Positions 1-35,520 of a stretch of 35,520 nucleotides of DNA are shown here, in pieces. Both the position numbers and the translations under genes were made by a program. The DNA comes from Synergistales bacterium 54_24. GTDB lineage: Bacteria; Synergistota; Synergistia; Synergistales; Thermosynergistaceae. The stretch is taken from positions 1-35,520 of the forward strand of contig LGFQ01000008.1 of NCBI GenBank assembly GCA_001508935.1, given 5' to 3'. Each line of letters begins with the position of its first letter. Position 1 is the stretch's first letter. The notes beneath the pieces were generated by a model. It ran no database searches, was not told the DNA's origin, and was given only the letters and a program-made list of their open reading frames with translations.

Positions 1-900
1 ATGAACCAAACAGAAAAAGTGGTCGGCGTGGAAGAGATGGAAAAAGACCCGACAGGGCGACCTTATGCCTATGCCCACCCAGAGTTCAAGACCCTTCCCA
101 CGATAGGCTCCGGAGGGCCAGCCTACATAGACCGCGGTCCGGACCCAGAAGCAACCCTTGCCTGCAAACCCGACCTGCTTTTTGTAACATACATGCAAGG
201 GCAAAACGCAGAAAAACTACAGAACAAGCTGGGCGTTCCCGTAGTGGTGTTATCCTACGGCGATTTGGGGACCTTTGACGAGACAGTTTTCGATTCCTTC
301 AGGCTCATCGGACGAATAACGGAATGCGACGAGAGAGCGAACATCCTCGTCGAATTTTTTACGCAGATGAAGAAAGAGCTGTCGGACCGGGCTATACCCC
401 TGGGGAGGTCACAGCCCAAGACCTACATAGGCGGAATTGGACACAGGGGGGCCCATGGCATCGATAGCACCCTTAAGTCCTATCCTCCTTTTGAGTTTTT
501 ATCTGTTAAAAGCGTTGTAGAGGGGCTAAAAGGCGACCATATCTTCATAGACAGGGAAAAACTCTTGGAGTGGGATCCGGACGTGATTTTCATAGACGGC
601 GGCGGAAGCCATCTCGTCCAGGCAGATATAGAAAAAAATCCGCACTTTTATGAACACCTGTCGGCGTTTAAACAGGGGAGAGTTTATTTGACTCTCCCCT
701 ATAACCACTACACCACAAACTTGGGCACCTGTTTTGCCAACGCATATTATATAGGCTCCGTCTTATATCCGGAGGCGTTCAAAGATATCGATCCGGAGAA
801 AAAGGCCGATGACATATACGCCTTTCTCTTGGGTAAAGGTGTATATGATGAGATGAGAAGGGATTTCGGTGGTTACGGTCCCTGGCCTCCACTGCATTGA
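1..900 (+). CDS. Iron/siderophore ABC transporter substrate-binding protein, N-terminus missing
   Basis: This is the extracytoplasmic solute receptor of an iron(III), siderophore or corrinoid ABC importer (Peripla_BP_2/TroA-like fold). The visible 299 residues contain the family pattern: a VVGV strand near residue 7, a LPTIG and GGP turn around residues 32-40, then KPDLLFVT at 57-64 and the second lobe with DPDVIFIDGGG near 192-202. Family members usually run 350-380 residues and begin with a signal peptide and a first lobe strand that are absent here. The ATG at base 1 is therefore probably an internal methionine, and the gene begins upstream of the window. Permease and ATPase genes would be expected on that side, because the 3' end is closed by a strong hairpin. 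The ligand cannot be told from sequence. Confidence 0.8.
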   Translation: MNQTEKVVGVEEMEKDPTGRPYAYAHPEFKTLPTIGSGGPAYIDRGPDPEATLACKPDLLFVTYMQGQNAEKLQNKLGVPVVVLSYGDLGTFDETVFDSFRLIGRITECDERANILVEFFTQMKKELSDRAIPLGRSQPKTYIGGIGHRGAHGIDSTLKSYPPFEFLSVKSVVEGLKGDHIFIDREKLLEWDPDVIFIDGGGSHLVQADIEKNPHFYEHLSAFKQGRVYLTLPYNHYTTNLGTCFANAYYIGSVLYPEAFKDIDPEKKADDIYAFLLGKGVYDEMRRDFGGYGPWPPLH

Positions 901-937
901 AGCCTTGTCGCACAACTTGATAAAATCTCAAGCTTGC

Positions 938-986
938 AATATTATTGCGGCCAATAAGTGATTCGCTGGCCGCAATAATATTTTTT
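938..986 (+). terminator. Rho-independent terminator after the ABC binding protein
   Basis: A perfect 15-bp inverted repeat (938-952 with 968-982, 15-base loop) runs straight into a T tract ending at 986, about 40 bases after the stop codon. An outer 9-bp inverted repeat (925-933 with 1001-1009) encloses it, so the full structure is a nested hairpin. It also lies downstream of the convergent flavoprotein gene and may serve both strands. Confidence 0.75.
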
Positions 987-1082
987 CCACAACCACCCAG
1001 GCTTGAGATGTTCAGTTACCGTCCAATCGCCGATAGTCAAATCCTTCCCGGGCAGACGATGACCCGCCTTATGTTCAATCCC

Positions 1083-2528
1083 TTAACCGGCGATGCTTTT
1101 CTGATAATTAAAGAATAGCGCGAGGTAGGGATCGTCCACAGCGTTTTGCGAAGGACAATGAGCGAAGTAGTGACGCAAGATCTCTGAGACGCTCTCTTTT
1201 GCCGCAATAATGTCCAAAAAACGCTCGCTCAAGTTGATTACGGGATCGCCTTCGATCACAGCTTGAAAACCGATTATTTGTCCTTCTTTTAAACCAGGAG
1301 CTTTTTCTTTCGAGATAACGACCTTCCAATAACCGTCTTTCCCCAAAGGCATCGCTTCATCCCTCGTCCTAACAGGGAGGACGATCGTCTTTACGGAAAT
1401 CCCTGCCTTGCTCGCCGCCTCTTCGCTCCATCCTATGCTGGCCCAATGCAGGTCAAAGAAAGAGCTCACTCCCCATATGGTAACGGGTGGAAGCTCTGCG
1501 GGCATGCCCATGATGTTGGATGCCGCCACCAGTCCCTGCCTCATGGCGAGAGTGCCTATGAGAGGCAATATCGGCCTGCCAGTAGGAGCATCAACGACCT
1601 GCACGGCATCGCCCACAGCGTAGACATCTGGATGAGACGTCCTCATGTGGGAGTCGACCACGATTCCCCTCTCCACTTTGATCCCACAAGCTTTAGCCAA
1701 TGCCACGTTGGGACGCACGCCTGTGGCGAAGAGCATGCCATCGGCCTCGATAGTCGAGCCATCGGATAATGCCACGCCTTCGGGCGTTACGTCAGTCACG
1801 CTAACGCCGATGTAGGCTTTAACGCCGCGCTCAAGCGCACGCTTTTCAATCCAAGATGCCATATCCGCATCCAAAGCCACGCTCAAATGCGGTAACACTT
1901 CGACCACATAGACCTGAAGCCCGCGATCATGGAGGGCTTCTGCCGTTTCAAGTCCAATGGCACCGCTTCCGACTACAACCACGCTTTTAGCACGAGAGGC
2001 AAATTCATCAAGTCTTCGAGCGTCATCGGCTCCCCTGATGACATAGACGTTGGGCGCCAGACGGGATTTCTCCACAAGTTCATTGCCATACATAACCCAC
2101 GTGACTTTGCCATCAGATGCTGCAGGCGACGAGCCTTCCCGCAAAACCCCTGATACGGGAGGAATCCACGGGACGGCGCCGGTGGCTAAGATGAGTTTTT
2201 CAAAGGAAATCTCGACCTGCCCATCGGATCCCTCCACATAAGCTTTTTTGGAAGCAACATCAAGTTCTTTCACGACACCATGTATGACATCCTTCGGCAT
2301 GTCTTTGGGCAGGCGCCCGCCTTTAGAAAGGTCCACCACTATCGCCTCAGGGCCTTGGGGCACAAGCTTCCTGCCAACCCCATATGGCAAGCTGCAGATG
2401 ACCGTTGGTTCCTCATTCATAACTATCTTCACTTTGTTCTCACCCATCGTCCGCAAAACCATATAGGAGATGCGTCCACCTGGCCCTCCACCGATGATGA
2501 GCGCTTTCGTCGAAAGACTCCTATCCAC
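1083..2528 (-). CDS. CoA-disulfide reductase/NADH oxidase-like flavoprotein
   Basis: This is a 481-residue FAD- and NAD(P)H-dependent disulfide oxidoreductase of the class that includes CoA-disulfide reductase and NADH oxidase. The FAD-binding GGGPGG lies at residues 13-18 and the pyridine-nucleotide site GSGAIGLE near 187-194. The second FAD contact is VYAVGDA around 304-310. A single cysteine in CSLPYG at residue 45 sits where CoA-disulfide reductases carry their redox-active cysteine. The start is a GTG with AGGAGGAAGG four bases upstream, preceded by a good promoter at 2588-2616. It stands alone. Likely roles are reduction of CoA disulfide, persulfide or O2 in an anaerobe. The C-terminal dimerisation domain has an unusual CPSQ segment, so the exact substrate is uncertain. 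Confidence 0.8.
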   Translation of the reverse strand: MDRSLSTKALIIGGGPGGRISYMVLRTMGENKVKIVMNEEPTVICSLPYGVGRKLVPQGPEAIVVDLSKGGRLPKDMPKDVIHGVVKELDVASKKAYVEGSDGQVEISFEKLILATGAVPWIPPVSGVLREGSSPAASDGKVTWVMYGNELVEKSRLAPNVYVIRGADDARRLDEFASRAKSVVVVGSGAIGLETAEALHDRGLQVYVVEVLPHLSVALDADMASWIEKRALERGVKAYIGVSVTDVTPEGVALSDGSTIEADGMLFATGVRPNVALAKACGIKVERGIVVDSHMRTSHPDVYAVGDAVQVVDAPTGRPILPLIGTLAMRQGLVAASNIMGMPAELPPVTIWGVSSFFDLHWASIGWSEEAASKAGISVKTIVLPVRTRDEAMPLGKDGYWKVVISKEKAPGLKEGQIIGFQAVIEGDPVINLSERFLDIIAAKESVSEILRHYFAHCPSQNAVDDPYLALFFNYQKSIAG

Positions 2529-2587
2529 GCATCCTTCCTCCTTTTCTCCTTTTAGCCAACTTCATATAGCCTCGTTATTTTGGGCAC

Positions 2588-2616
2588 ATTATATACCCTC
2601 CAAGGGTAACATGCAA
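2588..2616 (-). promoter_or_regulatory. Sigma70-type promoter for the flavoprotein gene
   Basis: Reading the minus strand, TTGCAT (2611-2616) is followed after 17 bases by a perfect TATAAT (2588-2593). The box lies about 60 bases before the GTG start at 2528. Confidence 0.7.
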
Positions 2617-2740
2617 GCTACTCCACAAAAAGTTCTTTAGTAGCGAAGGTACCGATAACTGTTGTGCTGGTTTCTGATCGAAAGCCGATCGGTTTCATTG
2701 CATGTTCCAGAGCATGGCCGGTGCCGTTAGGGAAAGGGAG

Positions 2741-3076
2741 ATGCCGCGCGGAGACGGAACAGGACCTGCGGGCTTTGGTCCCATGACTGGTCGAGCTGCC
2801 GGTTATTGTGCCGGTTACGGTGTTCCAGGATACGCAAACGCCCGCGCCTGGCCTGGAAGGGGTTACTTTGGCTGGGGAAGAGGCTTCTGGGGAGGTGGCC
2901 GCAGATGGTGGGGGCGCTATCTCTACGCCCCGATGCCAGCGTATCCTTATGCCGCACAACAAGATCCACGGCAGGAGCAGGATATCTTGAGGCAGGAAGC
3001 AGCAGAACTTCGCCGCGCACTCGACAATATACAGAAACGCCTCGCTGAAATCGAAGGAGAAAGCAGTCAGGCTTAG
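2741..3076 (+). CDS. DUF5320 domain protein
   Basis: This is a small 111-residue protein of the DUF5320 family. Its opening MPRGDGTGPAGFGPMTG and the following YCAGY are the family hallmark, which is why I start at 2741 (GGGAAAGGGAG just upstream) and not at the in-frame ATG at 2702. A glycine/tryptophan/tyrosine-rich middle (about residues 20-70) leads into a charged C-terminal helix (about 78-107, EQDILRQEAAELRRALDNI) that should form a coiled coil. The function is unknown. In anaerobes such genes commonly lie beside Mrp/NBP35 ATPases and NifX/NifB-like iron-molybdenum proteins, and here an Mrp gene follows. A role linked to Fe-S or metal-cofactor handling is inference from context only. 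Confidence 0.8.
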   Translation: MPRGDGTGPAGFGPMTGRAAGYCAGYGVPGYANARAWPGRGYFGWGRGFWGGGRRWWGRYLYAPMPAYPYAAQQDPRQEQDILRQEAAELRRALDNIQKRLAEIEGESSQA

Positions 3077-3100
3077 GAAGCAGCAGAGAAAATACACAAT

Positions 3101-3127
3101 CGAGAGGTCGGGTACCCCGACCTCTCG
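3101..3127 (+). terminator. GC-rich hairpin after the DUF5320 gene
   Basis: A perfect 12-bp stem (3101-3112 with 3116-3127) closes on a three-base loop 25 bases after the DUF5320 stop. No T tract follows it, so it is either a weak terminator or an mRNA-stabilising hairpin. Confidence 0.5.
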
Positions 3128-3267
3128 CATCATCAAGCATGCAGCTCCGCACCGCACTATAGTGGTTCCCTACACTCCTCTTTTTTGCTTCCTCTCTACT
3201 GCTCTTGGTGCTGGCCATCAAATGCCTCATTTCAGTCACCTCACTCGCAGCTTCGGCATATTTGATA

Positions 3268-3296
3268 TTGATATTCAATATTTATAATAGTATAAT
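3268..3296 (+). promoter_or_regulatory. Promoter upstream of the Mrp gene
   Basis: TTGATA (3268-3273) and a perfect TATAAT (3291-3296) are separated by 17 bases in an AT-rich patch. A second, overlapping pair (TTGATA 3262-3267 and TATAAT 3283-3288, 15-base spacing) is less well spaced. Transcription from here would give a leader of about 185 bases before the Mrp start at 3489. Confidence 0.65.
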
Positions 3297-3488
3297 ACCT
3301 CTCGTTGTTCGGCCCAGCAAACGAGGCGGGAGTTTCTGTCTTTCCTTTTTTGCAGAGAATAATTTGCCCTATATAGGATGTGAGGGGGCTATTCTGTCAG
3401 CGGCATATGTGTTGCGCAAGCTCTACCATATGACCCACGCGGATCTGGGTCTTGCATCAGTCAGCTTGAAATGAAGGAGGAGTTTTTG
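3297..3488 (+). other. Long 5' leader of the Mrp gene, possibly structured
   Basis: The stretch 3077-3488 has no convincing gene. It holds the hairpin at 3101-3127, the promoter at 3268-3296 and this leader. In the leader, CTCGTT (3301-3306) can pair with AACGAG (3320-3325), and GACCCA (3432-3437) with TGGGTC (3446-3451). I do not recognise a known riboswitch in it. Confidence 0.35.
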
Positions 3489-4274
3489 ATGAACGAAACC
3501 CCCGACAATGCGCAATTCGCCAAAGCCAAAAAGGAAGGTATAGATCGTGTGTTCGCTATAGGAAGCGGCAAGGGCGGTGTAGGGAAAAGCTCCGTCACCG
3601 CCCTGCTCGCCGTAGCCTTGCAGAGACAAGGTTTTAAGGTAGGTATTCTGGACGCAGACCTCACAGGGCCATCCATCCCAAAACTTTTAGGGGTGGATGG
3701 CATGCCCAAGGCCGCTTCTTCTGGCTTGATCCCTCCTGCCTCACCGAGATTTGGGATCCGCGTAATGTCTATCAACCTCCTCCTGGATGATCCGTACAAA
3801 CCCGTGATATGGAGGGGGCCCCTCATAACAAACGTCATAAAACAATTCTGGGATGATGTAACGTGGGGGGAGGTAGACTATCTTTTGGTGGACTTGCCGC
3901 CAGGCACTTCCGATGCTCCGCTTACGGTCATGCAGATGCTCCCCCTGGATGGATTTCTGGCGGTCACATCTCCCCAAGCCCTTTCTGCTATGGTGGTACT
4001 TAAAGCCGTAAACATGGCCAATATGTTATCCGTACCGGTTTTGGGCGCGCTGGAGAACATGAGCTATGCTATATGCCCTCACTGCCATCAGATATGGGAA
4101 CCCTTCGGTTTGAGCCACGTAGAAGAGTTAAGGGAGCATGGAGTCTCTATATTGGCTAAGCTGCCCATAGATCCCTCGATCGCCAAGCTTGGAGATGAGG
4201 GCCGTCTCGAGGAATACGAAGACACAGAGGTTTTACAAACTCTCCTGACGACACTGCCGAAGAAGATAGCGTAA
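3489..4274 (+). CDS. Mrp/NBP35-family P-loop iron-sulfur carrier ATPase
   Basis: This is a 261-residue cytosolic ATPase of the Mrp/NBP35 (ApbC) group, which binds and delivers [4Fe-4S] clusters to apoproteins. The deviant Walker A GSGKGGVGKSS lies at residues 25-35, the switch motif DADLTGPS at 55-62, DLPPGTSDAP at 135-144, and the cluster-bridging pair CPHC at 196-199. The start at 3489 is chosen because AAGGAGGAG lies a few bases before it; the upstream in-frame ATG at 3471 overlaps that ribosome site. It follows the DUF5320 gene but has its own promoter. The N-terminal DUF59 domain seen in some Mrp proteins is absent, as is usual for anaerobic homologues. Confidence 0.92.
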   Translation: MNETPDNAQFAKAKKEGIDRVFAIGSGKGGVGKSSVTALLAVALQRQGFKVGILDADLTGPSIPKLLGVDGMPKAASSGLIPPASPRFGIRVMSINLLLDDPYKPVIWRGPLITNVIKQFWDDVTWGEVDYLLVDLPPGTSDAPLTVMQMLPLDGFLAVTSPQALSAMVVLKAVNMANMLSVPVLGALENMSYAICPHCHQIWEPFGLSHVEELREHGVSILAKLPIDPSIAKLGDEGRLEEYEDTEVLQTLLTTLPKKIA

Positions 4275-4310
4275 CCTATTTTGTATATGGCCTTTGAGAA
4301 ACGAAAGAAA

Positions 4311-4360
4311 CACCTCCCGGTGGGCAGTACAGGCCGCCAAATTATACACACCAGGAGGTG
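4311..4360. terminator. Imperfect hairpin between convergent genes
   Basis: CACCTCC (4311-4317) pairs with GGAGGTG (4354-4360). The stem can extend through GGTG/CACC after one mismatch. It lies 36 bases after the Mrp stop. No T tract follows on the plus strand, but the minus-strand side is T-rich, so its direction is uncertain. Confidence 0.4.
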
Positions 4361-4448
4361 CAGCAAGAAAAAAGAATCTCAAGGATCCTCGCTGTTAACT
4401 ACTTATTATCATCGAACTTGTCAGCCGCAAACATAAGGGAGACCGGCT

Positions 4449-4509
4449 AAAAATATAGCCCAGGGCGCGAAGGTTGAGTTAGTTTCAATCCAACTGCACC
4501 CTGGGCTAT
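4449..4509 (-). terminator. Terminator of the D-2-hydroxyacid dehydrogenase gene
   Basis: On the minus strand ATAGCCCAGGG and CCCTGGGCTAT (4499-4509 and 4455-4465) form an 11-bp stem, followed at once by ATTTTT. It begins about 20 bases after the dehydrogenase stop codon. The 33-base loop may fold further. Confidence 0.7.
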
Positions 4510-4530
4510 GGCAGTTTCTTAACGCTTTAC

Positions 4531-5463
4531 TTACGCTTTAAGCCCCAATGCCTCGAGTGCCCTCTCTGCGGCGATAGAAGCCATCCTCTTCAGGGCCTCG
4601 GGTGTCTGGCCACCGAAGTGAGGCGTCACGATGAAGTTGTCGAGCTCATAAAGGGGAGACTGTGGGCACGGTTCAACCTCCATAACGTCAGCCGCCATCC
4701 CCGCAAGTTTCCCGCTCTTCAAGGCTTCATAAGCCGCTGCCTCGTCGACGATGCCACCTCTGCCCGCGTTCACCAGATATGCACCGTCTTTCATCATAGC
4801 TATCTGAGGGGCAGAGATCATGTGGCGCGTTTCCGGTGTCAGGGGTGCGTGGATCGAAACTACGTCGCTTTCCCGCAACACCTCTTCCAAACTTACGAGC
4901 TTGACGCCCATTTCGCGAGCCGCCTCCTGTGACACATACGGATCAAAGGCGAGCACGCTCATGCCGAAGGCCCTGGAAAGTTCCGCCACTCTCCTTCCGA
5001 CGTTCCCGACGGCCACCAGGCCGAGGGTCTTTCCTAACAATTCCCTGCCGTTATAGGCCGCCCTATTCCATACTCCGGATTTGACATCCTTGCTGGCCCT
5101 CGGAATCTCCCTAAAAAGGGATATCATGAAACCGAAGGCGAGCTCCGCCACGGACTCGGCATTGCCGCCTGCGGCATTTATCACGGTTATGCCCTTCTCG
5201 CGGCAATAGCCCAGATCGACATGGTCAAGGCCCGCCGTGGCCGAGGCGACTATCTTCAAGTTCGGCGCCTTATCGATCACTGAAGGGCCGATCTTCGCCG
5301 AGACCCGCATCATCAGAAGATGATACGGCTCAATTACAGAGGCGAGCTCCTCGGTCTTCAATGGCCTTTTGTCCACCGTCACGTCCATGTACTTGCCCAG
5401 GATCTCCGCCGCCACAGGATTAATATCGTCGATGATGAGAGCCTTAAGCCTTTCACTTGCCAT
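4531..5463 (-). CDS. D-isomer-specific 2-hydroxyacid dehydrogenase (SerA-like)
   Basis: This is a 310-residue NAD-dependent dehydrogenase that interconverts a D-2-hydroxyacid and a 2-oxoacid. The catalytic triad is visible: Arg235 in NAGRGGIVD, Glu264 in DVMEVEP and His282 in TPHFGG. The nucleotide-binding turn reads GLVAVGNVG (148-156), so the first glycine of the usual GxGxxG is alanine. The length fits short phosphoglycerate or hydroxypyruvate dehydrogenases without the ACT domain of long SerA. The ATG at 5463 has AGGGAGGCGG upstream. The gene is monocistronic, closed by its own terminator and divergent from the NimA-like gene. The substrate (3-phosphoglycerate, glyoxylate/hydroxypyruvate or another acid) cannot be assigned from sequence alone. 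Confidence 0.85.
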   Translation of the reverse strand: MASERLKALIIDDINPVAAEILGKYMDVTVDKRPLKTEELASVIEPYHLLMMRVSAKIGPSVIDKAPNLKIVASATAGLDHVDLGYCREKGITVINAAGGNAESVAELAFGFMISLFREIPRASKDVKSGVWNRAAYNGRELLGKTLGLVAVGNVGRRVAELSRAFGMSVLAFDPYVSQEAAREMGVKLVSLEEVLRESDVVSIHAPLTPETRHMISAPQIAMMKDGAYLVNAGRGGIVDEAAAYEALKSGKLAGMAADVMEVEPCPQSPLYELDNFIVTPHFGGQTPEALKRMASIAAERALEALGLKA

Positions 5464-5579
5464 TACTTCCGCCTCCCTAAAATCTTCGTGTCAATTATCA
5501 CTTGAGACAGCATAGCAAACCATCCACCTTTTTGCCACCCCAGTCACGTTTATCATAACAGACTTACGGCCAATCTTAC

Positions 5580-5634
5580 TCGGCCTGCAAGGCCGATTTG
5601 GTCTTAGATCTCGACAGAACTCGGCACGACCAAA
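5580..5634. promoter_or_regulatory. Inverted repeats in the divergent 5464-5701 intergenic region
   Basis: TCGGCC (5580-5585) and GGCCGA (5591-5596) form a tight inverted repeat. TTTGGTC (5597-5603) and GACCAAA (5628-5634) form a second one. They sit just before a TATAAT at 5647-5652 that probably drives the NimA-like gene, so they could be operators for either divergent gene. No regulator is encoded nearby. Confidence 0.35.
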
Positions 5635-5701
5635 GAGCAGGTCTCGTATAATATAATAAGATAAAGTATCTGCTTATAGAATTACACAGGGAGGGAACAC
5701 C

Positions 5702-6157
5702 TTGAGGAGGAGCGACCGCGAGATAAAAGATCCAGCCGAAATAGAGGAAATCTTAAAGAGGAGCAAAGTGTGCCACATCGCCCTTTGCAAAGAAAACGAG
5801 CCCTACGTAGTGCCCATGAATTACGCCTGGCGAGATGGCACTCTCTACCTGCACTCGGCGAGGGAGGGCAAAAAGGTCGAATTTGCCCGTCAAAACCCTT
5901 ATATATCGTTTTGCGTAGTATCGGAGTGGGAGGTCGTAGAAGGGCCTGTGCCCTGCAGCTGGACGACGCACTATCGCAGCGTCATGGGCTCAGGAAGGGT
6001 AGAATTTGTAGAGGATGCCGCCGAAAAGGCCGCAGCGCTCGAGATCTTCATGGAGCATTACACGAAGGGCCCCTTTGAGTTTCCCAAGGCAGCCTTAGAC
6101 CGTGTGCTGGTCTGGAAGATCCGTGCCGATTCGCTCACCGGAAAGAAAAACGTCTGA
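5702..6157 (+). CDS. NimA-like pyridoxamine 5'-phosphate oxidase family protein
   Basis: This is a 151-residue split-barrel flavin-binding protein of the NimA/PNPOx-like family. Some members reduce 5-nitroimidazoles; most have unknown physiological substrates. Family signatures are the first barrel strand CHIALCKENEPYVVPMNYA (24-42), LYLHSAREGKK (48-58), the Trp/Cys segment around 82-90 and MGSGRVEFV (95-103). The start is a TTG with GGGAGGGA nine bases before it and a TATAAT box at 5647-5652. The next downstream gene on this strand is far away, so it is monocistronic. It probably binds FMN or heme in the cytosol. Drug resistance should not be assumed. Confidence 0.85.
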   Translation: MRRSDREIKDPAEIEEILKRSKVCHIALCKENEPYVVPMNYAWRDGTLYLHSAREGKKVEFARQNPYISFCVVSEWEVVEGPVPCSWTTHYRSVMGSGRVEFVEDAAEKAAALEIFMEHYTKGPFEFPKAALDRVLVWKIRADSLTGKKNV

Positions 6158-6205
6158 AAGAAAAGGCCATTTTTTAGCCTCGTCTCTCACGCGTTACGCT
6201 TCCGC

Positions 6206-6281
6206 TGGAGCCGGCGGGCGGACTCGAACCGCCAACCTGCTGATTACAAGTCAGCTGCTCTGCCTATTGAGCTACACCGGC
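6206..6281 (-). tRNA. tRNA-Thr (anticodon UGU)
   Basis: On the minus strand a complete 76-base tRNA can be folded. The acceptor arm GCCGGTG pairs with CGCCGGC. The D arm carries AGCTCAAT. The anticodon stem GCTGA/TCAGC holds the loop CTTGTAA (anticodon TGT), and the T loop is TTCGAGT. The 3' CCA is encoded (6206-6208). It stands alone, with no second tRNA beside it and no integrase or att-like repeat at its 3' end. Confidence 0.97.
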
Positions 6282-6545
6282 ACCTCAAATACGGCATATA
6301 GATTGCCCTTGCCAAACTGAAGACGACACGATATTAACGCCCAACCTGAAAATCGTCAACGTGGCGCCGACTATCTCGACATATCTATGGCAGCAAATTT
6401 CGGAGCGCGTTTTGGATTCGGCCGAACCAAAAAGCGACTCCTTCTATTCAACAGGCAACGTCGAGTGTAAAATACATTCAAATGCCGAAATATTCCGGCC
6501 AGGTCGCGGTGGGAGAATGTGCCTTAGGCTCAAGAGGTGGTAGAT

Positions 6546-8621
6546 GTGCGGATTGAAGAGCATCCGATCCTTAAGGTGGAGCGAAAAAGACCGTTTGAGT
6601 TTGCGTTCTCAGGCGAAAAACTCCAAGCCTACGAGGGGGAGACCATAGCAGCGGCGCTCTTTGCGAACGGCATTCGCATCTTCGGCAACCACCAGAAGGA
6701 CGGTTCGCCTCAAGGGATCTTCTGCGCCAACAGCCAGTGCTCCCAGTGCCTCGTGATAGCCGACGGAAAGCCGCTCAAGGCTTGCATGACCGCGGTGCGG
6801 CCGGGGATGCAGGTCGAGCCCGTCTGCGGCTTACCCGAACTTCCCAAAGTGGATTCCGTGCCGCCCATGCGCGAGATCGAGGAAGTCGAAGTTCAAGTCC
6901 TCATCATAGGCGGAGGGCCGGCCGGGCTTTCAGCTGCGATTGAGCTCGGCAGGCGCGGCATAAAGACCCTCATCGTAGAAGATAAAAGCGCCCTCGGGGG
7001 GAAGCTCGTCCTCCAGACCCACCGGTTCTTCGGCTCAAGCGACGCAGTTTACGCCGGCACGCGAGGCATAGACATAGCCGCCAAATTGGAGGAGAAGGTG
7101 CGCGCTTTCCCCTCGGTCGAGGTGTGGCTCAACTCCTCCGCCTTGGCCGTATTCAGCGACCACAAGGTGGGCATCCTGCGCAACGGCAAAGACTACGTCT
7201 TGGTCGAGCCAGAGGTGCTTTTGGTATCGACTGGAGCCAGAGAGAGGTCCCTCGTGTTCCGCGGGAATACCCTGCCAGGCGTCTATGGCGCCGGGGCGTT
7301 CCAGACCTTGGTGAACCGCGATCTCGTGAAGGCAGCTGAGCGGCTCTTTATCGTGGGAGGGGGAAACGTCGGCCTCATCGCCGGTTACCACGCCATCCAG
7401 GCCGGGATTCAGGTGGCAGGCTTGGCCGAAGCCTTACCTGAATGCGGCGGCTACAAGGTCCATCGCGACAAGCTCGCACGCCTTGGCGTCCCCATCTACA
7501 CCTCGCACACCGTCATTTCCGCAAACGGCAAGGATCAGGTAGAGTCTGTGACCATCGCCCAGGTGGACGAAAAATTCAACCCCATCTCGGGGACGGAGAA
7601 GAGCTTCGCCTGCGACACGCTGCTGGTCGCAGTTGGCCTGGACCCGGTGGACGAATTCTACCGGAAGGCTTTGGAGTTCGGGATAACAGCCTTAGCCGCC
7701 GGCGATGCCAAAGAGGTCGCCGAGGCCTCTGCCGCCATCATATCCGGCGAGATCGCCGGCCTAAAGGTAGCTTCCGCCCTGGGGCTTGAAGAGGCCGAAG
7801 CCCCGAAGGGGTTGGAGAGGATGGCAGAAGTTTTGGCCTCCAAGCCTGGGCTGTGCCTGCCGAAAGGCACCCCACACCGCGAGGAGGGAGTCTTTCCAGT
7901 GATCCACTGCCGCCAAGAGATCCCCTGCAACCCTTGCGCCTCGGCATGCCCGCGAGGGCTCATACGCATCGACCCAGAGGACATCCGAAAGGTTCCAGAG
8001 TTCGTCGAGGGCGACAAAAGCTGCATCGGCTGCGAGCGGTGCGTCGTGGTATGCCCTGGGCTGGCTATCGCACTTGTGGACTACCGCAAGGACTCGGAAT
8101 GGCCAACTGTCACTCTGCCCTACGAACTCTCGAGGGAAAGCCTAAACGTCGGGGAGATCGTCACGGCGGTGGACGAAGAAGGCAATCCGCTGGGAGAGGT
8201 AGAGGTGACGGAGGTAAAGGCAATCCCAAAAAACGACCGGACTCTGCTCATTGAGCTCAAAAGCCCAAGGGTTTTAGCTGAAGAGATAGCCGGCCTTCGG
8301 GTGCAGGCACCAGAGGTATCCGCACCGCTTCCTGAAGCCACACTTAGGCTTGCGGACGACGAGATCGCCTGCCGTTGCGAACGGGTGACGGTTGGGGAGA
8401 TCAGGAAGCTTATACGAGAGGGGTGTCGGGACATGAACGAGATCAAGGCCGCGACGCGAGCCGGGATGGGACCATGCGGCGGGAAGGTTTGCGGCCCCCT
8501 CATAAAGCGCCTTTTTCTCGAGGAAAGCATTTCGCTTGAAAGCGTCACGGACTACGTCCGGCGCCCGCTCTTCTTGGAGGTGCCCCTGAGCGCATTCGCG
8601 GGGGCGAGCGACGAGGAATGA
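6546..8621 (+). CDS. Multi-cluster Fe-S/FAD oxidoreductase alpha subunit (HcnAB/sarcosine oxidase alpha-like)
   Basis: This 691-residue subunit fuses four redox modules. An N-terminal [2Fe-2S] domain has Cys60, 65, 68 and 80. A two-dinucleotide flavoprotein follows, with GGGPAG at 122-127 and GGGNVG at 271-276. Next is a ferredoxin-like part with Cys455, 461, 464, 468 and a classic CIGCERCVVVCP at 493-504. A C-terminal BFD-like [2Fe-2S] domain has CRC at 609-611 and Cys644 and 649. Relatives are the alpha subunits of dye-linked proline or hydroxyproline dehydrogenases, sarcosine oxidase and hydrogen cyanide synthase HcnA/HcnB. It should accept electrons from the DAO subunit encoded next (4-base ATGA overlap). 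I prefer the GTG at 6546 (AAGAGGTGG five bases before) to the GTG at 6537. The true acceptor (NAD, ferredoxin or quinone) is unknown. Confidence 0.85.
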   Translation: MRIEEHPILKVERKRPFEFAFSGEKLQAYEGETIAAALFANGIRIFGNHQKDGSPQGIFCANSQCSQCLVIADGKPLKACMTAVRPGMQVEPVCGLPELPKVDSVPPMREIEEVEVQVLIIGGGPAGLSAAIELGRRGIKTLIVEDKSALGGKLVLQTHRFFGSSDAVYAGTRGIDIAAKLEEKVRAFPSVEVWLNSSALAVFSDHKVGILRNGKDYVLVEPEVLLVSTGARERSLVFRGNTLPGVYGAGAFQTLVNRDLVKAAERLFIVGGGNVGLIAGYHAIQAGIQVAGLAEALPECGGYKVHRDKLARLGVPIYTSHTVISANGKDQVESVTIAQVDEKFNPISGTEKSFACDTLLVAVGLDPVDEFYRKALEFGITALAAGDAKEVAEASAAIISGEIAGLKVASALGLEEAEAPKGLERMAEVLASKPGLCLPKGTPHREEGVFPVIHCRQEIPCNPCASACPRGLIRIDPEDIRKVPEFVEGDKSCIGCERCVVVCPGLAIALVDYRKDSEWPTVTLPYELSRESLNVGEIVTAVDEEGNPLGEVEVTEVKAIPKNDRTLLIELKSPRVLAEEIAGLRVQAPEVSAPLPEATLRLADDEIACRCERVTVGEIRKLIREGCRDMNEIKAATRAGMGPCGGKVCGPLIKRLFLEESISLESVTDYVRRPLFLEVPLSAFAGASDEE

Positions 8622-9778
8622 AGTACAAGAGGCACTACGACGTCGTCATCATCGGGGCAGGGAGCGTAGGGATGCCTGCGGCATTTGCCATGGCCAAGGT
8701 TGGTCTAAGCGTGCTCGTCTTGGACAGGTTTGCAAGCGTAGGACAGGGGTCGAACAAAGCGGCCATCGGCGGTGTGCGCGCCACCCACTCAGACCCGGCA
8801 AAGATAAGGCTATGCCTGCGCTCGATCGAGATCATCTCCACGTGGCGGGAGACATACGGCCACGATGTGGAGTGGCGACCGGGTGGGTATCTATTCGTCG
8901 CCTACACCCCTCGCGAGGAGAGGACCATGAAGGACCTCCTCGAAATCCAGCATCGCTACGGGCTTAACATCGATTGGCATGACGCGGAAGGGCTTTTGGA
9001 GATCGTGCCCGACTTAAACCAGCAAGGGTTGATCGGTGGAACCTATTCGCCCGACGATGGGCACTGTTCGCCTCTGCTTTTAAACCGCGCCTTCTACGAC
9101 GAGGCACGCCGCCACGGGGCTGAATTCCACCTGAACGAGCGCGTAGTGGGATTTATAAAGGTCGGGGACAGAGTGCGGGCAGTGCGCACGGATAAGGGCG
9201 ATTACACCGCCGGCGTGGTGGTCAACGCCGCAGGCCCGTGGGCGCGCGAGGTCGGCGCAATGCTCGACTTCAAACATCCGGTGCGACCCGACTGCCACGA
9301 GGCCGGGGTGAGCGAGCCGGTGGCCCACTTCCTCGACCCGATGGTGGTGGACATCCGCCCAGCTCCAGGGTCAGCCAATCTCTACTTTCACCAGCTCGCC
9401 AGCGGCCAATTTACCTTCAACTTCACCCCCGATCCCCTCATCTGGGGCGAGGACAAGCGAGAGACGAGCGCCTTCCTGCCGCAGGTAGCCAGGCGAATGA
9501 TCAAGATTATGCCGAGGCTTTCAAACCTGCGGGTGCGAAGGCAATGGCGCGGCCTTTACCCCATGACGCCGGATGGCTCCCCGCTCGTGGGCTGGAGCCA
9601 TGAAGTGGAAGGATATCTCATGGCGATAGGGATGTGCGGGCAAGGGGTGATGCTCGGACCAGGCCTCGGAGAACTCCTCTCGCGCATGGTGACCTGCAGA
9701 CTCACACCTGAAGATCAAGAGACGCTCGAAATCCTCTCTCCATACCGCGCCTTTGCCCGCCAGGAGGCACTCCGGTAG
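8618..9778 (+). CDS. DAO-family FAD-dependent amino acid dehydrogenase beta subunit
   Basis: This is a 386-residue flavoprotein of the D-amino-acid oxidase/sarcosine oxidase beta/HcnC family. The FAD-binding IIGAGSVG sits at 11-18 and the usual acidic end of strand two at LVLDRF (33-38). NAAGPWAREV near 205-214 and the C-terminal GMCGQGVMLGPGLGEL near 345-360 complete the fold. The gene overlaps the Fe-S subunit by four bases, which implies coupled translation and a heteromeric complex. This subunit would oxidise the C-N bond of an amino or imino acid and pass electrons to the Fe-S partner. Candidates are D-proline, hydroxyproline, sarcosine or another secondary amine. The sequence does not settle which. 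No signal peptide is visible, so it should act in the cytosol or at the inner membrane face. Confidence 0.85.
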   Translation: MKYKRHYDVVIIGAGSVGMPAAFAMAKVGLSVLVLDRFASVGQGSNKAAIGGVRATHSDPAKIRLCLRSIEIISTWRETYGHDVEWRPGGYLFVAYTPREERTMKDLLEIQHRYGLNIDWHDAEGLLEIVPDLNQQGLIGGTYSPDDGHCSPLLLNRAFYDEARRHGAEFHLNERVVGFIKVGDRVRAVRTDKGDYTAGVVVNAAGPWAREVGAMLDFKHPVRPDCHEAGVSEPVAHFLDPMVVDIRPAPGSANLYFHQLASGQFTFNFTPDPLIWGEDKRETSAFLPQVARRMIKIMPRLSNLRVRRQWRGLYPMTPDGSPLVGWSHEVEGYLMAIGMCGQGVMLGPGLGELLSRMVTCRLTPEDQETLEILSPYRAFARQEALR

Positions 9779-9818
9779 GCAGCATACACAAAGGGCAAAC
9801 CACACGCGCCCGGTGAGC

Positions 9819-9846
9819 TTGACATTGCCATCTGTCTTACTAAAAT
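9819..9846 (+). promoter_or_regulatory. Internal promoter before the second DAO gene
   Basis: A perfect TTGACA (9819-9824) and TAAAAT (9841-9846) are spaced by 16 bases in the only sizeable gap (105 bases) of the redox cluster. The second DAO gene and the OCD gene can therefore be expressed independently of the Fe-S subunit. Confidence 0.65.
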
Positions 9847-9883
9847 AATCCCAAAACAAATGCTTAAGGAAGGAACTTGGGAC

Positions 9884-11020
9884 ATGATCGTCGATGTAGC
9901 GATAATAGGTGGAGGCGTTCACGGCTGTTCCATAGCCTATCACTTGGCCAAAAAGGGCGTGCGCTGCGCCCTTTTCGAGAGGGGTTATCTATCCTCCGGG
10001 GCGAGCGGCAGGAGCGCGGCCGGGGCCAGGCACCAGTTCGGCACGGAGGTGAACTGCCGTTTGGCCATATACAACCTCGAGCATCTGGCCTCTCTAAAAG
10101 AGGAATTGGACCCTCCCTTTCCCCTCGAATTTGAACAATCGGGATATCTCTGGATCACGTATAGCGAGGCGCAGCTCCGGCAGCTCGAAAAAAATGTGTC
10201 GCTGCAAAATTCTTTGGGCATCCCATCGTCCATCCTCTCGCCCGAAGAAATAAAGGAGGTGGCTCCCGCCATCGACGTGCGCAGCATGTTGGGGGCGAGC
10301 TGGTGTCCAAAGGATGGGCACGTAAATCCCCATACGCTGACCTTCGCCTACGCCCACGCCGCAAAGCGCCTCGGCGTTGAAATCCACGCCGAGACGCCGA
10401 TTACAGGCCTTCGGCGCTGGAAGGACAGGGTGAGGGGGGTGCAAACCGCCACTGGCGATTGCCACGCTGAAGCTGTAATCTGCGCAGCGGGGCCGTGGAG
10501 CGCACATATAGCCTCATGGGTGGGACTCGACGTTCCGATAACGCCCGAAAGGCACCAGCTCCTGGTAACCGAGCCTGTGGAGCGCATAAGGCACCCCTTC
10601 GTGCTGTGCATGGACGACGGCAGCTACTGGAAGCAGTGTCCAAATGGGACGTTCATATTAGGATGGGGAAACCCCTTAGACATAAAGGAGATCAGCGACG
10701 AAAGCTCCTGGGAATTCCTGCACGAGGCGTCCAAGGGGGTGCTCTCGAAGATGCCCTCCCTGGCGGGCGTCAGAGTTGTGCGGCAGTGGGCGGGCACTTA
10801 TGACGTCACGCCTGACTCGCAAGCCGTAGTGGGGGCTACCCCTGTGGAGGGCTTTTTCTTGGACTGCGGATGGAGCGGCCATGGCCTGCAATTTGCCCCA
10901 TCCATAGGGCGAATCATGGCTGAAATCGTCTGCGGCGAAGAGCCGTTCATAGACGTCTCTCCCTTTCGCTACAGCCGCTTCGAGGAGGGCGACCTCTTCT
11001 TCGAGCCGGCCTGCATTTAA
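9884..11020 (+). CDS. Second DAO-family FAD-dependent oxidoreductase
   Basis: This is a 378-residue paralogue of the preceding DAO subunit. The FAD site IIGGGVHG is at residues 7-14, followed by LFERGYLSSGASGRSAAG (30-47). AAGPWSAHIA lies near 205-214 and a C-terminal GWSGHGLQFAPSIGRI near 338-353. The ATG at 9884 is chosen over the one at 9860 because AAGGAAGGA lies just before it and family proteins start immediately before the FAD strand. It has its own promoter and is followed after 20 bases by the OCD-family gene. It should oxidise an amino or imino acid, perhaps using the same Fe-S partner with different specificity, or act as a pair with OCD. The exact substrate is unknown. Confidence 0.83.
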   Translation: MIVDVAIIGGGVHGCSIAYHLAKKGVRCALFERGYLSSGASGRSAAGARHQFGTEVNCRLAIYNLEHLASLKEELDPPFPLEFEQSGYLWITYSEAQLRQLEKNVSLQNSLGIPSSILSPEEIKEVAPAIDVRSMLGASWCPKDGHVNPHTLTFAYAHAAKRLGVEIHAETPITGLRRWKDRVRGVQTATGDCHAEAVICAAGPWSAHIASWVGLDVPITPERHQLLVTEPVERIRHPFVLCMDDGSYWKQCPNGTFILGWGNPLDIKEISDESSWEFLHEASKGVLSKMPSLAGVRVVRQWAGTYDVTPDSQAVVGATPVEGFFLDCGWSGHGLQFAPSIGRIMAEIVCGEEPFIDVSPFRYSRFEEGDLFFEPACI

Positions 11021-11040
11021 AGAGCAAGGAGGTATGCCGA

Positions 11041-12030
11041 GTGCTTCTGCTCAAGAAAGAAGAGATGCAAAGGGTCTATTCTATGAAGGAGGCCGTAGAG
11101 GCCGTGAAACTCGCCTTCAAGCTCTTCTCCGAAGGGAAGGCAACTGTGCCCTTGAGGACCAACATCGACGTGCCGAAAGGCGCTGGAGGAGCGCTCTTTA
11201 TGCCAGCCTACGTCGAGGAGACAGAGTCTCTCGGAGTAAAAATCGTATCCGTATTTCCCAACAACGTGAAGGTCGGACGCCCGGCGGTCCCCGCTACAAT
11301 GGTGCTCTTAGAGCCACAGACCGGAGAGGTATGCGCGATCATGGACGGTACGTATCTCACGCAGCTTCGCACTGGGGCGGCTGCGGGGGCAGCCACAGAC
11401 CTCCTATCCCGCAAAGATGCATCGGTGGGCGCCATAATCGGAGCTGGAGGGCAGGCCCTCTACCAGCTCGAGGCCATGTTGACCGTCAGAGAGCTGAAAG
11501 AGATAAGGATCTTCGACGTCGACGCCGCCAGAGCTCAAAGCCTCGTCCGAAGCGCAGGAGAGAGATGGGGCAAAAAGGGCGTGAGAATTGCGCTTGCAAG
11601 GTCGCCAGAAGAGGCCGTAGATGGCGCCGACGTGATAACCACAGTCACCACCTCTAAAGCGCCGGTCTTCCCCGGAGCCAAAGTCAAGGACGGCGCTCAT
11701 GTCAACGGTATAGGTTCATATACGCCTCAAATGCAGGAGCTCCCCCCAGATCTCCTCAAGAGGGCCGACAGGGTGTTCGTGGATTCGCGGGAAGCGGTGT
11801 TATCGGAGGCGGGCGACTTCATCATACCCATCAAAGAAGGGCTTTTTGACGCCTCTATCATCTCAGGGGAGATAGGAGAGCTGGTGACTGCCCACACAGA
11901 GGGGCGCAGCGGCGATGGAGAGATAACGGTTTTCAAGACGGTGGGGATAGGAGTCCAGGACGTGGTCACTGCCAGGGAGATCTACAAGAGAGCTCTTGAA
12001 GCGAAGGTGGGCTTGGAGGTCTCCCTGTGA
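11041..12030 (+). CDS. Ornithine cyclodeaminase/mu-crystallin family protein
   Basis: This is a 329-residue Rossmann enzyme of the OCD/mu-crystallin family, which includes ornithine cyclodeaminase, archaeal alanine dehydrogenase, ketimine reductase and pyrroline-2-carboxylate reductase. Visible features are Arg39 in PLRTNIDVP, the conserved Lys67 in LGVKIVS, Arg110 in QLRTGAAAG and the NAD(P)-binding IIGAGGQA at 132-139. The GTG start has AAGGAGG eight bases before it. It lies 20 bases after a DAO gene. Family knowledge suggests that it reduces the cyclic imine made by such an oxidase or cyclises ornithine to proline. In this context imine reduction is my preferred reading, but the sequence alone cannot separate these activities. 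Confidence 0.83.
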   Translation: MLLLKKEEMQRVYSMKEAVEAVKLAFKLFSEGKATVPLRTNIDVPKGAGGALFMPAYVEETESLGVKIVSVFPNNVKVGRPAVPATMVLLEPQTGEVCAIMDGTYLTQLRTGAAAGAATDLLSRKDASVGAIIGAGGQALYQLEAMLTVRELKEIRIFDVDAARAQSLVRSAGERWGKKGVRIALARSPEEAVDGADVITTVTTSKAPVFPGAKVKDGAHVNGIGSYTPQMQELPPDLLKRADRVFVDSREAVLSEAGDFIIPIKEGLFDASIISGEIGELVTAHTEGRSGDGEITVFKTVGIGVQDVVTAREIYKRALEAKVGLEVSL

Positions 12031-12049
12031 AAAAAGGACATAAAGGTGA

Positions 12050-12406
12050 GGCAAATTCGCCGACCACTTTCAAATTTCTCGAAGATCTCCTAAAACCACA
12101 GAGGAGCGGATAGGCGAGACGCTCGACATCTATAGCCTGGTAGCGTATGACTGCGCTTGGCTCGCCGCCCTCTCCGCGCTGTGCGCACAATCCGGCTACG
12201 GCGAGGCGATAAAGGTCGCACTTCCTCACGTGGCCTACAACTACTACGGCGTCAGCGGCTGGACCGAGCTCGACGAGCTCGGCGACAGAAAGGCACTTAA
12301 CGTCGACTTCTTCGCCGTAAAAGACGTCGAAGGCAAGCCCTCTTGGGTCAAGCTCTTCGAGTACGACGCAGCCACGGGAAGCCTCTCTGAAGCATCCTCA
12401 AAATAG
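12050..12406 (+). pseudogene. 5'-truncated remnant of a branched-chain amino-acid ABC binding protein
   Basis: An open frame of 118 codons with no usable start runs from a stop at 12047-12049 to TAG at 12404-12406. Its last about 95 codons read like the C-terminal lobe of a LivJ/Peripla_BP_6 receptor. They include DIYSLVAYDCAWLAALSAL, then YNYYGVSGWTELDELGDR, then WVKLFEYDAATGSL. The first two thirds of a normal receptor are missing, and the OCD gene lies directly upstream. A frame change near 12093 is possible: the +1 frame upstream reads TFKFLEDLLK, which would join sensibly to TEERIGETLDIYS. The old gene's hairpin (12413-12447) is still there. I read it as a decayed transporter gene, with transport of this cluster's substrate now encoded elsewhere or lost. 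Confidence 0.75.
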
Positions 12407-12412
12407 GCAGCC

Positions 12413-12447
12413 CATAGCCCTGCGCTGGATTGCAGCGCAGGGCTATG
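12413..12447 (+). terminator. Strong hairpin after the transporter remnant
   Basis: A perfect 15-bp stem (12413-12427 with 12433-12447) with a five-base loop starts seven bases after the remnant's stop. The trailing TCTCCTT is only moderately T-rich. It probably ends transcription of the redox cluster and may also limit read-through from the convergent minus-strand genes. Confidence 0.65.
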
Positions 12448-12498
12448 TCTCCTTCGGGAAAGCCGGGGCGGTTCACTGAGTAACTTTGTGCCAAGTAA

Positions 12499-13122
12499 CT
12501 ATAAATAATTCAAGTGCGTGGCGGCCATTTCCCTAAAATATCCCTTTATGTGCTCCCAGTTCCATGGTTTGAGCATCACGGGATCTGGTTCTCGGTCGGC
12601 ATCGTCAAAGAAAACCAAACTCTTCAAGATATGATACCTGCTGTAGTTTGCCTGTCGATATTTCTTTTCAAACAACTCCCATAAGGATTCCATCGGGTAA
12701 ATTTGACAAACGAAGTAAAGGTCCACAAAGTCTTTTTTGCTTCCCCTACTACTGATGGCAGCGATCTTCATCACTGCAATGTCTCGCGTGTCAGCGACCT
12801 TCAGGCCTTCCAGATCCTCGGTGGGAAAAAGAAGCTGATAGGGATACCTCAAAAAAGAGACCTTCGTCTCGGCGAGCACCCCGTGCAAAGTGTCTTGAGC
12901 CTCAGATAAAACCTTAAATTGCTCTGTGGCAATAAGGCTATCTCTCAGGGTTGTCGTCTCAAACTGTCCTTGGCAAAAAAAATCCAGGTCCCCCGAAATC
13001 CTGTGTCCCAAGTGAAGGGCAAGGCCTGTCCCTCCGGCCAGATAAAAGTTCCGCATCGTTTCAATGCCTTTTAAAAGTTCCAGAGCGGACTTTCCACCTC
13101 GCGGTAATACGTCGATAAACAC
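12499..13122 (-). CDS. AbiEii/AbiGii-type nucleotidyltransferase (toxin-like)
   Basis: This is a 207-residue protein of the AbiEii/MenA nucleotidyltransferase superfamily, the toxin side of type IV-like toxin-antitoxin and abortive-infection pairs. The core motif is clear: YLAGGTGLAL (27-36) then GHRISGDLDFF (39-49), with the metal-binding acidic residues in DLDF. The second conserved block DTRDIAVMKIAAISSRGSKK and KDFVDLY lies around residues 111-136. It starts with GTG at 13122, inside the end of the upstream DUF6922 gene (52-base overlap), so translation of the two is probably coupled. Family enzymes transfer nucleotides to tRNA or other targets. Whether this one is toxic, active or a domesticated housekeeping variant cannot be seen. 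Confidence 0.82.
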   Translation of the reverse strand: MFIDVLPRGGKSALELLKGIETMRNFYLAGGTGLALHLGHRISGDLDFFCQGQFETTTLRDSLIATEQFKVLSEAQDTLHGVLAETKVSFLRYPYQLLFPTEDLEGLKVADTRDIAVMKIAAISSRGSKKDFVDLYFVCQIYPMESLWELFEKKYRQANYSRYHILKSLVFFDDADREPDPVMLKPWNWEHIKGYFREMAATHLNYL

Positions 13123-13418
13123 CTTATCTCTTCGTCCTCCAGACCGAAAATCAACTGCCAGAACCTAACTGTTTTCTTAGAGAGGCGCCGACTATCTCGT
13201 ACTACTCCTTCGATAGCCTCCATGGGGTAAGTGGCGAGCACCCATCTTATGGCCGCATCGTCTCCCATCTCCAGCAGCCTTTCAATTATGAACGAGGCGT
13301 TTCGTTGCACATCTAATTTTTCTGGCTGAACATCCCAAAAGAAAGGATAAAATCCTTTCGGTAAAGTTTTGGCCAAGACTTTCTCCACCGTTGTCCTTTT
13401 TGGCGATACGAGAGCCAT
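13071..13418 (-). CDS. DUF6922-like protein, probable antitoxin partner
   Basis: This is a 115-residue protein with the pattern of DUF6922: GFYPFFWDVQPEKLD (22-36), then FIIERLLEMGDD (43-54), then LSKKTVRFWQLIFGL (79-93). Such genes regularly precede AbiEii-type nucleotidyltransferases and are taken as their antitoxin or regulator. Here the next gene begins 52 bases before this one ends. The ATG at 13418 lies only nine bases after a perfect TATAAT, so the mRNA should have almost no leader, and I see no ribosome-binding site. The C-terminus (LSTYYREVESPLWNF) is encoded in the overlap. Function is assigned by context and family association only. Confidence 0.72.
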   Translation of the reverse strand: MALVSPKRTTVEKVLAKTLPKGFYPFFWDVQPEKLDVQRNASFIIERLLEMGDDAAIRWVLATYPMEAIEGVVRDSRRLSKKTVRFWQLIFGLEDEEIRCLSTYYREVESPLWNF

Positions 13419-13427
13419 TCATCGCTT

Positions 13428-13459
13428 ATTATACCATCGCCCTATGGACCGCATGCGGT
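13428..13459 (-). promoter_or_regulatory. Extended -10 promoter and palindromic operator candidate for the TA-like pair
   Basis: On the minus strand an extended -10 TGGTATAAT occupies 13428-13436. The perfect 12-base palindrome ACCGCATGCGGT (13448-13459) covers where the -35 element would be. A protein bound there would block the promoter, which is the usual arrangement for autoregulated toxin-antitoxin operons. The palindrome also lies just downstream of the lysA stop codon. Confidence 0.55.
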
Positions 13460-13470
13460 TGAAAATGGTG

Positions 13471-14709
13471 CTATAGGAAACTCTTTACAATATCGCGCAT
13501 CGGCTCTTCCCTTGGGCGAATCAGTCTGACGCTTCCCTCTTCGACCAACACCTCTGCTGGCTTGGCTGTGGAATTGTAGTTCGAGCTCATCACGTAGCCA
13601 TAAGCCCCGGCATGAAGTATCGCCACAACATCTCCTGTCTCTGACGCAGAGGGGAAAGGTCGGTCGCGGCCAAACTCATCCGTGCTTTCGCAAATCCTCC
13701 CCACTATAGTAGTCGGGATTAGATCGTTCATGGGACGCGTGACATTTACGATCTCGTGATATGCCTTATACAGGGCCGGGCGCATAAGAACGTTCATGCC
13801 CCCGTCCAACCCAACAATGGGAGGGTCGGTTCGCTTTATCGAGCAAATTTTACACAGCAGCACGCCAGCGCTCGCAAGGAGGTAACGCCCCGGTTCAGCG
13901 TAAACCTCCACTTTTTCTATGTTGGGCAAAGAGGCGATCCCATCTCCGATCGCCCTTACGTCGAGCTCGGTCTCGTCGGGTTTGTACGGGACGCCAAAGC
14001 CGCCGCCGAAGTCTATGGCTACCGCCCCCACATCAAGGGCAAAATCGAGCAAAAACGATGCCAGACGGATGAAGTGAGAGGGATCGAATATGCCGGAACC
14101 CACCATGGCATGTACTCCGAACTCTATGCCCATATCGCCGATCTCCCGCGCCACAATCCTCGCATCGTCGGGCTTCATGCCGAACTTCGACCCCTCCCCG
14201 CCGAGGATCAGAGAAAAGGCCCCTCTTCCCCAACCCGGGTTGAGCCGAATGAATAGCCTCTTAGGGCGGGGAGCACCCTCGCTCAAAAGCTCTTTGACGA
14301 GATCCCACGCTGCTGGGTCGTCGAGATTAACCGTAGCTTTGAGCCTCAATGCCGCCTCAAGCTCCTCTCTTGTATAAAAGATGCCGGAAAGCATGTAAGG
14401 AGCGCCGACCTTCATAGCCAGAGCAGCCTCGTTCAGGTTGGCGCAGTCGAAGCGGACGCCTTCGCTTGCGATGAGCTTTAAAATCTCCACATTATTATTG
14501 GCCTTTACGGCGTACATGAGATGAAAGCGAGGAATAGCGCCGAACGCATTCTTTAAAACCTTTATTCTGCAGCGCACCTCGTCAGAGGCATAGACATAAA
14601 GAGGAGTGCCATACCTTCGGGCAAGATCCTCCAGGTTCATTCCACACCAGTGGAGCTTTCCGCCCTTCCGAGAAAAGTTAGTCCCAAACGCGGAGTGCGC
14701 TTCAACCAA
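13471..14709 (-). CDS. lysA: Diaminopimelate decarboxylase
   Basis: This PLP enzyme converts meso-diaminopimelate to L-lysine, the last step of lysine synthesis. The 412 residues show the alanine-racemase-fold barrel with the PLP lysine in YAVKAN (Lys69), HAMVGSG at 200-206, the phosphate-binding GGGFG at 235-239 and EPGRYL at 272-277. The partner-subunit active-site loop CESTDEFGRD at 340-349 and GAYGYVMSSNYN at 368-379 complete the family signature. The start is a TTG with AGGTGG ten bases upstream and a reasonable promoter at 14743-14771. It is monocistronic. The TA-like pair follows it in the same direction. A related group IV decarboxylase acting on another amino acid is the main alternative, but the loop sequence favours LysA. 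Confidence 0.9.
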   Translation of the reverse strand: MVEAHSAFGTNFSRKGGKLHWCGMNLEDLARRYGTPLYVYASDEVRCRIKVLKNAFGAIPRFHLMYAVKANNNVEILKLIASEGVRFDCANLNEAALAMKVGAPYMLSGIFYTREELEAALRLKATVNLDDPAAWDLVKELLSEGAPRPKRLFIRLNPGWGRGAFSLILGGEGSKFGMKPDDARIVAREIGDMGIEFGVHAMVGSGIFDPSHFIRLASFLLDFALDVGAVAIDFGGGFGVPYKPDETELDVRAIGDGIASLPNIEKVEVYAEPGRYLLASAGVLLCKICSIKRTDPPIVGLDGGMNVLMRPALYKAYHEIVNVTRPMNDLIPTTIVGRICESTDEFGRDRPFPSASETGDVVAILHAGAYGYVMSSNYNSTAKPAEVLVEEGSVRLIRPREEPMRDIVKSFL

Positions 14710-14742
14710 CCCCGTTCGCCACCTTTCAAATTCAACAGAACC

Positions 14743-14771
14743 ACTATAAAGTTATTGTAACTCCACAGCAA
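14743..14771 (-). promoter_or_regulatory. Promoter upstream of lysA
   Basis: On the minus strand TTGCTG (14766-14771) and TATAGT (14743-14748) are 17 bases apart, about 34 bases before the TTG start. No lysine riboswitch structure is recognisable in this short leader. Confidence 0.5.
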
Positions 14772-14847
14772 TATAACAGATAGTCAAGCCAACCGATGCG
14801 CATAGTTCAACCAGCAGCACACTCTAAAGCAGCTATAAAGGCCCATG

Positions 14848-15384
14848 TCAGGCATGCGGCCCAAGGCTTTTTATGACCTCGGCGATCTCTAAGGCAAGGT
14901 CATCTCTGTTTTCTTTCGTCACGAGAAACAGTCGCACATCGGTCCTCGCCTTTATCCCCTCTATAAACGCATCACCCCTAAGGGCAACCGTGCCGAGAAG
15001 CAGAACAGAGGCGTCCAGCAGCGCAACCACCAATCTCCTGAACTTGGCAGAGAGGCATTCCATTTTGCCTATCTCGTCTATGAGCACCAGGAAATTTTGG
15101 GGGTCGAAAAACGGAATGCCCTCGAGGAACTCGTCAAACCCCGCCACATCGACACCGTACTTGCTCACCCTGTAAGGGCTTTTGATGTCGATATGCGAAA
15201 ACAACCGCCTGGCGCCGTCGAGCTCCACGGCCTCAAACCCCACGCGCATTCCTCTGTCTCTGATCTCCGCCGTATAAAAACCGCAACATCTCCATTCGAC
15301 CTGCTCGATCGCCTTCAAAACGAGCGTAGTCTTGCCTACGCCGGGCGACCCTGTGACGAGCAAGTTTCTGACGTTACCGGTCAC
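14848..15384 (-). CDS. THEP1-type nucleoside-triphosphatase
   Basis: This is a 178-residue P-loop NTPase of the THEP1/NTPase_1 family, which hydrolyses nucleoside triphosphates and is found in archaea and thermophilic bacteria. Walker A is GSPGVGKTT at residues 12-20, and Walker B with the family signature is LIDEIGKMEC at 101-110. I use the GTG at 15384, whose last bases form the stop codon of the formamidase gene (4-base overlap). Homologues begin right before the RNLLVTGSPG strand. The open frame extends up to a TTG at 15417 but without a ribosome site. The partnership with the upstream amidase is unexplained. THEP1's biological role is not known in detail. Confidence 0.82.
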   Translation of the reverse strand: MTGNVRNLLVTGSPGVGKTTLVLKAIEQVEWRCCGFYTAEIRDRGMRVGFEAVELDGARRLFSHIDIKSPYRVSKYGVDVAGFDEFLEGIPFFDPQNFLVLIDEIGKMECLSAKFRRLVVALLDASVLLLGTVALRGDAFIEGIKARTDVRLFLVTKENRDDLALEIAEVIKSLGPHA

Positions 15385-16673
15385 GACGACAGATAGTGGG
15401 AGCGTACGAGGTTCCAAAGGCCGTGGCTTTCAAGGTCATGACGCGGCACGAGCATCGTAACGTTCACCACTCCAGGGAGCCTGCCGATGTTCGCCTCTCC
15501 AGTTATGGTGCAGCGGTTCCTAACCTCGGGCAGCGGCATATCGAAAAGCCTGGAGATGCGCGAGAGGGCGCATTCGACGGCTGCGTTCAAGTCTTTGCCG
15601 GTGCCGACCATTTGTATGGGCAAGCTCTCTTCCAAGAGTTGAAATCCCCAAAAGGCCGCGATCTTTTTGGCCTTCTCTATTTCTTCAGGCGTACGAAGGC
15701 GCGCTATCTGAGGCAGGTCCTCAGGGCGGGGCAGAATTATAGGCCCTTCGAGCTTTAATCCCTTTACGATGGAGACCTCTAAAACCACCTCCGCAGATAC
15801 GTCAGCCGTGTGACCTGCTATTTCGCCATCTCCCATCATTGCGTGCACGTCGCCGACGTATATCCCTCCGCCTTCCACTTTAACGGGGCAAATGACGATG
15901 GACCCCTCGACCACCTCGTTTATGTCCATGTGGCCATCGGTGCGCATCTCGAGTTGTTCCTCCGTCAAGGCGTATTCGTGAGGAGCGCCCACCAGAAAAG
16001 CGCCGAAGTCTCCTGCGTTATGCGATGACGGAATCGGGACAGCCGGGCACGTGCCCAAATTTCCCACCATCGGCTTTAAAGGGATGACGATGCCGGCAAT
16101 TTCGCCGCGGGCCATTAAATTTGCCGAATATTGCTTTGAGCTCGGCGGCAAGAAGCTGAAGGACGAAGCATCCTTGGCGATCTCGCCGGCCACCTCCGGG
16201 GGAACGGTGACGGCCAAAGTCCTATCTACATCCATAAGGACCGTATATGTGCTCTCCAAGCGGAACGGCTGGACCGAAGAATGACAATTGGCGCATTTTA
16301 TGGACCCCTCACCCACACCATCGACATACGTCTTCGGGTTTATCGTGCCACAGTTAGGACAGCGCTTCGCCACGAAGGGATCTCCGATGAAGTGTTCCTC
16401 TTGGGGCAGATCGGTCCCGGAGGTGGTGGCCAAAGAAAGCACTCTCACTCGGCGCACCTTCACGGCAATTGCGTCTCCCACTTCTGCTCCATCCACCGCA
16501 ATCGGCTTGGTGACCTCGTGTCCGCTCGGATAATCTGGGGTTATCATGGGCCCCCAACAGCCTGGGCTCGTCCTAACTACGATGACCCCTCCGTCGCGCA
16601 CTGGCCCCAAAAACGGCTCACCGGGGTCTAAAACCCAGCTCATATCGTCTGCATGGACTATCTGTTTGGCCAT
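15381..16673 (-). CDS. Acetamidase/formamidase family protein with a four-cysteine insert
   Basis: This is a 430-residue member of the acetamidase/formamidase (FmdA_AmdA) family, which hydrolyses short amides to the acid and ammonia. Family signatures include SPGCWGPMITPDYPSGH (36-52), NAGDFGAFLVGAPH near 220-233 and GGIYVGDVHAMMGDGEI near 266-282. Inside the N-terminal half two knuckles, CPNC (105-108) and CANC (127-130), look like a zinc ribbon. The ATG at 16673 has AGGGAGATGAG upstream and is preferred to the ATG at 16694. An extended -10 promoter lies at 16712-16720. The gene is translationally coupled to the THEP1 gene. The substrate is unknown; amides from amino-acid fermentation are plausible. 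Confidence 0.85.
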   Translation of the reverse strand: MAKQIVHADDMSWVLDPGEPFLGPVRDGGVIVVRTSPGCWGPMITPDYPSGHEVTKPIAVDGAEVGDAIAVKVRRVRVLSLATTSGTDLPQEEHFIGDPFVAKRCPNCGTINPKTYVDGVGEGSIKCANCHSSVQPFRLESTYTVLMDVDRTLAVTVPPEVAGEIAKDASSFSFLPPSSKQYSANLMARGEIAGIVIPLKPMVGNLGTCPAVPIPSSHNAGDFGAFLVGAPHEYALTEEQLEMRTDGHMDINEVVEGSIVICPVKVEGGGIYVGDVHAMMGDGEIAGHTADVSAEVVLEVSIVKGLKLEGPIILPRPEDLPQIARLRTPEEIEKAKKIAAFWGFQLLEESLPIQMVGTGKDLNAAVECALSRISRLFDMPLPEVRNRCTITGEANIGRLPGVVNVTMLVPRHDLESHGLWNLVRSHYLSS

Positions 16674-16711
16674 AATTCTCATCTCCCTCATCACCGGATT
16701 TGTTCAAGTAT

Positions 16712-16720
16712 TTTATACCA
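16712..16720 (-). promoter_or_regulatory. Extended -10 promoter of the formamidase operon
   Basis: On the minus strand TGGTATAAA fits an extended -10 box, about 38 bases before the ATG at 16673. The -35 region is poor. A TATACT at 16824-16829 on the plus strand may drive the divergent aldolase-like gene. Confidence 0.5.
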
Positions 16721-16871
16721 CAGAGACCTTATCTCATAACTCTCTATCCCATCACCACACCTACAAAACCTGCCACGCCGAAAATTCCCTCAAACGGGAT
16801 TCCAAAATGGCGACTTTTTCGTTTATACTAAGTTCAATAGAGAGAACCAACTTGAGAAGGGAGGCAAGAAG

Positions 16872-18140
16872 ATGCGCTCAGAGGAAGCAACTTACAAGGA
16901 GATGCTAAAGAAACGCCCCCTGAACGTACAAGCTATATATGGGAACGAGCCGGTCGGATTGGTGAACGGCAGGGATATCATAGCCGCGGCCAGGAGGGCA
17001 GGGGTCACCATACTCGCCGCCAATGCCCGCAACCCCCTGACGATAAAGGGAGTGCTCAAGGCGGCGGCGAAATTAGATGCGGCGGTGCTCTTGGAGCTAG
17101 CCAAGTCGGAGTCGACCTACTGCGGTTGCACATATGACAACGTCCCAGACTATGCCGTCCGCTATTCGAAGGAATTGGGACACGGCGTGATCTTCGGGCT
17201 CCACGTAGACCACTACGCAATAAAATCTACAGAGGAGCTCATGCGGGCTATTTCCCATCTGCGGCATATAGTAGAGAGAGGGTGGACGTCCATAGCCATA
17301 GACGCCTCGCACAATCCGGACTGGGAGAACTTATGCTTTACGAGGGATGCGGCTATGCATATTCCCCCGTACTTGGGGCTCGAGGTGGAAGTCGGAGAGA
17401 TCAAGGGCCCAGGAGAACTCACTACTGTCGAAGAGGCGCTCTTCTTCGTCGGAGGCCTGAACGCCTGGTGCATCTTCCCAGATCTCCTCGCCATCTCCAA
17501 CGGCAGCCTCCACGGCACGTACGACAGATCCAAGGGAGAGATCGAAGGGATAGATCTTAAGAGGACATCGGAGATCGCCCAGGCAGTAAGCCGTTACGGG
17601 GTTTCGATAGCCCAGCACGGCGTATCCGGTACGCCGATAGAGAAAGTCTCTCACTTTTCAACGCATGGCATTGCGAAGGCCAATGTCGCCACGCTATGGC
17701 AAAATGTGCTCTTCGGCGTTAAAATGGAGCCTGAGACGGGAAATGCCATCATAGAGAATGACTCTTATGTAAAGGAGCCGGACCGCGGCATATCGGAAGA
17801 GCTGTGGCGGAAAATCGTAGCGTGGGCCGACGAGCAAGGCTACAGCCGTAAAGACGGAGATTACAAAAAGGCGAACAAGCCATTTCATGATCAGATTATG
17901 TCTCTTCCTGCAGAAATTCAGGAAAGGATCGTGGAAGAGACCGCATGGTGGGCAGAGCGCTTTATAAAGGCGCTGAAGTCTGAAGGCACGGCCGAACTGG
18001 TTTTGGAGGAGGTCTCCAAGAGGCCCGACCACAATTCGGCGCCTGAGAGGGAGATCTTTCACAAAAGGAGCGAGTTTACCCCAGAGCGCGCTCCACAAAA
18101 GAGCAAAACTCCGTCAGGCAACGCAGCGGATCCAGACTGA
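16872..18140 (+). CDS. Class II fructose/tagatose-bisphosphate aldolase family protein
   Basis: This is a 422-residue zinc-dependent class II aldolase family member. The catalytic/metal region GLHVDHY lies at 109-115. The glutamate strand LGLEVEVGEIKG follows near 172-183. The loops that hold phosphate and metal are changed from the textbook form: SNGSLHGTY near 213-221 and AQHGVSGTP near 249-257, still keeping the histidines. The protein is about 100 residues longer than typical FbaA/GatY. The extra part is a C-terminal helical region and a polar tail rich in Pro, Lys and Ser (about 385-422). The ATG has GGGAGG ten bases upstream. It is monocistronic and ends at a hairpin. The substrate could be fructose bisphosphate or another sugar phosphate; I do not assign one. 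Confidence 0.78.
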   Translation: MRSEEATYKEMLKKRPLNVQAIYGNEPVGLVNGRDIIAAARRAGVTILAANARNPLTIKGVLKAAAKLDAAVLLELAKSESTYCGCTYDNVPDYAVRYSKELGHGVIFGLHVDHYAIKSTEELMRAISHLRHIVERGWTSIAIDASHNPDWENLCFTRDAAMHIPPYLGLEVEVGEIKGPGELTTVEEALFFVGGLNAWCIFPDLLAISNGSLHGTYDRSKGEIEGIDLKRTSEIAQAVSRYGVSIAQHGVSGTPIEKVSHFSTHGIAKANVATLWQNVLFGVKMEPETGNAIIENDSYVKEPDRGISEELWRKIVAWADEQGYSRKDGDYKKANKPFHDQIMSLPAEIQERIVEETAWWAERFIKALKSEGTAELVLEEVSKRPDHNSAPEREIFHKRSEFTPERAPQKSKTPSGNAADPD

Positions 18141-18187
18141 GCACCTTTTCAAAGAGCCGCCGATGTAGTATCATTTATAAAATAGGT

Positions 18188-18212
18188 GGGGTGGCCTTAA
18201 GCCACCCCTTTA
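18188..18212 (+). terminator. Terminator between the aldolase-like gene and RNase J
   Basis: GGGGTGGC (18188-18195) and GCCACCCC (18201-18208) form an 8-bp stem with a five-base loop, followed by TTTATT. It lies 47 bases after the aldolase stop and 20 bases before the RNase J start. It could end the upstream transcript or attenuate the downstream operon. Confidence 0.6.
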
Positions 18213-18231
18213 TTGTGTTGGAGGTGAACTG

Positions 18232-19971
18232 ATGCCCATCACGAGCGGGCAGAGAAACAAGAAGACAAAGCGAGGGCGAAAGGAGCTCCGATTTATACCT
18301 CTGGGCGGAATGGGAGAGATCGGCAAGAACATCTCCCTCCTCGAATATGGAAACGACATCCTCGTCATAGATTCGGGGCTTAAATTTCCCGATGAGGACA
18401 TGCTCGGCATCGACTTCGTCATACCGGATTTCAGTTATCTGTTGGAAAACAAAAATAAGATCCGAGGCCTAATCCTCACTCACGGCCACGAAGACCACAT
18501 AGGGTCGCTCCCGTTTCTGTTGCCCCAGATCGATGTTCCCATCTATGGCACTCGCCTGACATTGGGGCTTGTAAACCATAAATTCCAAGAGCTAAGACCG
18601 GATTATGCCATCAAAGCGAATGAAGTGCACGCAGGTGAAGCGATGAGATTAGGGTGCTTTAATGTGCATTTTATGTCCACATGTCACTCCATCCCCGATT
18701 CTTTGGGTTTGGCCATCGAGACGCCGGTGGGCAACGTCATCCATTCGGGAGATTTCAAGTTCGACCCTACACCATTGGACGCACGCCCTCCGGACTACTC
18801 CACATTGGTCAAGTTCGGCCATAAAGGAGTGCTACTCCTGCTTTCGGATTCGACGAATGCCGAAGAGCCCGGATATACGCCTTCAGAGCGGGGCGTAGGC
18901 CAGACACTGGAAGGGATCTTTCGGCTTCACCAGAACAAGCGCATAGTGCTCTCCATGTTCGCCTCTAATCTGCACCGCATAAACCAGGTGATACAGACGG
19001 CTCTGCGCTTCAATCGAAAGGTGGCTCTGATAGGCAGGAGTATGAACGCCAACGTAGAGCTCGCCAGGCAACTGGGCTACATCGACGTAGACGACAGCGC
19101 TTTCGTGCCGCCTCAGGCGCTCGAGGGAATGCGTTACAATCGAGTGGCCGTCCTCACTACCGGAAGTCAAGGAGAGCCCTTTTCCGGCTTGGTCCTCATG
19201 AGCAAGGGAGAACACAAATATATCAAATTGGGGCCCAAAGACTTGGTGGTGATAAGTGCCCTCCCGATCCCGGGAAACGAAAAACTGGTGAGCCGCACGA
19301 TAGACAACCTATTCCGCAAGGGGTGCGAGGTGATATATGAAGGCGACCGCCAAACACACGTATCGGGGCACGCCTCACAGGAGGAGCTCAAAATGATGCT
19401 GAGCATGGTCAAACCTCGTTATTTCGTTCCGATACACGGGGAATATCGCCACTTGGTGCGTCATGCCCAGTTGGCCCACGAACTCGGCATGGAGCCTCGC
19501 GACGTTTTTGTCTTGGAAAATGGCGATGTACTGTCTTTTAACCAAGAACGTGCGAGAGTTAAAGACCCCGTGCGGGCCGGCGCATTTTTGATCGACGGAG
19601 CCTCTATGGGCGAGATCGAGGGGAGCATATTGCAGGAGAGGCGTCTGCTCGCGGAAGATGGCATCATCGCGGTATCGGTCACAGTAGATGAAAACATGTC
19701 GTTGTGCGCTCCTCCATTGATCGAAAGCCGCGGTTTTCTCCATCAGGATGAGGCCGGCGAACTATACAAGAGGCTCGAAAATGCCATTGCGGCCTTTATA
19801 AAGCGAGCCAAGGGTGAATGTCCCGAAGCGATATCTCAAGCTATAGTGACAGCCGTGAGGCGAGAATTGAAACATCTCTCCAAGAGCCTTCCTGTCGTGC
19901 TGCCTTCCGTGACGGTGCTTCAGAGCCGGTCTGGCCTCGCCGAATCCCACTGGGAGAGCAAGGCATCTTAA
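18232..19971 (+). CDS. rnj: Ribonuclease J
   Basis: This is a 579-residue metallo-beta-lactamase/beta-CASP ribonuclease with 5'-3' exonuclease and endonuclease activity in mRNA decay and RNA maturation. The metal site is THGHEDHIGS (His84, His86, Asp88, His89). Further ligands are in HSGDFKFD near 171-178 and DSTNAE near 205. The beta-CASP part carries GSQGEP near 308-313 and VSGHASQEEL near 378-387, and PIHGEYRHL follows near 401-409. The C-terminal domain is present, so the length is normal. The ATG has GGAGGTG seven bases upstream. It heads the long plus-strand gene run, with uppP 15 bases downstream. It may be J1- or J2-like; many bacteria outside Firmicutes have a single copy. Confidence 0.93.
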   Translation: MPITSGQRNKKTKRGRKELRFIPLGGMGEIGKNISLLEYGNDILVIDSGLKFPDEDMLGIDFVIPDFSYLLENKNKIRGLILTHGHEDHIGSLPFLLPQIDVPIYGTRLTLGLVNHKFQELRPDYAIKANEVHAGEAMRLGCFNVHFMSTCHSIPDSLGLAIETPVGNVIHSGDFKFDPTPLDARPPDYSTLVKFGHKGVLLLLSDSTNAEEPGYTPSERGVGQTLEGIFRLHQNKRIVLSMFASNLHRINQVIQTALRFNRKVALIGRSMNANVELARQLGYIDVDDSAFVPPQALEGMRYNRVAVLTTGSQGEPFSGLVLMSKGEHKYIKLGPKDLVVISALPIPGNEKLVSRTIDNLFRKGCEVIYEGDRQTHVSGHASQEELKMMLSMVKPRYFVPIHGEYRHLVRHAQLAHELGMEPRDVFVLENGDVLSFNQERARVKDPVRAGAFLIDGASMGEIEGSILQERRLLAEDGIIAVSVTVDENMSLCAPPLIESRGFLHQDEAGELYKRLENAIAAFIKRAKGECPEAISQAIVTAVRRELKHLSKSLPVVLPSVTVLQSRSGLAESHWESKAS

Positions 19972-19986
19972 AAGGGGGCAAACTCT

Positions 19987-20790
19987 TTGGAAAACGCCTT
20001 ACTCTTGGGATTGGTGCAAGGGCTGACGGAATTTCTTCCCGTGAGCAGCTCCGGACACCTCGCTCTCGCTCAAATCTTGATGGGGTGGGAAGAGCCTCCT
20101 ATCGCTTACGATGTGCTGCTCCACTTCTCCACGATGGTCGCTACGGCGGCATTCTTTTGGAGCGACATCGTATATCTATTAACAGGATGGTGCGCGGGCA
20201 TTTTTGACCCCACAAGGAGGAGCGGCGAGGGATGGCGCTACGGGTGGGCTATAATATTGGGCACGATGGCTACGGCACCTGTGGCATTTTTAGTCGAGGA
20301 TTTCGCAGAGAGATGGTTCGCTTCCCCGAGCGCTGTGGGCGTAGCTCTGCTGATAACCGCCACGCTGCTTTGGGTATCGACCTCCCGACGAGAGGGAAAT
20401 GTCCCCGTTTCGGCCGCCTTAGGCGCGCTCATGGGGTTAGCTCAAGGTATCGCTGTGGTGCCCGGGCTTTCCCGATCGGGGGCTACGATATCGGCCGGAT
20501 TGATCGCGGGGGCGAGGCGCAAAGACGCCTTCCGCCTCTCTTTCCTCTTATCGTTGCCCGCAATAGCCGGCGCAACCCTCATTCAATGCCTTAGAATGGA
20601 GAGCATCGACGGATTCATCACGGCATTGCCGAGCGGTTGGCTTGTGGGCTGCATCTTAGCCTCAGCGTCGGGTTACCTGGCGCTCGTTTTCCTGAGGCGA
20701 GTGGTGATAAGCGGTCGCTTCAAGGCCTTTGCCGTATATTGCGCGGCGCTGGGGGCGATTTCAATCTTGTTCGAGTACATGACGAGGTGA
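19987..20790 (+). CDS. uppP: Undecaprenyl-diphosphatase (UppP/BacA)
   Basis: This integral membrane phosphatase recycles undecaprenyl diphosphate to the monophosphate lipid carrier for peptidoglycan and polysaccharide export. The 267 residues show both catalytic motifs: QGLTEFLPVSSSGH (11-24) with the essential Glu and Ser/His, and VVPGLSRSGATI (157-168) with Arg163. About seven to eight hydrophobic helices span the chain, and the last ends in LVFLRRVV. The start is a TTG with AGGGGG nine bases upstream. The phosphatase fits with the other envelope genes of the run (csaB, ftsEX, envC-like). Overexpression of homologues gives bacitracin resistance, but this is a housekeeping gene. Confidence 0.95.
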   Translation: MENALLLGLVQGLTEFLPVSSSGHLALAQILMGWEEPPIAYDVLLHFSTMVATAAFFWSDIVYLLTGWCAGIFDPTRRSGEGWRYGWAIILGTMATAPVAFLVEDFAERWFASPSAVGVALLITATLLWVSTSRREGNVPVSAALGALMGLAQGIAVVPGLSRSGATISAGLIAGARRKDAFRLSFLLSLPAIAGATLIQCLRMESIDGFITALPSGWLVGCILASASGYLALVFLRRVVISGRFKAFAVYCAALGAISILFEYMTR

Positions 20791-20809
20791 AAGGCACCAT
20801 GACCACGAC

Positions 20810-21436
20810 ATGACCACAAAAAGCTGCACAACTGAAGTGATCTTGGCCTCGGCCAGTCCCAGAAGGCGCCGTTTACTCGAAGAGATGCTCAATTGGCCCA
20901 TAAAGGTGATGCCCGTCTCGATCGAGGAGCACTTACTGCCAAAAGAAGCCCCCACGGAATCGGCCAAACGGTTGGCTCTTCTCAAGGCAAGTGCCATAGC
21001 TGTTCGCTTCCCAGAATGCCTCGTAATCGGTGCCGATACGCTTGTAGTCGTCGATGGAACCGTCCTGGGCAAGCCCCACGATCGCCACGAAGCGCTCCAA
21101 ATGCTGAAAAAACTCAACGGCAAAAAGCATCTTGTGGTGACGGGAGTGGCGATCTGTCGCGGAGACGAGATCGCTTCAGACGTAGAGGTGACAGAGGTCG
21201 AATTCAGGAATACAAGCGAAGAGGCGTTGGTACGCTACGCAGAGCTGGGCGAAGGGGATGACAAGGCGGGCGCTTACGCCATTCAGGGAAAGGGAGCGCT
21301 CCTCGTGCGCTCCATAAAGGGATGCTATTACAACGTGGTAGGCATGCCACTATATCTTCTAAGTGTACTTCTTGAGCAGTTTGATATACCACTGACTTGC
21401 CAATGGAGGTGCGAAAAGGATGAAGTGGCCCTCTAA
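20810..21436 (+). CDS. maf: Maf-family nucleotide pyrophosphatase
   Basis: This is a 208-residue Maf/YhdE-type nucleoside triphosphate pyrophosphatase that removes non-canonical or modified nucleotides such as methylated UTP, CTP or dTTP. Its over-expression affects septum formation in some bacteria. The substrate loop LASASPRRRRLLEE (12-25) is near the N-terminus. VIGADTLVVVDGTVLGKP follows at about 66-83, and DKAGAYAIQGKGALLV at about 146-161 carries the catalytic acidic residue. The ATG at 20810 is taken as the start; an ATG at 20799 is out of frame. It overlaps the following DUF5693 gene by 17 bases, which supports coupled expression. The exact nucleotide specificity is not readable with certainty. 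Confidence 0.92.
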   Translation: MTTKSCTTEVILASASPRRRRLLEEMLNWPIKVMPVSIEEHLLPKEAPTESAKRLALLKASAIAVRFPECLVIGADTLVVVDGTVLGKPHDRHEALQMLKKLNGKKHLVVTGVAICRGDEIASDVEVTEVEFRNTSEEALVRYAELGEGDDKAGAYAIQGKGALLVRSIKGCYYNVVGMPLYLLSVLLEQFDIPLTCQWRCEKDEVAL

Positions 21437-23348
21437 TCAGAGACTTTTGGCTGCCGGGCTAATCTTGGCGACGCTAATAGCCCTGCCCGGGCTCGCCCCC
21501 CGCCTTAGATTTGAAAGATCTCACAGGGAAGCCGCTACCGTCGTATCGTACAGGGATGTGCTCTTAATGGCCGAGCAGGCATCTCTTCCTGTAGAGAAGG
21601 CGTTCGATCGCCTGCGCGAGGCCGGACTTGTCGCCATAGCCGTCGAAGAGCTCACCGGCGAGGAGATAGCCGGCGGAGCACTCCCCCTTTGGTTGGGCCC
21701 AAAAGAGGCTCTCGCCTTCAGCGCCTTCGAGGGCAAAAGACCCGATCTGGCCGTGGTGTGGACCAAGAGCGAGCAATGGGCAAATCTAATAAGGCCTTAC
21801 CTCACAGACCGGTTTGGAGGTGTGGAAAGCCACAAGGCGCCATATGGGTGGCTCTTTCTGCTTCCCGTTTCTTATTCCAGCCTCATGAAAGCCGGTGTTC
21901 TGCCGGATTTGGAGGCAGCGCTCTTCTTGAAAAAGCGAAATTGGCCCTTGGTATATCGACCAGCCCCCTCCATGGGCATACCAACAGAGGCGGCAGTAAA
22001 ACCCATAAGGCGGCTCATCGAAGCGCTGCCGCAGATTCGCGCCATATCGCCTAAGGGAAACGTAGCTGTAGGATTTGGCGATCTCGACCCCCTCGCGGCA
22101 TTTCTGAAGGAGAAAGGAATAGCGGTCACACAAGTGGAATTTTCCAGACAGCCAGGACTCAACCCCCTCATATGGCGGACATCCCCCTATGTCCTTTCGC
22201 TTCACAGCGTGACTACGGATGAAGTCATAAGTCGCAACCTCACGAGGGATACAATTGTACAGCGTATGATCAGGGCTGCCGCGGAAAGATCGGTAAAACT
22301 GCTGCTCTTAAGGCCGTACGAAATCGGGGCAGGGCCGTGGCTTGACAGCTTCGAGGAGGACCTTAAAGCCATCGCGAGAGGCTTAGAACTTCGAGGAATC
22401 TCGCTCTACTGGCCCGAGACATTGCCCTCTTGGCCAACATCGTACTGGAGCGGGTTTGCGATTGTCTTGGCCACTCTCACAGTATCGCTCATGCTATGGC
22501 AGGAATTCTTCGGCCGCAGAGACGCTCCGCCATCGAGGCTTTTTTGGGCCGGTTTTCTGGCCTTTGTAGCCATCGGTGGAGTGCTCATAGTCCACGTATC
22601 TCCGGCTGCCAAAGTGATAGGCGCGCTATGCGCTGTCTTGGGCGCCTCAGCAGCCGCGCTTGTGGCGCTAAATGGGTGGGAACGTCCCATCGGAGGGATT
22701 CTCAAAGGTATAGGGATAGCCGTAGCAATTGGACTTGTCCTTTCGTCTTTCTTCGGCACTCCCTTGTACATGCTTCGCCTGCAGGTGTTTTCCGGAGTAA
22801 AGGCAACTCTCCTGTTGCCTCCGTTGATAGTGCTGGCTCACGCCATTAAAACCCGCCTGTACCCAGAGGGCTTCAGGGAGATAATGACGCGAAGCCCGTA
22901 TTGGGAAGAAATTATAGTGCTCGCCGCCTTGGGAATGGCAGCTGGGGTTATGGCGCTGCGGAGCGGCAATGTCTCGTTGGTTCCATCCTGGGAGGTCAAA
23001 CTGCGCGACCTCTTCGAACAGACCCTGATGGTAAGGCCAAGGACTAAAGAGATCCTCTTAGGATATCCGGCGCTATGGCTTTGGTATATCTGGGCGCGGC
23101 TATTTCCAGGCGAGGTAGACAGGCGGTTGGCGATGTATTCCGTGCTCATTCGGATGGCCACATCGGTGGCCTTCGCCTCAGCGGTCAACAGTTTTTGCCA
23201 CTTCCATACTCCGCTCACATTGACGCTATGGCGCGTCTTCAATGGCCTATGGGTGGGATCGCTCTTCGGCTTGTTTGTGGGTTTACTCCTTTGGCTCGTC
23301 GTCAAGCTCACCGCAAAATTTAGAATTCAAGAGGAAGGAGAAGTTTGA
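21420..23348 (+). CDS. DUF5693 family integral membrane protein
   Basis: This is a 642-residue membrane protein of the DUF5693 family, function unknown. An N-terminal hydrophobic segment (about 9-28) is followed by a large extracytoplasmic domain (about 30-340). Its start, DVLLMAEQASLPVEKAFDRLREAGLVAIAVEELTG-like in layout, belongs to the family. The C-terminal half (about 340-635) holds seven or more transmembrane helices. Near the end VNSFCHFHTPLTLTLWR (about 590-606) is a conserved-looking His/Cys loop. The gene overlaps maf by 17 bases and the pyruvyltransferase gene by four. DUF5693 followed directly by CsaB is a recurrent order, so a role in S-layer or cell-wall polymer attachment or export is a reasonable but unproven inference. 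Confidence 0.82.
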   Translation: MKWPSNQRLLAAGLILATLIALPGLAPRLRFERSHREAATVVSYRDVLLMAEQASLPVEKAFDRLREAGLVAIAVEELTGEEIAGGALPLWLGPKEALAFSAFEGKRPDLAVVWTKSEQWANLIRPYLTDRFGGVESHKAPYGWLFLLPVSYSSLMKAGVLPDLEAALFLKKRNWPLVYRPAPSMGIPTEAAVKPIRRLIEALPQIRAISPKGNVAVGFGDLDPLAAFLKEKGIAVTQVEFSRQPGLNPLIWRTSPYVLSLHSVTTDEVISRNLTRDTIVQRMIRAAAERSVKLLLLRPYEIGAGPWLDSFEEDLKAIARGLELRGISLYWPETLPSWPTSYWSGFAIVLATLTVSLMLWQEFFGRRDAPPSRLFWAGFLAFVAIGGVLIVHVSPAAKVIGALCAVLGASAAALVALNGWERPIGGILKGIGIAVAIGLVLSSFFGTPLYMLRLQVFSGVKATLLLPPLIVLAHAIKTRLYPEGFREIMTRSPYWEEIIVLAALGMAAGVMALRSGNVSLVPSWEVKLRDLFEQTLMVRPRTKEILLGYPALWLWYIWARLFPGEVDRRLAMYSVLIRMATSVAFASAVNSFCHFHTPLTLTLWRVFNGLWVGSLFGLFVGLLLWLVVKLTAKFRIQEEGEV

Positions 23349-24361
23349 CCAGGCGCTACGACGTCGCGCTGTGCGGCTACTACGGTTTCGGCAACGTGGG
23401 GGATGAAATGATCCTCCACGCCATCGTGGAGCTGGCTCATGAGTCAGGGTTAAAAAAAGATAGAATTCTTGCCCTTTCGGCCTCGCCACGGCAGACTGAG
23501 GAGGAGCTCTTGATAGCTTCGGTCAACCGCTGGAGGCCCAAGTCGGCGTTACGCGCTTTAAGAGAAAGCAGGACGCTGCTTCTCGGGGGAGGAGGTTTAT
23601 TGCAGGATGTGACCAGCCTCCGTTCCCCTCTGTATTATTGGGGCGTAGTGATGGAAAGTCGCATCGCCGGATGCCGTCCTTGGGCATTCGGTCAATCAGT
23701 GGGGCCATTTCACAAGAAAATCTCCGAAAGGATAGCGCGCGATGCATTGAGGCGTTGTAGCCCCAGGATCGTGCGCGATACGCCCTCACAAAGGCTGTTG
23801 TCAAAATGGGGCCTTTCGGCCGACCTTGCGCCCGATCCTGCTTTCGCGTTGGACGTGGGGCCTCCTATCGAGAGCGGAGATGTGGTAATCTTAAACATAA
23901 GGCCGTGGGGCAACCTAAGCGTCGAGATCGCCCGCGAAGCGGCGGCCTATGCGCAGAAGCACGGATACGCTTTGCGATGTCTGGCTCTCTCTCCCGATGA
24001 CGAAGCGTTGTCAAAAGGCCTTCAATCTTCAGGGCTCTTGGCGAAAGCTGAGATTGTGCGTCTGACTTCGTGGAAAACGGCAGCTTCTCTGTTTGCCGGC
24101 GTTGCTCTCGCGGTGGGGATGAGGTTTCATTTTTTAGTGCTAACGCTTCTCCTTGGAGCGAAGGCTGTCGCTGTGCCCTACGACCCTAAAGTAGAGTCTT
24201 TAGCCGAGTCTTGGTCTATACCGGTGTGGAATGGCGAAAGGGCGCTTGAAGAGGTAGCTGAAAATGCCCGTCGACCTTCGGCGAAGGAGATTGCAGATGC
24301 AAAGCACAGGGTGAGGGCCTCCTTCCAATCGGCCCTGAAAGAGGCCCTCGGGGGAAGGTGA
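23345..24361 (+). CDS. csaB: Polysaccharide pyruvyl transferase CsaB
   Basis: This is a 338-residue pyruvyltransferase of the CsaB/WcaK family. It transfers pyruvate from PEP to a secondary cell-wall polysaccharide, and the ketal pyruvyl group is what SLH-domain surface proteins bind. Signatures are GYYGFGNVGDEMIL (11-24), LLLGGGGLLQD near 77-87, WAFGQSVGPF near 115-124 and AVGMRFHFLVL near 256-266. The TTG start overlaps the DUF5693 stop (TTGA), with GGAAGGAG upstream. Its presence predicts SLH-anchored envelope proteins elsewhere in the genome. No signal peptide is present, so it acts at the cytoplasmic membrane face. Confidence 0.9.
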   Translation: MTRRYDVALCGYYGFGNVGDEMILHAIVELAHESGLKKDRILALSASPRQTEEELLIASVNRWRPKSALRALRESRTLLLGGGGLLQDVTSLRSPLYYWGVVMESRIAGCRPWAFGQSVGPFHKKISERIARDALRRCSPRIVRDTPSQRLLSKWGLSADLAPDPAFALDVGPPIESGDVVILNIRPWGNLSVEIAREAAAYAQKHGYALRCLALSPDDEALSKGLQSSGLLAKAEIVRLTSWKTAASLFAGVALAVGMRFHFLVLTLLLGAKAVAVPYDPKVESLAESWSIPVWNGERALEEVAENARRPSAKEIADAKHRVRASFQSALKEALGGR

Positions 24362-24366
24362 AATCG

Positions 24367-25209
24367 ATGAAATGCGACAGGGCAAAGAAATTGGAGCAAA
24401 TAGCCTTGGAAGTTCGCAAGGATTTAGTGCGCATGGCGAGCGTTACTGGGATGAAGTATCTTTCTTCCTCTCTTTCTATGGCGGACTTGATCGTCTATAT
24501 CTATTGGGAAGTGATGAGCCTGCGCCCGGAAGAGCCGAATTGGCCGAACAGGGACCGCCTCGTCTTGAGCAAAGGGCATGCCTGCCCGACCCTCTATGTC
24601 GCTCTCGCCCATAGGGGTTTTTTCAGCCGAGAAGAACTGTGGAACTATAACAAGCTCGGGTCGATGCTGCAAGGGCATATCGAGATGTGCCGCACCCCGG
24701 GCGTCGATGCAGGCAGCGGCTCATTGGGGCTCGGGCTCGGGATAGCAAACGGCATCGCCTTGGGCCTTCGATGCGCTGGGATCAGATCGAGAGTGTTCTG
24801 TATCTTGGGCGACGGGGAACTCCAAGAGGGCTCGTTCTGGGAGTCGGCTCTCACGTCGGCCTCCCATAAATTGAGCAACGTATACGCAGTAATCGACAGA
24901 AACGCTGCACAAAGCGAAGGGCCAACGGAGGAGATCAAGGCCTTAGAACCGCTCGACGAGAAACTGAAATCCTTCGGCTGGCAAGTATTTCATGCGAACG
25001 GACACGACTTCGCCTCATTACACCAAGCCTTCCAGGCGATGCTGAGCATCGACGGTCCAGCCGCTCTGATCGCCAGTACAAAAACCGGGCAAGGGGTCCC
25101 TATGATGGAGAAAAACCAGCCTCTGATCAGAACAGCTATAGCGCGCGACGAGATGTCGCAAGCGCTGACTGAGCTCGAAGAAATGAGCCGAAACGGCAAT
25201 GAGGGTTAA
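24367..25209 (+). CDS. Transketolase, N-terminal (TPP-binding) subunit
   Basis: This is a 280-residue thiamine-diphosphate-binding half of a split transketolase. SKGHACPTLYVAL sits near 68-80. The cofactor motif begins with GDGELQEGSFWES (148-160) and ends at Asn179 in VIDRN. The C-terminal part holds GHDFASLHQAF and TKTGQGVPMME. I prefer the ATG at 24367, with GGGGAAGG eight bases before it, to the GTG at 24358, which lies within that ribosome site. The C-terminal half is encoded five bases downstream. Split transketolases are common in archaea, Thermotogae and anaerobes. They provide pentose phosphates, or act in related TPP chemistry such as DXP-like or apulose pathways, so the exact sugar is not certain. 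Confidence 0.9.
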   Translation: MKCDRAKKLEQIALEVRKDLVRMASVTGMKYLSSSLSMADLIVYIYWEVMSLRPEEPNWPNRDRLVLSKGHACPTLYVALAHRGFFSREELWNYNKLGSMLQGHIEMCRTPGVDAGSGSLGLGLGIANGIALGLRCAGIRSRVFCILGDGELQEGSFWESALTSASHKLSNVYAVIDRNAAQSEGPTEEIKALEPLDEKLKSFGWQVFHANGHDFASLHQAFQAMLSIDGPAALIASTKTGQGVPMMEKNQPLIRTAIARDEMSQALTELEEMSRNGNEG

Positions 25210-25213
25210 AGCC

Positions 25214-26164
25214 ATGGAGGAAAAGGCCCTTCTTAGTCCCAAAGATGCCGTCGCAGAAGCCTTGATCCATCTATGCGAGACGGACGACCGCATCGTAGTT
25301 CTAAACGCCGACATTTCTTCTTGCGTCGGACTGCACGACTTCACCTCTCGCTTCCCGGAACGCGCCTACAACCTCGGGGTTGCCGAGCAAGATTTGGTCT
25401 TAACCGCAGCCGGCATGGCTTTGGCTGGAAAAATCCCTTATGCAGTCTCATACGCCTCCTTTCTGGCGGGAAGGGCTTACGATACCATGCGCAACGCAGT
25501 AGCGATGCCAAACCTTCCTGTGCGCTTCGTCGCCGTTTGCGCCGGCATAACCGCCGGGGAAGAAGGAGCTGCCTATCAGGCGCTGGAGGATATAGCGCTT
25601 ATGAGGGCCTTGCCAAAGATGACCGTCTTAGTCCCCGCAGACTTCCAATCCACCCGCCGCTTGCTCTTAAACTCACTTTCGTGGAACGGACCTCTTTATA
25701 TAAGGCTTGGCTGCATTCCGCTGCCTCGGTTATACGGCACTGATGACGGCTTTCCCGTCGGCGGAGGAAGATTGCTGCGCGAGGGGAAGAGCGTCACTAT
25801 ATGCGCCTGCGGCATAATGGTCCACGAAGCGATGAAAGCTGCCGCCGTCCTCGCTCGACAAGGAATAGAAGCAGAAGTAATAGATTGCTACAGCATAAAA
25901 CCACTACCCGTCATGTTGATCCAATCATCTCTCAGAAGAACTGGCTGCTGCGTCGTCGCCGAAGAGCACAACATTATTGGAGGTCTCGGCAGTGCCGTAG
26001 CTGAAATTGCAGCCACCACTTGCCCCATACCCATACGGTTTGTGGGCGTGGAGGACCGATTCGGCCAGAGCGGGTCCTCAGAGGAGTTGCAGGAATATTA
26101 CGCGCTCACCCACCAACACATAGTTAGCGCCGCCGCACAGGTTTGGCCGCTCCGAAGGAGATGA
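25214..26164 (+). CDS. Transketolase, C-terminal (pyrimidine-binding) subunit
   Basis: This is a 316-residue partner of the preceding subunit. It carries the pyrimidine-binding domain, with the catalytic glutamate Glu59 in NLGVAEQDLV and YAVSYASFLAGRAYD near 77-91. The C-terminal transketolase domain includes AEEHNIIGGLGSAVAE near 252-267 and GVEDRFGQSG near 282-291. The ATG at 25214 has GAGGG eight bases upstream, formed across the stop of the N-terminal gene; another in-frame ATG at 25199 overlaps that gene. The two chains should assemble as an alpha2beta2 enzyme using TPP and Mg2+. ftsE follows after four bases, which is an unusual metabolic-to-divisome neighbourhood. Confidence 0.9.
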   Translation: MEEKALLSPKDAVAEALIHLCETDDRIVVLNADISSCVGLHDFTSRFPERAYNLGVAEQDLVLTAAGMALAGKIPYAVSYASFLAGRAYDTMRNAVAMPNLPVRFVAVCAGITAGEEGAAYQALEDIALMRALPKMTVLVPADFQSTRRLLLNSLSWNGPLYIRLGCIPLPRLYGTDDGFPVGGGRLLREGKSVTICACGIMVHEAMKAAAVLARQGIEAEVIDCYSIKPLPVMLIQSSLRRTGCCVVAEEHNIIGGLGSAVAEIAATTCPIPIRFVGVEDRFGQSGSSEELQEYYALTHQHIVSAAAQVWPLRRR

Positions 26165-26168
26165 GGGC

Positions 26169-26864
26169 ATGGAAATACGAATATCCGGGGCATCAAAGAT
26201 ATTTAAGCCCGATATCGTAGCGCTTGAGGATATATATATCACCGTCAGACCGGGCGAATTCCTCTATCTGGTGGGCCCGACGGGCTCGGGCAAATCTACC
26301 TTGCTGCGCCTGATCACCGGCGAGGCCAGGCCGACGCGCGGACAGATCACCGTGGGCCCCTTCAACCTCAGAAAGATGGGATGGGGCGCCCTCAGTTATT
26401 ATCGCCGCTACGTCGGCGTGGTTTTTCAGGATTTTAAGCTCTTGCCTCACCTGACGGCGTATGAAAACGTGGCCTTCGCCCTGGAGGCGATGGGCATCCC
26501 GCCCAAGGAGATCAGGGTAAAAACTGGTGAAGTGTTAGACAGATTGGGATTATGGAGGAGGCGCTTCTTGCACCCGCCCCAGCTATCCGGTGGCGAGCAA
26601 CAAAGGTTGGCTATAGCGCGTGCAGTGGTCAAGTCCCCGTCGCTCCTGATAGCCGACGAACCTACCGGAAACTTGGACGCCAACACAGCAGAGGGGATAA
26701 TGGACATCCTCCTTTCCATCAACGCCTCGGGCACTACGGTGATCATGGCGACGCACAACCAATATATCGTCGACACTTACCGCGCGCGCGTCGTGGAATT
26801 GCGAATGGGCAGAATGACGCGCGACGAAGAGAAAGGTCGTTACGGTTCGTATGGCTACAATTAG
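26169..26864 (+). CDS. ftsE: Cell division ATP-binding protein FtsE
   Basis: This is a 231-residue ABC ATPase that with FtsX gates cell-wall hydrolysis at the division site. Walker A is GPTGSGKST (36-44), the signature LSGGEQQRLAIARA near 139-152, and Walker B LLIADEPTGNLD near 159-170. The Q-loop FQDFKLLP near 85-92 is typical of FtsE. AAGGAG lies seven bases upstream of the ATG, within the end of the transketolase gene. It overlaps ftsX by 14 bases, as in many bacteria, and the EnvC-like activator is the third gene, so the whole FtsEX-EnvC module is together. Confidence 0.95.
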   Translation: MEIRISGASKIFKPDIVALEDIYITVRPGEFLYLVGPTGSGKSTLLRLITGEARPTRGQITVGPFNLRKMGWGALSYYRRYVGVVFQDFKLLPHLTAYENVAFALEAMGIPPKEIRVKTGEVLDRLGLWRRRFLHPPQLSGGEQQRLAIARAVVKSPSLLIADEPTGNLDANTAEGIMDILLSINASGTTVIMATHNQYIVDTYRARVVELRMGRMTRDEEKGRYGSYGYN

Positions 26865-27738
26865 ATACATCCTGCGCGATGTCTTTCGTCTGCTCTTCCG
26901 CCATTGGGGATTGACGATATTGACATGGGTAACCATGATGGCCGTATTCTTAGCGGTCGGGGGGAGTTTCCTCCTCACATCCTGTGCTCATGCCGTCGTT
27001 GCAAAATTGGCGGGCGACTTAACGATAGAAGCTTACATCGCCAAAGAATTCGAGCTCGAGGCTCTAAAGCCAAAAATTGAAGCCATTCCCCACGTGAAGG
27101 AAGTAACTCTGGTGACGCCGGAATCAGCCCTCGCCCGCCTCAAAGAGCTCTTGGGAGAGCAAGCTCAAGTGGTGGAGCTGTTGGGCGAAAACCCTCTTCC
27201 TCCGAGCCTGGTTTTACAGGTGGACGATGCGTCGAATGCGGATGTCGTAGCTCAAACGTTGCGCTCTCTCCCCGAGATCGAGGACGTGGTTTATGCCAGA
27301 GAAGCAGCAAACAGGCTTGCGAGACTCAACGCGGTCATAAGACAACTCACCATCGGTATCATCGCAGTGGCTATAATGATAGGCATACTGATATTGTTCA
27401 ATACGGTTCGCATAGCTGTATACTCGAGGAGAGAGGAGTTGGCGGTTATGTTAAAGGTAGGGGCTACCCCTACGTACGTGGCTATGCCATTTCTCCTGCA
27501 GGGTGTTATCCTCGGGGGGTTGGGCGGCATCAGTGCCACATTGATATTGACAAGGGCATACACGGTCTTCGTCAAACACATAAATCGTCTTCTCCCATTC
27601 CTGATGGTGCCCGAGGGAGGGACAGAGATATTCATCCAGCTCGTTTTGCTTTTGGTGGGCGGAGGCATGGCATTAGGATGGATCTGCAGTTGGATAGCCA
27701 CGTCCAGGCACATAAGGGATGCGCTTCGTCCTCTGTAA
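26851..27738 (+). CDS. ftsX: Cell division membrane protein FtsX
   Basis: This is a 295-residue inner-membrane protein with the FtsX layout. One transmembrane helix lies near residues 20-42. A periplasmic domain of about 120 residues follows, including KEVTLVTPESALARLKELLG, and then three more helices near 170-190, 212-235 and 260-285. It transmits ATP hydrolysis by FtsE across the membrane to a murein hydrolase activator. The gene overlaps ftsE by 14 bases and is followed after 12 bases by the EnvC-like gene, its expected periplasmic partner. The ribosome site is weak, consistent with translation coupled to ftsE. Confidence 0.93.
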   Translation: MATIRYILRDVFRLLFRHWGLTILTWVTMMAVFLAVGGSFLLTSCAHAVVAKLAGDLTIEAYIAKEFELEALKPKIEAIPHVKEVTLVTPESALARLKELLGEQAQVVELLGENPLPPSLVLQVDDASNADVVAQTLRSLPEIEDVVYAREAANRLARLNAVIRQLTIGIIAVAIMIGILILFNTVRIAVYSRREELAVMLKVGATPTYVAMPFLLQGVILGGLGGISATLILTRAYTVFVKHINRLLPFLMVPEGGTEIFIQLVLLLVGGGMALGWICSWIATSRHIRDALRPL

Positions 27739-27750
27739 GGGGGGGTTAAA

Positions 27751-28920
27751 ATGCGGTGTTGGGCACTTTTAGCATCGGTGTGTGCATTGTGCGTTACAAT
27801 AGCCGCGGGAGCCTTCGCGGCCGACATCGATACCCAGATAAAGCAAGAAGAGGAAAAGCTGCAGAAAATAGAGAGACAAATCCGCTTCCACGAGGTAGAA
27901 CTCTCGAAGATCAAGGGTGAGGAAAGCGATATCCTGGGTGAACTTGAGAAGTTAAACAAGCAAGAGGTCTTGACAAATCAAAGGATAGAGCTGCTAAAAA
28001 CAAAGGAGAGGAAGCTCGAGGGTCAGATAAAGGAACTCAGCGCAGAGATCGCAGAAAAGGAGGCTTTCTTGACCAAGGCCAAAAAAATGTTGGCCGAACG
28101 TCTGGTGGCCATATACAAATTCAGGGGTCGTGGGGAATTTTCTATGTTGCTGGCCACGGATTCCCTCCACGAGGCCATGAGCACGACTTATATGCTGCGC
28201 CGAATAACCAAACAGGACAACGAACTGATCAATGAAACCATCGATCAGGCAAAGGAACTGCAAAGCTTGCGCCAAAACTTAGAAAAGCAAAAGGCTACAT
28301 TGCAAGCCCAAAGGAAAGAGCAGGAGAAGGAAAAAGCGATTCTGAAAGAAACCATCGCAAAGCGAGAGCAGTTTTTAGAGAAACTTAAAAATCAAAAAGA
28401 GTATCACGCTCGGGCATCCAAGGAGCTCGAGAGATCCCAGGCGGAGTTGGAGCGTCGCATCCAGCAGCTCTTACAAGAGAAGCAGCGCTTGGCCCAGCTG
28501 CGCTCAGGTGGCGCTACTTTAACTCGCCCCAAGGGGAAGTTGTCCTGGCCGGTCAACGGGGCAATTAACAGCCCATTCGGCATGAGAGTTCACCCCGTCT
28601 TCAAGACCAAAACCGTCCATACCGGCATTGACATAAAAGCTTCCAAGGGGACACCCGTAAAGGCGGCCGAAAAAGGAGAGGTGCTGTTTGCGGGATGGCT
28701 TCGCGGCTTCGGCCAGGTGATCATAATAGACCACGGAGGGGACCTTGTCACTGTATATGCACACCTCTCCTCTATGGATGTATCGGAGGGACAAAGAGTC
28801 ACCAGAGGGCAGACGATAGGAAGGGTTGGCAACACAGGCGTCACAACGGCACCCCATCTGCACTTTGAGGTGCGAGAAGGCTCCAAGGCGGTGGATCCTT
28901 TAAAGTACTTAGGTCAGTAA
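27751..28920 (+). CDS. EnvC-like murein hydrolase activator (M23/LytM domain)
   Basis: This is a 389-residue exported protein. Residues 1-24 form a signal peptide ending AGAFA. Residues about 25-250 form a long, charged coiled coil, and residues about 265-389 are a LytM/M23 domain. The LytM domain contains GMRVHPVF, HTGIDIKAS, VYAHLS and PHLHFEV. The HxxxD and HxH zinc ligands are retained, so unlike E. coli EnvC it may itself be a catalytic endopeptidase. The coiled coil is the part that docks on FtsX in known systems. GGGGGGG lies seven bases before the ATG. Its place directly behind ftsEX makes the assignment strong. Confidence 0.92.
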   Translation: MRCWALLASVCALCVTIAAGAFAADIDTQIKQEEEKLQKIERQIRFHEVELSKIKGEESDILGELEKLNKQEVLTNQRIELLKTKERKLEGQIKELSAEIAEKEAFLTKAKKMLAERLVAIYKFRGRGEFSMLLATDSLHEAMSTTYMLRRITKQDNELINETIDQAKELQSLRQNLEKQKATLQAQRKEQEKEKAILKETIAKREQFLEKLKNQKEYHARASKELERSQAELERRIQQLLQEKQRLAQLRSGGATLTRPKGKLSWPVNGAINSPFGMRVHPVFKTKTVHTGIDIKASKGTPVKAAEKGEVLFAGWLRGFGQVIIIDHGGDLVTVYAHLSSMDVSEGQRVTRGQTIGRVGNTGVTTAPHLHFEVREGSKAVDPLKYLGQ

Positions 28921-28944
28921 ATTGATGATAAGAGGTGGATCGCC

Positions 28945-30144
28945 ATGCGACCATTTTTGAGGAAAATTAGGCCATATTGCATAGGTATCGTCGTTGGGTT
29001 AATCCTCGCAGGCGGCATTGCGGCTGCGCAGATGGAGTTCGACCTCTCTCGCATCCTCCCCTTTGAGGCGAACAGGTTGTGGCTCATGAAGCAGACAAGG
29101 TCGCTTCTGGAAACCTACCACGTCGATGGGGATGAGGCGCGGGAAGAAGACAAGCTCTTTTACGGCGCCGTCAAGGGAATGGTTTCGGCCTGGGGGGATC
29201 CATACTCCCGCTTCGCAGACCCGGAAGAGATTAAAGATGAAGAGATCGAGATGCAGGGAGAATATGGTGGATTGGGGATATACATAGGCCAGCGAGACGG
29301 CAGAACATTGGTCATAAGCCCCATAGAAGGCACACCGGCCGATAGGGCTGGACTCAAGCCACAAGACGAAATAGTCAAGGTGAACAACGAGGTCGTAGTT
29401 GGGTGGCAAATAAATGACGTGGTAAAATTGCTGCGTGGGGACCCGGGCACTAAAGTAACCATATGGGTGCGTCGCGAGGGAGAAAACCAACTCCTCGACT
29501 TTGAGTTGGTCCGCGAGATAATTCAGATAAAGTCGGTTCGATATGAAAAAATCGACGATTTGGGCTACGTGCGCATTGCTCAGTTTACTCAACGCACGAC
29601 CCAAGAGATGGAAGAGGCTTTGTCGGAGCTTCTCCCAGTGCAAGGAATGGTTTTAGATCTGCGCAATGACCCAGGGGGGCTTTTGAACGCTGCCGTGGAG
29701 GTTTCCGACATGTTCCTCGACGGCGGGTTGATAGTGGGCATGAGAGGCCGGGTAAGAGAAGCCAACGAAGAATACTACGCCAAAAGCGGATTTCTTTACG
29801 ATGGTCCAGTGATCGCCCTCATCAACGAGGGGAGTGCGAGCGCCTCGGAAATCGTAGCCGGCGCACTCAGAGACAACGGTAGGGCAATCTTAGTGGGCAC
29901 AAAGAGCTTCGGGAAGGGCTCAGTCCAGACGCTATTTCGCCTTCCCGATGAGTCGGGGCTTTTCATCACAATCGCCCGCTACTACACGCCGGCAGGAACC
30001 GAGATCGACAAAGTCGGACTACAACCTGACATAACGGTGGAAGGGGAAATGGTCAAGGAACGCGAAAAGGACCTCCAGCTCCAGAGGGCTATTTCAGAGT
30101 TAAGAGAACGCATAGCCTCGCAAGAGGCCCTGGTCACACGATAG
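28945..30144 (+). CDS. ctpA: Carboxy-terminal processing protease (S41), CtpA-type
   Basis: This is a 399-residue periplasmic serine protease. A signal anchor is at residues 10-29. A PDZ domain runs about 95-185, with EYGGLGIYIG and GTPADRAGLKPQD, followed by the S41 protease domain. The catalytic dyad is Ser299 in NEGSASASE and Lys324 in SFGKGSVQ, the usual 25 residues apart. Such proteases cut unstructured C-termini of envelope proteins, often murein hydrolases or their regulators. The EnvC-like gene immediately upstream is a likely functional neighbour. AGAGGTGG lies just before the ATG. The name ctpA is given for the family; an equivalent prc is not excluded. Confidence 0.93.
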   Translation: MRPFLRKIRPYCIGIVVGLILAGGIAAAQMEFDLSRILPFEANRLWLMKQTRSLLETYHVDGDEAREEDKLFYGAVKGMVSAWGDPYSRFADPEEIKDEEIEMQGEYGGLGIYIGQRDGRTLVISPIEGTPADRAGLKPQDEIVKVNNEVVVGWQINDVVKLLRGDPGTKVTIWVRREGENQLLDFELVREIIQIKSVRYEKIDDLGYVRIAQFTQRTTQEMEEALSELLPVQGMVLDLRNDPGGLLNAAVEVSDMFLDGGLIVGMRGRVREANEEYYAKSGFLYDGPVIALINEGSASASEIVAGALRDNGRAILVGTKSFGKGSVQTLFRLPDESGLFITIARYYTPAGTEIDKVGLQPDITVEGEMVKEREKDLQLQRAISELRERIASQEALVTR

Positions 30145-30157
30145 GGAAGCCGAGCTA

Positions 30158-31060
30158 ATGCGACGCAATACTCCTGGAGTAATTTGGGTTTTCGTGCTCA
30201 TAGCGCTCATAACGGGGGGCAGTTTGTTCGTAGCCGCATCCATTCGTATGCCGTCACCCACAGCAGCCCCTATAGGCACGGCGCAAGAAAGGGCACAGGT
30301 GTCTGAAGAGTTGTCGCCACAAGCTGAGGTTGTGCCTCAAGCATCTTATGAGCCGAAAACGAAACCACCATCGCTTCCGAGGCTTGTCATCATTGTGGAT
30401 GACTTCGGCTATTCACTCGCCCAGGCACGTCGCTTGGCCGAGTTTCCACTTCCTCTTACTTGGGCCATATTGCCGTTTTTAGGTGGCAGCGAAGAAGCCG
30501 CTAAAATCGCTAAAGATCACGGCATTCCTTACCTCTTGCACCTGCCCATGCAGGCCGAGGGCGATGGCAACAACGGTCCATATGTGATAGGCGTCAATAT
30601 GAGCGATCAGGAGATCAGAAGCGCTACAAGGGGCGCCATAAATTCCTTGCCTGGCGCCGTAGGGGTAAACAACCACAGAGGATCGCTGGCCACCAGCGAT
30701 AAGCGCGTTATGAGGGCACTTCTCGCGGAAGTTCAACTGCACGGATTGCCCTTCGTAGATAGTCGAACCACATCTCGCTCTGTCGTCCGCTCTGTGGCCA
30801 AAGAACTCGGTATGCCGGTGCTGGCAAACGATATATTCTTAGATCACGAAGAGGGTGAGAAAGCGATAGCAATGCGACTGGAGACAGCCTCTTCGATTGC
30901 CAGGCGTAGGGGCTATGCTATAGCAATTTGCCATGTTAGAAAAGATACGATTGCCTTCCTATCCAAAGCGACTGCGGATATGTTTAAAGGCGTAGAATTG
31001 GTCACCGTGCCTCAGCTCTTTGGGGAATTGGAAGATGAAGATGGGGAGGAAGGGAAATGA
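30158..31060 (+). CDS. Divergent polysaccharide deacetylase (YibQ-like)
   Basis: This is a 300-residue exported protein of the divergent polysaccharide deacetylase family (YibQ/DUF610), NodB-fold. A signal anchor is at residues 8-30, then a Pro/Glu-rich linker to about residue 70. The catalytic domain starts with RLVIIVDDFGYS (about 75-86). FPLPLTWAILPF and YLLHLPMQ follow, with GVNNHRGSLAT near 169-179 and FVDSRTT near 200. The family's aspartates and histidine are present. It lies behind the protease gene and overlaps purA by four bases (ATGA). In other bacteria yibQ is next to envC-like and ctpA-like genes, so a peptidoglycan-related role is likely. The substrate is unknown. Confidence 0.88.
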   Translation: MRRNTPGVIWVFVLIALITGGSLFVAASIRMPSPTAAPIGTAQERAQVSEELSPQAEVVPQASYEPKTKPPSLPRLVIIVDDFGYSLAQARRLAEFPLPLTWAILPFLGGSEEAAKIAKDHGIPYLLHLPMQAEGDGNNGPYVIGVNMSDQEIRSATRGAINSLPGAVGVNNHRGSLATSDKRVMRALLAEVQLHGLPFVDSRTTSRSVVRSVAKELGMPVLANDIFLDHEEGEKAIAMRLETASSIARRRGYAIAICHVRKDTIAFLSKATADMFKGVELVTVPQLFGELEDEDGEEGK

Positions 31061-32340
31061 AAGGAAAGGCAGAGATAGTCGTAGGTGCTCAATGGGGAGA
31101 TGAAGGGAAAGGGCGCATTGTCGATGTGATGGCACGTAATGCGGACGCCGTCGTGCGCTACCAAGGAGGGGCAAACGCCGGGCATACCGTTATGACGGAT
31201 GACGAGAAATACATCTTTCACCTCCTGCCCTCCGGCATGCTCTATCCTGGTAAGACCTGCGTAGTTGGCAACGGCGTGGTCGTAGATCCAGAGCAGCTGA
31301 TCAAGGAGCTGCGCGATTTACAAGAAAAAGGCAAAGACAGAGCAAGGCTCGTCATAAGCAAGGCAGCTCATGTAGTCATGCCATATCACAAGGCCATAGA
31401 CACGGCAGAGGAGAAGTTTCGCGGCAGGGGGCATCAGATAGGAACTACTCAGCGCGGTATAGGACCGTGCTATGTGGACAAGGTAAGTAGGATCGGCATA
31501 CGAATAGAAGACCTCGCGAATCCTCAAGTTCTGAGAGAAAAGTTACAACTCAACTTAGAGATTAAAAATCTCGTGCTATCCAGGGTCTACGGGGAGACCC
31601 CAATTTCGTTCGACGAAATATACGATAAGGCCCTCTCGTGGGGCAGCGATTTGGCACCTTATATGGGAGATAGCTCGCTCGTCATCCACGAGGTGCTGGG
31701 CAAAGGCGGGCGCGTCCTATTCGAAGGGGCCCAAGGGACGCTCCTGGACGTCGACCACGGCACATACCCATACGTGACGAGCTCTCATCCCGTGTCGGGC
31801 GGAGCATGTATAGGAGCCGGCATAGGGCCCACGAGGATAGACAAAGTCATAGGTGTCGCTAAGGCGTATTGCACACGTGTCGGCGAAGGACCGTTTCCTA
31901 CGGAGGAAACCGGCGAGGCGGGAAATACCTTGAGAGAACGCGGCTACGAATACGGCGCTACGACAGGACGACCTCGTCGATGCGGCTGGCTCGACATGGT
32001 CGCACTGCGCCACTCCATTCGCATAAATGACATGCACGGCATCGCCCTAACCAAACTCGACGTATTGCAAGGTATGAAGGAGATCAAAATTTGCTACGCC
32101 TACGAACTAAACGGCAAAGAATTCCAGCACTTTCCCACAGAGATCGCCACCTTGGCAAAGGTGCGTCCCTGCTACAAATCTCTTCGCGGATGGGAAGAGG
32201 ACATAGGAGATTGCAAAACCTTCGAAGATCTCCCTCAGGTCGTGAGAGAATATATCGAAACCATAGAAGAGATCGGCGGAGTGCCAGTAATCATCATAGG
32301 AGTAGGGCCCAAGAGAGAACAGACTATACTTCGCTTTTAG
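31057..32340 (+). CDS. purA: Adenylosuccinate synthetase
   Basis: This GTP-dependent enzyme joins IMP and aspartate, the first committed step to AMP. The 427 residues show the P-loop-like GAQWGDEGKG (10-19), with the catalytic aspartate. NAGHTV lies near 41-46 with the catalytic histidine. GTTQRGIGPCYVDK is near 129-142, LFEGAQGTLLDVDHGTYP near 222-239, and ATTGRPRRCGWLD near 300-312. The length is normal for the family. It is translationally coupled to the yibQ-like gene, with GGGAGGAAGGG upstream, which joins purine synthesis to the envelope operon. Confidence 0.97.
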   Translation: MKGKAEIVVGAQWGDEGKGRIVDVMARNADAVVRYQGGANAGHTVMTDDEKYIFHLLPSGMLYPGKTCVVGNGVVVDPEQLIKELRDLQEKGKDRARLVISKAAHVVMPYHKAIDTAEEKFRGRGHQIGTTQRGIGPCYVDKVSRIGIRIEDLANPQVLREKLQLNLEIKNLVLSRVYGETPISFDEIYDKALSWGSDLAPYMGDSSLVIHEVLGKGGRVLFEGAQGTLLDVDHGTYPYVTSSHPVSGGACIGAGIGPTRIDKVIGVAKAYCTRVGEGPFPTEETGEAGNTLRERGYEYGATTGRPRRCGWLDMVALRHSIRINDMHGIALTKLDVLQGMKEIKICYAYELNGKEFQHFPTEIATLAKVRPCYKSLRGWEEDIGDCKTFEDLPQVVREYIETIEEIGGVPVIIIGVGPKREQTILRF

Positions 32341-32386
32341 TATAAGCAAAGAAGCAAGATAAAGAGCGAGGTATCCGGCTTGTCGG

Positions 32387-32866
32387 ATGATTACGGTAAA
32401 TATTCGATTTTGCAACATCAATGACTTAGAGGCGCTTTACTCTATAGAAAAATCTTCGCATCCGGCGCCGTGGCCACGAGCCATTATGCAAGCCGACCTG
32501 GCTACGGGAAGGAATAATATCGTATATCTATGTGCGGAGTGGCAGGATGTGATATGCGGCTTCAGCGCCTTCTCCAGAAAAAGGCGGACGCTCCGCGTCA
32601 TGAACCTGGCCGTCCTTCCCGAATACAGGAGGCAAGGCGTGGCCTCTCAACTCCTTCTCGCCATGGAAGAGATGGCCAAGCTGTGGGGATGCAAGGAGAT
32701 GGCGTTAGAGGTCCGTGAATCCAATTACGGGGCACAGGCGCTTTACGCTCGCTTTGGCTTTTATAAGGCGAGAAGACTCGGGCGATATTATAGCGATGGG
32801 GAGGCGGCTTTCTTGATGAAAGCTCGCCTCCCTCTACGCGTGCATATCCAAAAGAACCCAACGTGA
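32387..32866 (+). CDS. rimI: Ribosomal protein S18-alanine N-acetyltransferase RimI-like
   Basis: This is a 159-residue GNAT acetyltransferase. The acetyl-CoA site is MNLAVLPEYRRQGVASQLL (about 71-89). LEVRESNYGAQALYARFGF (about 105-123) is the RimI-type C-terminal half, followed by YYSDGEAAFLMK. RimI acetylates the N-terminal alanine of ribosomal protein S18; other N-terminal acetylation cannot be excluded. It is 46 bases after purA and ends the long plus-strand run, with the convergent ggt gene 27 bases away. The ATG has only a weak ribosome site (GAGCGAGG is far upstream), so the start is less certain than the function. Confidence 0.85.
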   Translation: MITVNIRFCNINDLEALYSIEKSSHPAPWPRAIMQADLATGRNNIVYLCAEWQDVICGFSAFSRKRRTLRVMNLAVLPEYRRQGVASQLLLAMEEMAKLWGCKEMALEVRESNYGAQALYARFGFYKARRLGRYYSDGEAAFLMKARLPLRVHIQKNPT

Positions 32867-32893
32867 ACGAGATCAAAGGGGCTAATTCCGTCG

Positions 32894-34618
32894 CTAACGG
32901 ACCCCAATCACAGTGCCTTCACGGCGAGGATCGGCCCCGCCATACAGTTTACCAGTTTCCAGATCTATGACGATGCTCTGGACGCTGCCGATGACGGATG
33001 GCTCTTCTTCCATCACATGTCCCCGGAGCTTGAGGGCATTTCTAACCCATTCGGGCAGATGGGCTTCCCAGCGCACCTTGGGATAACTCGAACTGTAGAT
33101 CCGAGGGGCATCTATGGCCTCTTGCACGTTCATGCCGTGGTCGATCATATTCATGATGACTTGCATGACTGAAGTTATTATAGTGGCGCCCCCAGGAGAC
33201 CCAACGCTGAACGCGCATTTGCCATCTTTGAAGACTATAGTGGGCGTCATGCTGCTTCGCGGCCGTTTACCTGGCGCCACTTCGTTCACGCCGCCGGGAG
33301 TGAAATCGAAGTCGGTCATTTCATTGTTCAACATAAAGCCGTAGCCCGGCACCATAATCCCAGAGCCGAATACATCTTCTATAGTAGTCGTATAGGAGAC
33401 GAGGTTGCCCCATTTGTCCATGACCGTAAAATGCGTAGTCTCCCCGTGGTCATCCTTTGCCTCTCCGGCATGCAGAGCATGTGTGCTTTCTCCCTCGTAT
33501 TCCCAGATGTCGCCGGCTGCGACATCTGGAGTGGCATGTTCTATGTCTATAAGCTTGCGGCGCTCTGCTATATAGCGCTCATCCAGATAACCCTTGAAGG
33601 GTATGTCCACAAAATCCGCATCCGCCAGGTATTTGGCGCGGTCGGCATAAGATAGATGCATGGCCTCGATCATGAGGTGGAGCGTCTGGGGCGTATTGTG
33701 ACCCAAGGCTTTGATATCGTAGCCTTCAAGGATTTTGAGCATCTGGAGAAGCGTCAATCCTCCCGAACTGGGAGGCCCCATGCTCACTATCTCATAACCT
33801 CGATAATTTCCCCTAACGGGATCACGGAATTTAACCTCGTAACCCGTCAAATCCTCCATCGATATAGTGCCAGCCCTTTCTCGAACGGCATTGACAAGGG
33901 CCTGTCCAACCTCTCCGTTGTAGAAGACGTCTGGGCCGCCATCCCGGATCAACTTGAACGTCTTTGCCAAATCAGGCTGCACCAAGAGCGCCCCCTTAGG
34001 GAGCGGTTCGCCGCCGGGCATAAAGACACTCTTAGCGGCGTCGTTGAACTTATACGCATTTTCGGTGATATGCTGCGAAAGCGGCGCGTTCACCGCCACG
34101 CCTCTTTCGGCAAGTTCTATGGCCGGTTCGATCAGAGAGGATAGCGTCATCGTGCCATACTTTTCTAACGCGGTAGCGAGCCCTTTGAGCGTCCCTGGCA
34201 CCCCAACGGCATGTCCGCTTTGTAGCGCTACTTCAAAAGGGAGGGGTCTGCCGCCCTCATCGAGAAACATCTGCGGCGTGGCGCCAGCGGGAGCCTGTTC
34301 CCTGCAGTCTATGGTAACCACTTTGCCCTCCTTTGCCAGATAGATCATCATAAAGCCGCCTCCGCCTATGCCCGACATCTGCGGCTCTACCACATTGAGG
34401 GCAAGTTGCGTAGCCACTGCCGCATCCACTGCATTGCCGCCTGAGGCCAAAACCCTCGCGCCGACCAAAGAAGCGAGCGGATGTGCTGTCGAGACTATTC
34501 CCGTGTAGGGAGAAGGCGCGCCCTCTGGCACACCAGGAGAAGCTGCAACTACACTCCCCAAGGCGAGGAAGATAGAGAAAAATGCCACAACCAAACTTCT
34601 CCACCAAAAACGCTTCAC
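32894..34618 (-). CDS. ggt: Gamma-glutamyltransferase
   Basis: This secreted N-terminal-nucleophile hydrolase cleaves or transfers gamma-glutamyl groups from glutathione and related amides. The 574-residue precursor begins with a GTG at 34618, preceded by AGGAGGTGG. The frame continues to an ATG at 34660, but the ribosome site lies inside that extension. A signal peptide (about 1-27) ends in VVAAS. The substrate arginine sits in DCREQAP near 106, and the maturation site GETTHFTV has the nucleophile near Thr394. GSPGG (473-477) forms the oxyanion region. The length matches other bacterial GGTs. It is convergent with rimI. It would supply glutamate and cysteinyl peptides to an amino-acid-fermenting cell. 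Confidence 0.94.
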   Translation of the reverse strand: MKRFWWRSLVVAFFSIFLALGSVVAASPGVPEGAPSPYTGIVSTAHPLASLVGARVLASGGNAVDAAVATQLALNVVEPQMSGIGGGGFMMIYLAKEGKVVTIDCREQAPAGATPQMFLDEGGRPLPFEVALQSGHAVGVPGTLKGLATALEKYGTMTLSSLIEPAIELAERGVAVNAPLSQHITENAYKFNDAAKSVFMPGGEPLPKGALLVQPDLAKTFKLIRDGGPDVFYNGEVGQALVNAVRERAGTISMEDLTGYEVKFRDPVRGNYRGYEIVSMGPPSSGGLTLLQMLKILEGYDIKALGHNTPQTLHLMIEAMHLSYADRAKYLADADFVDIPFKGYLDERYIAERRKLIDIEHATPDVAAGDIWEYEGESTHALHAGEAKDDHGETTHFTVMDKWGNLVSYTTTIEDVFGSGIMVPGYGFMLNNEMTDFDFTPGGVNEVAPGKRPRSSMTPTIVFKDGKCAFSVGSPGGATIITSVMQVIMNMIDHGMNVQEAIDAPRIYSSSYPKVRWEAHLPEWVRNALKLRGHVMEEEPSVIGSVQSIVIDLETGKLYGGADPRREGTVIGVR

Positions 34619-34764
34619 TATCTCCACCTCCTCTTGTTCCTTAAAAAATATGGCGAACATTTCACACGCCTGTCGCTCTCCAAGTCAGTTGCTGACCGCT
34701 TGAGTCGGCATACCCTTCCTGCTGCAGCAAATTTTAAGCATACTTCACAGAAGCGCCATGAATT

Positions 34765-35520
34765 CTACACAGTCGCCGTCTCCGGAGCGACCAGTTTCCC
34801 GTACGAAAAGACCAGGTATATCCCCTGAAGCCGCAGCGCATTTTGAACCTCTGGGCGAGCCCGATAGCAGAAGCACACAGGGAAAATCTCTCCCTTTAAA
34901 TTGCGCGCAGCCCTCTCGACAACCCCTACGAAACGTTCTACCTCTTTAATCGTGAGGTTGTGCTTGGCCTCGCCGACTATCCATATGATGCGCTCCGGGT
35001 CAGCGGGGTCCTTGGCTTGACCGAATACGTCCACCTCAATGAGTTCGCCGTCCCATTCTTGCCAGCTGCGCTCGAGCGGTTCTACCTTCCAACCGTACTC
35101 GCGCTTTAACACATCGTACAAAACGATATAAGCGATATCCTCGATGTCGCCGCCGACTGTCTCGCTCAAACCGCCCACTTGTTTGCGCAGCTTATCCATT
35201 CCGTCGGCGAGACGTTCGACAGCGGCTTCGAGACGTCCAACGGCAATTTCGAGGCTATTTACGCGCTCCTCGGTCTTGGCCTGAGCCTCGGCGAGGCGTT
35301 CAACGGCAGCTTCGAGGCGAGTTACGCGTTCTTCGGTCTTGGCTTGAGCCTCAGCGAGACGCTCGACAGCAGCTTCGAGACGTCCAACGGCAATTTCGAG
35401 GCTATTTACGCGCTCCTCGGTCTTGGCTTGAGCCTCAGCGAGACGCTCAAGCGCCCTTTTTACACCCTCCATGTCTTCGCGGAGCACGACAAAAGGTTTG
35501 AGATAATCAAAGATCTTCTC
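34765..35520 (-). CDS. Coiled-coil protein with PD-(D/E)XK nuclease-like C-terminus (partial)
   Basis: The frame is open to the window edge. Eleven more codons (beginning EKIFDYLKPFV) precede the first GTG at 35487, so the true start probably lies beyond 35520. Counting from that GTG, residues 16-92 are three near-identical heptad repeats and form a long coiled coil. Residues about 110-240 look like a PD-(D/E)XK fold, with GDIEDIAYIVLYDVL, then ELIEVDVFG (acidic residues) and WIVGEAKHNL (E-x-K). Similar coiled-coil plus nuclease-like proteins (DUF3782-type) are common in thermophiles and have no known role. It precedes ggt in the same direction, with a 146-base gap. Whether it cuts nucleic acid is untested. 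Confidence 0.75.
   Translation of the reverse strand, partial: EKIFDYLKPFVVLREDMEGVKRALERLAEAQAKTEERVNSLEIAVGRLEAAVERLAEAQAKTEERVTRLEAAVERLAEAQAKTEERVNSLEIAVGRLEAAVERLADGMDKLRKQVGGLSETVGGDIEDIAYIVLYDVLKREYGWKVEPLERSWQEWDGELIEVDVFGQAKDPADPERIIWIVGEAKHNLTIKEVERFVGVVERAARNLKGEIFPVCFCYRARPEVQNALRLQGIYLVFSYGKLVAPETATV
35212..35442 (-). repeat. In-frame tandem repeats of 84, 63 and 84 bases
   Basis: Three units lie head to tail in the last gene, each starting LAEAQAKTEERV. Two of 28 residues contain NSLEIAVGRLEAAVER and flank one of 21 residues with TRLEAAVER. The two long units are almost identical in DNA, differing at only a few third positions, so the duplication is recent or homogenised. Each length is a whole number of heptads, which keeps the coiled coil in register. 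Confidence 0.85.

Follow-up and report, generated by a model that had tools for sequence, protein, structure and literature searches.

The sequence that follows an ornithine cyclodeaminase/mu-crystallin family (OCD) gene in Synergistales bacterium 54_24 is very probably what remains of a gene for a LivJ-type periplasmic binding protein that became a pseudogene recently, as judged by comparison with intact orthologues. Relative to these, the copy in the window (the whole stretch of 35,520 nucleotides analysed here, contig LGFQ01000008.1) has lost its start and carries two deletions and one frameshift. In addition, livG, livF, livH and livM are absent behind it and present in the four genomes that retain the receptor (G001, G041, G046 and G050). 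Transporter decay at this locus is ordinary gene decay; it offers a datable snapshot of transporter loss, in which the enzymes are kept, the importer is gone and a hairpin outlives the genes that it once separated. The OCD gene and the three redox genes preceding it are intact:

6537–8621, + strand: Fer2_4/Pyr_redox_2/Fer4/BFD fusion flavoprotein, sarcosine-oxidase-alpha-like (Pfam, NCBIfam; 91% amino acid identity to the G001 orthologue)
8618–9778, + strand: DAO-family FAD oxidoreductase 1 (Pfam, comparison with G001)
9860–11020, + strand: DAO-family FAD oxidoreductase 2, soxB-like (Pfam, NCBIfam, comparison with G001)
11041–12030, + strand: OCD gene (Pfam E 1.9e-74; NF006379 above cut-off)

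From 6480 to 12454, the window is colinear with contig C221 of G001, a genome of the same genus, at about 90–91% DNA identity. Positions 1–4264, with Peripla_BP_2, pyridine nucleotide-disulphide oxidoreductase and ParA/NUBPL-like genes, have no DNA match in that genome.

The receptor remnant and its intact orthologues

The retained C-terminal part of the receptor is the following:

12104–12406, + strand: C-terminal end of the LivJ-type receptor pseudogene, its last 100 codons (309–408) with the stop codon, 96% identical to G001

Alignment with the G001 receptor places codons 309–408 at 12104–12403, within a frame (12050–12406) that the original prediction described as open, startless and equivalent to the last third of the receptor. 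Reading of the window bears this out: 118 uninterrupted codons end in a TAG stop, a TGA stands immediately 5′ (12047–12049), no plausible start codon is present in the frame, and its sole in-frame ATG, GTG or TTG is a GTG at 12230, which would give 58 codons. The receptor motifs that had been quoted, LDELGDR among them, are found in the translation. However, the first ~14 of the 118 codons mostly read a retained N-terminal island (12047–12080) out of the receptor frame, which itself begins only at about 12091/12104.

A protein search with the frame, proposed as a check on the family, gave a divided outcome. The fragment itself stays below the Pfam cut-off (ANF_receptor, E 0.068, 12.6 bits against a cut-off of 25.4), whereas the intact G001 orthologue scores above cut-off for both ANF_receptor (E 2.8e-30, 106.0 bits) and Peripla_BP_6 (E 2.7e-26, 93.5 bits). 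A search of solved structures with the fragment returned no match; for the intact orthologue, the nearest solved chain is 3td9_A, a branched-chain amino acid binding protein (E 6e-11). Identification of the receptor thus relies on the orthologues, because the fragment is sub-threshold in Pfam and lacks a structure match. In keeping with LivJ/LivK-type (HAAT family) binding proteins, the intact orthologue is matched by both of these Pfam families and by 3td9_A, and its operon also encodes two ATPases and two permeases, but the window copy differs in retaining only codons 66–77 and about 301–408, in a startless and frameshifted form; as codons 1–65 and 78–300 are missing, it has no signal peptide and does not keep two complete lobes. 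The best match of the NCBIfam LivJ-type model to the intact copies (E 1.7e-6) is far below cut-off and, by these comparisons, the intact receptors are a divergent branch even among LivJ-type proteins.

Among 60 relatives, the fragment was found in G001 (contig C221, 96% identity over 100 amino acids) and in G041, G046 and G050, which belong to another family of the same order (80–83%), and these genomes together support the assignment as a LivJ-type remnant. A wider search at E 1e-70 recovered only the same genomes, i.e. a high-similarity receptor in 4 of the 183 genomes of the order. In all four the receptor frame is intact, stop-free and 408–409 codons long (408 in G001). The orthology with G001 extends to gene context, since its intact receptor lies directly 3′ of the orthologous OCD gene.

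Lesions and timing of the decay

The lesions were mapped by BLAST and alignment against locus L009 (G001 C221):

12046–12047, + strand: deletion junction 1, loss of receptor codons 1–65 together with the start region (BLAST break; window 12046 corresponds to L009 12746, window 12047 to L009 12537)
12047–12080, + strand: retained N-terminal island, receptor codons 66–77 (SEANLPITFKFL in G001), 88% DNA identity to L009 12504–12537
12080–12081, + strand: deletion junction 2, receptor codons 78–300 gone (669 bp, in frame; window 12081 corresponds to L009 11834)
12091–12101, + strand: frameshift around codons 304–307, with 1 bp fewer than in G001 (alignment)

The frameshift suspected near 12093 is therefore real, with 1 bp missing relative to G001, but the single deletion that had been envisaged is in fact two large ones, between which an island of 12 codons was left. 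This island carries two amino acid substitutions, L70S and I72T, at positions where the four intact receptors do not vary.

Compared with G001, 4 of the codon differences within the 100 retained codons are nonsynonymous and 19 are synonymous, and the dN/dS of the fragment (0.057–0.060) is not above that of the intact neighbours (0.075–0.142; about 0.12–0.14 for the OCD gene against G001). With the other family as outgroup, D340Y is the only change clearly derived in the window, one further change being undecided. A receptor free of constraint over the entire branch would be expected to show ~27–46 nonsynonymous changes, and a rough Poisson bound based on one or two changes limits the unconstrained time to roughly 10–25% of the branch at most. 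The few nonsynonymous changes and the low dN/dS therefore indicate that constraint held until recently; on this measure the loss of the importer is recent, as had been proposed.

Probable loss of livGFHM and alternative readings

In G001, the redox genes, OCD, receptor, livG, livF, livH and livM follow one another on one strand, and the OCD-livJ-livG-livF-livH-livM order is kept in G041, G046 and G050; the comparison of relatives that had been suggested thus revealed a full receptor and transporter genes behind the OCD gene. The window genome is a draft of 152 contigs and 93% complete, and the absence of livGFHM applies to its assembled part. With the G001 proteins as queries, no orthologue of livG (best match 38% identity) or livH (27%) was found in the assembled genome, which retains seven other Peripla_BP_6 receptors. 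More broadly, L009 1–11458, from livG through aromatic-biosynthesis genes, has no counterpart there apart from short repeats or matches. Just beyond the remnant, colinearity changes from one G001 contig to another:

12454–12455, unstranded: breakpoint, colinear to the left with G001 C221 (livJ–livG) and to the right (from 13013) with G001 C76
12499–13122, − strand: AbiEii-like nucleotidyltransferase gene, adjoining the breakpoint, outside the importer (Pfam E 8.2e-13)
13071–13418, − strand: DUF6922 gene, putative partner of the AbiEii gene, outside the importer (Pfam E 6.4e-17)

No G001 sequence matches the window between about 12455 and 13013; from 13013 onwards the window follows C76 to about 34637. 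On either side of the breakpoint the window is colinear with its G001 contig in the same orientation, and the two sides are equally diverged (about 91%). The orientation is as expected for a single large deletion joining C221:11459 to C76:77259, on two contigs that are not joined in G001, and the pattern is consistent with the loss of livGFHM and the neighbouring region by a single such event ending about 12455.

The flanks in G001 have their own features. At L009:460–8039, a complete-looking aromatic amino acid (shikimate) cluster stands beside the importer, and the window genome lacks a counterpart of it; a chorismate synthase was found neither there nor in G041 and G050. On the C76 side (L044), DUF6922 is still recognisable, the AbiEii gene matches over its first 37 codons only, and large frames resembling type III CRISPR-Cas genes begin at this place. 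A large minus-strand cluster in G001 (L044:5347–12598) resembles type III CRISPR-Cas (Cmr/Csm-like), as judged from translations only.

Since the locus unites sequences from two different G001 contigs and livGFHM might sit in the unassembled part of the draft, the living genome might possess an intact receptor and importer, with the contig collapsed or misjoined at 12046–12100 or chimeric at 12455. Such an artefact is improbable, as three separate lesions and the junction would all have to be false, the sides of the junction share the orientation of the G001 contigs and are equally diverged from them, and no second copy of the receptor, livG or livH occurs elsewhere in the assembly. Even less credible, to the point of being nearly dismissed, is a short stand-alone protein still made from the C-terminal part of the receptor. 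The 118-codon open frame and the strong conservation would suit it, a dN/dS of 0.06 being what continued selection would also leave, but the GTG at 12230 is its only start, it has no signal peptide, its 5′ end is frameshifted, and the short form, whose presence in relatives would have spoken for it, occurs in none of them. The remnant has no match elsewhere in the genome, and at E 1e-70 none of the genome's other Peripla_BP_6 receptors matches the intact orthologue; an origin of the remnant as an insertion or a duplicate of another receptor of the genome was therefore rejected.

Under the preferred reading, a pseudogene left behind by importer loss, the ancestor would have carried OCD-livJ-hairpin-livG-livF-livH-livM as a single operon. 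In the lineage of the window, livGFHM and the neighbouring region would have been removed, most simply by the large deletion ending about 12455, and the receptor would have been broken by its two internal deletions and the 1-bp frameshift. The OCD and redox genes are still intact, and the livJ–livG stem-loop persists, probably as the 3′ end of a shortened transcript.

The livJ–livG stem-loop and the OCD-linked importer

The hairpin was described as intact in the original prediction, and its stem is also found in the four relatives:

12413–12447, + strand: hairpin with a 15-bp stem, the conserved livJ–livG intergenic stem-loop (folds and covariation, five loci)

In all four relatives the stem-loop sits between livJ and livG, and it is thus conserved across five genomes. 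Over the five loci, 8 of the 15 stem pairs show double-sided change with pairing kept; a comparison of the window with G001 only shows outer stem pairs that have changed on both sides with pairing preserved. In Clostridia, stem-loops behind binding-protein genes are reported to set the excess of receptor over transporter (PMC9045158). Like these internal stem-loops, the livJ–livG hairpin has a long GC-rich stem and a weak U tract and lies between binding-protein and transporter genes, but the window copy differs in that the downstream transporter genes are gone. By analogy with the reported cases, the hairpin may originally have set receptor excess over transporter, and the surviving copy probably now forms the 3′ end of the shortened transcript. 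An origin as a mere terminator of the OCD operon was rejected because the stem lies between livJ and livG in the four relatives.

The idea that the cluster once carried its own importer is supported, with a refinement. An importer did lie beside the OCD gene, but the link to the redox genes is weaker: in the stretches of G041, G046 and G050 examined, these genes do not adjoin the OCD-liv unit. By gene order, the importer accompanies OCD in both families, whereas the redox genes adjoin it only within the genus of the window, and ‘OCD-linked substrate importer’ is for this reason a stronger description than ‘redox-cluster substrate importer’. As suggested by the protein families, an amino-acid-type substrate would be bound in the periplasm by the receptor and imported by LivGFHM for the OCD enzyme. 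More tentatively, and with considerable doubt, OCD-livJGFHM might be dedicated to taking up and converting an uncommon amino or imino acid, the species of the window having switched to a substrate produced internally or imported otherwise while keeping the enzymes. In G041, OCD is preceded by a divergently oriented YheO-like regulator. The pairing of the OCD gene with a Liv-type importer is conserved as a unit in two families of the order, which provides a clue to the substrate.
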